Source: Culicoidibacter larvae
GTDB taxonomy: Bacteria; Bacillota_I; Bacilli_A; Culicoidibacterales; Culicoidibacteraceae
DNA length: 64,000 nt
Direction: 5' to 3'
Assembly: GCF_005771635.1 (NCBI RefSeq)
Contig: NZ_VBWP01000001.1
Location: 248,001 to 312,000, forward strand
Shown here: positions 1 through 64,000 of the stretch, piece after piece
Layout: each line of letters begins with the position of its first letter
How positions within the stretch are numbered: position 1 is the first letter of the stretch
Translations under genes and position numbers: made by a program
Notes under the pieces: model-generated
What the model was told of the DNA's origin: nothing
Databases searched by the model: none
The model's input: the letters and a program-made list of their open reading frames with translations, nothing else

Positions 1-1
1 T

Positions 2-214
2 ACTGAAATTCGCACGGTCCAGCATTTGCTGACTGAAGTTCTGGCAGAACTTGAGCAGGTGCTCAAGCCACGTGAGTGGCGCACCTTTCAATGTTACTTA
101 CAGCAGAGCAGCGCGCAAGCGACTGCGGATGCGTTAGGGATTTCATTGCAGACGGTGTACCGGACAGTAGCAAGAACCAAGACTGCAGTGAAGTGCTATC
201 TTGAAGATAATTAG
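2..214 (+). CDS. sigH: RNA polymerase sigma factor, SigH-like, C-terminal fragment
   Basis: The gene enters from the left edge. The visible 70 residues form a sigma-70 region 4 helix-turn-helix: an acidic helix ending in REWRTF, then ATADALGISLQTVYRTVAR, which would read the -35 box. In Bacillus the gene just before rpmG-secE-nusG is sigH, and the REW...Y segment resembles SigH (LEWKVL..YL). Promoter recognition is the family role. No conclusion on sporulation or competence control can be drawn, because region 2 is outside the window. Another ECF or alternative sigma factor remains possible. Confidence 0.6.
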   Translation, partial: TEIRTVQHLLTEVLAELEQVLKPREWRTFQCYLQQSSAQATADALGISLQTVYRTVARTKTAVKCYLEDN

Positions 215-358
215 GAAAATAGTTTTGGAAAAGCGATGTCAGCATCGCTTTTTCTTATGAGTTTTGAACCGAAATAAAGCAAAATAAATTCATTGAAATA
301 GCAGAGGATATATGGTATTATGGACTATGATATCTTTTGAAACGGTGGTGTGATAATT

Positions 359-511
359 ATGAGTAGCCAAAAAGTAACTTTGGTTTGTACAGAATGTTTA
401 AGCAGAAACTACTCAACAACAAAAAATAAATTGAATCACACAGAGCGTTTGGAGATGAAGAAGTTTTGTAAACGATGCGGAAAGCATACATTACATAAAG
501 AAACAAAGTAG
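359..511 (+). CDS. rpmG: 50S ribosomal protein L33
   Basis: Fifty residues, the usual L33 size. Two zinc-ribbon pairs are visible, CTEC near residue 10 and CKRC near residue 37, so this is the zinc-binding (C+) paralogue. The segment YSTTKNK and the basic tail fit L33. It precedes secE by 16 bases, as in Bacillus. The ATG follows GGTGGTGTGATAATT, giving a modest Shine-Dalgarno match. Many Firmicutes keep a second, zinc-free L33 elsewhere; none is seen here. Confidence 0.93.
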
Positions 512-527
512 AGAGTAGGGTTTGACA

Positions 528-746
528 ATGAGCAATGTTGAACAAAAACGAGGCATTATCGGACGTATGTTACATTTTCCGGTAGAAGTTGTTCGTGAAT
601 TAACTAAAGTTGAATGGATCTCATTAGGAGATTTATTAGTAAAAACGTTAACAGTGCTTGGGTTTAGTGCAGTATTACTGATTTATTTTACAGGAGTTGA
701 TTTTGTTATCAGTGAATTCCTTAAAATTATCGTAGGCATTAACTAA
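528..746 (+). CDS. secE: Preprotein translocase subunit SecE
   Basis: Seventy-two residues with the single-helix SecE pattern of Gram-positives: an amphipathic cytoplasmic part (FPVEVVRELTKVEWIS, the conserved E-L-x-K-V-x-W motif) followed by one membrane helix (about 40-70). It clamps SecY in the SecYEG protein-conducting channel. I start at the ATG after GAGAGTAGGG. An in-frame TTG six bases upstream is possible but lies too close to that ribosome-binding site. It sits directly before nusG. Confidence 0.93.
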   Translation: MSNVEQKRGIIGRMLHFPVEVVRELTKVEWISLGDLLVKTLTVLGFSAVLLIYFTGVDFVISEFLKIIVGIN

Positions 747-775
747 GTAATTTTTAGATTGTTCGGGTGAAATGA

Positions 776-1324
776 ATGGCAGACTATTATAATGAAAAGA
801 ATTGGTATGTAGTGCATACTTATTCAGGTTATGAAAATAAAGTAAAAACTAACCTTGAAAAACGGATTAAATCAATGGGCATGGAGGATAAAATTTTCCG
901 TGTTGTTGTGCCAACTGAAATTGAAGTTGAAGTAAAAGATGGAAAACATAAAGAAAAGGAAAAGAAAACTTTCCCGGGATATGTTTTAGTTGAAATGCTG
1001 ATGACTGATGATTCTTGGTATGTTGTTCGTAATACACCGGGAGTTTCTGGTTTCATTGGTTCATACGGAAAAGGTTCTAAACCGACGCCAATGCACCCAT
1101 GGGAAGTAGATGAAATTCTTGAACGTATTGAAAATGCTGAAGTTGGTATTGCAATTGACTTTGGTATTGGCGATACTGTACGAATTATTGAAGGTGCGTT
1201 TGAAGACCACATTGGTGAAGTTATCGGTATCGATAAGGAAACAATGAAAGTAACGGTTGAAGTATTGATGCTTGGACGCCAGACTGAAGTTGAGTTAGGT
1301 ATTAGTCACGTTGAACGTGCATAG
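776..1324 (+). CDS. nusG: Transcription termination/antitermination protein NusG
   Basis: 182 residues, standard bacterial NusG length. The N-terminal NGN domain begins WYVVHTYSGYENKVK and contains FPGYVLVEM and VRNTPGVSGFIG. A C-terminal KOW domain follows (GDTVRIIEGAFEDHIGEV...). NusG binds the RNA polymerase clamp helices and couples transcription to translation or Rho. It lies 29 bases after secE, and the stop is followed by a long inverted repeat and a terminator rather than directly by rplK. Confidence 0.97.
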   Translation: MADYYNEKNWYVVHTYSGYENKVKTNLEKRIKSMGMEDKIFRVVVPTEIEVEVKDGKHKEKEKKTFPGYVLVEMLMTDDSWYVVRNTPGVSGFIGSYGKGSKPTPMHPWEVDEILERIENAEVGIAIDFGIGDTVRIIEGAFEDHIGEVIGIDKETMKVTVEVLMLGRQTEVELGISHVERA

Positions 1325-1452
1325 TTAGATTGTTGAGAAACGCTCGCAATCTTTGAAAGTCGGAAAAAATTACTCGGTCACGTATATCAAGATACGCTCC
1401 CTCCTAATTTTCCCCAACTTCCTTTGATTTCAAACGTTTTCAAACAATCTAA
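1325..1452. repeat. Long imperfect inverted repeat after nusG
   Basis: Nearly the whole interval folds on itself. The outer arms TTAGATTGTTGAGAAACG and CGTTTTCAAACAATCTAA pair, the middle parts pair imperfectly (AATCTTTGAAAGTCGG against CCAACTTCCTTTGATT), and the tip is CGTAT/ATACG. The total is about 58 bases per arm. This is much longer than a terminator and has no T run of its own. It could be a MITE-like dispersed hairpin element or an RNA processing site. No second copy was noticed in this window. Confidence 0.7.
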
Positions 1453-1457
1453 ATAAT

Positions 1458-1485
1458 AAAGGAGCCGTTAAGGCTCCTTTTATTT
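1458..1485 (+). terminator. Rho-independent terminator after nusG
   Basis: AAAGGAGCC, a five-base loop, then GGCTCCTTTTATTT. It directly follows the long inverted repeat and ends the rpmG-secE-nusG transcript. Confidence 0.8.
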
Positions 1486-1503
1486 GAGAAAGCGAGTGAT
1501 TTG

Positions 1504-1821
1504 ATGAGTAATAACAATACTGTAGATCCAATGGATCCGCAAATTGAAGAGGAACTGCAAACAGTTATCAAAACTATGGAGTTGCATTTTGGCAATAATT
1601 CCGGCGAGCAAGCATTAGCATTTCTGCAATCATATGCTAAGAGTTATGCAGCAATTGAGTTCTTGCCGGAAATCTTAAAATTGATGCCGGATTTTTTTGG
1701 TGTCAAAGAGCCGATAACAATTAATAATTCTGAGGAGCTGCAGGCTTTGATGGAACATATTTTATTACCGCTGTTACGCTACAATGCTTTTTTAAGTGCC
1801 AGCGAAGTTGGTAAGGAATAA
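1504..1821 (+). CDS. Hypothetical protein, 105 aa
   Basis: I do not recognise this family. The protein is acidic, likely all-helical and soluble, with no signal peptide or membrane segment (for example MDPQIEEELQTVIKTMELHF, QALAFLQSYAKSYAAIEFLPEILK). The ATG follows a weak ribosome-binding site (AAAGCGAG), with an alternative TTG three bases upstream. A strong terminator follows, and a terminator precedes it, so it is probably a single-gene unit, although no clear promoter is visible. Confidence 0.6.
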   Translation: MSNNNTVDPMDPQIEEELQTVIKTMELHFGNNSGEQALAFLQSYAKSYAAIEFLPEILKLMPDFFGVKEPITINNSEELQALMEHILLPLLRYNAFLSASEVGKE

Positions 1822-1838
1822 CTAAAATATCATTTGAT

Positions 1839-1875
1839 AATCCGCGCCGGAGAACCGGTGCGGATTATTTTTTTC
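1839..1875 (+). terminator. Rho-independent terminator
   Basis: AATCCGCGCCGG, loop AGAA, CCGGTGCGGATT, then a T-rich run: a 12-bp stem with one G-T wobble, just after the 105-residue hypothetical gene. Confidence 0.9.
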
Positions 1876-1936
1876 TAACAAGAATATACAAACATGTTAT
1901 AATAAGTTGGTAATATAGAGAAGTGAGGTTATCAAA

Positions 1937-2392
1937 ATGAAGAGAATTTTAAGTGTTTTAGCTGTTTTCGGCTTAGCTCTGGCAATGGTGGGATGTGCCA
2001 CTCCGCAAGAGGAAACAACGACTTATGTTGCTGAAAGTAATGGTGTAACTATGGAGTTAACTTATTATCATACGGGTGATAATGTTACAAAACAGACAGC
2101 AAATAATAAAATCCCATATACAAGCATAGGTGTTACAAATGCAGAGGATGCTAAAGCAATCCTGGATCCTGTTGCAGTACAATATCAAAATGTTGCAGGA
2201 ATCAAACATAGTGTTGAATATACTGACACTGAAGTTATTGAAACTTTGGAAATTGATTATGCAACTTTAGATTATGATAAAGCAAAAACGATTCCTGGCA
2301 TTACTATGGACGAAAATGCTAAGAATGGTGTAAGTCTTGAAAAAAGCGAAAAATTGCTTTTAAGTCAAGGATATACAAAAGTAACTGAATAA
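1937..2392 (+). CDS. DUF1307 (YehR-like) lipoprotein
   Basis: 151 residues. A type II signal peptide ends in a lipobox (AMVGC, cysteine at residue 20), so the mature protein should be lipid-anchored outside the membrane. The body matches the DUF1307/YehR pattern: MELTYYHTGDNVTKQTANN, IPYTSIGVTNAEDAK, GIKHSVEYTD, and a C-terminal LLSQGYTKV. The molecular role of the family is not established. The gene has its own ribosome-binding site (GAAGTGAGG) and a strong terminator, suggesting a monocistronic unit. Confidence 0.85.
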   Translation: MKRILSVLAVFGLALAMVGCATPQEETTTYVAESNGVTMELTYYHTGDNVTKQTANNKIPYTSIGVTNAEDAKAILDPVAVQYQNVAGIKHSVEYTDTEVIETLEIDYATLDYDKAKTIPGITMDENAKNGVSLEKSEKLLLSQGYTKVTE

Positions 2393-2403
2393 TTTAGAGA
2401 AAA

Positions 2404-2440
2404 TAAAAAAGACCGAGGATTTAATCCTCGGTCTTTTTTT
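2404..2440. terminator. Bidirectional terminator
   Basis: AAAAAAGACCGAGGATT, short loop, AATCCTCGGTC and seven T. The A run on one side and T run on the other let it serve the lipoprotein gene and the leftward small gene and regulator. Confidence 0.9.
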
Positions 2441-2468
2441 CCTCATCTAAGTTATAAGTCTGTAAAAA

Positions 2469-2639
2469 TTATAATGCTAATAAACAAATGAAAGCGAAAG
2501 TTGCCATAAATACCCCAGACAATACTAATGCGCCAACTGCCAACACAGATGTAGTTCTTTTGACTGCACGAGCCACATCACTTGCAAATGAATTGTAATT
2601 AAATTTAATTGTTTTCTTTCCTGTTTTTAAAACTACCAT
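2469..2639 (-). CDS. Small membrane protein, 56 aa, downstream of LexA-like regulator
   Basis: A short leftward reading frame with a strong ribosome-binding site (AGAAGGAGTG, then TTTAACT and ATG), beginning 34 bases after the regulator stop. The first 30 residues are basic (MVVLKTGKKTIKFNYNS...) and the rest is one hydrophobic helix (about 31-56), giving an N-in single-pass or tail-anchored topology. No homologue is recognised. Its position behind a self-cleaving repressor suggests damage-induced expression, by analogy with small membrane SOS proteins. That is inference. Confidence 0.65.
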   Translation of the reverse strand: MVVLKTGKKTIKFNYNSFASDVARAVKRTTSVLAVGALVLSGVFMATFAFICLLAL

Positions 2640-2673
2640 AGTTAAACACTCCTTCTTTTATATACCTCTTATA

Positions 2674-3336
2674 TTAATGTATAGTTCTTGGCAGAACTTT
2701 AATTGCTTTTCCTAAAATAACCATTTCGTGATTTGCTAATTGTTCTTTGGTAAAGAACAGTGGGTCATATTTCGGATTTTCCGGCTGTAAGAATATACCC
2801 TGTCCGGTTTTGATAATCCGTTTTAATGTTGCGGTTTCGCCATCAACCAGACAAGCTGCGATTTCTCGGTTGGCAACATCTGCTTGTTGACGAATGAGAA
2901 TAGTATCGCCATCATAAATGCGGGCGTCTTTCATACTGTCTCCGGTAACTAATAAACAAAAGTACTCGCCGCCCTGAACATCGCTTTGCGGAATGCTTTC
3001 ATAGCTCATGATGCTTTCTTCTGCGAAGATTGGTTCGCCGGCACGGATAACCCCAAGTACCGGAACTTGAACTAAATCACTTGCTGTAATTGTCGGCGAG
3101 GAAAGTATTTCGCTGTCCAGTAATCCGATTTCCAATAAGAATGTAGTGAAGTCAACGCCAAGTGCTTCGGCAAGCTGTTCATACATTTTCATATTCAAAT
3201 TGATATCTTGGTCACTGCTGGCTTTTTCAATATCAGCAATTCTGGTATGACTGATATTTGCATGAGCAGCAAATTCGCGAATTGACATGTTGTGTTCCAT
3301 GCGATATGCCTTGATATATAGACCGAGTTTGTTCAT
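2674..3336 (-). CDS. LexA/HdiR-like repressor: XRE helix-turn-helix plus S24 peptidase
   Basis: 220 residues. Residues 4-62 form an XRE DNA-binding domain (SIREFAAHANISHTRIADIE). The C-terminal half is an S24 self-cleaving protease with the Ala-Gly site at 99-100 (GVIRAGEP), nucleophile Ser134 in GDSM and Lys172 in TLKRI. This is the layout of Lactococcus HdiR and phage CI-type repressors: RecA-stimulated cleavage would inactivate the protein and relieve repression after DNA damage. I chose the ATG behind GAGGTGATT rather than the TTG six bases upstream. Two palindromes in its own promoter point to autoregulation. Confidence 0.87.
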   Translation of the reverse strand: MNKLGLYIKAYRMEHNMSIREFAAHANISHTRIADIEKASSDQDINLNMKMYEQLAEALGVDFTTFLLEIGLLDSEILSSPTITASDLVQVPVLGVIRAGEPIFAEESIMSYESIPQSDVQGGEYFCLLVTGDSMKDARIYDGDTILIRQQADVANREIAACLVDGETATLKRIIKTGQGIFLQPENPKYDPLFFTKEQLANHEMVILGKAIKVLPRTIH

Positions 3337-3354
3337 TAGCAATCACCTCATGTT

Positions 3355-3410
3355 CTTATTGTAAAATATATTTTACGGAATGTCAACACAAATGTAAAAT
3401 TAATTTTACA
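3355..3410 (-). promoter_or_regulatory. Promoter with twin operators for the LexA-like repressor
   Basis: Read leftward: -35 TTGACA (complement of 3381-3386), a 17-base spacer, -10 TACAAT. An inverted repeat GTAAAATATATTTTAC (3361-3376) fills the spacer and reaches into the -10. A perfect 18-bp palindrome TGTAAAATTAATTTTACA (3393-3410) lies upstream. The centres are 33 bp apart, about three helical turns, so dimers would sit on the same face. The sites differ from the classical Bacillus LexA box and are probably this repressor's own operators. Confidence 0.85.
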
Positions 3411-3459
3411 AACAGGTTCTTTATCCTTATATATAAGCAAAAATGGTTGAAATTTCAAC

Positions 3460-3488
3460 TTGTCAGAAAGCTTTAGCTTTGGTATAAT
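3460..3488 (+). promoter_or_regulatory. rplK-rplA promoter
   Basis: TTGTCA, a 17-base spacer, TATAAT. It lies about 105 bases upstream of rplK and leaves room for the leader hairpin. Confidence 0.8.
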
Positions 3489-3520
3489 CTTATTTGGACA
3501 CTTTTGGTGTTCAGTTTTTG

Positions 3521-3562
3521 TGTGGGAGGATGAAATTTACATCATCCAATATTTACCACATC
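3521..3562 (+). promoter_or_regulatory. Leader hairpin before rplK, L1-binding type
   Basis: TGTGG pairs with CCACA and the inner GGAT pairs with ATCC, leaving GGGAGGAT...ACC features that recur before rplA. In many bacteria, ribosomal protein L1 represses its own operon by binding such a 23S-mimicking leader. That this one binds L1 is inference from placement and from the shared motif. Confidence 0.5.
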
Positions 3563-3593
3563 ACAGACATCAAATTTTTAGGAGGTGTGTCTC

Positions 3594-4019
3594 GTGGCTA
3601 AAAAAGTAAGTAGCATTATTAAGTTACAAATTGAGGCAGGTAAAGCGAATCCTGCGCCACCAGTTGGGACTGCATTGGGACCAGCAGGAGTTAACATTCA
3701 GGAGTTTTGTCAACAATACAATGATAAAACGCGTGAATCAATGGGAACGATTATTCCGGTAGAAATTACCGTATATGAAGACCGTTCATTTACATTCATT
3801 ACTAAAACGCCGCCAGCAGCAAAATTGTTATTAAAAGCAGCTGGTATCGCAAAAGGAGCTTCAAATCCGAAAACAACAAAAGTTGCTTCAATTACTAAAG
3901 CTCAATTGCAAGAAGTGGCAGAAATTAAAATGCCTGACTTAAATGCAAACGACGTTGAAGCAGCAATGAATATTGTTGCCGGAACTGCCCGTAACATGGG
4001 TATTACTATTGAAGACTAA
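3594..4019 (+). CDS. rplK: 50S ribosomal protein L11
   Basis: 141 residues, normal for L11. The signature [20 protein letters not shown] is intact near the N-terminus, and the C-terminal RNA-binding domain ends [13 protein letters not shown]11 forms the GTPase-associated centre with 23S rRNA and is needed for RelA activation and thiopeptide binding. I start at GTG behind TAGGAGGTG; an earlier in-frame GTG lies inside that ribosome-binding site. Its own promoter is at 3460-3488. Confidence 0.97.
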
Positions 4020-4085
4020 TTGAGTATTAGTTGTAAATGTAAAGAATGAGTGGTAATCGAAATCATAGATTAGCACCTCATTAAC

Positions 4086-4113
4086 TGTGGGAGGATATTC
4101 CGCAAGTACCACA
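4086..4113 (+). promoter_or_regulatory. Second L1-type leader hairpin, before rplA
   Basis: TGTGGGAGGATATTCCGCAA followed by GTACCACA: the closing stem is TGTGG/CCACA with GGGAGGAT in the loop, the same arrangement as before rplK. It ends 16 bases before the rplA start, so bound protein could block initiation. Binding by L1 is inferred. Confidence 0.5.
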
Positions 4114-4129
4114 TTAGGAGGAAAAAATA

Positions 4130-4816
4130 ATGGCTAAAAAAGGCAAAAAGTATACAGAAGTTGCTGCCTTAATCGATCGTGAAAAATCTTACGATGTTAA
4201 TGAAGCAATGGACCTTGTTAAAAAAACAAGTACAGTAAAATTTGATGCATCAGTAGATGCTGCTTTCCGTTTAGGAGTTGACCCTCGTCAAGCGGATCAA
4301 CAAATTCGTGGCGCAATGGTATTGCCGCACGGAACCGGAAAAACTTCTCGCGTAATTGTATTCGCGAAAGGTGAAAAAGCGAAAGAAGCAGAAGCTGCTG
4401 GCGCTGACTTAGTAGGAGATAGCGACTTAGTAAACAAAATCCAACAAGGATGGATGGATTTTGATGTTGCAGTTGCAACTCCGGATATGATGGCCGAAGT
4501 TGGTAAATTAGGGAAAGTTTTAGGGCCACGTGGTTTAATGCCAAACCCTAAAACCGGAACTGTTACTATGGACGTTACTAAAGCAATCCAAGATATTCAA
4601 GCTGGTAAAGTTGAATACCGTGTGGATAAAGCCGGAAACGTACATGTACCAATCGGACGTGTTTCATTCGATGCAGAAAAATTAGTAGAGAACTTTAATG
4701 CAATCTACGAAACATTGCTTCGTGTAAAACCATCATCAGCAAAAGGTGTCTATGTGAAAAATATTTCAGTGACTTCTACAATGGGTCCTGGAGTACGCGT
4801 AGCCAGCGAAAAATAA
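4130..4816 (+). CDS. rplA: 50S ribosomal protein L1
   Basis: 228 residues, full length. Typical L1 stretches are visible: [54 protein letters not shown] and [21 protein letters not shown]1 builds the mobile stalk of the large subunit and represses its own mRNA in many species. The start follows AGGAGGAAAAAATA. It shares the promoter of rplK and ends at a terminator. Confidence 0.97.
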
Positions 4817-4821
4817 TAATC

Positions 4822-4853
4822 AAAACTGCGGTGTTCAGCACCGCAGTTTTTTA
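4822..4853 (+). terminator. Terminator after rplA
   Basis: AAAACTGCGGTG, loop TTCA, GCACCGCAGTTTTTT. It separates the L11-L1 unit from the L10-L7/L12 unit, which has its own promoter. Confidence 0.93.
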
Positions 4854-4864
4854 CGTTTTACACC

Positions 4865-4893
4865 TTGACAAAAAAAGCAAAATCAGTATAATA
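4865..4893 (+). promoter_or_regulatory. rplJ-rplL promoter
   Basis: Consensus TTGACA, a 17-base spacer and TATAAT, lying immediately after the rplA terminator and upstream of the L10 leader. Confidence 0.92.
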
Positions 4894-4899
4894 ATAATA

Positions 4900-5006
4900 G
4901 ATGAATACCAAAGACAGTAGGTGCCTAAGGGCTTAATTTCCTACCGAGGTGTAAAGAATGCAGTTATTTTAACTCTTTGCGCTATTTGGTGCAGGGAGTT
5001 TTTTTC
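4900..5006 (+). promoter_or_regulatory. Ribosomal protein L10 leader with attenuator hairpin
   Basis: The conserved L10-leader strings are present in order: AATACCAAAGACAGTAGGTG, GCCTAAGG and TCCTACCGAGGT, which form the kink-turn target of the L10(L12) complex. A terminator-like hairpin follows (4971-5006: AACTC...GAGTT and seven T). Known logic: excess L10-L12 binds the leader and lowers expression of rplJL. The T run suggests control by premature termination. Confidence 0.88.
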
Positions 5007-5065
5007 TTCGCTGTGAGTAGAAGACTCGAAGTATTCATTAAAATTTACAGGGAGGTGCACGAACA

Positions 5066-5566
5066 ATGGCAAACGCTCAAGCAGTTGAACAAAAACAACA
5101 GTTAGTAAATGAAGTTACCGATAAGATGAATGCCAGCCAATCAACTATCGTAGTTGATTACCGCGGTTTATCAGTTGGTGAAGTTACTCAGTTGCGTCGT
5201 AACTTGCGTGAAGCAGGCGTTGAATTCAAAGTTTACAAAAATAACTTGGTTCGCCGTGCTGCAGAATCACTTGGTTACGAAGGTTTAAATGAACATTTGA
5301 CTGGACCAAACGCAATCGCATTCAGTAATGAAGACGTTGTTGCGCCGGCAAAGGTTTTAAGCCAGTTCGCGAAAGAACACGAAGCACTTGAAATCAAAAC
5401 CGGAGTTATCGAAGGCAAAGTTGTTGACTTGGCAGTTATCAAAGAATTGGCAAGCTTACCAAGCCGCGATGGTTTACTTTCTATGTTGCTTTCTGTATTG
5501 CAAGCGCCGGTACGCGGTTTAGCCGTGGCGACAAATGCGATCGCAGAACAAAAAGAAGAAGCATAA
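5066..5566 (+). CDS. rplJ: 50S ribosomal protein L10
   Basis: 166 residues. The N-terminal rRNA-binding domain is typical ([46 protein letters not shown]) and the C-terminal helix that carries L7/L12 dimers follows ([20 protein letters not shown]). It is the base of the ribosomal stalk. The ATG follows GGGAGGTGCACGAACA. It shares its transcript with rplL and is under the L10 leader. Confidence 0.97.
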
Positions 5567-5626
5567 TTAACGGGTTTACGTTAATAGACAAATTTATTTT
5601 TTAAAAAATTTAAGGAGGATTTTATC

Positions 5627-5995
5627 ATGGCATTTGATAAAGCAAAATTCATTGAAGAATTAAAATCAATGACAGTATTAGAATTAAACGATTTAGTTAA
5701 AGCAATCGAAGAAGAATTCGGTGTAAGTGCAGCAGCACCTGTTGCAGTAGCGGCAGCTGGCGGAGACGCAGCAGCAGCGGCACCAAGCGAAGTAAGTGTA
5801 ATCTTAACAAGCCCAGGAGCTGCAAAAATCGCAGTTGTTAAAGTTGTTAAAGAAATCACTGGTTTAGGATTAAAAGAAGCTAAAGACTTAGTTGATAATG
5901 TTCCAAGCCCAATCAAAGAAGGTATTGCACCTGAAGAAGCTGAAGCATTACAAGCTAAATTAGAAGAAGCTGGAGCAGTTGTAGAAGTAAAATAA
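5627..5995 (+). CDS. rplL: 50S ribosomal protein L7/L12
   Basis: 122 residues with the three expected parts: an N-terminal dimerisation segment ([20 protein letters not shown]), an Ala-rich hinge (about 36-56) and the C-terminal factor-binding domain ([27 protein letters not shown]). It recruits translation GTPases. A strong AAGGAGG site precedes the ATG. A terminator follows about 70 bases after the stop, so rpoBC is largely separately transcribed. Confidence 0.98.
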
Positions 5996-6065
5996 TTACT
6001 TTTAGAATTGATTTATTAAGAAAAATACGGGCCGGAAGCCGCGCTTAATCGCGGTTTTCGGCTAT

Positions 6066-6099
6066 AAACAACAGATGAGTCTTTGCATCTGTTGTTTTT
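6066..6099 (+). terminator. Terminator after rplL
   Basis: AAACAACAGATG, loop, CATCTGTTGTTTTT. A smaller GC-rich hairpin (CCGCG/CGCGG) lies just upstream at about 6041-6056. Confidence 0.88.
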
Positions 6100-6126
6100 G
6101 TATTAAGTCGAGAAATGAGGGATAGT

Positions 6127-6735
6127 ATGACCCATTATTATACAAATAACAATAATTTGGAATCAAAACGCCGGGTTATTGAGACAGTTATTGCCGGTGA
6201 GCGATTTTCATTCATCAGTGATATTGGGGTTTTCTCGAAAGACAAGGTTGATTTTGGGACAGCGCTTTTGTTGGAGCATTTTGAACCTTATAAGGCGGCT
6301 GCATCAGGAGTTGATGTTGGTTGCGGATATGGAATCGTCGGTGTTGTGCTAAGCAAGATTCATCACATGCGAATGACATTAGTAGATGTTAATGATCGCG
6401 CCTTGCTTTTGGCGGAGGAAAACGCTGAACGAAACCAAACGTTAGTGCAAGTGTTGCGTAGTGATGCATTGACCGAACTTTTAAATACAAAGACAGATGT
6501 TGTTATAACTAATCCACCGATTCGTGCCGGAAAAGATGTCGTCTTCCGGATTTATGAACAAGCAGCAGGTATTTTAGCTGACGATGGTGAGCTGTGGATT
6601 GTTATTCAGAAGAAACAAGGAGCAGCATCGAGCGAAAAGAAACTTGAAGAATTATTTGATAATGTAGAAATAGTTGCGAAAAAGAAGGGATATCAAATTA
6701 TTAAAGCCAAAAGTCCAAGAGTAAAAACTCGTTGA
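6127..6735 (+). CDS. RsmC-like class I methyltransferase (YbxB type)
   Basis: 202 residues. The SAM site VDVGCGYGIVGVVLSK (motif I), an acidic end of strand 2 (LVDVN) and the catalytic NPPIRAG motif (NPP[F/Y/I]) identify an N2-guanine rRNA methyltransferase of the RsmC/YbxB group. It lies between rplL and rpoB, exactly where Bacillus has ybxB. The chosen ATG follows GAGGGATAGT; an upstream in-frame ATG overlaps that site. The rRNA target is inferred from family only. Confidence 0.88.
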   Translation: MTHYYTNNNNLESKRRVIETVIAGERFSFISDIGVFSKDKVDFGTALLLEHFEPYKAAASGVDVGCGYGIVGVVLSKIHHMRMTLVDVNDRALLLAEENAERNQTLVQVLRSDALTELLNTKTDVVITNPPIRAGKDVVFRIYEQAAGILADDGELWIVIQKKQGAASSEKKLEELFDNVEIVAKKKGYQIIKAKSPRVKTR

Positions 6736-6763
6736 CAACATTGACTTTTTTTGGTAATATAAT
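6732..6763 (+). promoter_or_regulatory. rpoBC promoter
   Basis: TTGACA at 6732 overlaps the end of the methyltransferase gene. With a 17-base spacer the -10 is TAATAT (6755-6760); a TATAAT three bases further on gives a 20-base spacer. A leader of about 90 bases follows. Confidence 0.65.
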
Positions 6764-6858
6764 ATGATGCCTACGTCTTTCTTTTGACGTGCATTTTTCC
6801 TGTGCATTTTTGAGAGTTAAGGCGAAGTAGTTTATATAATAAAGGGAGCGTGGCGTAC

Positions 6859-9800
6859 TTGGTAGGACATACTGTAAAATACGGTCGCCGAGATCGTATT
6901 GATTTTTCAAAAATCAAATCATCTTTGGAATTGCCAAACCTTATTGAAATCCAGAAAGATTCATTCGAATGGTTTAAAACTGAAGGAATTCGTGAGGTAT
7001 TCAGAGATATTTTTCCAATTCATGATACTCAAGGTACATTGAAAATTGACTTTGTTGATCTGCATTGGGAAGAGGCAAAAAACTCAGTAGATGCAGCAAA
7101 AGAAAAAGACGTTAACCATGCAAGCCCGTTGCGAGTGTTGTTACGTTTGTACAACCTTGAAACCGGTGAAGTGAAGGAACAAACTGTTTTCATGGGTGAT
7201 ATTCCGATGATGACCGATTCAGGAACATTTATTATTAATGGTGCTGAGCGGGTTGTCGTATCACAGTTGGTTCGTTCTCCGGGAGTTTATTACTCTCAAG
7301 CGATGGATAAAACCGGTCGTATTGCTGTAGGTGCTACGGTTATCCCTAACCGCGGAGCTTGGCTCGAATACGAAACTGATATTAAAGATACTGTTAACAT
7401 CCGTGTTGACCGCACACGTAAACTACCAATTACGGTTTTCTTGCGGGCGCTTGGATTTTCAAAAGATGCTATGATTCTTGATGTGCTTGGCGAAAGTGAA
7501 GCGCTTTTGACGACTCTTGATCGTGATAGTTCAGATCAAACTGTCGAGAGTTCACTTTTAGAAGTTTATAAACGTTTGCGTCCAGGTGAACCACCAACAG
7601 TTGATGCAGCGAAAAACTTATTATTTACACGCTTTTTTGATCATAAACGTTATGACTTGGCAAAAGTTGGACGTTATAAATTTAATAAAAAATTAAATGT
7701 TGCTGAACGTATTTTAGGAACAATTTTGGCGCGCGATATTATTAGTATTGACGGTGAAGTTGTTTGTAAAACCGGAACCTTCATTACTAATGAAGTTCTT
7801 GATGGATTAATTCCACATTTAGAAGCCGGAGCTGCGTTGGAAACAATTAATTTCCAAGGATTGGATGAGCGTGAAACGCAAATTCAATCAGTGTATGTTT
7901 ACGCAAATGAAAAGACTGAAAAAGTGATTAAAGTTGTTGGAAACTATAACACCACTGAGAATTTTATTACGATCAGTGATATTTTAGCTTCAATTAACTA
8001 CTTCTTTAATATTTTAGAAGGTGTTGGCCGTTATGATGATATTGATCATTTAGGAAATCGCCGGATTCGTTCAGTTGGAGAATTATTACAAAACCAATTC
8101 CGTATTGGGTTAACTCGTATGGAACGGGTTGTGCGTGAGCGTATGTCAATTCAGGAAACTGATAGTTTAACGCCACAATCATTGATTAATGTTCGTCCGG
8201 TTTCTGCGGTAATTAAAGAATTCTTCGGAAGTTCTCAGTTGTCACAGTTCATGGACCAAACTAACCCACTTGCGGAGTTGACGCATAAGCGCCGGCTTTC
8301 AGCATTAGGGCCTGGTGGATTAACTCGTGAGCGTGCCGGTTCAGACGTACGTGACGTGCATTATTCGCATTATGGTCGTATGTGCCCGATTGAAACGCCT
8401 GAGGGACCGAATATCGGTTTGATCAACTCATTATCAACGTATGCACGTATTAATGAGTATGGATTTATTCAAACACCATTCCGTATTGTTGACCATAAAG
8501 AAGGTCGAGTAACTAATGATATTTTATATGTTACCGCTGACCAGGAAGATCAATATGTTGTTGCCCAAGCGAATATTCGTTTAGGTAAAAATGGCGAAAT
8601 TTTAGATGATGAAGTTGTTGCCCGCCACCGTGGGGAAAACATCGTTATTGAAAAAGAAAGTGTTGACCTTGTTGATGTATCACCGAAACAAATTGTATCG
8701 GTTGCAACAGCATGTATTCCTTTCCTTGAGCATGATGATGCCAACCGTGCCTTAATGGGTGCGAACATGCAACGTCAGGCAGTTCCTTTACTTGTACCGG
8801 AAGCACCATTTGTTGGAACTGGTATGGAACATTTAGCTGCAAAAGACAGTGGAGTTGCGGTTGTTGCGAAACGCGGCGGACTCGTTAAATATGTTGATGC
8901 TACTAAGGTTGAGATTGAAACTGAAGAAGGTATCGATAGCTATAAATTATACAAATTTGTTCGTTCAAACCATGGTGTTTGTTATAATCACCGTCCATTA
9001 GTTCGTTTAGGTGAAACTATTCAAACCGGAGAAATCATTGCAGATGGTTCTTCAATGGATAAAGGTGAGTTAGCGTTAGGGCGCAATGTTGTTGTTGCCT
9101 TCATGACTTGGAATGGATACAACTATGAAGATGCAGTTATCATGAGTGAACGTCTGGTAAAAGATGATGTTTATACATCAATTCATATTGAAGAGTATGA
9201 AATTGAATGCCGTGATACTAAATTAGGCCCAGAAGAAATTACTCGCGATATTCCTAATATTGGAGAAAGCGCGCGTAAAGATTTAGATGAGCGCGGAGTT
9301 ATCCGTATTGGTGCTGAAGTTACTGACGGAAGTATTCTTGTTGGTAAGGTAACGCCTAAAGGGGTAACCGAATTATCGCCAGAAGAACGCTTGTTACATG
9401 CAATCTTTGGTGAAAAAGCGCGTGAAGTTCGTGATACATCATTACGAGTACCACATGGTGGTGACGGAATTGTCCTTGATGTAAAACACTTTACTCGTGA
9501 AAACGGAAATGAATTAAGCCCTGGTGTCAACGAAGTAATTCGTGTATACATTGTTCAGAAACGTAAAATTTCTGAAGGGGATAAAATGGCTGGACGTCAT
9601 GGGAATAAAGGGGTTATCTCACGTATTCTCCCAGCAGAAGATATGCCATACTTACCGGATGGAACACCTGTAGACATCATGTTAAATCCACTTGGGGTAC
9701 CATCTCGTATGAATATCGGGCAAATTTTAGAAATCCACTTGGGAATGGCGGCAAAACGTCTTGGCGTTCATACGTCAACTCCAGTATTTGACGGATGTTC

Positions 9801-10299
9801 ACAAGATGATCTTGAAGCTATGATGGCTGAGGCACAAATGGATTCGGATGGAAAAACTGTTCTTTATGACGGTCGTACCGGTGAGCCATTTGATGGCCGT
9901 GTATCAGTTGGGGTCATGTATATGATTAAACTTGCCCACATGGTTGATGATAAATTACATGCTCGTTCAAATGGTCCTTACTCACTAGTAACACAACAAC
10001 CACTTGGAGGTAAAGCTCAGTTTGGTGGACAACGTTTTGGTGAGATGGAGGTTTGGGCACTTGAGGCATATGGTGCATCAAATACCTTACAAGAAATCTT
10101 GACAATCAAGTCTGATGATATCATGGGACGCGGTAAAACTTACGAATCAATTGTAAAAGGTAAACCGATTCCAACACCTGGAATTCCAGAATCTTTCCGT
10201 GTACTTATTAAAGAGTTACAGTCATTAGCAATTGATGTTTCGATTTATGACAAAGATGATCAAATTATCGAGTTGAATGAAATCGAAGAGGACGCCTAA
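6859..10299 (+). CDS. rpoB: DNA-directed RNA polymerase subunit beta
   Basis: About 1146 residues. All landmarks are present: N-terminal [38 protein letters not shown], the rifampicin pocket ([32 protein letters not shown]) with the wild-type, presumably sensitive, sequence, and C-terminal [21 protein letters not shown] prefer TTG ([10 protein letters not shown]) because it aligns with the Bacillus start and sits 10 bases behind AAAGGGAG. The GTG nine bases upstream is nearly on top of that site. Acts with rpoC in the core enzyme. Confidence 0.96.
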
Positions 10300-10323
10300 G
10301 TCATACAGCACTGTAAACAAACC

Positions 10324-10358
10324 GTGAATGAACTATTCGCTACGAATAGTTCATTCAC
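10324..10358 (+). other. Perfect 16-bp hairpin between rpoB and rpoC
   Basis: GTGAATGAACTATTCG, loop CTA, CGAATAGTTCATTCAC. There is no T run, so it is not an intrinsic terminator. An RNase III-type processing or mRNA-stability element within the rpoBC message is the simplest reading. Confidence 0.75.
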
Positions 10359-10405
10359 TCCTGATAAAAACACTGAAATCTATAAGAAAGTGGAGGTTCG
10401 AGTGA

Positions 10406-13400
10406 ATGGGAATTAATAAATTTAGTTATATCCGTGTAGGACTTGCATCACCAGAGAAAATTCTTGAATGGTCGCATGGAGAAGTAAAAAAACCTGAAAC
10501 CATTAACTATCGTACTTTAAAACCAGAACGTGACGGATTATTCTGTGAGCGTATTTTTGGTCCGGTTCGTGACTGGGAATGTCATTGTGGCCGCTATAAA
10601 CGAATTCGTCATAAAGGCGTTGTTTGTGAGCGCTGTGGTGTAGAAGTTACTAAGTCAAGTGTTCGTCGTGAGCGCATGGGACATATTGGATTAGCTGCAC
10701 CGGTTTCACATATTTGGTATTTTAAAGGAATTCCTAACCGTATGGGATTACTTTTAGATATGTCACCGAAATCATTGGAAGAAGTTATTTACTTCGTTTC
10801 GTATGTAGTTACTGAGCCTGGAGATACACCGCTTATGCATAAACAATTGCTGAGCGAGCGTGAATACCGTGCTTATTACAATAAATATGGCAATACTTTT
10901 AATGCCAAAATGGGTGCTGAAGCAATTCAAATCTTATTGCAACAATTAGATTTAGAGGCTGAAAGCAATGAATTGCGCGAAGATTTAAAAACTGCACAAG
11001 GTCAAAAACGGGTGCGGGTTATCCGTCGTCTTGAGGTTGTTGAATCATTCCGTCAATCGCAAAATAATCCTGAATGGATGGTGCTTGAAGCATTACCGGT
11101 TATTCCACCTAACTTACGTCCGATGGTTGAGTTAGATGGTGGTCGTTTTGCAACGAGTGATTTGAACGATTTATACCGCCGGGTAATTAACCGTAATAAC
11201 CGTTTGAAACGTTTATTGGAGTTAAATGCACCGACAATTATCGTGCAAAACGAAAAACGTATGTTACAAGAAGCAGTAGATGCTTTGATTGATAACGGAC
11301 GTCGTGGTAAGGCTGTTACCGGTCCTGCAAACCGTCCATTGAAATCATTGTCACATATGTTAAAAGGGAAACAAGGACGTTTCCGTCAAAACTTACTTGG
11401 TAAACGGGTTGACTACTCTGGACGTTCAGTTATTGTAGTTGGACCGACATTAAAAATGTACCAATGTGGTTTACCGAAAGAAATGGCACTTGAGTTATTC
11501 AAACCGTTCGTTATTTTCGAATTGACTGAACGTGGTTTGGCACAAAACATCAAAACTGCAAAACGCATGATTGAAGTTCGTGACGAACAAGTATATCCAG
11601 TGTTGGAAGATATCGTTAAAGGGCATCCGGTATTATTAAACCGTGCGCCTACGCTTCACCGTTTGGGTATCCAAGCGTTTGAACCGCGTCTTGTTGAAGG
11701 GAAAGCAATCCGTTTGCACCCATTGGTTACAACTGCATTTAACGCCGACTTTGACGGTGACCAAATGGCAGTCCATGTACCTTTATCACAAGAAGCACAG
11801 GCAGAGGCACGTATTTTAATGCTTGCTGCTAACAATATCTTGAACCCGAAAGATGGTAAACCAGTTGTTACACCTTCACAGGATATCGTTTTAGGTAATT
11901 ATTACCTGACGATGGAAAGTAAAGGGGCATTTGGCGAAGGTTCTGCTTTCACTAGTCTTGACGAAGCATTAATTGCCTATCAAACCGGACAATTGCATTT
12001 ACATGCCCGGATTGCAATTAAAGTAGATGAGTTGAATAAAGAATCATTTACCGATGAACAACAAGAACAATATTTAATTACTACTGTTGGTAAATTGATC
12101 TTCAATGATGTATTGCCAAAAACATTACCATATTTAAATGATTCCAGAGATATCAACGAAGCAACAACACCAGAGCGTCACTTCTTAAGTATGGGAGCTA
12201 ATATTAAACAATTTATTGCTGATACAGAACCGCTTAAACCATTTAAAAAAGGTGCGTTCGAGCAAGTTATCTCGCGGGTGTTTAAAGAGTACCGTACAAC
12301 GGTTACTTCACGTATGCTTGATAAAATGAAAGATCTCGGATTCCGTTACTCAACAATTGCCGGAATGACCGTAAGTCTTTCAGATGTAATTACTTTAAAA
12401 GATGAGAAAACAGAAATTGTTGACCGTGCTCAAGAGCAAGTTGATGAAATCTGGAGTTACTATAACCGCGGTCTGATGACTGATGAAGAACGTAAAGATC
12501 GTGTATGTGTTGTTTGGGATAAAGCAAAAGATGAAATCTCAGATCGCTTAATGCATGAACTTGAAGAAAACCATAGCACTAACCCAATCTTCATGATGCA
12601 AGATAGTGGGGCGCGTGGGAATAAGTCGAACTTTACTCAGTTAGCCGGAATGCGTGGATTGATGGCTAACCCGCAAGGGGAAACCATTGAACTTCCAATC
12701 AAATCTTCATTCCGTGAAGGTTTAACCGTATTGGAATACTTTATCTCTACCCATGGTGCGCGTAAAGGGTTAGCCGATACTGCACTTAAGACAGCCGATT
12801 CAGGGTACTTAACTCGTCGTCTGGTTGATGTTGGACAAGATATTATTGTTCGTGAACATGACTGTCATACTGATAAAGGTTTCCTTGTTTCTGCATTCCT
12901 TGAAAAAGGAAAAGAGATTGTGCCTTTATTTGACCGTATTGTTGGACGTTATGCAAGTAAAACTGTATGGCATCCGGAAACCGGTGAATTAATTGCTGCT
13001 GCAGAGTCATTCATTTCTGATGAAATTGCGCAACAAATTATTGATGCTGGTGTAAAAGAAGTAGAAATTCGTTCAATCTTAACATGTAATACCGATCACG
13101 GTGTTTGTCAAAAATGTTATGGACGCAGTTTAGCTACTGGCGAAAACGTAGAGATTGGTGAAGCTGTAGGTATTATGGCGGCACAATCAATCGGTGAGCC
13201 GGGAACACAGTTAACCATGCGTACGTTCCATACCGGTGGGGTTGCCGGAGGCGACATCACCCAAGGTTTACCGCGTATCCAAGAGATTTTCGAAGCACGG
13301 AACCCGAAAGGGAAATCAGTGTTGAGTGAAATCGATGGTAAGGTTATTTCTATTGATTTGGTAAAAGATAAGAGCGAAATCGTTATTGAAAACCAATTCG

Positions 13401-14074
13401 AAACACGTAGCTATAATATTATTCCTTACGGTGCTCGTATTGCTGTAAGTGAAGGTGATATGGTAGTTGCCGGACAACAATTGACTGAAGGGGTTATTGA
13501 CCCGAAAGAATTATTGTTGCTTGGTGGAATTACTGAATTGCAAAGCTACTTATTGAAAGAAGTACAAAAAGTTTACCGTTTGCAAGGGGTAAATATTGAA
13601 GATAAACATATTGAAGTTGTTATTCGTCAGATGTTGCGTAAAGTACGTATTGTTGATTCAGGGGATACAAGCCTTTTACCAGGTGTTCTTGTTGATATGC
13701 AACAATATACACGTACCAATAACGAAACACTTACTGATAGTAAACGTCCGGCGGTTGCCCGTCCGGTATTACTGGGAATTACAAAATCTTCAATTGAAAC
13801 GAACTCATTCTTATCAGCTGCTTCATTCCAGGAAACAACTCGTGTGTTAACTGATGCTGCAGTTAAAGGAAAAGCTGACCACTTATTCGGATTAAAAGAA
13901 AATGTAATCATTGGACAATTAATTCCGGCCGGAACTGGCTTCTCAACATATCGCGATATTGTTGTTGATGACGAAAATATTAATGATATTAACCTTTTTG
14001 ATGAAGATGAAGCGTTCGACTACAAAGAAGAATTTGTATTTGAAAAAGAGAATGAAGAGACTTTCTCTTTCTAG
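10406..14074 (+). CDS. rpoC: DNA-directed RNA polymerase subunit beta'
   Basis: 1222 residues. It carries the N-terminal zinc finger (CHCGRYK...[10 protein letters not shown]), the catalytic magnesium loop [16 protein letters not shown], the bridge helix and trigger loop ([35 protein letters not shown]) and the second zinc site ([13 protein letters not shown]). The tail is unusually acidic and Phe-rich after residue 1185. The ATG follows GGAGGTTCGAGTGA. Co-transcribed with rpoB and closed by a terminator. Confidence 0.98.
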
Positions 14075-14085
14075 TTGAAAAGTTT

Positions 14086-14119
14086 AAAATAAAGTAGCAG
14101 TTTCTGCTACTTTATTTTT
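14086..14119 (+). terminator. Terminator after rpoC
   Basis: AAAATAAAGTAGCAG, loop TTT, CTGCTACTTTATTTTT. Confidence 0.9.
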
Positions 14120-14150
14120 CTATTTAAGTAAAAAAAGGAGGAACAAGATT

Positions 14151-14441
14151 ATGCGTATTGATAAATATCTGAAGATTTCACGCTTAGTGAAGCGGCGTAG
14201 TTTGGCAAAAACGTTATGTGATGCTAAGCGAGTAATGATTAATGATCGCGTTGTTAAGGCGGGTGCTAATGTGCAAGTTGGTGATGAGATTACTATTCGC
14301 TATGGAAATAAGTTAGTAGTTGCCAAAATTGAACAGATTAAAGAACATGTGCGTAAGGAAGAGGCAGCGACGCTGTATGAAATTATTAAAAATGAGAAGT
14401 TGGAACAGGTTGATTCAGAACTCATTGATGACGATGAGTAA
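14151..14441 (+). CDS. rqcP: S4-domain protein RqcP (YabO)
   Basis: 96 residues. The first 60 form an S4 RNA-binding fold (MRIDKYLKISRLVKRRSLAK, ...VMINDRVVKAGANVQVGDEI), followed by an acidic tail. In Bacillus, YabO/RqcP sits just before divIC and works with RqcH in ribosome quality control, helping move tRNA(Ala) during Ala-tail addition. The genomic position here is the same. The start follows AAAAAAAGGAGGAACAAGATT. Confidence 0.88.
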   Translation: MRIDKYLKISRLVKRRSLAKTLCDAKRVMINDRVVKAGANVQVGDEITIRYGNKLVVAKIEQIKEHVRKEEAATLYEIIKNEKLEQVDSELIDDDE

Positions 14442-14486
14442 CAAATTTGCTATAATATAAATTGAAGTGAAAACGGGGTGATACCA

Positions 14487-14900
14487 ATGAGTAAACGTGA
14501 TGATAAGCGCAAGAAAGAGCAGATTCGGGCGCGCAAAGAGCAGTCGGCGAAGAGTGCAACGATGAAGAGCGGTGGAAGTAATAAATCGCCGAAGTCGAAG
14601 AAGAAGGCGGGCAAGGTAAGTGCGGCTTCGAAGCGGCGGATGACGGTTGGATTTACTGTTTCAGCGCTTGTGCTGGCGTTTTGTTTTTACTTAATCGGCA
14701 GCACCTTTGCGTTGTATTTGACAGCTCTAAATGAGAAGCAGACAGCGCAAGCAGAATATGATGCTGCGGTTGCTCGTGGTATTGAGCTTGAGCAAGAATT
14801 GAAACGGATGCAGGACCCTGAGTATTTGAAACAATATGCCCGGGAAAAATATTTTATGGCTAAAGATAATGAAATTATTTTTATGTTGCCGAATGATTAG
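14487..14900 (+). CDS. divIC: Cell division protein DivIC/FtsB family
   Basis: About 137 residues: a very basic cytoplasmic N-terminus (1-50), one membrane helix (about 53-76, VGFTVSALVLAFCFYLIGST), then a coiled coil (LNEKQTAQAEYDAAVARGIELEQEL) and the DivIC-like PEYLKQYAREKYFMAKDNEIIF end. It would bind FtsL/DivIB in the divisome outside the membrane. The ATG is taken behind ACGGGGTGAT. A TATAAT about 30 bases upstream may add a local promoter. tilS begins 13 bases later. Confidence 0.88.
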   Translation: MSKRDDKRKKEQIRARKEQSAKSATMKSGGSNKSPKSKKKAGKVSAASKRRMTVGFTVSALVLAFCFYLIGSTFALYLTALNEKQTAQAEYDAAVARGIELEQELKRMQDPEYLKQYAREKYFMAKDNEIIFMLPND

Positions 14901-14912
14901 AAGGAGCAACCA

Positions 14913-16244
14913 ATGAGTAGTGTTGAACAGCGTGTAGCCTGTTTAGAATTAAATAAGGTGCAGCCAGTGGTTGTTGGTGTTTCTACCGGCGTAGACTCAA
15001 TGGTGCTTTTGCATGCCTTAAAACAACAAAATATTGCTGTTGTGGCCGTTTATGTTAACCATCATAAGCGGCCTTTGCAGATTCCAACGGAACTTGCTTT
15101 GCTTGAGCGTGTTTGCGGTGATTATGGTTTTGAGTATCGGATTTTTGATTTGCCGGAAATGGGTGCGGGTAAAAATTTTCATGATTTTGCTCATCAGTTC
15201 CGGTATCAGAGTTTTGTGCGGGTTGCCCAGGAGATGCAGGCACAGGCAATTTTAACCGCGCATCATGCTGATGATCAGGTGGAAACGGTATTGATGCGCT
15301 TGGTTCGGGGTACTTCCCCGCGCGGGCTGGCCGGCATTCGGCCGGTCAGCCACTTTGATGGCGTGAAAGTTTTGCGGCCGTTCATTTCTCTGACTAAAAA
15401 GCAAGTGATTACTTACGCTGCAGAAAACATGGTTGAGTTTGTTGAGGATGAGAGTAATGCCAGCGAGGATTATTTGCGGAATCGGTTACGTCATAATGTG
15501 GTGCCGCAATTAATGGGTGAGAATGAGCAGAGTTATGCACATGTGCAGCGCTTGTTGGATATGGTGGCAACCCAGAATCGTTATGTTGATAAATTAGTGG
15601 CTCGTTGTATTGATGAGGTTGTGGTATTTTCAGAGCATCAGATGAGTTTGTCGCGGGAGCGTTTTTTGCTTGTTGATGAAGATTTGCAAGGCTTAGTTAT
15701 GGCTGAATTATTGCGGCGCTATACTGGAAGTGATGCGGCTGCAGAGAAGACTGATTTAGTACTGAATTGGTTGCGAAACGGGATAAAACCGAATGCAGTG
15801 TTTTATATTGCACAAAATACATCAATAATTCGTGAATATGATATAATAAAGTTTGCGTACCCTCTTGTAATTACCCCTTTAAATAAGGTACAATTAAATG
15901 CAGGTATGCAATTTATAGATAATATAAAAATAGTTTTGGATAATGAGTCGCATACCGAGGAAATGACTGGATATTTTATTGAAAAAAGTATGGTTGTTTT
16001 TCCACTGTATATTCGTGCATTTTTGCGTGGTGATCGAATTCAAATGGCTCATGGCGGAAGCAAAAAAGTGAGCAGGATCTTTATTGATAAAAAGGTTCCT
16101 CAAAGTGAGCGTTTGCAAGTTCCGATTATTGTCGACAGCCAAGGTCAAATTTTGATTGTTGGTGAGTATGCGGTTGCGGATAGCGTGAAGAAACATAATT
16201 TTATTGGAGCTTGCCCATTATATATGGAGCAAGTGAACAAGTAG
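14913..16244 (+). CDS. tilS: tRNA(Ile)-lysidine synthase
   Basis: 443 residues, standard TilS length, placed between divIC and hpt as in Bacillus. TilS converts C34 of the CAU-anticodon tRNA(Ile) to lysidine with ATP and lysine. Family landmarks: ILTAHHADDQVETVLMRLVRG, GLAGIRP, and the C-terminal domain (RGDRIQM...KKVSRIFIDKKVPQSER). The ATP-binding P-loop reads STGVDS at residues 24-29 instead of SGGxDS: a Gly-to-Thr change in a normally invariant position. The rest is intact, so I expect an active enzyme. Confidence 0.92.
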   Translation: MSSVEQRVACLELNKVQPVVVGVSTGVDSMVLLHALKQQNIAVVAVYVNHHKRPLQIPTELALLERVCGDYGFEYRIFDLPEMGAGKNFHDFAHQFRYQSFVRVAQEMQAQAILTAHHADDQVETVLMRLVRGTSPRGLAGIRPVSHFDGVKVLRPFISLTKKQVITYAAENMVEFVEDESNASEDYLRNRLRHNVVPQLMGENEQSYAHVQRLLDMVATQNRYVDKLVARCIDEVVVFSEHQMSLSRERFLLVDEDLQGLVMAELLRRYTGSDAAAEKTDLVLNWLRNGIKPNAVFYIAQNTSIIREYDIIKFAYPLVITPLNKVQLNAGMQFIDNIKIVLDNESHTEEMTGYFIEKSMVVFPLYIRAFLRGDRIQMAHGGSKKVSRIFIDKKVPQSERLQVPIIVDSQGQILIVGEYAVADSVKKHNFIGACPLYMEQVNK

Positions 16245-16259
16245 ATTTTGGAGGGCATT

Positions 16260-16787
16260 ATGCAAAACGTTGAGAGAGTATTGATTAGTGAAGCTGAAAT
16301 TGAAAAGCGCAATAAGGAATTAGGGGAATTATTGACGAAGGAGTATGCTGACAAGGAGAATCCGATTTTTGTCGGCGTATTGAAAGGTGCACAGCCATTT
16401 ATGTCTGATGTGCTAAAGCATGTTGAGTTAGTTCATATTGAACTTGATTATATGCGAATTTCAAGTTACAAAGGAACTGAATCAACGAATGAGCTTCGAG
16501 TTTTACTCGACTTAACGGTGCCTATCGAGGGCCGGGATGTGTTAATCATTGAAGATATTGTTGATACCGGACAAACACTAAAGAAATTGATGGATATTTT
16601 AGAATTACGTAATCCTAAAAGTCTTAAGGTACTGACCCTGCTGGATAAACCAGAGCGTCGTACCGTAGAAATTGAGGCGGATTATGTTGGCTTTACAATT
16701 CCAAATGAGTTTGTTATCGGATATGGGATGGATTTCGATGAGCATTACCGTACACTAAATTATATTGGTATTTATAAAAGCGAATAG
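16260..16787 (+). CDS. hpt: Hypoxanthine phosphoribosyltransferase
   Basis: 175 residues. The PRPP-binding loop DVLIIEDIVDTGQTL, the flexible-loop segment LDYMRISSYKG and the purine-binding KPERR...DYVGFTIPNEFVIGYGMDFDEHYR are all present. It salvages hypoxanthine (and usually guanine) to IMP or GMP. The ATG follows TTGGAGGGCATT, 15 bases after tilS, within the conserved tilS-hpt-ftsH run. Confidence 0.96.
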   Translation: MQNVERVLISEAEIEKRNKELGELLTKEYADKENPIFVGVLKGAQPFMSDVLKHVELVHIELDYMRISSYKGTESTNELRVLLDLTVPIEGRDVLIIEDIVDTGQTLKKLMDILELRNPKSLKVLTLLDKPERRTVEIEADYVGFTIPNEFVIGYGMDFDEHYRTLNYIGIYKSE

Positions 16788-16836
16788 TAATTTGATTTAA
16801 ATAACAGATTACTTATTGAACGGAGGAAAGAGATCC

Positions 16837-18870
16837 ATGGCGCAACAACCAAGAGTGAACAGACCAGGGAGTGGAATGACCTGGTATGTCATAACTGCAA
16901 TTATTATTGTCGGAGCAATTGCTGCTTCGTTATATTTCACATCGGGAGGCCTCGGCACTAGTGCTGAGAAGCCGCCAACTTACTCAACATTTGTGACAGC
17001 TTTAAATGACAGCAAAGTTGAGGATATAAAAGTAACTCAAGATACAACAAATGGTGTAACTATTAATTATACTATTAAGGGTGAGAATGCAGAACCGGCA
17101 ACCGGTGTTGCTGCGTTGACTGAACAGACTAAGTCTTATACAGTCCAAGGTCCTTCTTCGCAAGTGTTCTATCAGTTATTACAAGATAATGTTGGCAAGT
17201 ATTCATCATATACATTTGTGGATAATACCGGAATTAACTTTATTGATATTATTTTAAGTGTTTTACCAATGGTTATTATGGTCGGAGCAATTTACTTTAT
17301 CTTTAAAAGTATGAGCAGCGGTCAGGGACAAACTGTGGCAAAAAGTAAAGCGCGTTTGCAACCGGGCGGAACCGTTCGTTATGCTGACGTGGCCTCTTAT
17401 GAAGAAGAGAAGCAGGAGTTACAAGAAGTTATTGATTTCTTGAGAAATCCTAAGAAATATCAAAGAATCGGTGCCCGGATTCCACGAGGGTTATTACTCG
17501 TTGGGCCTCCAGGTACTGGTAAAACTTTACTTGCCCGAGCGACTGCCGGGGAAGCGGGAGTACCTTTCTATACCGTAAGTGGTTCTGATTTCCTTGAACT
17601 TTATGTTGGGGTCGGAGCGAGCCGGGTTCGTGATATGTTCGCGACTGCTAAGAAAACTGCACCAGCAATTATCTTTATTGATGAAATTGATGCTATCGGG
17701 CGTCAACGTGGTGCCGGAGTCGGCGGCGGTAATGACGAACGTGAGCAAACATTAAACCAAATTTTGGTTGAGATGGATGGGTTTGATCAAAACGCAGGAA
17801 TCTTAATTATTGCTGCAACTAACCGTCCTGATGTACTGGATCCAGCATTATTGCGTCCAGGACGTTTCGACCGTCAAGTTACAGTAAATATTCCTGATGT
17901 TAAAGGTCGTAAAGCAATTCTTGAAGTGCATGCACGTAACAAACAATTGGCACCTGATGCTGATTTAGAAGCGATTGCACGCCGTACACCAGGATTCAGC
18001 GGTGCTGAACTGGAAAGTGTTCTGAATGAAGCAGCCTTATTGGCAGCGCGTGAAGACCGTGAAGTTATTTACGAACATGACTTGGATGAAGCAATTGACC
18101 GAGTTATGATGGGACCGGCAAAAACAAGTAAGAAATACAATGAGCATGAAAAACGGGTTGTGGCTTACCATGAAGCCGGACATGCAGTTATTGGTTTAAA
18201 ACTTGATGATGCCTCTGTGGTTCAAAAGGTTACGATTATTCCACGTGGACAAGCGGGTGGATATAACTTGATGATGCCAAAAGAAGAAACCTTCTTACAA
18301 ACTAAAAAACAATTGCTTGACCAAATTACTGGTTACTTAGGCGGGCGAGTTGCTGAAGAGATTATCTTTGGTGATATTACCAGCGGTGCGTATTCAGATA
18401 TTCAGAGTGTGACCGCAATTGCACGTGCAATGGTTACTGAGTATGGTATGAGTGATTTAGGACCAATTCAGTTTGAACGTCGTCAAGGTTCAGTATTCTT
18501 AGGTCGTGATTTCGGGAAAGAACAAAACTTTTCAGAGAAAATTGCTCAAGATATTGATAATGAAGTTCGTAAAATTGTTGACGGCTGCTACCAGCGTGCT
18601 CATGAAATAGTTCAAGAAAACATTCAGTTGTTACATAACATTGCTGAGGCATTGGTAGAACAAGAAACATTAACATACGAAGAAATTAAAAATATTGAGG
18701 ATCACGGAACAACAAAACCAGCTGACAAATCAACTGCAACAGAAGATACAACGTCAAGTACGGTTGAGACTAAAGAATCTGATTCTAAAGTTGAAGATAA
18801 TAAAACTGAGGAAAAAGAAGAAAAAGTTATAGCGGATGCAAGTTTTGATAATCCGGAAGATACTGAGTAA
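16837..18870 (+). CDS. ftsH: ATP-dependent zinc metalloprotease FtsH
   Basis: 677 residues. Two N-terminal membrane helices (about 15-33 and 132-153) flank an extracytoplasmic domain. An AAA+ module follows with Walker A GPPGTGKT (223-230), FIDEIDAIG and the arginine-finger region RPGRFDRQV, then the zinc protease site HEAGH (445-449). The acidic, low-complexity tail after 620 is variable in the family. It degrades membrane and regulatory proteins. The ATG follows CGGAGGAAAGAGATCC. Confidence 0.97.
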
Positions 18871-18877
18871 AAAAATA

Positions 18878-18908
18878 AAGAGCTGTAAGTTTAGCTTACA
18901 GCTCTTTT
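18878..18908 (+). terminator. Terminator after ftsH
   Basis: AAAGAGCTGTAAG, loop, CTTACAGCTCTTTT. Confidence 0.92.
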
Positions 18909-18956
18909 CTATTTGTGATAAAATGTGGGTATGTAGGAACGAAATGAGGATGGAAG

Positions 18957-19610
18957 ATGAAATCTAAGTGGCAAGCGCTTTTAAGAGCAGAGAAAGAGCA
19001 GGAATATTTTAAGGGGCTTTGGGAATTTGTGAAGCAAGAATATCGCAGCAGGGTTATTTATCCGCCCAAGGAGCAAATTTTTCATGCTTTTGATTTGGTT
19101 GATTATGATGAAGTAAACGTAGTTATTCTCGGGCAGGATCCCTATCATGGACCGCATCAGGCACATGGTTTGAGTTTTTCGATTGCCTCACCATTGGCTA
19201 AGTTTCCGCCTTCGCTCAGGAATATGTTTATTGAGTTGGAGAGTGATTTAGGGATTCACCGCGAGAATGCTAATCTTACCGATTGGGCAGAGCAAGGCGT
19301 GCTGTTGCTTAATACCGTGTTGACTGTTCGTGCTGGACAGGCGGCTTCACATCGAGGACATGGCTGGGAGCAGTTTACCGATAAGGTTATTCGCTTGCTT
19401 AATGAACGTGATGAGCAGATTATTTTTGTGCTCTGGGGAAATGATGCACGGCGTAAAACGGCACTGATAACTAATCCGAAACATAAGATTATTCAAGGGG
19501 TACATCCAAGTCCGTTGTCTGCTGATAAAGGATTTTTTGGCAGTAAACCATATAGCAAGGTGAACCAGTTTTTGACAGCTGCACAAAAAACGCCTATACA
19601 ATGGGGTTAA
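18957..19610 (+). CDS. ung: Uracil-DNA glycosylase
   Basis: 217 residues. Family 1 UDG motifs are complete: the water-activating GQDPYHGPHQAHGLSFS (Asp-Pro-Tyr-His), LLLNTVLTVRAGQAASH, and the DNA-intercalating HPSPLSADKGFFGSKPYSKVN. It removes uracil from DNA as the first step of base excision repair. The start follows GAGGATGGAAG. Its neighbours ftsH and pta are functionally unrelated. Confidence 0.97.
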   Translation: MKSKWQALLRAEKEQEYFKGLWEFVKQEYRSRVIYPPKEQIFHAFDLVDYDEVNVVILGQDPYHGPHQAHGLSFSIASPLAKFPPSLRNMFIELESDLGIHRENANLTDWAEQGVLLLNTVLTVRAGQAASHRGHGWEQFTDKVIRLLNERDEQIIFVLWGNDARRKTALITNPKHKIIQGVHPSPLSADKGFFGSKPYSKVNQFLTAAQKTPIQWG

Positions 19611-19680
19611 ATCGTGGTATTGTTATGTACGTAGGTGAAAAAATCGCCGGATAAAATTTCACAATAAAGGAGCAAGAGTT

Positions 19681-20652
19681 ATGTCAATATTTGATGGAAT
19701 GATTCCAGAAATTAAAGGAAAGGGAATTCGTATTGTATTTCCTGAAGGCACCGATATCAGAATTCTGAACGCCGCTAAACGTTTGAGTAAAGAACAATTA
19801 ATTGAGCCAATTTTGTTAGGGAACAAAGAAATGGTTGAAACAGTTATGTCACAAATTAATATGGATTGCTCAGGATTAACAGTTATTGATCCGGCAACAT
19901 ACGCTGATTTTGACAAGATGGTTGATTTATTTGTTGAATTACGTAAGGGGAAAGCAACTCGCGAACAAGCGGTTGAAACCCTAAAAGCTACTAATTATTT
20001 TGGCACAATGTTAGTTAAAATGGGTGAAGCTGATGGTTTAGTCGGCGGTGCATTATATTCAACAGCTGATACTGTTCGCCCGGCTTTGCAAATTGTTAAA
20101 ACTAAAGCTGATGTTAACAAGGTATCAAGTATGTTCTATATGCATAAAGATGAACAAGCGTATATCTTCGGTGACTGTGCAATCAATGTTGCACCGGATG
20201 CAGAAGATTTAGCAGATATTGCAATTGGTTGTGAATCAGCCGCAGCAAAATTCGGCTTAACAGATCCGAAAATCGGACTCTTAAGCTTCTCAACCAAAGG
20301 TTCAGCATCTGGACCGGAAGTTGATAAAGTGCAAGAAGCTGTGAAAATCCTCAATGAGCGCCGTCCGGACTTAATCGTCGATGGCGAATTGCAATTTGAC
20401 GCTGCCATTGTTCCAAGTGTCGGCATTCAAAAAGCGCCTGGTTCAGATGTTGCCGGACAAGCGAATATCCTGATTTTCCCTTCACTTGAAGCTGGAAATA
20501 TTGGTTACAAGATTGCTCAACGCCTTGGTGGTTACGAAGCAATCGGTCCAATCCTTTTAGGATTGAATGCACCAATCAACGACTTAAGTCGTGGATGTAA
20601 CGAAGAAGATGTTTATAAGTTAGCAATTATTACTGCGGCACAAGTGCGGTAG
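19681..20652 (+). CDS. pta: Phosphate acetyltransferase
   Basis: 323 residues, the short Pta form. Motifs include RIVFPEGTDIRILNAA, LVKMGEADGLVGGA, FSTKGSASGPEVDKV, VDGELQFDAAIVPSV and a C-terminal RGCNEEDVYKLAIITAAQ. It interconverts acetyl-CoA and acetyl phosphate for overflow acetate and ATP formation. No ackA is adjacent. The ATG follows AAAGGAGCAAGAGTT. Two terminators follow. Confidence 0.96.
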   Translation: MSIFDGMIPEIKGKGIRIVFPEGTDIRILNAAKRLSKEQLIEPILLGNKEMVETVMSQINMDCSGLTVIDPATYADFDKMVDLFVELRKGKATREQAVETLKATNYFGTMLVKMGEADGLVGGALYSTADTVRPALQIVKTKADVNKVSSMFYMHKDEQAYIFGDCAINVAPDAEDLADIAIGCESAAAKFGLTDPKIGLLSFSTKGSASGPEVDKVQEAVKILNERRPDLIVDGELQFDAAIVPSVGIQKAPGSDVAGQANILIFPSLEAGNIGYKIAQRLGGYEAIGPILLGLNAPINDLSRGCNEEDVYKLAIITAAQVR

Positions 20653-20657
20653 ATGAG

Positions 20658-20689
20658 AAAACATCCGGGCGGTTTCCGTCCGGGTGTTT
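20658..20689 (+). terminator. Terminator after pta (first hairpin)
   Basis: AAACATCCGGGCGG, loop, CCGTCCGGGTGTTT: strong stem, short T tract. Confidence 0.7.
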
Positions 20690-20716
20690 CTATTGAGTCG
20701 GAATAAATGAGAAAAG

Positions 20717-20744
20717 AGCACCAAAGTTAATCGGTGCTTTTTTT
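20717..20744 (+). terminator. Second terminator after pta
   Basis: AGCACC, loop, GGTGCT and seven T. It isolates pta from the AraC-family gene. Confidence 0.85.
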
Positions 20745-20870
20745 GTTCACTGCGTTTTAAAGATATTTTAAAAACTGATATCCTCGACTTGCTTTATCTT
20801 ATCATAAATTATGTTACAATTGATGTATTGATACATTTTGTAAAAAAATAATGCGCAGAGGAGGCGGAGG

Positions 20871-21638
20871 ATGAAAAGCAAGATGCCTGAAATTCTTTCT
20901 TTTATTTCAGAAGAAGCTGTTGATAGAAAAATGACCAGCGAAGAAATTGCGGATCACTTTGGTTATGATAAACATCATTTTAGTCGTAAATTTAAAGAAG
21001 TAAATGGATTCAGTGTTGTTGAATTCCTCTCAAGTTTAAAAGTCGAAAAAGCGATTATTGAACTTGATGAAGAAAAAAGAATAATTGATTTACAAGGATA
21101 TTCCGGTTTTGAAAGCAGCGGTAGTTTTACCAATACTTTTAAGAAGTATACGGGTAGTTCTCCGAGAGAATACAAAAGTGGAATGAGCGAAATTTTTTAT
21201 GGTGTTAAAAATTTTGAAGCTGATGACAAATCGGTAGAGTACTTTGAAGAAGAAAATAATTCTTTTTGTACAGTAAATATTGAAGTACCTGATGAATTTG
21301 AAAAAGGGGTAATATTTATTGGTCTTTTTCGCACACTTATACCAAATCATATACCTATATCCGGATTAGCTACTAAGAACTTAACAGGAAATAAATTGAA
21401 AAATATTCCGAATGGAGACTATTATTTATTATCTTGTGCTATAAGCCGTTCCAATAACATTCTATCTTACTTTAACCTAGGCAGTAGTTTAAGGGGGAAA
21501 GAAGAGGAACGATTATCTTTTCCAAACTGTTCTGGCAAAACTTATACGATTAAACTGAGAGAACCAATACCAGAAGATCCACCAATACTAGTTAATGTGG
21601 GGAAACTTTTAATCTCCCGTTTAAAGAACACAATCTAG
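20871..21638 (+). CDS. AraC-family regulator with C-terminal effector-like domain
   Basis: 255 residues. The two AraC helix-turn-helices are N-terminal (about 1-100: MTSEEIADHFGYDKHHFSRKFKEVNGFSV; GYSGFESSGSFTNTFKKYTGSSPREY), followed by an unrecognised domain, probably a ligand sensor (about 125-255). Reversed order, DNA-binding first, is found in Rob/SoxS-type activators. It may control the VOC gene just downstream. The inverted repeat ATGTAT-TG-ATACAT near 20823 is a possible operator. Base composition is more AT-rich than its neighbours. Confidence 0.82.
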   Translation: MKSKMPEILSFISEEAVDRKMTSEEIADHFGYDKHHFSRKFKEVNGFSVVEFLSSLKVEKAIIELDEEKRIIDLQGYSGFESSGSFTNTFKKYTGSSPREYKSGMSEIFYGVKNFEADDKSVEYFEEENNSFCTVNIEVPDEFEKGVIFIGLFRTLIPNHIPISGLATKNLTGNKLKNIPNGDYYLLSCAISRSNNILSYFNLGSSLRGKEEERLSFPNCSGKTYTIKLREPIPEDPPILVNVGKLLISRLKNTI

Positions 21639-21701
21639 AATAATATTATTTGATTATAAAATGATAGAATAGTCTTAAGATTACAAAATGGAGGTGAATA
21701 T

Positions 21702-22121
21702 ATGATTAAAACAGGAACTCCTTATCTATACTTTTATGATGAGTGTAACGATGCCCTGAACTATTATGTTGATATCTTTGGAGCTGAAATTTTAGAAAAA
21801 GCTACATTTGAAGATGTTGAGTACATGGAAGATGAGAGCCGTAAAGATTGTATTGCTTATGCCAGTTTTAAACTTGGAGAAAGTATTCTTCTTGCAAATG
21901 ATTTTCTTGAAAAGAAAAGTAAAGAACGTTGTTCAGCGGATGCACAGATAAGTATTTGGCTAGAGATTGAGAAGGATACTGATATAAAACTATTGGAAGA
22001 AAGAATGTTAGCAACAGGTGCTCAGAGTATTACAAAACTTGAAGAGACTTTTTGGAATTCATTTTATGCTAAAATCGAAGATAAATTTGGAATTATTTGG
22101 GAATTGAATGCTCAAAAGTAG
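21702..22121 (+). CDS. VOC (glyoxalase/PhnB-like) family protein
   Basis: 139 residues with the PhnB-type VOC pattern: PYLYFYDECNDALNYYVDIFGAEI at the start, KDCIAYASFKLGESILLANDF in the middle and a C-terminal YAKIEDKFGIIWELNAQ. PhnB-like proteins of this kind are often of unknown function. Substrate cannot be assigned. The start follows AAATGGAGGTGAATAT. It probably belongs to the same small locus as the AraC-type gene. Confidence 0.82.
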   Translation: MIKTGTPYLYFYDECNDALNYYVDIFGAEILEKATFEDVEYMEDESRKDCIAYASFKLGESILLANDFLEKKSKERCSADAQISIWLEIEKDTDIKLLEERMLATGAQSITKLEETFWNSFYAKIEDKFGIIWELNAQK

Positions 22122-22183
22122 AGTAAAATATAATTTTAACAGCCTATGATATATGAGAAAGTTTATTTTCGGATTGGCAAAAA

Positions 22184-22220
22184 GAAAACAAGCAACGAGA
22201 TTAGTCGTTGCTTGTTTTTT
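22184..22220. terminator. Bidirectional terminator
   Basis: AAAACAAGCAACGA, loop, TCGTTGCTTGTTTT. The loop contains the stop codon of the leftward membrane protein, so gene end and terminator overlap. Confidence 0.85.
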
Positions 22221-22917
22221 GTTCATGACGCTTTAAAGATATTTTCTTCAGCCAGCTTTTTCCGTGTTTCATTGAGAAGTAGCCAATAAGGGCCATGACG
22301 AAGGCGCCGAGAAAGTCAACGATGAGGTCTTCCATAGTGTCGGCAACTGCAGCTTTGCCCATTAGCGGAGTGCCGTTTTCAAGCAGCGTTTTCTGCATAT
22401 TAAGGCCGAGCAAACTGTCGGCGGCGAATTCGTAGATTTCCCAGAGGACACCAAGGGTGACCGCAAAACAGCAGGCGAAGATGGCAACGAAGAGCGGGCT
22501 GAGTTTCATGTGCGAGTGCTCGTCGTTATTGAGGATACTAACCAGGGAGAAACCGAGAGCACCAAGCATAGCACCGCTAAAGGTGTGAAGAATGGTGTCC
22601 CAGTGAGGAATCAGATAGTAGAAGCTGCGGACTTCGCCAAGGTAGATTGAGCAATACAGGAAAATAACAAATATCAGGTACATGTTGCCAGGGATAGTGA
22701 TTTTAAGTTGCTTGCTGAGAAGTGATGGCAGGAACATGACGATGATTCCCAGCAGACATTGGAATATCATGAGCCGATAGTCTGCTGCGGTTTTATCTCC
22801 TGGTGAAACCGCACCTGTGGAAGCTTGATATAATTGTATAGAGGTAAATACGAGGGCGAGGATTAATGAGAGGAAAACAAAGATGGTGAGTCCTCTGCGC
22901 CAATTTAACTTTTTCAT
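22201..22917 (-). CDS. Six-helix membrane protein, DUF2238/YjdF-like
   Basis: 238 residues with about six hydrophobic helices and a basic C-terminal tail. Conserved polar residues lie inside the membrane region: HWDTILHTFSGAMLGALGF, WEIYEFAADSLLGLN and DTMEDLIVDFLGAFV. This Asp/His/Glu set is typical of DUF2238 (YjdF-type) proteins, whose function is unknown. The start follows AAAAGGAGATTATCC. It stands alone between two rightward genes. Confidence 0.65.
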   Translation of the reverse strand: MKKLNWRRGLTIFVFLSLILALVFTSIQLYQASTGAVSPGDKTAADYRLMIFQCLLGIIVMFLPSLLSKQLKITIPGNMYLIFVIFLYCSIYLGEVRSFYYLIPHWDTILHTFSGAMLGALGFSLVSILNNDEHSHMKLSPLFVAIFACCFAVTLGVLWEIYEFAADSLLGLNMQKTLLENGTPLMGKAAVADTMEDLIVDFLGAFVMALIGYFSMKHGKSWLKKISLKRHEQKTSND

Positions 22918-23050
22918 GGATAATCTCCTTTTTGATATGTTTCTTTATTATATAAGATATCATGGGAATAATAAAGTATTATAGAGTCTTGGTCTGTATA
23001 GTCAGGGTGATTTGTGATACAATGAATAGTGAAATGAGGGAAATACAGAT

Positions 23051-23509
23051 ATGCGGGTAGCTCATGTATACTATAAAAAGGGAAACCAGTTGTTGATGCT
23101 TCATAAGCATTCACGTGATTGGTGGGTTGCTCCCGGAGGCAAGGCAATTACTGGTGAAGATATCCTTGATACTGCCCGCCGTGAATTTTGGGAGGAGACC
23201 GGACTGACTGCTAAACATATGCAGTTATGTTGTGTTTCAACAATTGAGGTTTTGGATGAGAATGAGCATAAAGATATGTTGCTATTTTCTTTTTTTGTTA
23301 CCGAAGCAAGTGGTGAACAATTAGATGAGAATCATGAGGGAGTACTTGCTTGGCAAGATATTGACACAATTCATGATTTAAGAATGCCGCAAGGCGATCA
23401 TTTTATTATCGAACATATTCTGGGTAACAACAACTTTGTTGAGATTGCTCGTTTCCAATACGATGCAGACTATAATTTAAAGGAGTACAAACTTGAAGGA
23501 GCTGAATGA
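23051..23509 (+). CDS. Nudix hydrolase (YvcI-like)
   Basis: 152 residues. The Nudix box is exact: GGKAITGEDILDTARREF followed by WEETGL. Such enzymes cleave nucleoside diphosphates linked to another moiety. In Bacillus the yvcI Nudix gene precedes rapZ-yvcK-whiA, and here the same order is kept, with the stop only five bases before the rapZ start. The start follows GAGGGAAATACAGAT. Confidence 0.9.
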   Translation: MRVAHVYYKKGNQLLMLHKHSRDWWVAPGGKAITGEDILDTARREFWEETGLTAKHMQLCCVSTIEVLDENEHKDMLLFSFFVTEASGEQLDENHEGVLAWQDIDTIHDLRMPQGDHFIIEHILGNNNFVEIARFQYDADYNLKEYKLEGAE

Positions 23510-23513
23510 GCCT

Positions 23514-24404
23514 ATGAATGAAACCGACAATCTTAATATATTGTTCGTTTGCGGGATGAGTGGTGCCGGTAAGACGGTTTCTGAGCAAACCCTTGAAGAT
23601 CTTGGGTTTGTGTGCATGGATAATATGCCGCCGGATATTATTCCGACGATTGCTGAACTTTTAAAAGAGCAATCGAAATTTCAGGATATTGCTTTTGTCA
23701 TGGACTTTCAGCATTTTCCGGTAGCTTCAGTTATTGAAGCTATTGAGAAGGTAAAGGCAATTCCGCGGGTTACTTTGCAGATTTTATTTTTAGATGCAAA
23801 TGATCAGGTGTTGATTGCGCGGTATAAGGAAACGCGGCGCAAGCATCCGCTTGCATCGAAAGGTATTTCATTAGTAAAAGCAATCAGTCGCGAGCGGGAG
23901 TTCAATGCGCCATTGCGTGATATGGCAGATATTATTATTGATACATCGTTATTAAAAGCAAAACAGTTAAAGCAAAAAGTAAGTTCATTGTTTGATGAGC
24001 GGCAAGATGGTAATTATGTAGTCAACTTTGTTTCTTTTGGCTTTAAACATGGGATTCCCCAAGATGCTGACTTTATGGTTGATGTTCGTTTCTTGCCCAA
24101 TCCGTTTTATGTTGAAGAGCTGCGGTTGAAAACCGGGCTCGATCAAGAGGTTATTGATTTTGTTTTCGGAAATACCGAAACTCAAGTTTTTACTGAGAAT
24201 CTGCAACAGTTTTTAACCTATTTGTTACCGCAATATCAAATTGAGGGACGCAAGCAGGTAGTAATTGCTGTGGGTTGCACCGGCGGTCAGCACCGTTCGG
24301 TGGCAATCGCGGAGTATTTAAAAAATCACTTTGATCGCGAATATCATACATATTCAAGTCATCGCGATGCAGATACCAATAGACGTATATTAAGTTCAGA
24401 ATAG
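23514..24404 (+). CDS. rapZ: RNase adapter / nucleotide-binding protein RapZ (YvcJ)
   Basis: 296 residues. Walker A GMSGAGKT lies near the N-terminus. The body has FVCMDNMPPDIIP and the C-terminal domain has VNFVSFGFKHGIPQDADFMVDVRFLPNPFY and VAVGCTGGQHRSVAIAE. In enterics RapZ tunes glmS through small RNAs. In Bacillus YvcJ affects competence and binds nucleotides. I place the start at the second ATG behind GAAGGAGCTG; the first in-frame TTG overlaps that site. Confidence 0.94.
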   Translation: MNETDNLNILFVCGMSGAGKTVSEQTLEDLGFVCMDNMPPDIIPTIAELLKEQSKFQDIAFVMDFQHFPVASVIEAIEKVKAIPRVTLQILFLDANDQVLIARYKETRRKHPLASKGISLVKAISREREFNAPLRDMADIIIDTSLLKAKQLKQKVSSLFDERQDGNYVVNFVSFGFKHGIPQDADFMVDVRFLPNPFYVEELRLKTGLDQEVIDFVFGNTETQVFTENLQQFLTYLLPQYQIEGRKQVVIAVGCTGGQHRSVAIAEYLKNHFDREYHTYSSHRDADTNRRILSSE

Positions 24405-24422
24405 TTGAGGAGTTGTGAACCT

Positions 24423-25400
24423 ATGCTACCAGTTGAATATCCAAAAGTTGTTGCTATTGGCGGCGGTACCGGGCTGTCGACATTATTGCGTGGACTTAAG
24501 CATTTTCCGGTTGATATTACGGCGATTGTTACTGTTGCTGATGACGGCGGCAGTTCTGGGGTGTTGCGTGAGGATTTTAGAATCCCGCCACCAGGTGATA
24601 TCCGCAATGTGCTTGTTGCATTAAGTGGCTCAGAAACATTGTTTAATGATTTATTGCAGTTCCGTTTTTCGAGTGACCGTGGTGAGAACTATCTTGATGG
24701 TCATCCAGTCGGTAACTTGTTGCTGGCGGCAATGACGGCACTGACAGACGGTGATTTTGTGCAGGCAATTGAAAATATTGGTGATGTACTGAATATTAAG
24801 GGGCGGGTGTATCCGGCATCTCCGGCGGCAAATGTTTTGCATGCTGAGCTTGAGGATGGTACTTTTGTGCAGGGCGAATCAACTTTGGCAACCAAGGGTT
24901 CGCCGATTAAGCGTGTCTTTTATCAAGGTGATACCGAAGCGGTTCCAGAGGCAATTGAAGCGATTTTAGAGGCGGATGTTGTTATTCTTGGGCCAGGTAG
25001 TTTGTACACCAGTGTTATTCCGAATATTTTATTTCCAGAAATTGCAGCAGCAGTCAATAATAATCTTGTTGCTGACGTTGTCTATATTGCTAATATTATG
25101 ACTGAAGCCGGGGAAACTGATAATTATACGGCGGCCGATCATTTGCAGGCAATTATTGATCATGGTGTGACATCGGTTAATAAGATTATTGTTAACGATG
25201 AAGCGATTCCACAGAAATTTTTACTTTCATATGCCGAAGAAAATGCAATTCCGGTTGAGAATGATATTGAGCGACTTGAAGAAGAACTTGGCGTGCAAGT
25301 TATATTATCGCGGGTTGTTGACCTGAGTGATAATACTGTTCGTCATGATTCAATTAAAACAGCAGCAAGCGTGTATGCGATTGCTCTGGACCGATTGTAA
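24423..25400 (+). CDS. yvcK: YvcK family protein (gluconeogenesis factor)
   Basis: 325 residues. Signature strings: KVVAIGGGTGLSTLLRGLK, VTVADDGGSSGVLREDF, PPGDIRNVLVALS, VGNLLLAAM and DVVILGPGSLYTSVIPNIL. YvcK binds UDP-sugars and is needed for cell shape and growth on gluconeogenic carbon in Bacillus. The ATG follows GAGGAGTTGTGAACCT, 18 bases after rapZ. A GC-rich hairpin separates it from whiA. Confidence 0.95.
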   Translation: MLPVEYPKVVAIGGGTGLSTLLRGLKHFPVDITAIVTVADDGGSSGVLREDFRIPPPGDIRNVLVALSGSETLFNDLLQFRFSSDRGENYLDGHPVGNLLLAAMTALTDGDFVQAIENIGDVLNIKGRVYPASPAANVLHAELEDGTFVQGESTLATKGSPIKRVFYQGDTEAVPEAIEAILEADVVILGPGSLYTSVIPNILFPEIAAAVNNNLVADVVYIANIMTEAGETDNYTAADHLQAIIDHGVTSVNKIIVNDEAIPQKFLLSYAEENAIPVENDIERLEEELGVQVILSRVVDLSDNTVRHDSIKTAASVYAIALDRL

Positions 25401-25406
25401 AAACTG

Positions 25407-25443
25407 GCGGAGGTGCGGTCTTCTAAGGGGACCACGCCTCCGC
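25407..25443 (+). other. GC-rich hairpin between yvcK and whiA
   Basis: GCGGAGGTGCGGTC pairs with GGACCACGCCTCCGC with few mismatches. The run after it is AAAATTT rather than T-rich, so it is a weak or partial terminator, or an mRNA stabiliser. Confidence 0.6.
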
Positions 25444-25474
25444 TAAAATTTGAGTAAGAAGGAGGCGGCAACGA

Positions 25475-26413
25475 ATGCCAACATTTACGACCTTGGTTAA
25501 AGAAGAATTGATTAATGTTGAAGAAGAGCAGCAACTCCATAGCGAGCTGGCAGCTTTAATTCGTTTGTGCGGCCGAATTATTTTTACCAATATGGGTATG
25601 GGTGTAGCTATCCAGACTGAAAGTGCAGCGACTTCGCGGCGAATTTATGTTTTGCTCAAGAAGTTATATGCGGTGCATACTGAAATTATGGTGCGTCGCA
25701 AGACCAAGCTGAAGAAGAATAATGTGTACATTATTCGGGTGGAGAAGGCGAAGGAGATTTTGACTGATATCCATATGCTTGGTGAGGATGGGTTTGAGTT
25801 GCGAATCGATGAGCGTTTAATTGCTTCAACGAATGATAAGATTGGTTATTTGCGTGGTGCTTTTTTAGCTTCAGGGTCAGTAAATGATCCGCGAGTCTCG
25901 CGGTATCATTTAGAGATTTTCTCCCAAAGTCGTGAACATGCCGAAGATTTGATGGATGTGATGAATAGCTTTGAATTAAACACTAAGGTGACGGATCGCA
26001 AGCGCGGTTCAATTACGTACATTAAAGAAGCGGAGAAGATTACCGATTTCATTGGTTTGATTGGTGCGACGAATGCGTTGTTTGCTTTTGAGGATATGCG
26101 GATTACCCGGGATATGCGGAATGCTATTAACCGGATTTCTAATTGCGAGATTGCTAATGAGCAGAAATCGATTCGGGCAACGGAGCAGCAGATTGCTAAT
26201 ATTGAGCTGATTCGCGATGAGCTTGGTTTTGAAGTTCTGGGTTCCAAAGCGCAGCAGGTGGCACATTTTCGTTTGGCAAATCCGGATGCGACATTGGCGG
26301 AACTTGCCGAGATTATGAATGAGGCAAGGATTTCCATCAGTAAGTCCGGCATTAATCATAATATGCGTGCGATTGCGACATTAGCGGATAATATTCGTTC
26401 GAGTACAAAATAA
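25475..26413 (+). CDS. whiA: Sporulation/division transcription regulator WhiA
   Basis: 312 residues. The N-terminal LAGLIDADG-like part (TLVKEELINVEEEQQLHSELAALIRLCG, ...YLRGAFLASGSVNDPRVSRYHLEI) is followed by the C-terminal helix-turn-helix (LGSKAQQVAHFRLANPDATLAELAEIM...ISKSGINHNMRAIATLA). WhiA acts in division and chromosome segregation in Bacillus and in sporulation in Streptomyces. The start follows AAGGAGGCGGCAACGA. It ends the nudix-rapZ-yvcK-whiA run. Confidence 0.95.
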   Translation: MPTFTTLVKEELINVEEEQQLHSELAALIRLCGRIIFTNMGMGVAIQTESAATSRRIYVLLKKLYAVHTEIMVRRKTKLKKNNVYIIRVEKAKEILTDIHMLGEDGFELRIDERLIASTNDKIGYLRGAFLASGSVNDPRVSRYHLEIFSQSREHAEDLMDVMNSFELNTKVTDRKRGSITYIKEAEKITDFIGLIGATNALFAFEDMRITRDMRNAINRISNCEIANEQKSIRATEQQIANIELIRDELGFEVLGSKAQQVAHFRLANPDATLAELAEIMNEARISISKSGINHNMRAIATLADNIRSSTK

Positions 26414-26447
26414 AAAAACCGAAAGCTTTATGAGCTTTCGGTTTTTC
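26412..26447. terminator. Bidirectional terminator between whiA and DUF817 gene
   Basis: AAACCGAAAGCT, loop TTATG, AGCTTTCGGTTTTTC. The 3' end of the leftward gene lies inside the hairpin. Confidence 0.9.
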
Positions 26448-27294
26448 TTTTTTTAGTTTGCTCTTCGATGATGTCGAGGAGTTCAGCTGTGCTTTCGATT
26501 GGGTTTTGTGTATAAAGATGTTTCAATGATTTTTTGCGTTCAAGTTTGAAGGTTATGACTATAACCATACTTAATATGACGAGCAGAATCCATGAAACAT
26601 AGATGCTTGGGTTAACCATGTGCCAACCACTGGCCTGAGTGTTATATTGCCAGGCATTGAAGAAGGTGCCGAAGTTTTCAGCAATCCAGATGAAGATGGC
26701 AATAAGTCCAAACGAGGCTATAACCGGCATACGATATTCACGATTATAAACAGTGAAATATATTTTGCTGCGTAAGAAGATTATTGGCAGTGCCAAAAGA
26801 ATCCAGTAGCGAATATCATAGAACCACATGTTAGTAAAGAAGTTCATGTAAATGATGGCTGCTAAAGTAATGGCAATCCAAGTTTTCGGCCAGTTTTCAA
26901 CTCGCAGCTTAAGCAGTTTCCATGATTGCATCATGTAGCTGGCAACAGCGGCATACATAAAGCCGCTATAAAGCGGCACACCCATAATTCGTAAGAATGA
27001 TGGGTCGGGATAAGACCAAATGCCGTGGCTGACTTTGAATATTTCCATTGCCAGTCCCAATAAGTGGAACAGGCAGATAACTTTGATTTCATTGATTGTT
27101 TCTAAACCAAATAAGTAGAAACAAATTTGAATGATTAAAGCATAGGCAAATAGCCAATCATAGCGATAGGGTATTTGCAAGATGTTGCTTACCATTAATC
27201 CGCCTAAAATTAAAGCCGGAAATAGACAGGCAAGCGCTTCTTTAAGACCAAAATCAATAAAGCTGAATGTTAAGGTTTTTAGTTTCCTTCGCAT
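26428..27294 (-). CDS. DUF817 family membrane protein
   Basis: About 288 residues with seven to eight hydrophobic helices. Family-like stretches are present: ETINEIKVICLFHLLGLAMEIFKVSHGIWSY split around KV, FLRIMGVPLYSGFMYAAVAS, and WIAENFGTFFNAWQY near residue 205. The charged C-terminal tail (about 250-288) is cytoplasmic. Function of DUF817 is unknown. The start follows AAAGGAGTGTCT. It lies 16 bases after the clpP stop, so the two leftward genes may be co-transcribed. Confidence 0.8.
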   Translation of the reverse strand: MRRKLKTLTFSFIDFGLKEALACLFPALILGGLMVSNILQIPYRYDWLFAYALIIQICFYLFGLETINEIKVICLFHLLGLAMEIFKVSHGIWSYPDPSFLRIMGVPLYSGFMYAAVASYMMQSWKLLKLRVENWPKTWIAITLAAIIYMNFFTNMWFYDIRYWILLALPIIFLRSKIYFTVYNREYRMPVIASFGLIAIFIWIAENFGTFFNAWQYNTQASGWHMVNPSIYVSWILLVILSMVIVITFKLERKKSLKHLYTQNPIESTAELLDIIEEQTKKRKTESS

Positions 27295-27309
27295 AGACAC
27301 TCCTTTGGG

Positions 27310-27882
27310 TTAGATTATTTTATCAATTAATCCATAAGCAATAGCTTCTTTGGCATCAAACCAATTATCGCGGTCCGTGTCGCGGCTAATTGTTTTTACA
27401 GTTTGTCCAGTCAATTTAGCCAGTAATTTATTCATTTTCTCGCGCGTTTCAATTAAGCGCTTAGCAGCAATTTGAACATCGCTGGTTTGTCCGCTTGCGC
27501 CACCAAGTGGTTGGTGAATCATGACTTCTGAATTCGGCAACGCCAGGCGTTTACCTTTGGCACCTGCTGCCAAAAGGAATGAAGCCATACTGGCTGCCAT
27601 ACCGACACAGATAGTTGATACATCAGGTTTGATAAAATTCATTGTGTCAAAAATTGCCAGACCGGCGCTGATACTGCCACCTGGTGAATTAATATAAATC
27701 GAGATATCCTTTTGAGCGTCATCTGATGCTAAAAAGAGCAGTTGCGCAATGACCGCATTAGCTGATTCATCCGTGATTTCTCCGGTAAGCATAATAATCC
27801 GGTCTTTTAATAGCCGTGAGTAGATATCATATGAGCGTTCACCGGCTCCGGTTTGTTCAATTACATAAGGTATTAAAGGCAT
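27310..27882 (-). CDS. clpP: ATP-dependent Clp protease proteolytic subunit
   Basis: 190 residues, the usual size. The serine protease triad surroundings are intact: [14 protein letters not shown] (Ser) and [13 protein letters not shown] (His), with Asp in a later helix. The [19 protein letters not shown] strand-turn lines the chamber. Start ATG is behind AAGGAGGAATCTACTT; residues that could be read upstream lack conservation. No CtsR box is recognised upstream. It forms the ClpXP/ClpCP proteases. Confidence 0.96.
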
Positions 27883-28005
27883 AAGTAGATTCCTCCTTGT
27901 TTGATTCTTATCTATTATAACAAAAGTTGCAGTGAACGGCAAAAGATGCTATTTGATTGTTTTGAAAAAAATTATGATAAACGAAATAAGTGAATTATTT
28001 CATTT

Positions 28006-28020
28006 ATGAAAACGCTCTCT
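28006..28020 (+). promoter_or_regulatory. cre-like site upstream of gap
   Basis: ATGAAAACGCTCTCT fits the relaxed cre consensus WTGNAANCGNWNNCW at every position. It lies about 44 bp upstream of the likely -35 of gap, where CcpA often activates or modulates. A single consensus match can occur by chance. Confidence 0.45.
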
Positions 28021-28063
28021 TATGATATAACAGCAAATATCCGCATTTTTAAAAGGTTATTTA

Positions 28064-28092
28064 TTGCTACGGCTGGCTAAAAGTGGTATTAT
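28064..28092 (+). promoter_or_regulatory. gap promoter
   Basis: TTGCTA, a 17-base spacer, TATTAT, followed 46 bases later by AGGAGGAATTACCT and the gap ATG. No cggR gene lies upstream, unlike in Bacillus. Confidence 0.6.
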
Positions 28093-28143
28093 TAATACGA
28101 TAGGGTTTGACCTATACAACCCAAAATTTAGGAGGAATTACCT

Positions 28144-29154
28144 ATGGCAGTAAAAGTAGCAATTAATGGATTCGGACGTATCGGACGTCTTGCGTTTCGT
28201 TTAATGTACGGACGCCCAGAATTTGAAATCGTAGCAATTAACGATTTAACTGCGCCAAAAATGTTAGCGCACTTATTAAAATATGATTCAGCTCAAGGAT
28301 CATACAAAGCAGATGCAATCACTAATGGTGATGATTCAATCACTGTAGATGGCAACACAATCAAAATCTACGCTGAGAAAAACCCAGCAGATCTTCCATG
28401 GAAAGATTTAAATGTAGATGTAGTATTAGAATGTACTGGATTCTTCACTGCGAAAGATAAAGCAGAATTACATATCCAAGCAGGAGCTAAACGCGTTGTT
28501 GTTTCAGCACCAGCTACCGGAGATTTAAAAACTGTTGTATTCAACGTTAACCATGACATTTTAGACGGAACTGAAACAGTTATTTCAGGTGCTTCATGTA
28601 CTACTAACTGTTTAGCGCCAATGGCTAAAGTATTAGAAGATAACTATGGAATCAGCCACGGGTTGATGACTACAGTTCATGCTTATACAAATGACCAAAG
28701 CACATTAGATGCACCACACCCTAAAGGAGATCTTCGTCGTGCTCGTGCAGCAGCTGCGAACATCGTTCCTAACTCAACTGGAGCTGCTAAAGCAATCGGT
28801 TTAGTAATTCCTTCATTAAAAGGAAAATTAGATGGTGGAGCTCAACGTGTACCAGTAATCACTGGATCATTAACTGAGTTAACAACTGTATTGAACAAAA
28901 ACGTAACTGTTGAAGAAATTAATGCAGCTATGAAAGCAGCATCTAACGAATCATTCGGATACACTGAAGATGAAATCGTATCAAGCGATGTAATCGGATG
29001 CCAATACGGATCATTATTCGATGCAACACAAACTCGTGTTATCGATGTTGACGGAAAACAATTAGTTAAAACAGTTTCTTGGTATGATAACGAAATGTCA
29101 TATACTGCTCAATTAGTTCGTACAGTAAAATACTTTGCTGAACACTTAAAATAA
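28144..29154 (+). CDS. gap: Glyceraldehyde-3-phosphate dehydrogenase, type I
   Basis: 336 residues. NAD-binding start [17 protein letters not shown], catalytic [18 protein letters not shown] (Cys in SCTTN), THAYTNDQ-type loop and C-terminal [16 protein letters not shown]. Codon use is strongly biased towards A/T-ending preferred codons, as expected for a highly expressed glycolytic gene. Residue 34 region (AINDLT) suggests NAD preference. A terminator follows. Confidence 0.98.
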
Positions 29155-29166
29155 TTGAAGAAATTG

Positions 29167-29203
29167 AAAAGCGCGGTTCCTCAGGAGCCGTGCTTTTTTT
29201 CTT
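29167..29203 (+). terminator. Terminator after gap
   Basis: AAAAGCGCGGTTCC, loop TCA, GGAGCCGTGC and a long T run. Confidence 0.88.
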
Positions 29204-29261
29204 TTCCAAAAAATTTTTCCTGAAACAGAAAACTGGCAATAAAATATTTGTGCTATTATAA

Positions 29262-30014
<753 letters not shown>

Positions 30015-30020
30015 ACAAAC

Positions 30021-30049
30021 TTGTTTACCTGAAAGATAGCAGGTATAAT
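30021..30049 (+). promoter_or_regulatory. Promoter of the methyltransferase leader
   Basis: TTGTTT, a 17-base spacer, TATAAT, just after the deaminase-like gene. Confidence 0.75.
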
Positions 30050-30055
30050 AAAAGT

Positions 30056-30270
30056 GACGATATGAAAAATAATTGAGGTGAAGTCATCCGACACACTTGA
30101 TAATCAACAATCATGATTATAAGTATGCTTGGAGTAGTAGAATAAATCAAAATTGAAAACAAAATGAAGCTACAAATGTAGTTCGTTTTGTGTCAGTCTG
30201 ATTTATCTGCCAACTCCACCTTTATCAAAAAGCTGAAAAGCGCTGTGGAGTTGGTCCACAGCGCTTTTTT
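30056..30270 (+). promoter_or_regulatory. Riboswitch-like leader with terminator, before a methyltransferase gene
   Basis: Between promoter and gene lie about 215 structured bases. A long hairpin has an outer GGAGT/ACTCC, then AATAAATCA/TGATTTAT, then a 14-bp arm around AAAT (ACAAAATGAA.../...TTCGTTTTGT). A perfect terminator ends the leader (30236-30270, AAAGCGCTGTGGA...TCCACAGCGCTTT). CCAACTCCAC (30210-30219) can pair either with the outer arm or with GTGGAGTTGG (30245-30254) inside the terminator, so the two folds exclude each other. I could not match it to a known class. Confidence 0.65.
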
Positions 30271-30305
30271 CATATCGTCAATAAAAAGTGAAGGAGTTTA
30301 AACTA

Positions 30306-31121
30306 ATGAATAAACAATTATTAAAATATATGGCAACACGGCCGCAAACATATGCACCAAGTACCGAAAAATTTTGGGATGATGAATACATCTCGGCGCA
30401 AATGCTGAAAGCACATTTGAATCCTGATGCTGATGGAGCAACAAGATCGCATGCCTTTGTAGAAAAGTCAGCACGATGGATTGCCGGACTAGCCGACAAT
30501 TCGCGGCTGCTTGATCTTGGCTGCGGTCCAGGTATCTACGCGACCATATTCGCTGAATATGGCTTCGCAGTAACTGGCATAGATTTTTCGGCACGTTCAA
30601 TTGCTTATGCTAAAAAACAAAATCCGACTATTGATTACTTCTATCAAAATTATTTGGATCTTGAGTATGTTGGCGAGTTTGATATTATTACCCTCATTTA
30701 TTGTGATTTTGCTGTGTTACCGCCAGAGTCACAGCAAAACCTCTTACAAAGAATATATCGAGCATTAAAACCCGGCGGAAAGTTCATCTTTGATGTATTT
30801 TCGCCGGTGAAATATGCAGAAACAGTTGAACAAACTACCATCGAATACATGGAAAGCGGCTACTGGCGCCCGGAGCCGTATATTTGCATCAAGCGAGATT
30901 TGCAGTATACAGCGGAATCAGTTTATTTGGAACAGTATTTGGTACTGACTGAGGATAAACTAGCCTGCTACAATCTGTGGAATATGGCATTTACACAAAG
31001 TGAACTGGAACCAATGCTTGGGGCTGCCGGATTTGCGACGCTTCAATTTTATGATGATATAAGTGGTAGCCCATATACTGAACTCAGCGAGACAATTTGC
31101 GTAGTTGCTGAGAAGCTTTAG
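30306..31121 (+). CDS. Class I SAM-dependent methyltransferase
   Basis: 271 residues. SAM motif I is LLDLGCGPGIYATIFAEYGF, then motif II acid in VTGIDFSARSI, FDIITLIYCDFAVL and RALKPGGKFIFDVFSP. This is the methyltransferase 11/25 type; the substrate is not evident. The first 70 residues carry no clear motif. The start follows GAAGGAGTTTAAACTA. Its expression is probably set by the terminator-bearing leader directly upstream. Confidence 0.85.
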   Translation: MNKQLLKYMATRPQTYAPSTEKFWDDEYISAQMLKAHLNPDADGATRSHAFVEKSARWIAGLADNSRLLDLGCGPGIYATIFAEYGFAVTGIDFSARSIAYAKKQNPTIDYFYQNYLDLEYVGEFDIITLIYCDFAVLPPESQQNLLQRIYRALKPGGKFIFDVFSPVKYAETVEQTTIEYMESGYWRPEPYICIKRDLQYTAESVYLEQYLVLTEDKLACYNLWNMAFTQSELEPMLGAAGFATLQFYDDISGSPYTELSETICVVAEKL

Positions 31122-31131
31122 GAGAAATCTT

Positions 31132-31168
31132 AAAAACGGCGGAGCCACTGAGGAGCTCCGCCGTTTTT
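31132..31168 (+). terminator. Terminator after the methyltransferase gene
   Basis: AAAACGGCGGAGC, loop, GCTCCGCCGTTTTTG. Confidence 0.88.
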
Positions 31169-31173
31169 GTTCT

Positions 31174-31599
31174 TTATCCAATATATAAAATTCGAAATCG
31201 CAGAAAGGTGAAATATAGTAATAAATAAATGGCGATTGGAATAAATAGTAAAAGAAAGTTTTGTAATTGGATTGTTATGAATAAGCACAGCAGAGTAAAA
31301 ATAAGGAGTAAAATTTTAGCAAGCATGTCGTAGGTAAAGCTATGTTCAATATTAATGTACTGATTTTCATTTTCGTTTGAAATACTTTTTGTTGTAGTGT
31401 GACTTTTGAATCCTGATACGACTTTGACTTCATGCGTTCCAGCCCCAAGTTGGATGGTGCTTGATTCGCCGGGAAGCAGAGTGTCTACGTATTCTTGGTC
31501 AATATATATTTCGCATGGATTGATAAAGTCATTAGTTTTGTTGCTAAGCAAACGATATAGTAAAGTGTTATCGGAACGAATCAGTTTAATTGATGGCAT
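31174..31599 (-). CDS. Hypothetical membrane-anchored protein, 141 aa
   Basis: Not recognised as a named family. The first 85 residues look like a small beta domain (CEIYIDQEYVDTLLPGESS, IQLGAGTHEVKVVSGF), reminiscent of PEGA-type surface modules. Two closely spaced hydrophobic helices follow at about 94-110 and 112-134, with an aromatic, basic end. There is no signal peptide, so the beta domain is probably cytoplasmic. The start follows GAGGTACCAA. It is a lone leftward gene. Confidence 0.6.
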   Translation of the reverse strand: MPSIKLIRSDNTLLYRLLSNKTNDFINPCEIYIDQEYVDTLLPGESSTIQLGAGTHEVKVVSGFKSHTTTKSISNENENQYINIEHSFTYDMLAKILLLIFTLLCLFITIQLQNFLLLFIPIAIYLLLYFTFLRFRILYIG

Positions 31600-31678
31600 T
31601 TGGTACCTCGCATTTTTTAGTATATAAGCAATTATAAAGAGGAATTAAGAAGAAGTCTAGAAATTTTGAACAAATAGC

Positions 31679-31712
31679 ACGACAAAAGTGAAAAATAGGT
31701 CTATAATTATAG
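31679..31712 (+). promoter_or_regulatory. Rubrerythrin promoter with palindrome
   Basis: ACGACA, a 17-base spacer and TATAAT. The -10 lies inside the palindrome CTATAATTATAG (31701-31712), which partly resembles a PerR box. Peroxide control of rubrerythrin is known in related bacteria; here it is a suggestion only. Confidence 0.45.
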
Positions 31713-31813
31713 TTGTAGAGGCAGACTGCTTGAGTTGCTTCGCATGGATTATAACAACCTATTATTTATACAGCCTGCTATGCTACAGCAAGTATTTTAG
31801 GAGGTAATTGATT

Positions 31814-32362
31814 ATGGCTTTACAAGGTTCTAAAACAGAAAAAAATTTATTGGCGGCATTTGCCGGAGAAGCACAGGCGCATACTAAATATGAGTTCTTT
31901 GCGTCACAGGCAAAAAAAGACGGTTATGAACAAATCGCCGCAATTTTTGATGAGACTTCTCATAATGAGAAAGAACATGCTAAAATGTGGTTCAAGTTAT
32001 TGCATGATGGCAGTATGCCTGATACTCAGGCTAACTTGCAAGATTGTATTGATGGTGAACATTATGAACATACAGATATGTATGTTGAGTTTGCCCGAGT
32101 TGCTCGTGAGGAAGGGTTTAATGATATTGCCCGGCTCTTTGATGGTGTTGCTGCGGTTGAAAAAACACATGAAGATCGTTACTTGAAACTTTTGAAACAA
32201 GTTGAAGATGATTTAGTGTTCAAAAGCACTGACGGTGAAACTGTTTGGGTTTGCCGTAACTGCGGTCATGTTCATGTTGGACCGACTGCTCCGGCAGTAT
32301 GTCCGGTATGCAGTCATCCGCGTGCTTACTTTGAACGCCAAGCGGATAATTACGAAGGTTAG
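31814..32362 (+). CDS. rbr: Rubrerythrin
   Basis: 182 residues. The diiron helices carry the Glu/His ligands ([50 protein letters not shown]). A C-terminal rubredoxin-like domain binds iron through CRNCG and CPVCS. It reduces hydrogen peroxide in anaerobes and microaerophiles, so the host probably meets oxygen only in passing. The start follows TTAGGAGGTAATTGATT, and a terminator ends the transcript. Confidence 0.95.
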
Positions 32363-32368
32363 AAGAAC

Positions 32369-32401
32369 AAAACCAGCTGCGCCAGGGCTCAGCTGGTTTT
32401 T
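32369..32401 (+). terminator. Terminator after rubrerythrin
   Basis: AAAACCAGCTG, loop, CAGCTGGTTTTT. Confidence 0.88.
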
Positions 32402-32440
32402 CTCCAAAAGATGGTATAATAGAAAATGAGGTGGTTTGTA

Positions 32441-32710
32441 ATGATAGTGATTGCGAATAATGAGCGGAATCGGATTCAGTTGATTATTGATGGCCAGGAA
32501 GCCGGAATTATTGATTATTTGATTTATGATAAGTATGCAAATGTTTCTCACACTGAAGTCTATCCGGAATTTGCTAAACGTGGCTATGCTGAGTTATTGG
32601 TTAAGAGTTTCATTAACTTTGCGGATAATAAGGGTTATACCAAAAAAGCGGTTTGTCCTTATGCTCTGGCTTATTTCAAGAAAAATAAAATTGATTTTGA
32701 GGCAGATTAA
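32441..32710 (+). CDS. Small GNAT-like acetyltransferase (YjdJ/NATD1 type)
   Basis: 89 residues. This short GNAT form has ISH-like beta strands (GIIDYLIYDKYANVSHTEVYPEF), the acetyl-CoA segment KRGYAELLVKSFINFADNKGY, and CPYALAYFKKN near the end. Members are general N-acetyltransferase-like proteins of unknown substrate. The ATG follows TGAGGTGGTTTGTA; an upstream in-frame ATG overlaps that ribosome-binding site. Confidence 0.8.
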   Translation: MIVIANNERNRIQLIIDGQEAGIIDYLIYDKYANVSHTEVYPEFAKRGYAELLVKSFINFADNKGYTKKAVCPYALAYFKKNKIDFEAD

Positions 32711-32716
32711 TTAGGC

Positions 32717-32745
32717 TTCACTTTTTTTATTGGGTGAGGTATAAT
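32717..32745 (+). promoter_or_regulatory. Promoter of the SMR leader
   Basis: TTCACT, a 17-base spacer, TATAAT, followed by about 100 bases of leader before the terminator. Confidence 0.65.
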
Positions 32746-32751
32746 GATAGT

Positions 32752-32853
32752 TGTTACGCGCCCCAATGTGCCGGCACGTACAATTCTTGCGTGTGCAAGG
32801 AAAATATGCAAAGTATAGAACTTTGAAGTACATCTTTTAGATGTGCTTTTTTT
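32752..32853 (+). promoter_or_regulatory. Structured leader with terminator before SMR genes (candidate guanidine-type riboswitch)
   Basis: The leader contains GTGCCGGCAC (self-complementary), TTCTTGC/GCAAGGAA, CAAAGT/ACTTTG, and then a terminator GTACATCTTTTAGATGTGC plus seven T (32828-32852). A terminator directly before the ribosome-binding site implies conditional read-through. SMR pairs of the YkkCD type are commonly governed by guanidine riboswitches. I could not match the bases to classes I-III from memory; class IV was not excluded. Confidence 0.55.
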
Positions 32854-32873
32854 GTTGGAAAGGAATGAGTTTT

Positions 32874-33218
32874 ATGGAATGGTTGTATTTAATTATTGCC
32901 GGAATTTGCGAATTGGTTTGGGCTTTTGAACTGGAGGCGTCGCATAGCTTTACGATTCTACTGCCCAGTGTTATTGCGATTGGTTTTATTATTGTGAGTT
33001 TCTTTTTGTTTGCTAAGGCGATGCAGAAAATTGCAATTGGTACGGCCTATGCGATTTTTACCGGTATCGGTGCTGCCGGTACTGCAATTGTAGGCATTGT
33101 GCTTTTGAATGAGAGTGTCAGTATCTGGAAGATTTTGGCATTGGTTTGTTTGCTGGCAGGCATTATTGGCTTGAAATTAAGCGATAATCCTAAAAAAGAG
33201 GAGGCTGAACAAGTATGA
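32874..33218 (+). CDS. Small multidrug resistance transporter, YkkC-like subunit
   Basis: 114 residues with four membrane helices. The SMR glutamate is in the first helix (GICELVWAFELEAS) and the signature GTAYAIFTGIGAAGTAIVGI in the third. It resembles Bacillus YkkC, which pairs with YkkD to export guanidinium or cationic compounds by proton exchange. The chosen ATG lies nine bases after GGAAAGGA. The gene overlaps its partner by four bases (ATGA), implying translational coupling and a heterodimer. Confidence 0.88.
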   Translation: MEWLYLIIAGICELVWAFELEASHSFTILLPSVIAIGFIIVSFFLFAKAMQKIAIGTAYAIFTGIGAAGTAIVGIVLLNESVSIWKILALVCLLAGIIGLKLSDNPKKEEAEQV

Positions 33219-33529
33219 GTTGGTTATTATTAATTACCGCCGGATTATTTGAAACCGGGTTTGTTATTACTTTGAAGTTATCGGATGGATTTAAAAAATT
33301 ATGGTTTTCAGTACTAACAGTTGTTTGCATGGTGTGTAGTTTCTGGCTGCTATCAGTTGCTTTAGAGACTATTCCACTAGGAACCGGGTATGCAATATGG
33401 ACCGGCATCGGTGCTCTCGGCAGCGTGCTGGTTGGTATTCTTTTTTTCAAGGAAAGTGCAAGACCGCTTAAACTATTATGTATTGCAATGATTGTTGCCG
33501 GAGTAGTTGGCTTAAAACTGGCAAGCTAG
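33215..33529 (+). CDS. Small multidrug resistance transporter, YkkD-like subunit
   Basis: 104 residues, four helices. The active-site Glu is in TAGLFETGFVITLK, and the third-helix signature is PLGTGYAIWTGIGALGSVLVGI. The pattern follows YkkD. The paired, overlapping arrangement and the regulated leader favour guanidinium or toxic-cation export. It ends close to the TraB/GumN promoter. Confidence 0.88.
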   Translation: MSWLLLITAGLFETGFVITLKLSDGFKKLWFSVLTVVCMVCSFWLLSVALETIPLGTGYAIWTGIGALGSVLVGILFFKESARPLKLLCIAMIVAGVVGLKLAS

Positions 33530-33538
33530 CAGAGTAGA

Positions 33539-33609
33539 TTGACAATTGTTGCTGAAAGTGTTTATATAGAACTAATATGATACCACCCGTTTGACGGGCG
33601 GCTGGTATC
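33539..33609 (+). promoter_or_regulatory. Promoter and GC-rich hairpin before the TraB/GumN gene
   Basis: TTGACA, a 17-base spacer, TTATAT (33562-33567). The start of the RNA folds into GATACCA...TGGTATC with an inner CCCGTTTGACGGG (33579-33609), 12 bases upstream of AGGAGG. Confidence 0.65.
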
Positions 33610-33633
33610 ATCCGACACACTTAGGAGGCGGCT

Positions 33634-34431
33634 ATGGATATTAATTGGCCAATATATAAAATTGAGCGCCTTGGTCATTGCGGATACTTAATGGGAACGA
33701 TTCATCTGGGCAGTCAGCAGATGTATCCGTTGCCAAAGTTTATTGTAAATACTTTAGCACAGAGTAAGCAATTGATTACCGAGATGTCAGCAACAGAAAC
33801 CGGATCAGCCGGCGAGTTAATGGAAGACGAAGCAATGCTTGAACCAGGAACAGTTATTGCGGATATATTAGAACCGGATGTGTTTGAGTATCTACTTGAA
33901 CGCGCTGAAGAGTATGAATTAGAACTTACTGAGTTTGAAAACTATCGTCCATGGTATATAGCCACTTTCTTTACTTCACTTGCTTACAAGCAAACCGGGA
34001 AATCAATGCTCTATGGTGTTGATTTGCAGCTGCAGCGTTTGGCAAAACAAAATAATTTACTTGGAGTAGGTCTGGAAACTGCTGATGCTCAAATTAATGA
34101 GGTTGCCGGTGCATATCCGGATAGTGATGCAAATGATATTATTCGTTCAATCATTCCTCAAGCAACAGTTTCAGATGAGATTGAAGTTATTTATCAGGCC
34201 TATATCAATGATAATCCAACGACACTTACCGAACAGATAAATGAGCTTGCTGAAAATATTACTGTCGGCCGCAACAAAGCTTGGACGCCAATTATTGCCA
34301 ATTTGGTAATGAATGATGCCAAGCCATTTATAGCTGTAGGCTTTGGTCATTTACATGGTTATGATGGCTTGATAAAGCTGCTGCAGAACCAAGGTTTTAC
34401 GGTTGATAAATTGCTTGGAAATGTACAATAA
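33634..34431 (+). CDS. TraB/GumN family protein
   Basis: 265 residues. The two conserved histidine motifs of this family are present: GTIHLGSQQMYPLP near residue 22 and VGFGHLHGYDGLIKLLQ near the end, with GVGLETADAQ between. Related proteins (TIKI, pheromone shutdown TraB, PrgY) are thought to be metalloproteases. No signal peptide or membrane helix is visible, so it appears cytoplasmic. The start follows AGGAGGCGGCT. Confidence 0.82.
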   Translation: MDINWPIYKIERLGHCGYLMGTIHLGSQQMYPLPKFIVNTLAQSKQLITEMSATETGSAGELMEDEAMLEPGTVIADILEPDVFEYLLERAEEYELELTEFENYRPWYIATFFTSLAYKQTGKSMLYGVDLQLQRLAKQNNLLGVGLETADAQINEVAGAYPDSDANDIIRSIIPQATVSDEIEVIYQAYINDNPTTLTEQINELAENITVGRNKAWTPIIANLVMNDAKPFIAVGFGHLHGYDGLIKLLQNQGFTVDKLLGNVQ

Positions 34432-34440
34432 ATAAGGCTA

Positions 34441-34483
34441 AAACGCACTAGTTTTCACTAATGAAAAATTTAGTGCGTATTTC
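34441..34483 (+). terminator. Hairpin after the TraB/GumN gene
   Basis: CGCACTA...TAGTGCG with A-rich left and T-rich right flanks (ATTTCTTT). It is a plausible terminator with a long loop. Confidence 0.6.
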
Positions 34484-34484
34484 T

Positions 34485-34512
34485 TTGCATGTAAAAAGAG
34501 TTGCGTTATAAT
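34485..34512 (+). promoter_or_regulatory. Promoter of candidate small RNA
   Basis: TTGCAT, a 16-base spacer, TATAAT. No ribosome-binding site or start codon follows before the terminator at 34604. Confidence 0.7.
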
Positions 34513-34518
34513 AATTTT

Positions 34519-34638
34519 GCTAGTCAATAGACTACGCAACTGTATGCACGTTTAAATTCTACTTTTCCCCCCTTAAGTCTTGATTTATACCTGCTACATC
34601 TGCAAAGACCACCGAGTGATGACGGTGGTCTTTTTTTT
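34519..34638 (+). ncRNA. Candidate trans-acting small RNA with C6 motif
   Basis: The interval between a good promoter and a strong terminator (34604-34638, AAAGACCACCG...CGGTGGTCTTTTTTTT) gives an RNA of about 120 nt without an open frame. Its middle, CTACTTTTCCCCCCTTAAG (34560-34578), is unpaired in any fold I can draw and is complementary to Shine-Dalgarno sequences. Size, C-rich loop and 3' terminator recall the RoxS/RsaE class of Firmicutes. A terminated leader of the PTS operon downstream is the main alternative, but that operon has its own promoter. Confidence 0.6.
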
Positions 34639-34659
34639 ATCTTTTTTTGCAAACTACTC

Positions 34660-34705
34660 TAGACAAGTTCGAAAATGTATGTTATGCTTCTTGTAAGCGG
34701 ATACA
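34660..34705 (+). promoter_or_regulatory. Promoter and cre-like site of the glycoasparagine-type operon
   Basis: TAGACA (34660-34665), a 17-base spacer, TATGCT (34683-34688). TTGTAAGCGGATACA (34691-34705) fits the cre consensus WTGNAANCGNWNNCW exactly and covers the expected transcription start, the usual position for CcpA roadblock repression. Hence the operon is probably under glucose catabolite repression. Confidence 0.65.
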
Positions 34706-34743
34706 GGAAATTCCGTAAAAAATTCTATTTGGAGGTATATGTT

Positions 34744-36039
34744 ATGTTAGAGTCTATTGAAAAAGTGATGGAACATTTTTTAATGCCGGTAGCAGCATGG
34801 GTAGGACGAAATCGTTATATTGGCGCGATTAGAGATGCTTTCATTACCTTCACGCCATTCATTATTGCAGCATCGTTGTTTTTGATTGTTACATCATTTC
34901 CGATTCCTGCATACCAAGATTTTATGGCAGGTTTTATTGGAGAGAACTGGTCAACATATCTTGAGTATTCATTTGCGGCAACATTTCCGTTCATGGGAAT
35001 GTTTATCTCATTTTTAGTAGCGTATAAGTTAGCACGTTCTTATGAGATTGAGGGTATTTCAGCTGGTTTGCTTTCAGTTATATGTTTTCTGACAATTACT
35101 CCTCAAGCAAGCGTTGATACTTTTGGTGGGGTATTGCCAATGGAATGGCTGGGTAGTAAAGGTTTATTGGTTGGTATGGTAATTGCCATTATATCAACCG
35201 AAGTTTTACGTTTGTTCTTAAGAAAAAATTGGGTTATCAAATTACCTGAGGGTGTGCCGCCAGCAGTATCAGCATCATTTGCGGCAATTATTCCAGCGTT
35301 AGTAATGATGATCGTGATGTTGTTAGTGCGTAATGGTTTTGCAATGACTTCATTTGGGACTTTCCATCAATTAATTTATCAAGTGCTGGCAACACCAATT
35401 CGTAGTTTTGGAACGTCATTGGTTGGTGCGATTCTGACAGTAGTGGCGATTTCGTTATTATGGTCAGTCGGAATTAATAGTGGGTCATTGGTTAATGGTA
35501 TTTTACGTCCTTTCTGGCTGGAAAACCAAGAAATCAATATGGCTGCTATAAAATTAGGTCAAACACCACCTAATATTGTTACTGAACAATTTTACGATAT
35601 GATTTGGATGGGCGGTGCCGGGGTTACTTTAGCACTGGTAATTGTTATACTAATAGTAGCTAAGGGTAAACAAAACCGTATGATTGGTGCTTTATCAGTA
35701 GCACCGGGAATTTTCAATATTAATGAGCCGGTATTGTTTGGGGTACCAGTTATCTTGAACCCGATTATGTTAATTCCGTTTAACGTTGTGCCAATTGTTA
35801 TGGTTGTTACACAGTATGCAGCAATGGCTATTGGTTTGGTGGCTCGGCCAACCGGGGTAGTTATCCCGTGGACAACACCACCGGTAATCAGTGGCTTTAT
35901 TATTACCGGGCATTGGAGTGGCGCAGTTATGCAGATTGTCAATCTGATTATTGCCGGACTCATTTACTTACCGTTTATTTTATTTATTGACAGACAACAA
36001 GTGAAGCAGGAGAACGAATTAGCTGCTGCAGAAAAATAA
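34744..36039 (+). CDS. PTS lactose/cellobiose-family IIC permease
   Basis: 431 residues with about ten membrane helices. It matches the CelB/ChbC type of EIIC: N-terminal FLMPVAAWVGRNRYIGAIRDAF, ISAGLLSVICFL, the sugar-site region FNINEPVLFGVPVILNP and WTTPPVISGFIITGHWSGA. This family imports beta-linked disaccharides such as cellobiose and N,N'-diacetylchitobiose. No IIA or IIB partner is in the operon, so they must be encoded elsewhere. The start follows TTGGAGGTATATGTT. First gene of the operon that runs to 43831. Confidence 0.9.
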   Translation: MLESIEKVMEHFLMPVAAWVGRNRYIGAIRDAFITFTPFIIAASLFLIVTSFPIPAYQDFMAGFIGENWSTYLEYSFAATFPFMGMFISFLVAYKLARSYEIEGISAGLLSVICFLTITPQASVDTFGGVLPMEWLGSKGLLVGMVIAIISTEVLRLFLRKNWVIKLPEGVPPAVSASFAAIIPALVMMIVMLLVRNGFAMTSFGTFHQLIYQVLATPIRSFGTSLVGAILTVVAISLLWSVGINSGSLVNGILRPFWLENQEINMAAIKLGQTPPNIVTEQFYDMIWMGGAGVTLALVIVILIVAKGKQNRMIGALSVAPGIFNINEPVLFGVPVILNPIMLIPFNVVPIVMVVTQYAAMAIGLVARPTGVVIPWTTPPVISGFIITGHWSGAVMQIVNLIIAGLIYLPFILFIDRQQVKQENELAAAEK

Positions 36040-36056
36040 GATTGGAATGATTGAAC

Positions 36057-37013
36057 ATGAGAAAAAGAAACTGGGTGGCTATTGCAACATGGCGCATGGC
36101 TTTAGAAGGATTTGTGCAGCATGAAGCGGCAATTCGTGATGGTAAACGCGCAAGTGAGTTTATTCCTGATTTAGTGCAGGCGGTTGAAGATTATCCGTTT
36201 TATAAATCAGTAGGGTACGGCGGCTTACCAAATGAAAATGGTGTTGTGCAATTAGATGCTGCATTTATGGATGGCGATACTTTAGCATTTGGTGCAATTG
36301 CCGGAATTGAAGATTTTGCAAATCCGATTCGGATTGCTAAGCAATTAAGTGTTGAGCGCTATAATAGTTTTTTGGTTGGTGAGGGCGCAATGGAGTATGC
36401 GCGAAACGCAGGTTTCGCTCAGAAGCCAATGTTGACTGAACGGGCTGAAAAGCTTTGGCAGATTCGTAAACGAGATATCGTTGAGAAGGGCTTGGCGCCA
36501 TATGATGGTCATGATACGGTGTGTATTATGGCGCAGGATCAGGAAGGCTCGATTGTAGCCGGAACGTCAACCAGCGGGCTTTTTATGAAAAAAGCCGGTC
36601 GTGTTGGTGATTCACCGATTTCTGGTTCGGGATTATATGCTGATAGTGAAGCGGGCGCTGCGGCGGCGACTGGACTTGGCGAAGATATTATGAAGACTTG
36701 TGTTTCTTTTCAAACCGTTCTGTTTATGCAAGCGGGAATGACGGCGCAGGATGCTGTGGATAAAGCAGTGAGTCAGGCGACGGCGCAATTAGTTCGCCAT
36801 CGCGGAGTTGCCGGTGATATCTCAGTTGTGTGTGTTGATAAGGATGGCAATTTTGGTGCTGCAACAAACACAGATGAATTTTCTTATGTAGTTATGGGTG
36901 AAGATATGCGTCCGACGGTTTATTTGACTGATAAGCATGGCGAGCACCGTTTAGCTGATGAGGCATGGATGCAAGCTTATTATGATGAACGTCATAAGAA
37001 AATAGAAGATTAA
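36057..37013 (+). CDS. N4-(beta-N-acetylglucosaminyl)-L-asparaginase (glycosylasparaginase)
   Basis: 318 residues. The precursor cleaves itself before Thr154 in GHDTVCIMAQD, which becomes the N-terminal nucleophile. Further family signatures are GTSTSGLFMKKAGRVGDSPI (substrate-binding Arg-Val-Gly-Asp) and ATGLGEDIMKT. It splits GlcNAc-Asn into aspartate and an amino sugar. No signal peptide is visible, unlike secreted bacterial homologues, so it should act on imported substrate, consistent with the PTS gene 17 bases upstream. The start is the ATG six bases after an in-frame TTG. Confidence 0.9.
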   Translation: MRKRNWVAIATWRMALEGFVQHEAAIRDGKRASEFIPDLVQAVEDYPFYKSVGYGGLPNENGVVQLDAAFMDGDTLAFGAIAGIEDFANPIRIAKQLSVERYNSFLVGEGAMEYARNAGFAQKPMLTERAEKLWQIRKRDIVEKGLAPYDGHDTVCIMAQDQEGSIVAGTSTSGLFMKKAGRVGDSPISGSGLYADSEAGAAAATGLGEDIMKTCVSFQTVLFMQAGMTAQDAVDKAVSQATAQLVRHRGVAGDISVVCVDKDGNFGAATNTDEFSYVVMGEDMRPTVYLTDKHGEHRLADEAWMQAYYDERHKKIED

Positions 37014-37077
37014 TTTTCGGCAAACTGAAGTGTTGCAACGGAGAAGAATGTAAGAGTACGAGAAAGAAGGCTGTATT

Positions 37078-38469
37078 GTGAGTCAAGAAGTACGTATTGA
37101 GCGAGATAGCTTGGGTGAAATTCCGGTACCGAAAATGGCGTATTATGGAATAGCAACCGAGCGTGCGAAACGGAACTTTAATATTTCCGGAGTGAGTGCT
37201 GATAAAAAGATGATTTATGCACTTGTGATTGTGAAGAAGGCGGCAGCATTAGCGAACCACGAAGTTGGTTCGCTTTCCTTGAAGAAATGCCGGTTTATTG
37301 AACAAGCTTGTGATGAGATTTTGGCTGGTAAGTTCGATGATGAATTTGTAACTGATAGTATTCAAGGTGGTGCCGGGACGTCTTTTAATATGAATGTTAA
37401 TGAGGTTATTGCAAATCGTGCCAACGAATTGGCGGGATTTGCTTTAGGGTCTTATTCGCTGGTTCATCCAAATGATGATGTGAATATGGGACAGTCAACA
37501 AATGATGTGGTGCCAACGGCGGCGAAGTTAGCGCTGATTTGGAAAGCGGAGGTGCTTGGTTTGGCGATGAATCGGATGATTGCGGTTTTGCTTGATTTGG
37601 CGGAAGAGTTTGATGATGTTATTAAGCTTGGGCGGACCCATTTGCAAGATGCAGTGCCGATTCGTCTGGGTCAAGTGTTTGCAGCATTCGCCAGTGTGCA
37701 TATGCGTGAACTGAATCATCTTGAGTTTGCTTTAAGTGATATGCATGTTTTAAATATGGGTGCTACAGCGGTTGGTACCGGTATTACTGCAAGTCGCCGC
37801 TATATTGAATTAGTTACCGGATATATTAATGAATTGAGCGGTATCTATTTTTTGCCGGCGAGTAATTTGGTTGATGCAACCAGACATACGGATTACTACA
37901 CGCGGTTATCAGCATCGCTGAAGAATTGTGCGGTAAGCCTTTCAAAGATGTGCAATGATTTGCGGCTGATGGCATCAGGACCGCGCGGCGGATTGGCGGA
38001 GATTATTCTGCCGCCGGTGCAGCCGGGCTCGTCAATTATGCCGGGTAAGGTGAATCCGGTGATTCCTGAGGTAGTCAATCAGGTTTGTTTTAGTGTGATT
38101 GGCAATGATGTGACGGTGAGTAAGGCAGTTGAGGCGGGGCAGTTGGAGTTAAATGTTTTTGCACCGGTGATTGTGAAAACATTGCTTGAGTCAATCTCGC
38201 TATTGACTCAGGCAATCGATACTTTAACAGAAAAGGCCTTAACCGGACTGCAATCAAATCGCGAAAATTGTTCTTTAATTACTGAACATAGTGCCGGAGT
38301 AGCTACCGCACTTATTCCGTATATTGGCTATGATCGGGCTTCAAGTATTGCTAAGGAGTCGTTGGCGCGCCGGGTTTCAGTGCGAGAAATTTTGTTGGAA
38401 GAGCACTTGTTTGATGAAGTTCAGCTGGATGAAATATTGAATGTTTACCATATGACAGAGATACGATAA
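37078..38469 (+). CDS. aspA: Aspartate ammonia-lyase
   Basis: 463 residues, GTG start behind AGAAAGAAGG. N-terminus RIERDSLGEIPVPKMAYYGI is aspartase-type. Superfamily motifs: NPNDDVNMGQSTND-like PNDDVNMGQSTNDVVPTA, GRTHLQDAVPIRLGQVF and the mobile loop GSSIMPGKVNPVIPEV. It releases ammonia from aspartate to give fumarate. Placed directly after glycosylasparaginase and before fumarase, it is the logical second step. Fumarase class II is excluded by the N-terminal pattern and by the separate class I fumarase in the same operon. Confidence 0.92.
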   Translation: MSQEVRIERDSLGEIPVPKMAYYGIATERAKRNFNISGVSADKKMIYALVIVKKAAALANHEVGSLSLKKCRFIEQACDEILAGKFDDEFVTDSIQGGAGTSFNMNVNEVIANRANELAGFALGSYSLVHPNDDVNMGQSTNDVVPTAAKLALIWKAEVLGLAMNRMIAVLLDLAEEFDDVIKLGRTHLQDAVPIRLGQVFAAFASVHMRELNHLEFALSDMHVLNMGATAVGTGITASRRYIELVTGYINELSGIYFLPASNLVDATRHTDYYTRLSASLKNCAVSLSKMCNDLRLMASGPRGGLAEIILPPVQPGSSIMPGKVNPVIPEVVNQVCFSVIGNDVTVSKAVEAGQLELNVFAPVIVKTLLESISLLTQAIDTLTEKALTGLQSNRENCSLITEHSAGVATALIPYIGYDRASSIAKESLARRVSVREILLEEHLFDEVQLDEILNVYHMTEIR

Positions 38470-38482
38470 AGGATGCGATGCA

Positions 38483-39148
38483 ATGTTTTTGGAAGTTATT
38501 GGTTTAGAAGCACGGGATGTTGAGTTGGCGGCTCAAGCCGGAGCGAGTCGGATAGAATTGGTATCAGCGATGGATCGAGATGGTTTAAGTCCGGATATTT
38601 TGACAATTCGCGAATGTTTGGCGGTTGCGACTATCCCGGTTCGAATAATGGTTCGTTTTCACAATGATGGTTTTGTTTATGATAGCCGTGAAATTGGCTT
38701 GATGCAGCGTTTCATCGAATCAGTGGAAACGATGAATATTGATGGCTATGTGATTGGCGGGTTGACTGCCGATGGCTTTGTTGATGAAGAACTTATCGAA
38801 TCAATACTAAAAGTGACCGCTAAACCGCTCACTTTTCATCGCGCGATTGACTACAGCAAAAATCAAGTTGAAGCAGTACGGGTTTTAGAGGCTTATCCAC
38901 AAATTGACTGCATTTTAACGAGCGGTGGCATTAGTAAACCGATTGGTGAGAACATTGCGACTTTGTTGGCAATGCAAGAACAGAGCAGCAAGCGTCTGCT
39001 TGCAGGTGGCGGCGTTAGCCGTGAAGTGTTTGCTAATTTGAAAAAAAGTGGCATAACGTCAATACATATTGGCAGTTTAGCCCGAATTCATGGTAAAATT
39101 GATGAAGATATTTCAATAACTGCTATTGAAGAATTATTATCAGTGTGA
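38483..39148 (+). CDS. cutC: CutC family protein
   Basis: 221 residues, a TIM-barrel protein. Family motifs: ARDVELAAQAGASRIELVS, GLSPDILTIRE, PVRIMVRFHNDGFVY, TFHRAIDY and ILTSGGISKP. CutC was named for copper tolerance in E. coli, but that role is disputed and an enzymatic role is likely. Lying between aspartase and fumarase, 13-14 bases from each neighbour, it may handle the amino-sugar half of the substrate. That is inference from position alone. Confidence 0.9.
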   Translation: MFLEVIGLEARDVELAAQAGASRIELVSAMDRDGLSPDILTIRECLAVATIPVRIMVRFHNDGFVYDSREIGLMQRFIESVETMNIDGYVIGGLTADGFVDEELIESILKVTAKPLTFHRAIDYSKNQVEAVRVLEAYPQIDCILTSGGISKPIGENIATLLAMQEQSSKRLLAGGGVSREVFANLKKSGITSIHIGSLARIHGKIDEDISITAIEELLSV

Positions 39149-39161
39149 AAGGATGACTCGT

Positions 39162-39992
39162 ATGCGGACAATTAGTTATGATACAGTGGTCAATCAGGTG
39201 GCGCGATTATGTCAGGAGTCCAATATGGCTATCGAGCCGGAAATAGTTTCAGTATTGGAAGCAAAGTTTGAAGCTTCATCTGGTTTGGAGCATGAGATGT
39301 TACAACAGATTGTAATTAATAATAAGCTTGCCGGGGAGAAGCAATTACCTTTATGCCAGGATACCGGTATTGTGGTTGTGTTTTTGGAAATTGGCACGGA
39401 GCTGCACATTGATTTTGATATTGAGGCAGCGGTGAACGCTGGTGTAGCCGAAGGCTACACCTATTTGCGTAAGTCGGTAGTTGGTCATCCACTGGAGCGG
39501 GTGAATACCAAAGATAATACACCGGCGATTGTTCATCAGCGGTTGGTTGCCGGGGATAAGCTGACAATTAGTTTGGCGCCGAAAGGGGCCGGCAGTGAGA
39601 ATATGAGCGGCATGAAGATGTTATCGCCTAGTGTCGGAGTTGATGGTGTGAAAGATTATGTGCTTGAGGTCATCAAGGCGGCCAAGGGCAAAGCCTGTCC
39701 TCCGATGATAGTAGGTATTGGTATTGGTGGTAATTTTGAGAAGGCGCCAATGCTTGCCAAAGAGGCTCTGCTTCGGCCGCTCTCGGACGAAGCGGACCAT
39801 CCTTTAGACAAAAAACTGGAACAGGAATTGTTGCGTGCTATTAATGAGCTTGGCATTGGTACGATGGGTGTTGGCGGCATTGCTACGGCGCTGGCGGTTA
39901 AGGTGAATAGTTTTCCGTGTCATATTGCGTCGCTGCCGGTTGCGGTTAATATTCAGTGTCATGTTGCCCGTCATTTGACGGCTGTGTTGTAG
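39162..39992 (+). CDS. Fumarate hydratase class I, alpha subunit
   Basis: 276 residues. Three cysteines in conserved places should hold the [4Fe-4S] cluster: PLCQDTGIVVVF, GKACPPMIVGIGIGG and NIQCHVARH. The GSENMSGMKMLSPS stretch is typical. With the beta subunit it hydrates fumarate to L-malate; tartrate dehydratase is the alternative for this family. The aspartase-malic enzyme context favours fumarase. The ATG follows AAAGGATGACTCGT. Confidence 0.9.
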   Translation: MRTISYDTVVNQVARLCQESNMAIEPEIVSVLEAKFEASSGLEHEMLQQIVINNKLAGEKQLPLCQDTGIVVVFLEIGTELHIDFDIEAAVNAGVAEGYTYLRKSVVGHPLERVNTKDNTPAIVHQRLVAGDKLTISLAPKGAGSENMSGMKMLSPSVGVDGVKDYVLEVIKAAKGKACPPMIVGIGIGGNFEKAPMLAKEALLRPLSDEADHPLDKKLEQELLRAINELGIGTMGVGGIATALAVKVNSFPCHIASLPVAVNIQCHVARHLTAVL

Positions 39993-40005
39993 AGAGGTGG
40001 CATAT

Positions 40006-40533
40006 ATGAAGACTAGAGATTTGATAACGCCGCTTGATACAGCATTGGTTGCTGATTTACGGTCTGGTGAAAAAATATTGATTAGCGGGACTATTTATGT
40101 GGCTCGTGATGCTGCTCATAAACGGATTGGCGAAATGCTTGAGGCAGGGTTGCCGTTACCAGTTGACTTGAAGAATCAGATTATTTATTATATGGGACCA
40201 TCGCCAGCGATTGGTGAAGAAGTGATAGGCAGTTGCGGACCGACAACAAGTGCGCGAATGGATCCGTATACCGAAATGATGTTGGATCTTGGTGTAAAGT
40301 TGTTTATTGGCAAAGGTGAGCGCGCACCTTATGTTGAGCAACTGTTGCAAGAGCACGGTGCTGTTTACGCGATAGCGGTTGGTGGTGCGGCAGTATATTT
40401 ACAGCAGTTTGTTAAGACCTGCGAGTGCATCGCTTTTGAAGAGCTTGGTGCCGAGGCGTTGTATCGCCTTGAGGTAGAAAATTTTGAAGTATTCGTAGCT
40501 AATGACGTTCAAGGAAATACAATCTTTCAATAA
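40006..40533 (+). CDS. Fumarate hydratase class I, beta subunit
   Basis: 175 residues. Recognisable strings: GEKILISGTIYVARDAAHKRI, IYYMGPSPAIGEEVIGSCGPTTSARMDPY (SCGPTTSxRMD core) and LFIGKGER. It completes the active site of the alpha subunit encoded just upstream. The ATG follows AGAGAGGTGGCATAT. Confidence 0.92.
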   Translation: MKTRDLITPLDTALVADLRSGEKILISGTIYVARDAAHKRIGEMLEAGLPLPVDLKNQIIYYMGPSPAIGEEVIGSCGPTTSARMDPYTEMMLDLGVKLFIGKGERAPYVEQLLQEHGAVYAIAVGGAAVYLQQFVKTCECIAFEELGAEALYRLEVENFEVFVANDVQGNTIFQ

Positions 40534-40545
40534 AGGAGAAAAATA

Positions 40546-41694
40546 ATGGATTATAAAAATGATGCTTTGGCGATTCATAAAAAGTATAAGGGTAAGTTAG
40601 GTATAGAAATCTTACCGCCGGTGAATGAAGACACCCTAACGTTGCTTTATTCACCTGGCGTCGCTGAACCTTGTAAAGAAATTGCTGTTAATCCGGATTT
40701 GGTTGCTGAATATACTTGGCGCCAAAATACGGTAGCAGTTATCAGTGATGGCAGCGCGGTTTTAGGGCTTGGCAACATTGGTGCCAAAGCTGCGATTCCG
40801 GTTATGGAAGGGAAAGCATTGCTGATGAAATCTTTTGCTAACCTGAATGGCGTGCCAATTGTGCTTGATACCCAAGATACCGACATGATTATTCAAACTG
40901 TAAAAATGCTAGCGCCTTCATTTGGAGCCATTAACCTTGAAGATATTTCTGCCCCACGTTGTGTGATTATTGAACGTGAACTGGAAGCAGCTTTAGATAT
41001 TCCAATATTTCATGATGATCAGCATGGAACGGCAATTGTGGTTATGGCAGCTTTGATTAATTCCTTGAAGTTGGCACAAAAGCAACTTGCTGATTGTAAA
41101 GTAGTTGTCAGCGGTGCCGGCGCAGCGGGAAGCAGTATTATTAAATTATTGCACACTTTTGGCTGCCGCAATATTGTTGCTTTTGATGTTAATGGTGTTA
41201 TTACTGAAAACCCAGCTAATGACTTCCTGCAAGCAGAAATTGCTGAGTTGACTAATGGTGTTGCGGGAACAACATTTGAGCAGGCTTTTGTTGGCGCTGA
41301 TATTTTTATTGGTGTTTCAGCAGCGGGTATTGTCAAGGAAGCAATGATTCGCGCGATGAATGATAAGGCGATTGTTTTTGCTATGGCAAATCCTGAACCG
41401 GAAATTGGTTACGATGCCGCTCGAGCGGCCGGGGCCTTCATTGTCGGCACCGGGCGCTCCGACTTTCCTAACCAAATCAATAATTTGCTGGCGTTTCCGG
41501 GAATTTTCAGAGGTGCTTTAGATGTTGGCGCGAAGAAAATTACTATGGTGATGAAGATGGCAGCTGTTTATGCAATTGCTGATTTGATTGATGATGCTGA
41601 TTTGCGGGAGGATTATGTTATTGCCTCACCGTTTACCGAAGGGTTAACTGAACAGGTTGCTCGTGCAGTTGCTGCCGCAGCTAAACAAGGATAG
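40546..41694 (+). CDS. NAD(P)-dependent malic enzyme
   Basis: 382 residues, the short bacterial form. It shows LLYSPGVAEPCKEIA, AVISDGSAVLGLGNIG, ALLMKSFANLNG..PIVLDTQD, INLEDISAPRC, IFHDDQHGTAIVV and a nucleotide-binding GAGAAGSSI. It decarboxylates malate to pyruvate, giving NAD(P)H. In this operon it would drain malate formed by the fumarase. The start follows TAAAGGAGAAAAATA. Cofactor preference cannot be read with confidence. Confidence 0.93.
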   Translation: MDYKNDALAIHKKYKGKLGIEILPPVNEDTLTLLYSPGVAEPCKEIAVNPDLVAEYTWRQNTVAVISDGSAVLGLGNIGAKAAIPVMEGKALLMKSFANLNGVPIVLDTQDTDMIIQTVKMLAPSFGAINLEDISAPRCVIIERELEAALDIPIFHDDQHGTAIVVMAALINSLKLAQKQLADCKVVVSGAGAAGSSIIKLLHTFGCRNIVAFDVNGVITENPANDFLQAEIAELTNGVAGTTFEQAFVGADIFIGVSAAGIVKEAMIRAMNDKAIVFAMANPEPEIGYDAARAAGAFIVGTGRSDFPNQINNLLAFPGIFRGALDVGAKKITMVMKMAAVYAIADLIDDADLREDYVIASPFTEGLTEQVARAVAAAAKQG

Positions 41695-41714
41695 TCTATT
41701 CTGGGAGGCGTTTT

Positions 41715-42869
41715 ATGATGATTGATCGTGAACGGGCAATAAATACATTTATGGATTTAGTGACCATTGATAGTGTGAGTTTGCAAGAAAAGCAATTTGC
41801 CGAATTTTTGCGGCAATTGTTTATTGATATGGGTTTTGAAGTTGTTGAAGATGTTAAGAGTCGCAAGCTGGTTGCTGGCAGCAGCACCGGTAATATGATT
41901 GTGCGAGTGCCGGGAAATGCCGACTTACCAACAGTTATTTTGTGCAGCCATATGGATACGGTTGAACCCGGGAATGGCATTGAACCAATTATTGACGCAA
42001 GTGGTGAGTGGATTATTTCAAAAGGCGATACGATTCTTGGTGCTGATGATAAGGGTGGAATTGCCCAAATAATTGAAGCTGTACGCACGCTGCAAGATGC
42101 CGAGCTTGAGCACCCGCCCTTGGAACTGCTCTTTACTTTTGGTGAAGAAATTGGTTTGCTTGGCAGTAAGCATGTTGATGCTGAGCTGTTGAACGGCGAA
42201 GATATTTATGTTATTGATGGCGGTCCGGCAGTGGGCGACGCTTATGTTGGCGGGCCAAGCAGCTATGTGGTAAAAGGTGAAATTCATGGTAAAACAGCAC
42301 ACGCTGCAACACACCCGGAACAGGGCGTATCGGCAGTTCAAGTATTAGCTGAATGTATTACAAAGATGCCATTGATGAAGGTGTCGGAGCAAACCTCAGT
42401 GAATATTAGCAAGTTATTTTGTGATTCGCCACTCAATGTTGTTCCTGAGCTTGCTCGCTTTGAGCTCGAAATTCGCAGTGCCGATGATGATGAAGCGCAA
42501 AATGTTTTGCAACACATTGAACAAGTATTATCGAATGTGACGAACCATTTCGGGGCAAAATATACCCTTGAAGTCGAAACGCGCATGAAGGCATTTCGAC
42601 TCAATGATGATGCGCCGATTATTCGCCGTTTTCAAAAAGTGAATGCTGATTTAGGAATTCCAACCAGAAGCAAACGGTCTAAAGGCGGCACTGACTTATC
42701 AGCTTTGCTTGAACGCCTTGATGCTCAAGGGTTGGTGCTGACAGTTGGTTCAAAAAATGAGCATTCAACTGAAGAAGCTTTAAACATTGATATATTTCTA
42801 CAATGTACGGAACGACTGGTACACTTGATTACCAGTTATGCAGATAAAACATACTTGGAAAGCGAGTGA
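41715..42869 (+). CDS. M20-family metallopeptidase, PepT-like
   Basis: 384 residues. Metal-binding motifs: LCSHMDTVEPG (His-x-Asp), LGADDKGGIA (bridging Asp) and LLFTFGEEIGLLGSKH (catalytic Glu and metal Glu), with a C-terminal His in GSKNEHSTEE. The closest groups are tripeptidase T and related aminopeptidases. It may trim glycopeptides before glycosylasparaginase acts. An ATG two codons in tandem follows GGGAGGCGTTTT. Confidence 0.88.
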   Translation: MMIDRERAINTFMDLVTIDSVSLQEKQFAEFLRQLFIDMGFEVVEDVKSRKLVAGSSTGNMIVRVPGNADLPTVILCSHMDTVEPGNGIEPIIDASGEWIISKGDTILGADDKGGIAQIIEAVRTLQDAELEHPPLELLFTFGEEIGLLGSKHVDAELLNGEDIYVIDGGPAVGDAYVGGPSSYVVKGEIHGKTAHAATHPEQGVSAVQVLAECITKMPLMKVSEQTSVNISKLFCDSPLNVVPELARFELEIRSADDDEAQNVLQHIEQVLSNVTNHFGAKYTLEVETRMKAFRLNDDAPIIRRFQKVNADLGIPTRSKRSKGGTDLSALLERLDAQGLVLTVGSKNEHSTEEALNIDIFLQCTERLVHLITSYADKTYLESE

Positions 42870-42871
42870 GA

Positions 42872-43831
42872 ATGATGAAAATTTTTGATGCCCATTTAGA
42901 TACATTTGCTCATGTAGCTGAAGTTGATCCCGAAGGCAGCCGTTCGGTTTTTATGCAACAGCATTATCCGAACTTACTTGCCGGAGATACTAAAGTTGGC
43001 GTGTTCGTCATTTACACCGAGGGCGATACAGTTATGGCTAAGTATGAGCAAGCAATTGCGATTATGGAGGCAATGAGTCGCGAGGTGCAGCTACATAAAG
43101 ATAAATTGCAGTTAATTACGACTGCGCAGGATTTACACGATATTGAAAAGAATGATAAACTTGGCCTGATTCTTGGTATTGAAGGTATGCAGTTTTTAGA
43201 AATTAATTACGATATTTTATTTTTGATGGCACAGATGGGTGTTCGCCATGGCGGACTCACCTGGAACGAACAAAATGCTTTTGCTGCCGGCGCGGGCATT
43301 GAAAATGACCGCGGCCTGACTGCGGCCGGTAAACAGTTGGTTGCCGATATGGAAAGCTTGCATATGATTGTTGATTTGGCGCATGCCAATGAGCAAACCT
43401 TTTATGATGTAGCCGATACAGCCACTAAACCATTTATTGTTTCGCATTCAGCAGCATGGAGTGTGTATAATCATCCGCGAAATCTGAAAGATGAGCAGTT
43501 GCGCATTCTTGCTGAAGCGGGAGGAATTATCGGGCTCAATGCCTGGCGCACGTTTTTAGCGGATACAAACCAAAGCATTGATGATTTTATGCGTCATCTG
43601 GTTTATATTGCAGATAAAATTGGTGTTGAGCATATTGGTTTTGGCTTTGATTTCTGTGACTATCTCTATGGCGATATGGTGAACGGTAAACCTCTGACTA
43701 AAGACTTGAAGTCGTCAAAAGATGCGCCGAATGTGATTCCTTTATTGGAAGCTCACGGTTTTTCAAAAACAGAGATAGAAAAAATTTGTTATCAAAACTT
43801 CGCTGATTTTTTTAAAGCCCAACTTGGTTAG
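42872..43831 (+). CDS. Membrane dipeptidase (peptidase M19)
   Basis: About 319 residues. M19 landmarks: DAHLDTFAHV (His-x-Asp zinc ligands), GIEGMQFLE, GGLTWNEQNAFAAG, VDLAHANEQTFYDVAD and SHSAAWSVYNHPRNL. Despite the family name there is no signal peptide or membrane helix, so a cytoplasmic dipeptidase is expected. It starts within a few bases of the M20 stop and is the last gene before the operon terminator. Start could be either of two adjacent ATGs. Confidence 0.9.
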   Translation: MMKIFDAHLDTFAHVAEVDPEGSRSVFMQQHYPNLLAGDTKVGVFVIYTEGDTVMAKYEQAIAIMEAMSREVQLHKDKLQLITTAQDLHDIEKNDKLGLILGIEGMQFLEINYDILFLMAQMGVRHGGLTWNEQNAFAAGAGIENDRGLTAAGKQLVADMESLHMIVDLAHANEQTFYDVADTATKPFIVSHSAAWSVYNHPRNLKDEQLRILAEAGGIIGLNAWRTFLADTNQSIDDFMRHLVYIADKIGVEHIGFGFDFCDYLYGDMVNGKPLTKDLKSSKDAPNVIPLLEAHGFSKTEIEKICYQNFADFFKAQLG

Positions 43832-43837
43832 TAGACG

Positions 43838-43877
43838 AAACCCCGGGGCACCTTGTGTGCCCCGGGGTTGTTGTTTT
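43838..43877 (+). terminator. Terminator of the nine-gene operon
   Basis: AACCCCGGGGCAC, short loop, GTGCCCCGGGGTT, then TGTTGTTTTT: an exceptionally stable stem. Confidence 0.93.
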
Positions 43878-43919
43878 TCACTAATTTGCTATAATATTCT
43901 GTAGTAGGTGAGTGTATAA

Positions 43920-44624
43920 ATGAAGCGTTATGAGGAAATTGCAGAAGAGCTGATTAAGGAAATTAATGAAGGTGTCTATCAGCAACAGGAATTATTGCCA
44001 TCAGAGAATAAATTGATTGAGCGGTTTAAGGTGTCACGTATGACGGTACGTCAGGCACTTGATGTTTTGGTTGGCAAAAATATGGTTACCAAGAAGCCGG
44101 GCAAGGGAACATTTGTGACCGGTCAGAAAATAAAAAGTTTTTCGCGCGGTTTGATTGGCTTTTCGGAATCGGCAAAGATGCAGAACAAAGAATCGGATAC
44201 GATTATTTTGAGTAATGAGCTGGTAGCGCCGAATGATGAGGTGCAGGAGTTGCTGAATATTTCTGCCAGCGAGTTAGTTTATCGGGTTGAGCGTTTACGT
44301 TTAATTAGCGGCGAAGTTTATATTTATGAGATTGATTTTATTCCTCTTGAGTATACCAATGAGTTGCCAGAGGAAAAGGCAAAATCATTGTTTAAATATT
44401 TGGAAAATGAAATGTCATATACAATTGCTTTTGCCAATTATAAGATTGAGGCAATTGGCGCGGATAAAACCATTGCCAAACATATGCAGGTGAATCGCCA
44501 GGCACCGATTTTATTTGTGCAGGTCACCCATTATTTGAATGACAGCCGGCCATTGTATGCTTCGTATTCATATTATCGTCATGAGTACTATAGCTTCAAT
44601 AGTACAATTCAGAGAAATGTTTAA
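43920..44624 (+). CDS. GntR-family regulator with UTRA domain
   Basis: 234 residues. Winged helix-turn-helix at 1-70 (LLPSENKLIERFKVSRMTVRQALDVLVGKNMVTKKPGKGTFV split over the wing), then a UTRA effector domain (about 90-230, ending RPLYASYSYYRHEYYSF). HutC/NagR-type members respond to sugar phosphates such as GlcNAc-6-P. Its place right after the glycosylasparaginase operon makes it the likely local regulator. The start follows AGTAGGTGAGTGTATAA. Confidence 0.9.
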   Translation: MKRYEEIAEELIKEINEGVYQQQELLPSENKLIERFKVSRMTVRQALDVLVGKNMVTKKPGKGTFVTGQKIKSFSRGLIGFSESAKMQNKESDTIILSNELVAPNDEVQELLNISASELVYRVERLRLISGEVYIYEIDFIPLEYTNELPEEKAKSLFKYLENEMSYTIAFANYKIEAIGADKTIAKHMQVNRQAPILFVQVTHYLNDSRPLYASYSYYRHEYYSFNSTIQRNV

Positions 44625-44632
44625 AAGCGATT

Positions 44633-44657
44633 TCCGCTTGCGGAAGTCGTTTTTTTC
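44633..44657 (+). terminator. Terminator after the GntR gene
   Basis: AAGCGATTTCCGC, TTG, CGGAAGTCG and seven T, with one wobble in the stem. Confidence 0.85.
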
Positions 44658-44701
44658 TTTTAGAAAATGGTATAATACAAATAACAAAAGGAGGCGTTAG
44701 T

Positions 44702-45259
44702 ATGATTTGTCCATGGGCAGAAGGTCATGAGCTTGAATTAGAATATCACAACACTGAATGGGGTGTGCCATCGCATGATGATCGCTATTTATTTGAGATG
44801 CTGATTTTAGAAGGTGCCCAAGCTGGTTTGTCTTGGCTGACGATATTAAAGAAGCGCGAAGGTTACCGGGCAGCACTGAAGAATTTTGATTTAGATTATT
44901 GTGCCCAGATTGATGATGAACAAGCAGCAGAAATCTTTGTCAATTATGATATCATCAAAAACCGCCTGAAAATGCAGGCAATTCGTAAAAATGCAATTGC
45001 GGTAAAAGCAATCCAAGAAGAGTTTGGCAGTTTATCGAATTATATTTGGCATTTCACTGACGGTAAACCGATAATCAATCACTGGAATTCGATGAGTGAG
45101 ATGCCGGCAACCAGCGAACTTTCAGAACGCATCAGCAAGGATTTGAAAAAACGTGGCTGTAATTTTGTTGGGCCAACAATCATTTATTCATACTTACAAG
45201 CTTGTGGTGTCATCGATGATCATATTATTGCTTGCCCGTATCATACAGAAAATAGATAA
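44702..45259 (+). CDS. tag: DNA-3-methyladenine glycosylase I
   Basis: 185 residues. Typical TagA strings: CPWAEGHELELEYHNTEWGV, GLSWLTILKKREGYRAA, IIKNRLKMQAIRKNA and a C-terminal GCNFVGPTIIYSYLQACGVIDDH. Zinc ligands Cys3 and the late His/Cys (IIACPYH) are present. It excises 3-methyladenine. It is the last clearly chromosomal gene before the mobile element. The start follows AAAAGGAGGCGTTAGT. Confidence 0.95.
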   Translation: MICPWAEGHELELEYHNTEWGVPSHDDRYLFEMLILEGAQAGLSWLTILKKREGYRAALKNFDLDYCAQIDDEQAAEIFVNYDIIKNRLKMQAIRKNAIAVKAIQEEFGSLSNYIWHFTDGKPIINHWNSMSEMPATSELSERISKDLKKRGCNFVGPTIIYSYLQACGVIDDHIIACPYHTENR

Positions 45260-45284
45260 TTTTTTGATAATTTAATTTTAATGC

Positions 45285-45313
45285 TTGAAAATATGAATAG
45301 GCTCTGATATAAT
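45285..45313 (+). promoter_or_regulatory. Promoter of the type I antitoxin RNA
   Basis: TTGAAA, a 17-base spacer, TATAAT. There is no ribosome-binding site or frame between it and the terminator about 35 bases downstream. Confidence 0.8.
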
Positions 45314-45319
45314 GAGAAA

Positions 45320-45380
45320 GAATAAGGACTGATCCATCGGATCAAAAAAAGAGAAGCCCTAGCCGGCTTCTCTTTTTTTG
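45320..45380 (+). ncRNA. Antitoxin RNA of an Fst/par-like type I system (RNA II)
   Basis: About 60 nt from the promoter to a bidirectional terminator (45344-45379: AGAGAAGCC...GGCTTCTCT flanked by A and T runs). It contains ATAAGGACTGATCCATCGGA (45322-45341), a near copy of ATAAGGACTGTTTCCATCAG at 45450-45469. Because the second copy is read in the opposite sense by the toxin mRNA, the RNA can pair with the toxin ribosome-binding and start region (CAGUCCUU, then nine pairs over UCUGAUGGA) as well as at the shared terminator. This is the pAD1 par layout. Confidence 0.78.
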
Positions 45381-45394
45381 TGGTATTAACACTA

Positions 45395-45466
45395 CTAATC
45401 ATTATCGTTGTCAATTACTCGAATCAATACTATTAACAATAATATTGTTATAAGGACTGTTTCCAT
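45395..45466 (-). CDS. Fst-like type I toxin peptide, 23 aa
   Basis: A leftward frame with a good ribosome-binding site (GGAGTGG, then TCTG and ATG). The product is one hydrophobic helix (METVLITILLLIVLI) followed by a charged tail RVIDNDND, like the Arg-Val-Leu-Asp-acidic end of pAD1 Fst as I remember it. It lacks the central Pro/Gly of classical Fst and is about ten residues shorter. Expected role: membrane depolarising or nucleoid-condensing toxin that is silent while the antitoxin RNA persists. Too short for standard gene callers. Confidence 0.72.
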   Translation of the reverse strand: METVLITILLLIVLIRVIDNDND

Positions 45467-45564
45467 CAGACCACTCCATTTCCGGGTTTATCTAATATCA
45501 CCACTTAACTATTATGATATATTAATTTAATTTAAAAATCATTTTTTCATTTTCGTTCAATGTG

Positions 45565-45600
45565 AAAGAGGCTGCTGTTTACAGCGACCTCTTTCTTAGT
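45565..45600. other. Hairpin upstream of the toxin
   Basis: AAAGAGG...CCTCTTT with inner GCTGTTTACAGC. It could act as a weak terminator for either direction. A second palindrome TTTCATATATGAAA lies at about 45643-45656. Confidence 0.5.
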
Positions 45601-45713
45601 TTCTCCTGAAACAATAAAAATAGCGCTTTCTTTCACGAATGTATTTCATATATGAAATCCTGAAGAGGGCGGAGTACAATAGTTTTGTACAGTTAATATA
45701 TAACTGTTCTAGG

Positions 45714-45868
45714 AAGCTTCGCCAGCGGAAAAATAATAAATAATTATAGGAAGAATCCTAAGCGATTTTTTCCTTCGGAACTTAATTACACTTAACAAGC
45801 AGGCGAAGCTTATAGTGAACAATTTTGTATTCAAAGGAAAGAAGGAAGAAGTCGCTTAGGATTTTTTG
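45714..45868 (+). other. Interlocked inverted repeats (possible pseudoknotted RNA) ending in a T run
   Basis: Arm A AAGCTTCGCC (45714-45723) pairs with A' GGCGAAGCTT (45802-45811). Arm B AATCCTAAGCGA... (45754-45776) pairs over 23 bases with B' ...TCGCTTAGGATT (45841-45863), one G-T and one mismatch aside. The order A-B-A'-B' interlocks, so both pairings together make a pseudoknot. Six T follow B'. It holds no open frame. Confidence 0.6.
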
Positions 45869-45885
45869 TGTAATAAAATAAAAGT

Positions 45886-45982
45886 AGCAAGTTGTAGCTT
45901 GCTATGGATAGTTTAGATTTTAGAGAGTTAGACTATTCATAGGTGGTTACAACCACCAGGCAGAAGTTCATAGTATCTGCCA
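45886..45982. other. Cluster of short hairpins
   Basis: Three hairpins in a row: AGCAAG...CTTGCT (45886-45902), GGTGGTT-AC-AACCACC (45942-45957) and GGCAGA...TCTGCC (45959-45981). No open frame and no T run. Such runs occur in transfer origins and single-strand origins as well as in structured RNA. Confidence 0.55.
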
Positions 45983-45999
45983 TCCTGTAAGGTCAAAAC

Positions 46000-46103
46000 A
46001 AAAAAGCTATATAAAGATTCCCACTTCGACACGTGAATCTAAATATAGCTTTCCGACCAACAGGAAAATCTAATTTCCTGTATGCCATTATTGAATAATG
46101 ACT
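46000..46103 (-). ncRNA. Candidate small RNA on the minus strand
   Basis: Leftward promoter TTGTGA (46134-46139), an 18-base spacer, TATAAT (46110-46115). The RNA would start near 46103, form CAGGAAA...TTTCCTG (46061-46080), and end in a strong terminator (46001-46052: AAAGCTATAT...ATATAGCTTT with inner AGATTC/GAATCT), whose T run exists only on the minus strand. No open frame of note. The promoter faces away from the small frame at 46140. Confidence 0.6.
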
Positions 46104-46139
46104 ACTATTATTATATCAGAAAAGGGCAGGTAATCACAA

Positions 46140-46262
46140 GTGAATACACTAGGAAATTATGAAATTATGATTAAAGTTGGTCTTGGAAAATTAAATAAAG
46201 ATACCAAGTTAATCAGATGCAATTTTTTGATTAATAACAGCATGTTTCAAGAGTTATGGTGA
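46140..46262 (+). CDS. Possible small protein, 40 aa
   Basis: GTG-initiated frame behind AAAGGGCAGG. It encodes a basic peptide with KVGLGKLNKDTKLIRCNF and no clear membrane helix. I see no family resemblance. It could be a chance frame between two structured RNAs. Confidence 0.25.
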   Translation: MNTLGNYEIMIKVGLGKLNKDTKLIRCNFLINNSMFQELW

Positions 46263-46289
46263 GGTATGTAAATAATAACCAAATCACAA

Positions 46290-46530
46290 ATGTGTACTGG
46301 AGTGACGATCCAGGAGTTGAAACAGTTTCAATGTAACTAAGCATTGTCCGGACCACATTACCGGGTTAGTTTAAAGTGGGGAACTTGAAGCCAACAAGGA
46401 TCCATTACATTTAGCGGGCACATGTCGGTGTTAGCTATTGTAATGTTAGGGAATGCAATCTAGATGATTGCTATTCCTGCAGTATGTATCAGATAATTGA
46501 AATGCAACAGTTCATTTGAGCTGTTTTTTG
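46290..46530 (+). ncRNA. Candidate structured non-coding RNA: five hairpins and a terminator
   Basis: In sequence: CTGG/CCAG (46297-46313), TTGAAA/TTTCAA (46317-46331), AACTAA/TTAGTT with inner CCGG/CCGG (46335-46371), CATTACA/TGTAATG (46403-46445) and GAATGCAATC/GATTGCTATTC (46451-46476). A terminator AACAG...CTGTTTTTTG (46506-46530) closes the series. Hairpins follow each other with gaps of 3-31 bases and no open frame of note. No convincing promoter was found, so the 5' end is uncertain. Confidence 0.5.
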
Positions 46531-46708
46531 TTTACCCTTTATTTTATAAAAAATATCTATTTGTTAAAGCTGATGCCCTTGGCAGTGCGCAGCTTCATCT
46601 CATAACTCTGTAATGTAAAATTTTCTATCTTCCCCCCATTTATAATTGATATTCTGATACATGCTGCAGGGATACAATCCCAGAGACGGAAAAGAGGAGG
46701 TAGTTTTT

Positions 46709-46897
46709 ATGATTCAATTTACACATCATGAATTCGCCATTCTTGCTGAAACAGTGAAACAAAATAGAATTGCAGTTGAAGCAGCGAGTGGGACTACTAA
46801 TCCATTTGATGTTACTGCAATCACAACTTATAGCAACCATAGAAAGAAATTGATTCAGCTGGAGGATAAATTGGAAGCAGCAATGCTGCAGGAGTGA
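46709..46897 (+). CDS. Hypothetical protein, 62 aa
   Basis: Starts at ATG behind AAGAGGAGGTAGTTTTT. The small soluble helical protein (MIQFTHHEFAILAETVKQNR...LIQLEDKLEAAMLQE) has no recognised domain. It is the first gene of a rightward run: the next start is only three bases after its stop, implying translational coupling. Confidence 0.65.
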   Translation: MIQFTHHEFAILAETVKQNRIAVEAASGTTNPFDVTAITTYSNHRKKLIQLEDKLEAAMLQE

Positions 46898-46900
46898 GGA

Positions 46901-47449
46901 ATGAATATGGAAATTTGGAAAAAGATTCCTGGATTAGATGTGACTTATGAAGCCAGTAATACTGGCAAAATTCAGCGGCAATATCGAAGTAAGGATAAAT
47001 TATTAACGGGCTATCATAAAAGAGGCAAAAAAGTCGTTAAGGTAAAGCGTCAAGGAAAGATGGTTGAGACCTCATGGTCGAAGTTAGTCTGGAGTGCTTT
47101 TAACGGACCGATACCTGAAGGCGGATACGTAAGAAGAAAGAATTGCCGGTTGGGGTATGAACTTGATAACTTAATTTTGCTGTCAAATAAGCAAAATGGC
47201 AAAATGTTTGGCGGCTTGCAGAAAAAGGCAGATATCGTTGTTTATGAGTCAGATCAGGAACAGCGATTTTTTATTAGTGCACGATCAGCAGGAAGATATT
47301 TACATTTGAGCTATCAAACAGTTCTGGATACAATAAACAATAAAATTAAAAAGCCAATATACCCATTAAGAAAAGCCACGTTTGAAGAGCGTCAGGGCAT
47401 TGTTGGCATGGTGCGACAAAGTCGCGGCATCAATTATATTGAGGAGTGA
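46901..47449 (+). CDS. NUMOD4 / HNH-like protein with C-terminal NUMOD1-like motif
   Basis: 182 residues. The start EIWKKIPGLDVTYEASNTGK is a NUMOD4 DNA-binding motif of homing-type endonucleases. The middle (SWSKLVWSAFNGPIPEGGYV ... DNLILLSNKQNG) has the frame of an HNH nuclease, but where a His-x-Asn/Asp pair is expected the sequence is RRKN. The end (SARSAGRYLHLSYQTVLDTI) resembles NUMOD1. It is probably a DNA-binding protein or an inactive nuclease. The start follows GGAGTGAGGA. Confidence 0.7.
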   Translation: MNMEIWKKIPGLDVTYEASNTGKIQRQYRSKDKLLTGYHKRGKKVVKVKRQGKMVETSWSKLVWSAFNGPIPEGGYVRRKNCRLGYELDNLILLSNKQNGKMFGGLQKKADIVVYESDQEQRFFISARSAGRYLHLSYQTVLDTINNKIKKPIYPLRKATFEERQGIVGMVRQSRGINYIEE

Positions 47450-47455
47450 AGATAG

Positions 47456-48310
47456 ATGAACAATGAAGCATTAATAAACAATTGGTTTGAAAATCATACC
47501 GCAACTATGGAATATCAAGGAAACATACAAGTGATCGAGTGGAGAGAACCAGGTACCCGAATGTATTCGGTGAAATATGTTTTAGATGGATCTAATGTAT
47601 TTGTAACCGGTGATCTTGGAACTGCAACATTTCGATTAACAGAATCTGCAACTATTCATAATTTAGCTAGATACGCTAAAGATTACTTTATTGGTAAGCT
47701 AGTATGTGCACAACACGGTACTTTTAGTTTTGATATTGAAACTGCGCGCAAACATCTGCGTGAATGGAAACAAGAGATTGATGAAGAGGAACTTTACTAT
47801 GGAAGTGAGTCAATCCCAGCTTTCTATGATTACCTAATGACGCACTCAAAAGATATTACTCATGAATTCGATTGGAAGCGATTAGTAGAACTAGCTGCAG
47901 ATGCAGTGAATGTATGGTATACCCTTGATTCAGAGGACTTATCTTGCATTTGTGAGTATGGACAGGAACTCGATATTAACTTAATTGCTTATTATGTAGG
48001 TTTACAACGAGCATGCTCAGAACTTATCGTTCAAGAGGCTTTGGATAAGATTCCGGAACTGGAAGCAAGTATATTCAGTCGTGCGGGAACAGAATTTAAC
48101 ATTCAGTCAGATAAACAAGTTGGAGTAGTTCTATTTGAAAAGCTCAAATTGGTAAGTGACCAGGAAAGTAGTACCGAGTATTCAATTACTAATGATTTAC
48201 TCAAGAAGCTGCAAGGACAGCATCCAATTGTTGAGGAGTTATTACAATACCGGACATATCTTATTCGTATTGGAAATCATAAGCAGTTTGATGAACGGGC
48301 GGTGGTGTAG
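47456..48310 (+). CDS. Protein with detached DNA polymerase I thumb-like module
   Basis: 284 residues. Residues about 188-270 read like the thumb of family A polymerases: a helix ELEASIFSRAG, then TEFNIQSDKQVGVVLFEKLK, YSITNDLLKKL, HPIVEELLQYR. In PolA the corresponding text is AGEEFN..S.KQL..vLFEKLGL. The upstream AADAVNVWYTL also fits the end of the exonuclease-like domain. Palm and finger motifs A-C are absent, so it cannot polymerise DNA. Residues 1-130 are unrecognised. Gene spacing suggests co-expression with its neighbours. Confidence 0.7.
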   Translation: MNNEALINNWFENHTATMEYQGNIQVIEWREPGTRMYSVKYVLDGSNVFVTGDLGTATFRLTESATIHNLARYAKDYFIGKLVCAQHGTFSFDIETARKHLREWKQEIDEEELYYGSESIPAFYDYLMTHSKDITHEFDWKRLVELAADAVNVWYTLDSEDLSCICEYGQELDINLIAYYVGLQRACSELIVQEALDKIPELEASIFSRAGTEFNIQSDKQVGVVLFEKLKLVSDQESSTEYSITNDLLKKLQGQHPIVEELLQYRTYLIRIGNHKQFDERAVV

Positions 48311-48664
48311 ATGGCAGCATCCGCTGAATGTCCAAAGTGTCAAGCGAACATGTATGATTGCTCACTGGAAACACCTGTGAAGGGAATCATGTATTGGGGT
48401 TGTAGTTCGTGTGATTATAAGATGCTTGATAGTGATCAAATTATTGAGTTCTTTCAAAGGAATGGTACTCCTGAAGAGTTTGAATCACTTCAAGAAGAAG
48501 TCGGAAATTTAGAACATGATAATGAAGTTTTAGGTATATCTATGAGAAGCGCGCTTTCACATCTGGAGGCAGCTAAAGATATCCTTGATGCTTTTGAAAA
48601 TTTAAGTAATGAAATGGCTAGTGTAAAGAAATTTATAAATGATGCTATGGATGAACTTGACTAA
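48311..48664 (+). CDS. Zinc-ribbon protein with C-terminal coiled coil, hypothetical
   Basis: 117 residues. CPKCQANMYDC near the start and CSSCDY near residue 31 form a zinc ribbon; the rest is acidic and helical (FESLQEEVGNLEHDNEVLGI and onward). It starts on the base after the upstream stop, with GGCGGTGG as ribosome-binding site, so it belongs to the same operon. No named family recognised. Confidence 0.65.
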   Translation: MAASAECPKCQANMYDCSLETPVKGIMYWGCSSCDYKMLDSDQIIEFFQRNGTPEEFESLQEEVGNLEHDNEVLGISMRSALSHLEAAKDILDAFENLSNEMASVKKFINDAMDELD

Positions 48665-48705
48665 ACAATATAACTTGGGAATACAAGCTAAGTATTTAGT
48701 TTGTT

Positions 48706-48777
48706 GTTCCTGAAGGCGTTATAACGAACCTCTAAATGTAGTTATTTTTTCCACTTCGTTATAGCGTCTTCAGGAAC
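48706..48777 (+). other. 23-bp inverted repeat with wobble pairs, upstream of the primase gene
   Basis: GTTCCTGAAGGCGTTATAAC (first 20 of arm 48706-48728) pairs with arm 48755-48777. The only two non-Watson-Crick positions are G-T and T-G, which still pair in RNA. A 26-base loop separates the arms. No T run follows. Confidence 0.7.
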
Positions 48778-48820
48778 ATGAATAAATGAATAATTAAATA
48801 AGCAGACTGGAGAGATGTAT

Positions 48821-50239
48821 ATGGCCAACTTGTCAAAGCAGCAGATACATTTTCTTCGGCTGCTTTTTCACGATATGAAAGGTGCAATTGGATTTCAGAA
48901 GAGCAATGGGAAACAATACTTCACCAAACTAGAAGATATTGATACATTTGTTGTTACTGATAATCATGATATTTGGGTAGCACCAGCAACATTCAAGACT
49001 TGGGAAATGAGTAAACGTAAGACGCTGCACTCAAGAGCAATCTTCTTGGACTTTGATCGTGTTGATCTCGAAGAGATTAATTACCGGATTAGTGCTGCAG
49101 CATTGCCGCCACCGAATATCATTATTTGGTCCGGATCGGCAAGCTCATTCCACGTGTACTGGCTGCTTGAGGAACCGACTGCTAATGTGAGCTTGTTTTT
49201 AGAGCCACTAGCAGAGCTGCTTGGAGCAGATAAACAAGCAATCAATAAAAACCGGGTGATGCGCTTGCCAGGAACAATGAACCAGGAGAGTGGCACCAAA
49301 GCATCGATTATCTCGGTCATTGATACGTACTATGAAACAGAAGCCTTCTACAATCAATTGAATGAGGTATTATCAACCGGATACGTGCCTAAATACGTTC
49401 CACGGCCACCTGAGATGCGCCGACCGAACATTGATAAGCTTACACTCGATGAACTATTCGATATTGTTAGCACATGTATCATTCCTGAAGGTGAGCGGAA
49501 CTATGCAGTCGGGTTTATGACTCAGTACTTTGAGAAGCAAGGTAAAGATTATCCGTATGTGCTCGATTTTATGCGACAAGTCAATCGAAACAATTTCCGA
49601 CCGAAGCTGCGGGATGCAGAACTGATCAGAATGATTAAAGGTTGGCTGTATCGATACGAGCAGCTGAACACCTTGCATCCAGGATATTTACAACTCCACG
49701 TACCAACGGCTGCAAGTGAACATGAGTATGTGCAGATTAAAACCAAAAAGTTCTCTTACAAACTACCGGCTAAAATCATTCGTGAGCATGGTAAGGAGTT
49801 GACTGGTAATGATATTTACATACTGCTGCTGATACGTAAATATGGGCTTATAGATACCGCGCAATTGGTATTTGAGGCACAAGTATCCAGGGCAACGGTG
49901 TTTAACGTTCTCAAGCGCTTAAAACGGCTTAAAATCATCACTGAAGAACCGGACGGCATTCGGATCCGAGAACATCATCGAACACTGCAGTATATTTCAA
50001 TCGATACACTGGCAATAAAACTCTTTGAGGGCAAAGTTATTGCCCCTAAGGCGTTTAAATTAATGGCAGTGCTAAAAATGCATGATGGATTAGAAAACGT
50101 TAAGCAGAAGCAATTAATGAAGGCATGTGGGCTAACGAGTATCCGGAAGTTATCAGAGACGCTTGCGCTCCTCGAGGCAAATGATCTGGTGTACCGGGAA
50201 AAAGTCGGCCGACGGACCGTGTACAATTTGAATTATTGA
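48821..50239 (+). CDS. RepB-type primase with C-terminal winged helices
   Basis: 472 residues. The archaeo-eukaryotic primase core typical of RepB-like primases covers about 15-180: catalytic acids in HSRAIFLDFDRVDLEEINY, then IIIWSGSASSFHVYWLLEEP and NRVMRLPGTMNQESG. A helical primase C-terminal segment and two winged helix-turn-helix units (SRATVFNVLKRLKRLKIITE; LTSIRKLSETLALLEANDLV) follow. It would prime replication of the element. The ATG lies seven bases behind GGAGAG. A long RNA hairpin precedes it. Confidence 0.83.
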   Translation: MANLSKQQIHFLRLLFHDMKGAIGFQKSNGKQYFTKLEDIDTFVVTDNHDIWVAPATFKTWEMSKRKTLHSRAIFLDFDRVDLEEINYRISAAALPPPNIIIWSGSASSFHVYWLLEEPTANVSLFLEPLAELLGADKQAINKNRVMRLPGTMNQESGTKASIISVIDTYYETEAFYNQLNEVLSTGYVPKYVPRPPEMRRPNIDKLTLDELFDIVSTCIIPEGERNYAVGFMTQYFEKQGKDYPYVLDFMRQVNRNNFRPKLRDAELIRMIKGWLYRYEQLNTLHPGYLQLHVPTAASEHEYVQIKTKKFSYKLPAKIIREHGKELTGNDIYILLLIRKYGLIDTAQLVFEAQVSRATVFNVLKRLKRLKIITEEPDGIRIREHHRTLQYISIDTLAIKLFEGKVIAPKAFKLMAVLKMHDGLENVKQKQLMKACGLTSIRKLSETLALLEANDLVYREKVGRRTVYNLNY

Positions 50240-50406
50240 TTTTTTTTACCCTCATAGTCTAATAAATGGCATATATTGCCGAAACAATAGGGGTACAAAA
50301 AAGATAAGTAAAATATAGCTAAAAATATTGGATAGTCTAAAAAAGGGCTATTATTCCCTAGATTAATAGATTACCCATGCACAAACTGGCGGAGAGGATT
50401 GATTGT

Positions 50407-50757
50407 ATGCAAAATAAAGGAAACGTATTGTTAGAAGAAGTGAAGGTAGCAGCCATTATACTACTTGGCATTCTGATTTTCTTGCTTCTACTGGCGGGAC
50501 TTGTGGGTATCTTAATTGGTGCCTACCATTTGACGAATCTTATCATTGATTATTGGTGGTTAACTGTAGTGATTGGGGATAAAGGATTTTGGGTGTATCT
50601 TTCACCCGGATATTTCTTTGCCAGTATTACAAGACCTCTGCTTTGGGTTGTACTTTATAGTGTGCTGCTTGGAGTATTCATCAGCAGTGTGTTCGGTACA
50701 CTTGCTTTTATTGTGGATAAGATTACATTTGCAGCAGCTAATTCAGATGTAACTTGA
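50407..50757 (+). CDS. Hypothetical membrane protein, 116 aa
   Basis: Two or three hydrophobic helices (about 13-45, VAAIILLGILIFLLLLAGLV..., and 75-105). No family recognised. Start ATG is nine bases after GGAGAGG; an in-frame ATG 30 bases upstream has no ribosome-binding site. It may be a membrane accessory of the element. Confidence 0.6.
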   Translation: MQNKGNVLLEEVKVAAIILLGILIFLLLLAGLVGILIGAYHLTNLIIDYWWLTVVIGDKGFWVYLSPGYFFASITRPLLWVVLYSVLLGVFISSVFGTLAFIVDKITFAAANSDVT

Positions 50758-50781
50758 TTTAGCTACTGAAAAGTAATCTTA

Positions 50782-50853
50782 AGAGGCCGCTAGAAGGCAT
50801 CGAATGTTGTGGAGTTGGATAACTAACCACTTTGAGCGCTTCTAGAGACCTCT
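50782..50853 (+). other. Imperfect 17-bp inverted repeat
   Basis: AGAGGCCGCTAGAAGGC against GCGCTTCTAGAGACCTCT, with a loop of about 37 bases. Similar in size and placement to the hairpin at 48706, though the sequence differs. Confidence 0.55.
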
Positions 50854-50867
50854 CAAAATCAGGAATA

Positions 50868-50922
50868 TAAAAAAAGCAGCGGTGGACGCCGCTGCCGGAT
50901 GTATATGCACACCCAAATAACC
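50868..50922 (-). ncRNA. Candidate short antisense RNA on the minus strand
   Basis: Leftward promoter TTGTAT (50952-50957), a 17-base spacer, TACAAT (50929-50934). The RNA, about 55 nt, ends in GCAGCGG...CCGCTGC followed by seven U on the minus strand only (50869-50895). It is antisense to the space between the 116-residue membrane protein and the next small gene. Confidence 0.55.
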
Positions 50923-50977
50923 AATATTATTGTAGCATATACGTCCTCAAAATACAAAACATTTGGAGGAATTGACA

Positions 50978-51121
50978 ATGATTACAATCAAAATTAATAA
51001 TAAACCATTCAACTTTAAATACAAAAGAGCGCTGCAAGACTGTAAACAGCTTGTAATGCTGATTTGTCGGCCGATACTCTATATTCTGACTGCGGCAATC
51101 GCAATGGCACTATTTGCCTGA
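50978..51121 (+). CDS. Small membrane protein, 47 aa
   Basis: ATG behind TTTGGAGGAATTGACA, a very good ribosome-binding site. A basic N-terminal half (MITIKINNKPFNFKYKRALQ) is followed by one hydrophobic helix (about 25-47). The layout, and the K-x-x-x-K-x-F-x-F-x-Y start, resemble the 56-residue protein encoded at 2469-2639. No known family. Confidence 0.6.
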   Translation: MITIKINNKPFNFKYKRALQDCKQLVMLICRPILYILTAAIAMALFA

Positions 51122-51161
51122 GCATTTCTGTTACTCATTACAATCTAGGAGGTTGAAAACA

Positions 51162-51842
51162 ATGGAACAACGTAAAAAACTTGTTGAAAAAGTCAAAAAA
51201 ATACTCGTAAAAGCTCGGGATAATCCAAATGCTTATGAGGCAGAGAGTGCGATGTTAATGGCGCAGCGACTACAGTTAGAATATAATATTCGGGAAACGG
51301 AACTTGAAGAGCGACCGCTTGAAATAATAACCGGTCATGCAAATAGCCAAATACGGAGACAACATCCCTCATGGATGTGGCAATTGGCCCATGTGATCGC
51401 GAATAATTTCCGTTGCTATGTGTATCAAAATGATCAACAACGATTTTTCGGAGGAAATCCTGATAAGACGTATTCATTTTTTGGCATTGATGATGATGCA
51501 GCTGTTGCTTGCGAAGTGTTTGAACTAGCGATTCATACCGCAAACTTGAAATGGCAGGAATTTAGACTTGAGAATCGTCGAGCGATTGCCCGGCGAAAAT
51601 ATCCGAAACGGGCCAGAATTGAGTTCTTAACCGGCTTTGTTCATGGCGTGCAGATACGGTTCTCGCATCAAGTACAAGAGTATGGGCTGGTGCTTGTCAA
51701 AAACGAGCTTGTAGAACAACAATACACACTCATGCAGCAAGAATTTAGCCCGGTAAATACCAAAAGTCGCGTTCAAATTCGCTCAACCAATGCATATGGT
51801 CAAGGACGAGCTGATGGTCGCGAATTTATGACATTAGACTAA
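51162..51842 (+). CDS. DUF2786 domain protein
   Basis: 226 residues. The N-terminal DUF2786 motif is clear: EKVKKILVKARDNPNAYEAE followed by SAMLMAQRLQLEYNI. The rest matches the companion region of such phage and ICE proteins (WMWQLAHVIANNFRCYVY, FFGIDDDAAVACEVFELAI, FLTGFVHGV). Function unknown; often carried by mobile elements. The ATG follows TAGGAGGTTGAAAACA. Confidence 0.8.
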   Translation: MEQRKKLVEKVKKILVKARDNPNAYEAESAMLMAQRLQLEYNIRETELEERPLEIITGHANSQIRRQHPSWMWQLAHVIANNFRCYVYQNDQQRFFGGNPDKTYSFFGIDDDAAVACEVFELAIHTANLKWQEFRLENRRAIARRKYPKRARIEFLTGFVHGVQIRFSHQVQEYGLVLVKNELVEQQYTLMQQEFSPVNTKSRVQIRSTNAYGQGRADGREFMTLD

Positions 51843-51896
51843 ATATTGCGAAAAAAGTATAAATTGATATAATTAATGACAAAGGAATGATAGATA

Positions 51897-52127
51897 TTGA
51901 GTGACATGTATGTGATTATGGTTGGCAGTGAATACTTAGTCGGCCGGGGAGATATGCAGAAAGATTACTGGATCTCCAAAGAAAATGCTGAACGTAAGAA
52001 ACGAATAAAAACCAACTATATATTTTCAAGCGATATCAGTAGGGCATTGAGAACCAATATGCCGGAAAAGTACATTAAGGCACTAGAAAATGAGAAGTTC
52101 TCTGATGTTTGCAGTATACCAGCTTGA
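51897..52127 (+). CDS. Hypothetical protein, 76 aa
   Basis: Small soluble basic protein (MYVIMVGSEYLVGRGDMQKDYW..., ...NMPEKYIKALENEKF). TTG start after AAAGGAATGATAGATA; ATG three codons later is the alternative. No family recognised. A possible promoter TATAAT is not evident, and it may be part of the run beginning with the DUF2786 gene. Confidence 0.5.
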   Translation: MSDMYVIMVGSEYLVGRGDMQKDYWISKENAERKKRIKTNYIFSSDISRALRTNMPEKYIKALENEKFSDVCSIPA

Positions 52128-52142
52128 TGAAAGGTGATTAAT

Positions 52143-52289
52143 ATGGAGAGGATTTACGATTATTTGTTGCCAGTTGGTGGCGCAGTGGTGCTCATTCTCA
52201 TGATTATTTGGTTTTTGATCTATATCGATACTTATCGCACAGCTATCGAGTACATTAAAATGACACATAAAACCAACCGTAAGCATTGA
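52143..52289 (+). CDS. Small membrane protein, 48 aa
   Basis: ATG behind GAAAGGTGATTAAT. One membrane helix (about 9-26, LPVGGAVVLILMIIWFLIYI) followed by a basic tail (YIKMTHKTNRKH). It starts 16 bases after the previous gene, so likely co-transcribed. No family recognised. Confidence 0.55.
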   Translation: MERIYDYLLPVGGAVVLILMIIWFLIYIDTYRTAIEYIKMTHKTNRKH

Positions 52290-52318
52290 CGATAACATAA
52301 TGACGTGTTACAATGTAA
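52286..52318 (+). promoter_or_regulatory. Promoter and operator of the RelBE-type locus
   Basis: TTGACG, a 17-base spacer, TACAAT. The -10 lies inside the palindrome TTACAATGTAA (52308-52318), a natural binding site for antitoxin autoregulation. The -35 overlaps the stop of the upstream small gene. Confidence 0.7.
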
Positions 52319-52335
52319 TACAAGAGGTGGTTGTT

Positions 52336-52566
52336 ATGGCACACTTATCATTAAGAGTGAGTGAACAAGAAAAAAAATTCATAAGCGAATATGCGAAAAT
52401 GCATGGTTTAGATATGTCAGAAGTATTGAAAGAGGCATTTTTTGAAAAAGTTGAGGATGAACTCGACTTAAAAGCCATTGCAGCTTATGAACAAAATAAA
52501 GATGGTGAAGAGCACAGCAGTTTCGATGATGTTGCGGTTGCGTTAGGACTTGAAGATGTTTTATAA
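52336..52566 (+). CDS. RelB/DUF6290-type antitoxin
   Basis: 76 residues. Ribbon-helix-helix start MAHLSLRVSEQEKKFISEYA, then the helix DMSEVLKEAFFEKVEDELD and an acidic toxin-binding tail ending FDDVAVALGLEDVL. It neutralises the toxin encoded next and represses the shared promoter. The ATG follows AGAGGTGGTTGTT. Its 3' end overlaps the toxin gene by 11 bases. Confidence 0.85.
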   Translation: MAHLSLRVSEQEKKFISEYAKMHGLDMSEVLKEAFFEKVEDELDLKAIAAYEQNKDGEEHSSFDDVAVALGLEDVL

Positions 52567-52822
52567 GGTTGAGTTTACTAAAACGGCCATTAAGGAGCTC
52601 AAGAAGCTGGATAAACCGCAACAAGCATTGCTGATGGCCTGGATAAAGAAAAACCTGCAAAACTGTGAAAATCCACGAATAAGCGGCAAAGCATTAAAAG
52701 GGAATAAGTCGGCTTACTGGAGATATCGTATCGGTAGTTATCGAATTATTACTGAGCTTGTTGATGAGCGCTTATTGATCATTATCATTAATATTGGCCA
52801 TCGAAAAGACATCTATAAATAA
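52556..52822 (+). CDS. RelE/ParE-family toxin
   Basis: 88 residues. FYKVEFTKTAIKELKKLDKPQQ, KALKGNKSAYWRYRIGSYRI and IIIINIGHRKDIY are the RelE signatures; the late Arg/His (GHRKDIYK) and Arg in YRIGSYRI are likely active residues of an mRNA interferase. Start at ATG inside the antitoxin end, coupling the two. It probably stabilises the mobile element. Confidence 0.88.
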   Translation: MFYKVEFTKTAIKELKKLDKPQQALLMAWIKKNLQNCENPRISGKALKGNKSAYWRYRIGSYRIITELVDERLLIIIINIGHRKDIYK

Positions 52823-52854
52823 TTGATGAGGAATTATGGAAAAGAGCGGATACT

Positions 52855-53073
52855 ATGGAGAAGAAATTACGGAACTGGACAAATGCGATGAGTATAGTTG
52901 GTATTACAATATCGATACTATCAATCTTTATGTCGAATATACCAGGCTTTACAATGAGATTTATTCAAATTTCGCTTGCTGCAAGTGGCGTAACGCTGGC
53001 AGTAATCAGTGTTTTACTAAAACTATTTGTTATTAACAATTTTAAGACATCGATTGAACAAAGTATTAAATGA
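52855..53073 (+). CDS. Small two-helix membrane protein, 72 aa
   Basis: Two hydrophobic helices (about 11-27 and 35-60). The upstream sequence AAGAGCGGATACT is a weak ribosome-binding site. A better site (GATGAGGAATT) drives an overlapping frame from 52836 in another phase, whose product is polar and has five scattered cysteines and no pattern. I take the hydrophobic frame as the real one. It precedes the transfer-associated genes. Confidence 0.55.
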   Translation: MEKKLRNWTNAMSIVGITISILSIFMSNIPGFTMRFIQISLAASGVTLAVISVLLKLFVINNFKTSIEQSIK

Positions 53074-53088
53074 GAGGAGTGAACAACG

Positions 53089-53940
53089 ATGCAAAAAATT
53101 AAGGATATGAGTTTACAATCAAAAATAATTATTGGAGTAGTTGCAACAGTGATTATCGCAATAGTTGCAGCCGGTGGAGTATACGGATATAATCTTTATT
53201 CTGTGTATGAAGCACAACAAGAGTTGAATGCACAATATAAATCACAAGTACAAATTCTCCAAGATAAACAAGATGAATTTTCGACACTTATTGCTGACAA
53301 TACAAAAACCGTCAACGATTTGGAGTACCTAAATGCTGATGAAAAACAACAAGTTATTGATACACTACAAGTTGACACTCCAGTCATTGTTATTATAAGT
53401 ACGGTTGATACAAATAATTACACTGATGCTGATATTGCTGAAGTGGCAGCGCAAGTTGATACCGTTCAAAAGCAGCTGGATACTTTTAAAGGTGAGCAAT
53501 CACCATTTGAAGTAAAACTGGCAGAAACTCAAAAAACAGCATTAACTAATATTGTTAACAGCAAAACTGGTGAACTCCAAAACCAATATAGCGTAGATCA
53601 CCAAAAACATGTAGCCGAGCAAAAGAAAATCGTCACTGATTTGATTGCAGTTGGGAAATATGATGAAGCATGGGCCAATATGAGCATTGTCAGCGAAGCG
53701 TATGCGAATGCTGACCAATGGACAAGAAACAATATGCCAGCAGCTCCAACTGGTGGAACCGGAACGTATAACGGCGGAACTGGGACAGGAACTGGTGGAG
53801 CCGGTAGTGGAGGTGGCACCCAAGGTGGTGGCACATCTGGTGGAACAGATGGCGGAGGAAGCAATACGGAATGCCGGCCGGTTGCTGGTGGAGAAACATG
53901 TGGTGGAACTGGAAAACCAGATTGGTGGCCAAAACCATAA
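53089..53940 (+). CDS. Membrane-anchored coiled-coil protein with Gly-rich tail
   Basis: 283 residues. One N-terminal membrane anchor (about 13-36, IIIGVVATVIIAIVAAGGVY), a coiled-coil, Gln/Asp-rich extracellular body (to about 205), then a flexible Gly/Thr tail (GTGTGTGGAGSGGGTQGGG) and a short end with a Cys pair (NTECRPVAGGETCGG). No sorting signal. It may be a surface or cell-contact factor of the element. The ATG follows GAGAGGAGTGAACAACG. Confidence 0.6.
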   Translation: MQKIKDMSLQSKIIIGVVATVIIAIVAAGGVYGYNLYSVYEAQQELNAQYKSQVQILQDKQDEFSTLIADNTKTVNDLEYLNADEKQQVIDTLQVDTPVIVIISTVDTNNYTDADIAEVAAQVDTVQKQLDTFKGEQSPFEVKLAETQKTALTNIVNSKTGELQNQYSVDHQKHVAEQKKIVTDLIAVGKYDEAWANMSIVSEAYANADQWTRNNMPAAPTGGTGTYNGGTGTGTGGAGSGGGTQGGGTSGGTDGGGSNTECRPVAGGETCGGTGKPDWWPKP

Positions 53941-53947
53941 TTTATAC

Positions 53948-53978
53948 TATAAAAAAGCAGTCATAAGTGACTGCTTTT
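53948..53978 (+). terminator. Terminator before the transfer operon
   Basis: AAAAAGCAGTCA, TAAG, TGACTGCTTTTTA. Confidence 0.9.
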
Positions 53979-54004
53979 TATTTTGAATAAAGTGAGGAAT
54001 AATT

Positions 54005-54034
54005 ATGAGACAAATGAATAAAGCTCCACCATAG
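54005..54034 (+). CDS. Nine-codon leader peptide ending Pro-Pro-stop
   Basis: ATG six bases after AGTGAGGA; the peptide is MRQMNKAPP. Its end lies in a hairpin (GCTCC 54023-54027 / GGAGC 54036-54040), and a terminator starts nine bases after the stop. Pro-Pro before a stop codon slows ribosomes. Together this looks like a translation-sensing attenuator. Confidence 0.45.
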   Translation: MRQMNKAPP

Positions 54035-54042
54035 GGGAGCAG

Positions 54043-54070
54043 AAGCAGCGTCAACGGCGTTGCTTTTTTT
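54043..54070 (+). terminator. Terminator/attenuator in the leader of the transfer operon
   Basis: AAGCAGCG, loop, CGGCGTTGCTT and seven T (with wobbles). It lies only 43 bases upstream of the surface protein start. Confidence 0.75.
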
Positions 54071-54112
54071 GTTATACAAAAATGGCCATGTGCCAAGAGA
54101 AGAGGAAACAAA

Positions 54113-56887
54113 ATGTTTAAACAGGTAAAACAGGCTATTGAAAAGGCCTTTAGCTGCATAGTAGCAGCAATCTGCTGGGTATTTACATTATTGGTGGAAA
54201 CACCACTCGGAAATGGAATGAAAAAACTATTAAAAAAACTTTTTCAGCAAACTACTAAATATATGCGACTTTTATGGTTCAGCGTTATCCGGATCCTGAA
54301 ATGTATCTGGGATACGCGAGGAATGCGCCAGGTGCGCCTGAAGGGACTGTTGTTCGATCGGCGAATGACTAAACATTATATGAGATATGTAGCACCGGTT
54401 GTTCAAAAATTAAGTCGCCCAGCTAAAAAGATTATTGCGAGAGCGGCGCTTTTTGCAGCATTTATTGGTGTGTTTAGTATAAGTGCGCCGCAACATGCAT
54501 TTGCCACAAGTGATTATGGGTTTCATGTTGAAGCAGCACCAGATTTCTTTAAAACATGGACTGATAGCAACAATGATGGCGATCTAGATCAGAGTGTCAC
54601 TACTAGTGATGATGGAATTACAACAATTAATGATTCACGGACGGGTAATGAGATTAATATGACAACAAATGAGAATTTAAAAGAGATTATTGAGAATAGC
54701 CCTGAAATTGATGAAGAACCTACAGTTGATGAGAATGGATTAACTATGTATGCAGTCGCAAAAACTGAATCTGGTTTAGTGATTAGATCAAGTTTGCCTC
54801 AAGATTCTTTAGTAAGATACCTAAATGGTAAACCTGTTCGTATGCTACGTGGGAGTGGAAACAGCTCGGGAATGCTAAATTGGAATGGGTATGCGACTCC
54901 GTTTATTACCATCGATAATATTGGCCCGGTGTTCTGCATCGAGCCCTATGAAGCTTTCCCGAATGGGGATTGGTATAATAATGGAACAATAGTACATGAT
55001 GATGGGTTGATTGCAATTCTTATTTGGGGATTTCCATCCAATTATGGTGGACAACATGGATTGAGTGATGAAGAGGCCTATGTAAGAACTTTTGTTGCGA
55101 TAAACGCTTACTTAGGGAACTATAATCGTTCAACTGTTGAATCATACGGTGACTCATATATTAATATGTTGCTTCAAAAAGCGGATAGTAAAGATATTCC
55201 GGTTACTAGATTTGAAGTTAAGCAACCAGCAAGTTTGGAAGCAAAATATAATCCAGTAACTAACCGATTAGAAACTGATTTATATACAACAAATGGAAGT
55301 CCGGGTAATTCGTATAAATTACCGAGCTTACCCGCAGGTGTGTACGCGGTGAATGAAGCTGGCAGCAAAATTACTGGTTCGGTCGCAATCGGAACAAAAT
55401 TTCGCTTAGTTAGCGATGATTTAACCTTGGATACTCAAGTATCAACTCCAGTACAGTCAAGTGTCCGTCCACATGCAGCAATTGTTTATGAGGCATCCGG
55501 AGTTCAAAAGCTAACCTCAGGATGGTTGCTAGATCCACTTCCACCGGTAAGCATCAAAGCAACATTTGCTCCAGCTTATATTGCGGTAGGAGGTCATAAA
55601 ACGACTGAGGATGATGAATTTAAAGTAATACCAGGCGCAACTTATGGCCTATACCAAGCAGACGGCCGAGAACTTGATGTAGTTGTTACTGATGAAAACG
55701 GTGATTTTGTAACTGGAAAAGTAGCAGCATCACTTTACGGTAGTGGCGCATACTTGCGTGAAATCAAAACGGCCGATGACGCAACCTACGTATTGGATTA
55801 TCAAAAGTTTGTTTTACCGGACTTAGCTGATCCTGCCGTTGCAGCACAAATTATTGATGGTGTATACTATGTCAATGATAATCAAAACATTATCAATGAA
55901 TATAATGAAATTGACGACTTAACGATTGCTAAAGTTGATAGTGTGACTGGCGAGCCGCTGGCGGATGCTCAGTTTGAAGTAAAACGTGTCAGTGGTGAGG
56001 CGTGTCCCGAAGTTACGCAAACTACTGATAACAATAGTTCAGATAATAATGTTGCAGCATCAGTTGATTGCCAGTTTACCCGCGTGTACACAACTGGAAC
56101 TGATGGATATGCAGTTATTCCTGAGACTGATTTTTCGCTATATAAATATGGCGGATATGAAGTCCGTGAGTTAGTAGCACCGGGTGGATATACTCGGAGT
56201 GATGAAGTTGTGACATTTAATATTGATTCTGATCAGAAAATCATTCATATTACATTTGAGAATGATAAAATTGATGAACTCGCTGTAACAGGAGAGGGCA
56301 ACTTTGAAGCACTCGTTGGTGGTTTAGCCTTAATTGCGCTTACCGGTGGAGTAATTCTGATTAGTAGAAGCAAAAAAGGCCGTAAAGGAGCTGCAACACT
56401 TGCGATTGCCTTATTAATCGGTGCTGGAGTATTTGCGACAAGTGGAACACAAGTATTTGCGGCAACTACTGAAAATAATGAGGTTGAAGGGACACAAATG
56501 GATGAATACAACAAGACATCTAAAGAAGTTTTACAAGTATTCATGCTACGAGCAAGTGACGATGATAATTTTATTAATCCACTGGATCCATCGGTAACTG
56601 TGCCGACAGATCCAATCCCAGAAGTTGCGCCACCTCCGGTTGAGGAGAACATTGTTGCTGAAGGGAATAAGGATGGCAGTGATGCGTCAACAACTACTGG
56701 TGGTGGAAGTGCATCAACAGGTACAAGTTCAGAAGATGATACACTCTCTTGGTATGATGGTCCATTAACTAATACAGGACAAAATTTAATGCTAGGAGTG
56801 TTCATTGGAACCATGCTTGTCATTATTGCAGGAATTGCTGCTTTCTTTGCTGTACGCAAACGAAAAGCGCTTAAAACGGAGGAATAA
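54113..56887 (+). CDS. Large sortase-type surface protein with thioester-like and Cna-B-like domains
   Basis: 924 residues. A long basic N-terminus with two hydrophobic stretches (11-31 and about 108-130, the latter ending AFATS, a signal peptidase site). A thioester-like domain follows (VFCIEPYEAF about 275, ...YVRTFVAINAYLG), then a Cna-B-like module (IDDLTIAKVDSVTGEPLADA, about 601-705). LAVTG (723-727) plus helix plus KKGRK forms a sorting signal. Then comes a second signal-peptide-like helix (AATLAIALLIGAGVFATSG...VFAAT), a Ser/Thr/Pro stretch, and a second sorting signal LTNTG (885-889) plus helix plus RKRK. First gene of the transfer operon. Confidence 0.8.
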   Translation: MFKQVKQAIEKAFSCIVAAICWVFTLLVETPLGNGMKKLLKKLFQQTTKYMRLLWFSVIRILKCIWDTRGMRQVRLKGLLFDRRMTKHYMRYVAPVVQKLSRPAKKIIARAALFAAFIGVFSISAPQHAFATSDYGFHVEAAPDFFKTWTDSNNDGDLDQSVTTSDDGITTINDSRTGNEINMTTNENLKEIIENSPEIDEEPTVDENGLTMYAVAKTESGLVIRSSLPQDSLVRYLNGKPVRMLRGSGNSSGMLNWNGYATPFITIDNIGPVFCIEPYEAFPNGDWYNNGTIVHDDGLIAILIWGFPSNYGGQHGLSDEEAYVRTFVAINAYLGNYNRSTVESYGDSYINMLLQKADSKDIPVTRFEVKQPASLEAKYNPVTNRLETDLYTTNGSPGNSYKLPSLPAGVYAVNEAGSKITGSVAIGTKFRLVSDDLTLDTQVSTPVQSSVRPHAAIVYEASGVQKLTSGWLLDPLPPVSIKATFAPAYIAVGGHKTTEDDEFKVIPGATYGLYQADGRELDVVVTDENGDFVTGKVAASLYGSGAYLREIKTADDATYVLDYQKFVLPDLADPAVAAQIIDGVYYVNDNQNIINEYNEIDDLTIAKVDSVTGEPLADAQFEVKRVSGEACPEVTQTTDNNSSDNNVAASVDCQFTRVYTTGTDGYAVIPETDFSLYKYGGYEVRELVAPGGYTRSDEVVTFNIDSDQKIIHITFENDKIDELAVTGEGNFEALVGGLALIALTGGVILISRSKKGRKGAATLAIALLIGAGVFATSGTQVFAATTENNEVEGTQMDEYNKTSKEVLQVFMLRASDDDNFINPLDPSVTVPTDPIPEVAPPPVEENIVAEGNKDGSDASTTTGGGSASTGTSSEDDTLSWYDGPLTNTGQNLMLGVFIGTMLVIIAGIAAFFAVRKRKALKTEE

Positions 56888-56949
56888 TTGATAAGAGTAA
56901 GTCAGCACAATATCTGTGCTGACTTTTCTTATATATGAGGTGAATTGTA

Positions 56950-57816
56950 ATGAAATTAAAAAGACAAAAGGAAGTGCCACTAACTGAATCTAAGCCGAAG
57001 AAAAGTGGATTTAACTTCAAAAAACTTGGCCGGCGCATTGCGCTTACGCTTGTACTGATTGCGCTACTTTTCTCAGTATATGGCAATTTGCGAATTAATA
57101 GTGCTATTAGTTCTATGCAAGAGGCAGGCGAGGCCCAAGTAACAACGATTGATGCCGGAAGTGAAGTAGTTGGCCGGAACGTGCTACTATCAATGATGAA
57201 TGTAGACCCAAATAATTCTGATATGGTGAAGACCAGACAAAAATTCTTAACTGGTGTTATTGCGCCGTCATATTTAGAAGCCTATTTACCGCTGCCGAAG
57301 AGCGTGCAACAAGTCACAGAAATATCAGCAATTAAGACAGATATCTTTGCTGATACGGTTTACCGTGTGACCTACAACGTCAGTTATGATGTGAATGAAG
57401 AACATTTCTCGACGTACATGGCATTGTTGATCCAAGCTGAGAATTTTAATTATAAAGTAGTTTCAGATCCGCAAGTGATTGGACAGGGTGAAATGGGAAC
57501 GTTATATGAACAAACATTCACCGATACTATAAACAGTGATTTAAAAGAAACTGTTAAAAAACATTTAACGGTCTTTTTTGAAGCATACTTCGGACATGAT
57601 ACTAGTGCGCTTGATGTCTTGTCTACTGGAATTAAACCAGCGTATGGAAATTATACCTTCCGTTCACTTGGTAGTATTCAAGTTGATGAGAAGGCGGAAA
57701 AAATAAAAGTCATTGTGTATGCCGAGGAGCAGTCAAGTGGTCAGCAGCTGCGAATGACGTATATTTTAGAGTATAAAACACAGGAATCAGGAATACTGAT
57801 TACCAAAATAGATTAA
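56950..57816 (+). CDS. Conjugal transfer protein, TcpC family (VirB8-like)
   Basis: 288 residues. Basic cytoplasmic N-terminus, one membrane helix (about 31-47, ALTLVLIALLFSVYGNL) and two extracellular NTF2-like domains, the arrangement of TcpC of pCW3, Orf13 of Tn916 and ConB of ICEBs1. TcpC scaffolds the transfer channel. The strings FLTGVIAPSYLEAYLPLP and AYGNYTFRSLGSIQVDEKA fit the family. The start follows TATGAGGTGAATTGTA. Confidence 0.85.
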   Translation: MKLKRQKEVPLTESKPKKSGFNFKKLGRRIALTLVLIALLFSVYGNLRINSAISSMQEAGEAQVTTIDAGSEVVGRNVLLSMMNVDPNNSDMVKTRQKFLTGVIAPSYLEAYLPLPKSVQQVTEISAIKTDIFADTVYRVTYNVSYDVNEEHFSTYMALLIQAENFNYKVVSDPQVIGQGEMGTLYEQTFTDTINSDLKETVKKHLTVFFEAYFGHDTSALDVLSTGIKPAYGNYTFRSLGSIQVDEKAEKIKVIVYAEEQSSGQQLRMTYILEYKTQESGILITKID

Positions 57817-57830
57817 GGAGGCATATTAAT

Positions 57831-58046
57831 ATGCAAATGTTTGATAATTTAATAAATAATGTTCGGTACGTACTATCTGGGCTTATTGGACTTTATGTGG
57901 CGTGGCACGCATTTCGCGATTACCGGAAGAAAGATTATGTCGGATTTGTAATTGGTGTGGCAATAGGTGTATTCATATTATTGCTGCTTATGTGGCCAGA
58001 AATTTTAAACCTCTTTTCGGAATTCGGGAAGGCGTTATTCCAATGA
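57831..58046 (+). CDS. Small conjugation membrane protein (ConC-like)
   Basis: 71 residues with two hydrophobic helices (about 14-26 and 37-57). Size and position between the TcpC- and TcpE-like genes match small channel proteins of ICEBs1/Tn916 type systems. ATG behind AAGGAGGCATATTAAT. It overlaps the next start by four bases (ATGA). Confidence 0.7.
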   Translation: MQMFDNLINNVRYVLSGLIGLYVAWHAFRDYRKKDYVGFVIGVAIGVFILLLLMWPEILNLFSEFGKALFQ

Positions 58047-58435
58047 GGATTGTACGTGTATATGATTCGGTATGGAAAGTTAAAATTATGGTTTATGCAA
58101 TCGGAAACTTTACGCTTGATCGGCCAATCCCACTTTTAGGCCTATTGATGTTTGTAGGAGCGTTAATTATTGAAAGTTTATTGTTTTACCAACTGGGTCT
58201 CTTGGGTCAAATGGTAAGCCAACCATTATTACTGCTTATCTACATATTGATACCAATTGGGGCATATATCTATTTGCCGAATGCTAACATTGATGGGAAG
58301 CACATATTCTTTTTCTTAAAAGATTATATTCGCTTTATTGTGCGGCCAAAAGTGACTGATGCGAATAAACGAATCGTCAATGGGCCGGTTCACATGGATA
58401 ATGCTGCCGAAACAATCATTTGGAAGGAGGAGTAA
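58043..58435 (+). CDS. TcpE family conjugal transfer protein
   Basis: 130 residues. An N-terminal MRIVRVYDSVWKVKIMVYAIG followed by two membrane helices (about 30-50 and 56-80) and a C-terminal basic/aromatic part (FFFLKDYIRFIVRPKV). TcpE-like proteins accompany the VirB4 ATPase in Gram-positive transfer systems. Reading upstream in this frame to 57902 is open but only shadows the previous gene. Confidence 0.8.
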   Translation: MRIVRVYDSVWKVKIMVYAIGNFTLDRPIPLLGLLMFVGALIIESLLFYQLGLLGQMVSQPLLLLIYILIPIGAYIYLPNANIDGKHIFFFLKDYIRFIVRPKVTDANKRIVNGPVHMDNAAETIIWKEE

Positions 58436-58438
58436 CTT

Positions 58439-60889
58439 ATGGAGTTTCCAATTAAGGAACTAAGAAACAATATTTTAGTTAATAGCGAGGGCGACGTATG
58501 GTGTTATTATCGCATTGCGCCTCAAGATTATGAGTATTTAAGTGGAAATGAAAAGTTAGGGTTTCAACGAAAACTTGAAACCCTTTTATATGGCTCGTAT
58601 CAGGCATACCATTTATTGCGAATTACCAACACCAAAGACTTGGATACATTTAAACCGCCAATGAATAATAAGAAACTTTTGCCGGTAGCCGAGTTTGTCT
58701 GGGCCAAGATGAAGGAGTTTGCACGGAGTTTTTATCAAGATGGCGTTTTAGAAGAGGGATTTTATATTGGAATTCAGATTACACCTGTAGAATCTACAAT
58801 AAGTGCCATTAAAGATATTATAAAAGGAGCTGGTAGTTTATTTACAAAAGCGATTCCGGAAATTGATCAAGCGGTGCTGTCAATGGAACGCGAAGTATAT
58901 AGCTTTCTGAGTAAAATCTATAAACCAGAAAGACTAAAACAACGTGAAATTGGTTACTTGACCAAACGTAATTACTGGAAAGGAATCCGGCCGGATTTTG
59001 ATGTTGAACGTGAAGCGAGTACGTTTTGGTGCAGTGGGCAGGTCAGCCTAGAAAGTCGGTATTTGCGGGTAGCTCAAGATGAAAAAGAAGTGATTCATGC
59101 ATATTTTGTTGTTTCATCCATGGAGTTTGAAAATAACGGCATGAATTTTGATTATATCTACGCTACACAGGATTTAAGTGTACCAGTCGATTTATCAATA
59201 CATATTGATACTTTAACTAATGAGGTGGCGCAAAAAGAAGCACTAGAGAAACGTCGAAATCTAGAAGGCCAAGCGATGCACCAGGCAGAAGCTGAAGCCT
59301 ACGTTAATCCAGATTTATCTAAACGGATCAATCAGATGATTGATGTTGAAGATGAGTTTAAAAATAGTAAAGAAAAACCGATGTTAAAAGCAAGTATCGT
59401 ATATGGTGTTGTTGCTGACACAATTGAAGAGATTCAAATTATTGAAAAAGAACTCAAGGAACGTTTGCGCGGGTACCGAATTATTCTCACTCGGCCAATT
59501 GCAGATCAAGCAGACTTGATGGCATCATTCATTCCGGGAGCAGCGCCTTACATTGCGCCAGATTATATTCGTATGATGGAACCGGAAGCGATTAGTAGTG
59601 GTGTCTTTGGCGCGACTGATTCAATTGGGTCACACATGGGGTTCTTGCTTGGCGTTGCTGGAAGTCAGGGGCGTTTTGTTTTCTTTGATCCAAGTCAGGG
59701 ACCTAAAGCTGATCCGGATAATCCAACGGCAACAAGCAGTCCTTCCGTATCAATTACTGGTATTCCTGGAAGTGGTAAAAGTGTGACTGCTAACTTGATA
59801 GGTATATGGTCTGCTATCTTCTTTGGTAAATCAATCTTTACCGATCCGAAGTTTGATCGCCGGGCGTGGGCCGAAGAGCTTGGACTCTTTCTACCTCCAG
59901 ACTTACGTGAACTCTTTATGAGTGAAGTCTATATTCGTGAGCTTGGAAAGGGTGGAGATGATGCCGGTATTCTAGATCCATTTATAACTCAAAATGATAT
60001 GGATCGAGCACGAATGATGGCACTTGAAGTGTTAAGCTATTTGCTTCGTCTTGGTGTAGATGATTTTGGGTACACGATGCTCAGCGAAGCATGCAGCTTT
60101 ACTAAACATATTCCTGCACCGACCTTAAATAGCATTCCTGACATTTTGAATAATTGGCATAGTTGGCAATTTAAGCAACGTGAAGCAATTCCGAGTGCTG
60201 AAGAAATACAAATCGCAAGCAATCTTGCACGGCGAATCAGTTCATGTAAGGATCATGCGATTTCAAATATCTTCTTTGCGAATCCAGACGCTCTGCCGGA
60301 TCCGCTACGTTTTGATTATTCAATCAATGTTGTTGCGGTTAATAAACTGCAGCTGCCTGATGTGAATCTGGACCGGAGCGACTATACAATCGGACATCAA
60401 CTCTCAACTGTCGTACTCATGTGTTTGACAGCAGCAGTCGAAGCGTTTATTACTGAATATCCTTCGGAGTTTAAATTCATTGGAAATGATGAAACGTGGG
60501 CAATTAGTTCAACACCTCAAGGTCGGCGTATGGTTGATAGTTTACAACTACTTGGTCGTTCAATGAATGCGGCCATTTATCCGATTTCACAGAAGTACGA
60601 ACATATTCCTAATACTGAGGTGATTGGTGCGAAGTTTGCCGGTCTTGCAAGAGGTGAAGAAGCAACACGGATCATTGAATACTTTGGTCTAGAACCGAGT
60701 GAATACTTGGAAAGTCAAATCGCAAGTTTTGAGCCTGGAGAGATGTTGTTCCAAGATATTTATGAACGTATTGGCACAATGCAAGTGCTGGCAATTTTTA
60801 TTGAGCTTGAGTGGGCTTTGAATACAAGTCCGGATCGGCCAGATCTTGAAACGTACATTGCTAAACAGATGGCCCGAATGGAGGCGTAG
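58439..60889 (+). CDS. VirB4-type conjugation ATPase (ConE/TcpF-like)
   Basis: 816 residues. Walker A TGIPGSGKSVTAN at about residue 440, preceded by FFDPSQGP, with Walker B and later motifs in EFKFIGNDETWAISSTPQGRRMV. The N-terminal 400 residues have the VirB4 substrate-interaction layout. It powers DNA and protein transfer at the membrane. The start follows GGAGGAGTAACTT, three bases after the TcpE gene. Confidence 0.92.
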   Translation: MEFPIKELRNNILVNSEGDVWCYYRIAPQDYEYLSGNEKLGFQRKLETLLYGSYQAYHLLRITNTKDLDTFKPPMNNKKLLPVAEFVWAKMKEFARSFYQDGVLEEGFYIGIQITPVESTISAIKDIIKGAGSLFTKAIPEIDQAVLSMEREVYSFLSKIYKPERLKQREIGYLTKRNYWKGIRPDFDVEREASTFWCSGQVSLESRYLRVAQDEKEVIHAYFVVSSMEFENNGMNFDYIYATQDLSVPVDLSIHIDTLTNEVAQKEALEKRRNLEGQAMHQAEAEAYVNPDLSKRINQMIDVEDEFKNSKEKPMLKASIVYGVVADTIEEIQIIEKELKERLRGYRIILTRPIADQADLMASFIPGAAPYIAPDYIRMMEPEAISSGVFGATDSIGSHMGFLLGVAGSQGRFVFFDPSQGPKADPDNPTATSSPSVSITGIPGSGKSVTANLIGIWSAIFFGKSIFTDPKFDRRAWAEELGLFLPPDLRELFMSEVYIRELGKGGDDAGILDPFITQNDMDRARMMALEVLSYLLRLGVDDFGYTMLSEACSFTKHIPAPTLNSIPDILNNWHSWQFKQREAIPSAEEIQIASNLARRISSCKDHAISNIFFANPDALPDPLRFDYSINVVAVNKLQLPDVNLDRSDYTIGHQLSTVVLMCLTAAVEAFITEYPSEFKFIGNDETWAISSTPQGRRMVDSLQLLGRSMNAAIYPISQKYEHIPNTEVIGAKFAGLARGEEATRIIEYFGLEPSEYLESQIASFEPGEMLFQDIYERIGTMQVLAIFIELEWALNTSPDRPDLETYIAKQMARMEA

Positions 60890-60892
60890 TAC

Positions 60893-62557
60893 ATGAAAGA
60901 TATAGGTGACTGGTATAAACATATTGATATGATGCGACTTGCTCAAAATACTGATACATGGGATATCAGCGGAAATATAGCCTTTATGCTGGCAAATTTC
61001 TTCTGGAGCTTATACAAGGCGCTCACAGAGCTGTGCATCTACGTGTTACGAATTGCCTTTGATGTTGACTTTATCAATGCATTTGGCGATATGATTCAAG
61101 AGTTTATTCAAAAGTTTGTTGGATATAATGGTAGCTACATGAATAATGGGTTGTTGCCAACGTTTTTAACGCTCATTTTCTTAATTGTAATTGCGGAATT
61201 GTTTTACTACTATTCTAAGCGTGATTATTCAGGAATGTTTGTACAAATATTCTTAACAATTGCTATTTTAGTTGGTAGCTTTTTCTTTTATACAAATATT
61301 GGTACTGTAATAAAAACCGTAAATACAGTTACAACTGAAATTAGTAGTGTGGTTATTGGTCTAACAACTGATGTTCAGTACGATGAGGACGGTGAGCCGT
61401 TGTCGATTGGTGAACAAATTGAAATTGCTGCAAAAGAAGAGCTACTCTTCAAACCCTGGTTACATTTGAACTTTGGTGTGACAGATATTGAGGCTCTGAA
61501 CGAAGCGAATCAGCAGGATCAAACAAAACTAACTGGCGCTGCCAGAGTAAAACTCTTTTTAGAAACAGAAGGAGATCTCGCAAAACTTGCTGATACAGAA
61601 GTCACTCAATATAAGAATAAAGCAATGAGTCGTGACCATAATCCATGGGGTAGAGCTAGTGATGCGATTTTACTATTCTTTACTTCAATTCCAAGTGCTG
61701 CTGTGTTTATTATGATTGGGATTGTAGTCTTTGCCGCAAAAGTAATGATTGTTGTCTTTATATTAATACTTCCGATACCACTTACTATGGCGCTGATTCC
61801 ATCGAAACGGATGGGGCTTATTACTTATTTAAATAAGATTCTTGGCAATCAAATTGAAGTTATTTCAATGGGACTTGTTGTATCAGTCCTCTTATTTACA
61901 AGCAGTATTCTAAAAAGTGCCATTGCGACGATGCCGGATATGACATTTGCGAAGAGTCAATTGTTGGTAACTATTATTTACTGTGTGTTTTGGTGGAAAC
62001 GCAAGGAGTTCTTTGGACCGGCAATGGTTTTAGGTGGAACAATCAAAACTAAATATAATGAAGCAGTTCAGTATGCAAGAACACATCGTCAAGATAAGTT
62101 TTATAGAAATGGTAATAATACAAATGGGCCAGACAATAAGCCCGAACCAAAGGATCCACCGAATAAACCACCAAGTAAGCCAAAGGGTGCTACGCTTTCT
62201 AAAACTCCAAGTAGAGCTGAATTTAGAAAGAATAAAGGTAAACTTGTTGCCGGCGCAGCAGCAACGGCTAAAAATGCAAGAAACACGGTTCAAGCAGGTA
62301 ATGCAAAAGCGAAAGCAGCTACTAGTGCGGTGAGTGCTGCAGCAAATAAAAAGAACAGCGTGAAGACAGATAAACCACGAAAACCGAGAACCTTACCACC
62401 AATGGCTAAGGTAACCCCAAAAGAAAACATTCGACCACGTAGTGTGGTAACTGATAGTTTACTGTCAAAACCAACTCCTGCGAAACCATTGTATTACACC
62501 GAAAATGGTGGCACTGATAAAAAATATGTCAATAACAAAAAAGGTGATCAGTCATGA
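60893..62557 (+). CDS. VirB6-like polytopic conjugation protein (ConG-like)
   Basis: 554 residues. About seven membrane helices between 20 and 390 (for example FLTLIFLIVIAELFYYYS, FIMIGIVVFAAKVMIVVFIL), then a long basic, Pro/Lys/Ala-rich cytoplasmic tail (about 400-554). The tail contains RHRQ/GNNTNGPDNKPEPKDPPNKP. It should form part of the inner-membrane channel. It overlaps the next gene by four bases. Confidence 0.83.
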   Translation: MKDIGDWYKHIDMMRLAQNTDTWDISGNIAFMLANFFWSLYKALTELCIYVLRIAFDVDFINAFGDMIQEFIQKFVGYNGSYMNNGLLPTFLTLIFLIVIAELFYYYSKRDYSGMFVQIFLTIAILVGSFFFYTNIGTVIKTVNTVTTEISSVVIGLTTDVQYDEDGEPLSIGEQIEIAAKEELLFKPWLHLNFGVTDIEALNEANQQDQTKLTGAARVKLFLETEGDLAKLADTEVTQYKNKAMSRDHNPWGRASDAILLFFTSIPSAAVFIMIGIVVFAAKVMIVVFILILPIPLTMALIPSKRMGLITYLNKILGNQIEVISMGLVVSVLLFTSSILKSAIATMPDMTFAKSQLLVTIIYCVFWWKRKEFFGPAMVLGGTIKTKYNEAVQYARTHRQDKFYRNGNNTNGPDNKPEPKDPPNKPPSKPKGATLSKTPSRAEFRKNKGKLVAGAAATAKNARNTVQAGNAKAKAATSAVSAAANKKNSVKTDKPRKPRTLPPMAKVTPKENIRPRSVVTDSLLSKPTPAKPLYYTENGGTDKKYVNNKKGDQS

Positions 62558-63180
62558 GTGAGCGTTCGGAATATAGACGGGTCGCTGCAAAGAAGGCAAC
62601 AAATAAAGTAGTAAAAAAAGTCGCGTACGGCTGTTTGGGGAGTGTGCTAAGTTTGCCGGTGCTGCTTGTATTGTTAATTGTGGTGATTGCTGCCGCTGCT
62701 TTTTCTGGTGGCAGCAGCGATACACCTGACGGTAGCGATGTGGTTGCCAGTCAATCCGGATTCATCCAGCCGATTGGTGGCGTGATGACTGAACGATATG
62801 GAAATGTAGAAAACCCCTTCGGTCCGGGTGGTCGATTTCACGCTGGAATGGATATTGGGTGTAATAAAGATGATCCAATTAGAGCGGCTGCTGATGGCAT
62901 GGTCGATCGTGCTGATAGTGGTGGTTTTTATAATGGTGGTTGGGGTAATTATATTATCATCGGACATGGTAACAATTTAAAGACCGGGTATGCCCATCTC
63001 AATACAGTCGGAGTTACTTTAGGTCAACAAGTCAAGCAAGGTCAGGTTATTGGCTATTGCGGGACAACCGGTGCCAGTACGGCGCCACATTTACATATAG
63101 AAGTGTATTCAAATGGAACGAGAATTGATCCAGAACCATATTTTCCAAAGTATGAACGAAGTTCAATTGTGAGTCCGTAA
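62554..63180 (+). CDS. M23/LytM peptidoglycan endopeptidase of the transfer apparatus
   Basis: 208 residues. Basic N-terminus, one membrane anchor (about 30-50), then an M23 domain with zinc ligands in FHAGMDIGCNKDDPI (His-x3-Asp) and the active HLH in APHLHIEVYS. It would open the cell wall locally for the mating channel, taking the place of CwlT in ICEBs1. No NlpC/P60 or lysozyme domain is attached. ATGA overlap with the VirB6-like gene. Confidence 0.9.
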   Translation: MSERSEYRRVAAKKATNKVVKKVAYGCLGSVLSLPVLLVLLIVVIAAAAFSGGSSDTPDGSDVVASQSGFIQPIGGVMTERYGNVENPFGPGGRFHAGMDIGCNKDDPIRAAADGMVDRADSGGFYNGGWGNYIIIGHGNNLKTGYAHLNTVGVTLGQQVKQGQVIGYCGTTGASTAPHLHIEVYSNGTRIDPEPYFPKYERSSIVSP

Positions 63181-63201
63181 TTATGAAAGGAGCAAAAATG
63201 T

Positions 63202-63576
63202 ATGGAGTATAGATATATTAATTTAACAGACCATGATATACGCATTGCTGATGGGGGCACGGATGTAGTTATACCGCCATCAGGAATGATAGCCAGAATA
63301 AAGAGTAAAGAACGCCGGTTAATTGGTGTTCATTCAGGCATTAAACAGTACTTACTTGGTGGTCGGCAAATAGAATATCTGCCAGCGCCAGTTGATGGAA
63401 CTATCTATATCGTTTCGAAAGTAGTTCTATCAGCATTAAATGGCCGCAGGAAAGATGTTTATGCCCCGGAACGTATTAAGCGTAAAGGTGGAAGAGTAGT
63501 TAGTGCCAGCGGATTGGTTCAGTTTGAGCGTGTAAAAAAACAAGGTATGCCAATATCAGGAGGTGAAGGGCGGTGA
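63202..63576 (+). CDS. Hypothetical ICE/phage-type protein, 124 aa
   Basis: Starts RYINLTDHDIRIADGG and contains PAPVDGTIYIVSKVVLSAL, then RRKDVYAPERIKRKGGRVV: a beta-rich pattern (DGxIYIVS...R.DV..P) seen in small proteins of phages and conjugative elements whose role is unknown. The ATG follows GAAAGGAGCAAAAATGT. It overlaps the next gene by four bases. Confidence 0.6.
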   Translation: MEYRYINLTDHDIRIADGGTDVVIPPSGMIARIKSKERRLIGVHSGIKQYLLGGRQIEYLPAPVDGTIYIVSKVVLSALNGRRKDVYAPERIKRKGGRVVSASGLVQFERVKKQGMPISGGEGR

Positions 63577-64000
63577 GCAATAAAAAAATATTTGTCGCTG
63601 TTTTACTAATATTAAGCTTATCGATTCTAGCGAATGTATATCTAGTTATGACTCGAGGTGTTGATCCAGGAGAACTTAGTGACCGTGCAACGTTACAGGA
63701 ACAAATAAATGAGCTGCAGCAACAACTTGATGATAAAAATGCGACTACAACAACAAATGATGCTATTCAAGTTCGTGATGGAATTGCGGCCGCAAAAGAT
63801 TTTGTGTATGCCTATTATGGCTATTCTAATTATGATGAGCATCAGGAACGATTGAAGCGGATTAGTAATGTGAGTCCAAATGTACAGGATCGAATTAATG
63901 CGGAACTCGCGTTAAAAGATGTTGGTGTGAGCGAACTCAATATTATTCGTGCAAGCGCTGAACCACTCAGTGAAACGAAGTTTCGTGTCTATATTCAGAT
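63573..64000 (+). CDS. Membrane-anchored transfer protein, 5' part only
   Basis: GTG start behind AGGAGGTGAAGGGCG, running off the right edge. The visible 142 residues have an N-terminal membrane helix (about 5-26, IFVAVLLILSLSILANVYLV), a coiled coil (LQEQINELQQQLDDK) and the start of a globular domain (VRDGIAAAKDFVYAYYGYSN). The layout resembles a second VirB8/TcpC-type or accessory channel protein; the truncated view prevents a firmer call. Confidence 0.6.
   Translation, partial: MSNKKIFVAVLLILSLSILANVYLVMTRGVDPGELSDRATLQEQINELQQQLDDKNATTTTNDAIQVRDGIAAAKDFVYAYYGYSNYDEHQERLKRISNVSPNVQDRINAELALKDVGVSELNIIRASAEPLSETKFRVYIQ

Follow-up and report, generated by a model that had tools for sequence, protein, structure and literature searches.

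Anti-Shine-Dalgarno C-loops and pairing between 3'UTR and 5'UTR are known from single examples, mainly from Staphylococcus aureus. In the icaR mRNA of this species a UCCCC-type motif in the 3'UTR pairs with the G-rich Shine-Dalgarno (SD) sequence UAGGGGG, which keeps ribosomes from loading and brings in RNase III (PMC3868564). RNAIII, likewise from S. aureus, contacts the G-rich ribosome-binding sites of surface-protein mRNAs by hairpin loops with exposed C residues (PMC2837412). The multicopy, C-rich LhrC sRNAs of Listeria monocytogenes repress the mRNA of the adhesin LapB (PMC4132741), and C-rich loops of sX13 from Xanthomonas act on G-rich target motifs and affect surface and virulence genes (PMC3771888). 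The C-rich regions of RoxS/RsaE are likewise directed at ribosome-binding sites (PMC4409812). For the lineage of Culicoidibacter larvae, no studied sRNAs were found in the literature.

Here we analyzed a stretch of 64,000 nucleotides of the C. larvae genome (here referred to as the window), which contains a predicted small RNA, the window RNA. Like RNAIII it shows loop C residues suited to G-rich ribosome-binding sites. RNAIII, however, comprises 514 nt with a delta-haemolysin frame and several C-loops, whereas the window RNA has about 121 nt, no frame and one C-loop. With sX13 it shares a C-rich loop suited to G-rich motifs and, as predicted, the involvement of surface genes, but sX13 is unrelated in sequence, belongs to a different phylum and carries several C-loops. 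The likeness to LhrC lies in C-rich sRNAs directed against adhesin mRNA and in several RNAs with one target set, as predicted here; the LhrC copies are homologues of one another, whereas the free-standing C-loop RNAs of C. larvae are unlike in sequence. RsaE/RoxS (RF01820; PMC4409812) are similar in size class and in their C-rich anti-SD segment, but the window RNA lacks a sequence or structure match to them, has one C-run and has other predicted targets.

The C-loops in adhesin 3'UTRs described below look like the same chemistry as in icaR, which also controls surface and biofilm factors (PMC3868564). Unlike icaR, they are predicted to recur in many paralogous adhesin 3'UTRs, facing the leader of the cassette regulator, and free-standing C-loop RNAs are predicted beside them. 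The proposed pairing mechanism resembles that of the icaR 3'UTR and RNAIII, and the layout of the network appears to be new: about a dozen paralogous two-component/adhesin cassettes, together with separate sRNAs, seem to rely on this one type of pairing. Our preferred reading, which we hold with slightly more confidence than doubt, is that the window RNA is a free-standing, trans-acting C-loop anti-SD RNA within such an adhesin-control network.

Transcription unit and fold of the window RNA

The original prediction described a promoter, a strong terminator and a total length of about 120 nt without a coding frame at 34485-34638. All of these were found in the computed transcription unit (Table 1), including the absence of any ORF of at least 70 aa across 34519-34639. 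The span is correct for the locus, whereas the RNA proper would begin near 34519, about where the promoter position places the start site, and not at 34485. The promoter matches the consensus at 10 of 12 positions and is the best in its region. The locus shows the anatomy of an intrinsically terminated trans-acting sRNA, namely an own promoter, no ORF and a terminator.

The computed fold of the predicted RNA (-36.2 kcal/mol, z -6.0) consists of three stems, namely a hairpin at the 5' end, the long central one and the terminator. Without the terminator the central hairpin (34535-34604) still reached a z of -5.0, and none of 500 shuffles was equally stable. The C-run had been described as unpaired, and each of its six residues indeed lies in the apical loop with an unpaired probability of 1.00. 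This supports an sRNA-like independent unit with an exposed C6 able to pair with G-rich SD sequences; expression of the unit is predicted from these signals.

The sequence CTTTTCCCCCCTT occurs just once in the 2.5-Mb genome, and C6 is found at two sites only on the + strand of the window. The second intergenic CCCCCC, at 46632, has a weak fold and no terminator and is unconvincing as a C-loop RNA. The spaced repeat AGTTGCGT/ACGCAACT around the -10 box was found once in the genome and was absent near the cassette promoters; it is a possible operator for some regulator. The repeat ACGCACTA/TAGTGCGT probably represents the transcript end of the upstream gene.

Table 1. Features in and around the window RNA locus (positions within the window)
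Feature	Position	Strand	Description
Inverted repeat ACGCACTA/TAGTGCGT	34443-34478	+	read by eye from the sequence; probable transcript end of upstream TraB/PrgY-family gene
sRNA promoter, sigma-A-type	34484-34512	+	-35 TTTGCA 34484-34489, 17-nt spacer, -10 TATAAT 34507-34512
Inverted repeat AGTTGCGT/ACGCAACT	34499-34506/34534-34541		perfect, 8 bp, flanks both sides of the -10 box
Predicted small RNA	34519-34639	+	about 121 nt, without coding frame
5' hairpin	34521-34534	+	UAGUC-AAUA-GACUA, predicted fold
Long central hairpin	34536-34603	+	C-run in apical loop, predicted fold
CCCCCC	34567-34572	+	proposed anti-SD seed, within UUUUCCCCCC
Intrinsic terminator	34604-34638	+	11-bp stem (hairpin 34604-34633), then T-run
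Separate PTS-operon promoter	34660-34688	+	TAGACA-17-TATGCT, TG before -10 (extended -10)
cre-like TGTAAGCGGATACA	34692-34705	+	overlaps likely transcription start served by PTS promoter; read by eye

G-run leaders and C-loop hairpins of the adhesin cassettes

About half of the genome was read in stretches, from which the statistics were drawn. For the gene sample, genes were called in the window and in 40 stretches of 20 kb picked regardless of content. In these content-blind stretches GGGGG was present in the ribosome-binding region of 7 of 76 genes for predicted secreted proteins versus 8 of 714 other genes. The difference was larger for LPXTG genes, with a G5 ribosome-binding site in 6/11 versus 9/778 of the others (Fisher p 7e-9). 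Across the genome, the pattern AGGGGG before ATG led to many genes for secreted proteins, and GGGGGAAN{2,10}ATG occurred 37 times compared to 8 times for the reversed control. The proteins behind the G5 sites carry internalin-type LRR, pAdhesive_6, MucBP and LPXTG domains.

Proteins with pAdhesive_6 number 13 in the genome, and their genes mostly lie behind those for a response regulator and a kinase. Among 30 paralogues of these regulators, G5-G7 leaders are present in each of the 13 nearest (L234-L246), whereas only one of the other 17 has a G5 ribosome-binding site and one more carries a G-run higher in its leader. The flanks of the 13 G-run leaders are at chance identity (0.32 upstream and 0.32 downstream versus 0.32 expected), and hence the G-run itself has been kept. 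The G5-leader set consists chiefly of LPXTG/internalin-like surface proteins and the regulators of about 13 paralogous cassettes. This is a coherent gene set with complementary G-rich SDs, as expected for C-rich-loop anti-SD RNAs.

The regulators read in other families of the class, some of them in regulator-kinase-adhesin order, showed ordinary ribosome-binding sites. In genome G010, from another family of the class, this order was found with adhesins of about 2300 aa (L381, L382) and ordinary SDs, and the regulators read in genome G001 had ordinary SDs as well, so the G-runs are not general in the family.

Some leaders depart from the simple pattern. Those of L240 and L249 each contain two separate G-runs about 20-30 nt apart. 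A C6/G6 run (L346, + strand 1331; C7:77331) occupies a hairpin loop about 200 nt upstream of the response regulator L248; on the strand of L248 it reads GGGGGG.

The complementary feature was searched for at the other end of the genes. In the 260 nt behind 1046 genes we scored stable hairpins whose loop holds a run of at least five C residues; the cassette-bearing stretches had been selected for cassettes and not for C-loops. Such a loop was present behind 6 of 35 LPXTG genes and behind 2 of 1011 others. One of these two cases was the window RNA; the other (L366) was a gene that immediately follows an adhesin in an adhesin operon. The same scan for G-loops served as control and gave 0/35 and 5/1011, respectively. 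In L352, L363 and L365 the C-run lies in the loop, but one C is paired or the hairpin is slightly below the threshold. The C-loop was absent from three visible cassette adhesins (C1:435496, C10:43562 and C6:151891). In the commonest 3' layout a short hairpin is followed by the C-loop hairpin and the terminator (cassettes D, H and I, and also E, which has a third, GC-rich hairpin), and the layout of the window RNA matches it.

Hairpins with C5-C6 loops in the 3'UTRs of large LPXTG adhesins were seen at L352, L353, L355, L356, L358, L348, L363, L365 and L366. Several of them share the recurrent stem motif ATAGAGcAA...TTgTTGCTCTAT, because of which the adhesin hairpins are probably homologous to each other.

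Two further free-standing candidates, each with a terminator and a loop of C6 or C7, were found at C7:127213 (L342, - strand, C-run 1294) and C10:53302 (L343, + strand, C-run 3301); the latter also has a good promoter. The stems of both are dissimilar to the stem of the window RNA. A sample of 0.86 Mb contained other intergenic C5 runs, which were discarded, as they were mostly antisense to G5 leaders, located behind a terminator (L172, L134) or without a hairpin. The spacing C5...T6 was not enriched in the genome (58 matches versus 70 for the reversed control), so this pattern alone cannot find C-loop RNAs.

Complementarity and the proposed network

In eight cassettes both the C-loop and the leader were visible, and partners were assigned by position only. 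In the matching test, which was run after some matches had been spotted by eye, the lengths of the longest contiguous complements added up to 61, whereas random partners gave 50.3 (p 0.0009); with duplex energy as the measure, p was 0.005. The result depends on the leader length, with p of about 0.001 when leader G-runs were counted within 45 nt of the start and p 0.17 at 30 nt. The longest match is that of cassette K, with 11 pairs between loop GUAUUUCCCCC and leader GGGGGAAAUAC, and without this best pair p was 0.016. Cassettes H (loop AUCCCCCCA, leader UGGGGGGAU) and I (loop UACCCCCA, leader UGGGGGUA) follow with 9 and 8 pairs, respectively, and two of the eight cassettes have a bare G5 or CG5 match only. 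Taken together, the cassette matching lends modest support to pairing between 3'UTR and leader.

As in icaR, the adhesin cassettes carry a C motif in the 3'UTR that is complementary to the leader of their own unit, a parallel that concerns the cassettes and not the window RNA. We regard pairing between C-loop and G-run within the cassettes themselves as quite probable. The C-loop of the adhesin 3'UTR would then pair with the leader of the regulator of its own cassette, possibly as feedback or for mutual exclusion of adhesins.

For the window RNA, the seed UUUUCCCCCC can form Watson-Crick duplexes of 9-10 contiguous pairs with the leaders of the LPXTG protein L189 (GGGGGGAAAA), the regulator L243 (AGGGGGGAAA) and several adhesins. 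Its likely targets are mRNAs with GGGGG(G) near the ribosome-binding site, not those of the neighbouring catabolic operon, and it would share them with the 3'UTR hairpins. By displaying CCCCCC on its hairpin loop, the RNA would pair in the cell with G-run ribosome-binding sites. The C-loop on a G-run leader would be expected to block ribosome loading, with repression as the presumed outcome, and by precedent the duplex may invite RNase III.

One step further, an RNA addressing system for the surface coat can be imagined in which every cassette pairs a G-run regulator leader with a matching C-loop hairpin behind its adhesin, and in which an expressed adhesin mRNA silences the regulators of its own and of other cassettes, the latter through the shared C/G core, while free-standing C-loop RNAs override the choice globally. 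We put this forward tentatively and consider it doubtful as a whole. If the wider C-loop/G-run network is real, it would act as a switchboard for surface proteins at the RNA level, which is unusual, and it would offer a tractable case of RNA-level coordination or mutual exclusion among many adhesins; specific base exchanges are predicted to rewire which cassette is silenced.

Other readings of the locus

The window RNA could instead be a C-loop sRNA with another target set, or a sponge or decoy, its likeness to the adhesin 3'UTR hairpins being coincidental. Its loop flanks score above average against the G5 set, yet 42 of 300 flank shuffles did equally well; since the flanks are not significantly tuned, any C6 loop would serve about equally. 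Its stem is unlike those of the adhesin hairpins, and it adjoins no regulator-kinase-adhesin cassette. We nevertheless consider this reading rather unlikely: its strongest predicted partners are the G5 leaders, whose genes make up a coherent set, and C5+ loops near genes are otherwise nearly confined to adhesin 3'UTRs.

Our preferred reading of a free-standing RNA also has to be weighed against the possibility of a terminated 5'UTR leader (attenuator) of the downstream PTS/GlcNAc-Asn operon, whose terminator would be relieved by a signal. The unit indeed lies upstream of the catabolic operon as originally described, on the same strand and about 105 nt ahead of the PTS start codon, and leaders ending in terminators are common. 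Against this, the space between the terminator and the PTS gene contains a second promoter with an extended -10 and a cre-like site, which argues that transcription of the operon probably begins there and that the upstream unit stands alone. The low-energy structures contained no antiterminator alternative, and the RNA has no match to a known riboswitch, T-box or other leader: among the Rfam families of thermosensors, riboswitches, T-boxes and leaders, only an L10 leader (4890-5013) reached the gathering score in the window. A simple leader is disfavoured by the strong terminator together with the operon's own promoter and cre-like site, and we judge the attenuator improbable.

Homopolymer G tracts ahead of surface-protein genes are classic sites of phase variation in other bacteria. 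It is conceivable that the leader G-runs are such slippage-prone tracts, with the C-loops arising by chance and the window RNA being unrelated. This is very unlikely, as runs of only 5-7 G are short for slippage, and it leaves both the C5-C6 loops in the adhesin 3'UTRs and their match to the leaders of their own cassettes unexplained.

There is a similarly small chance that the locus is silent, its promoter and terminator having arisen by chance on either side of a structured spacer. Promoter-like matches were hardly more frequent than in shuffled sequence (9 versus 7.1), and conservation was not found. Blastn of the RNA in 60 relatives of the class gave short chance matches only, and a covariance model detected no homologue in 149 class genomes nor at 26 loci near PTS EIIC homologues, a negative result which is weak since the order comprises only four genomes. 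A scan of genome contigs for EIIC returned mostly Enterobacteriaceae without a close relative and thus offered no RNA comparison. What speaks against a silent locus is the combination of the best regional promoter, a near-ideal terminator, z of -5 to -6 and an open C6 within 121 nt.

Finally, membership in the RsaE/RoxS family with repression of central-metabolism genes including the adjacent operon, as initially proposed, is largely refuted and the least probable of these readings, notwithstanding the similar size, the unpaired C-rich segment, the Gram-positive-type genome and the known action of RoxS/RsaE C-rich regions on ribosome-binding sites (PMC4409812). Rfam gave no match at the locus at the gathering threshold and no RNA family there even at E 10, where the window yielded only terminator-driven chance matches. 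The best RF01820 score in the genome was 19.4 bits (cut-off 79) and lay away from the locus; the same search was positive in B. subtilis. RsaE/RoxS RNAs have several unpaired C-rich regions, whereas the window RNA has a single run of six. The TCA-type genes at 39162-41694, suggested as targets, fared no better. The start sites of the downstream operon mostly rank between the weaker half and the weakest few percent for pairing with the C-loop, below typical genes, and the operon was rejected as target set. FumB alone pairs well, but not as G-run to C-run.

The operon itself (34744-43831) encodes a lactose/cellobiose-type EIIC, an asparaginase_2/AGA-type enzyme, AspA (aspartate ammonia-lyase), CutC, the fumarase subunits FumA/FumB, malic enzyme and two peptidases. 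It looks like an operon for uptake and breakdown of an asparagine-linked sugar (e.g. GlcNAc-Asn) to pyruvate. Its EIIC shares 51-58% identity with EIICs of Enterobacteriaceae, Fusobacterium and Spirochaetes, which suggests horizontal spread.
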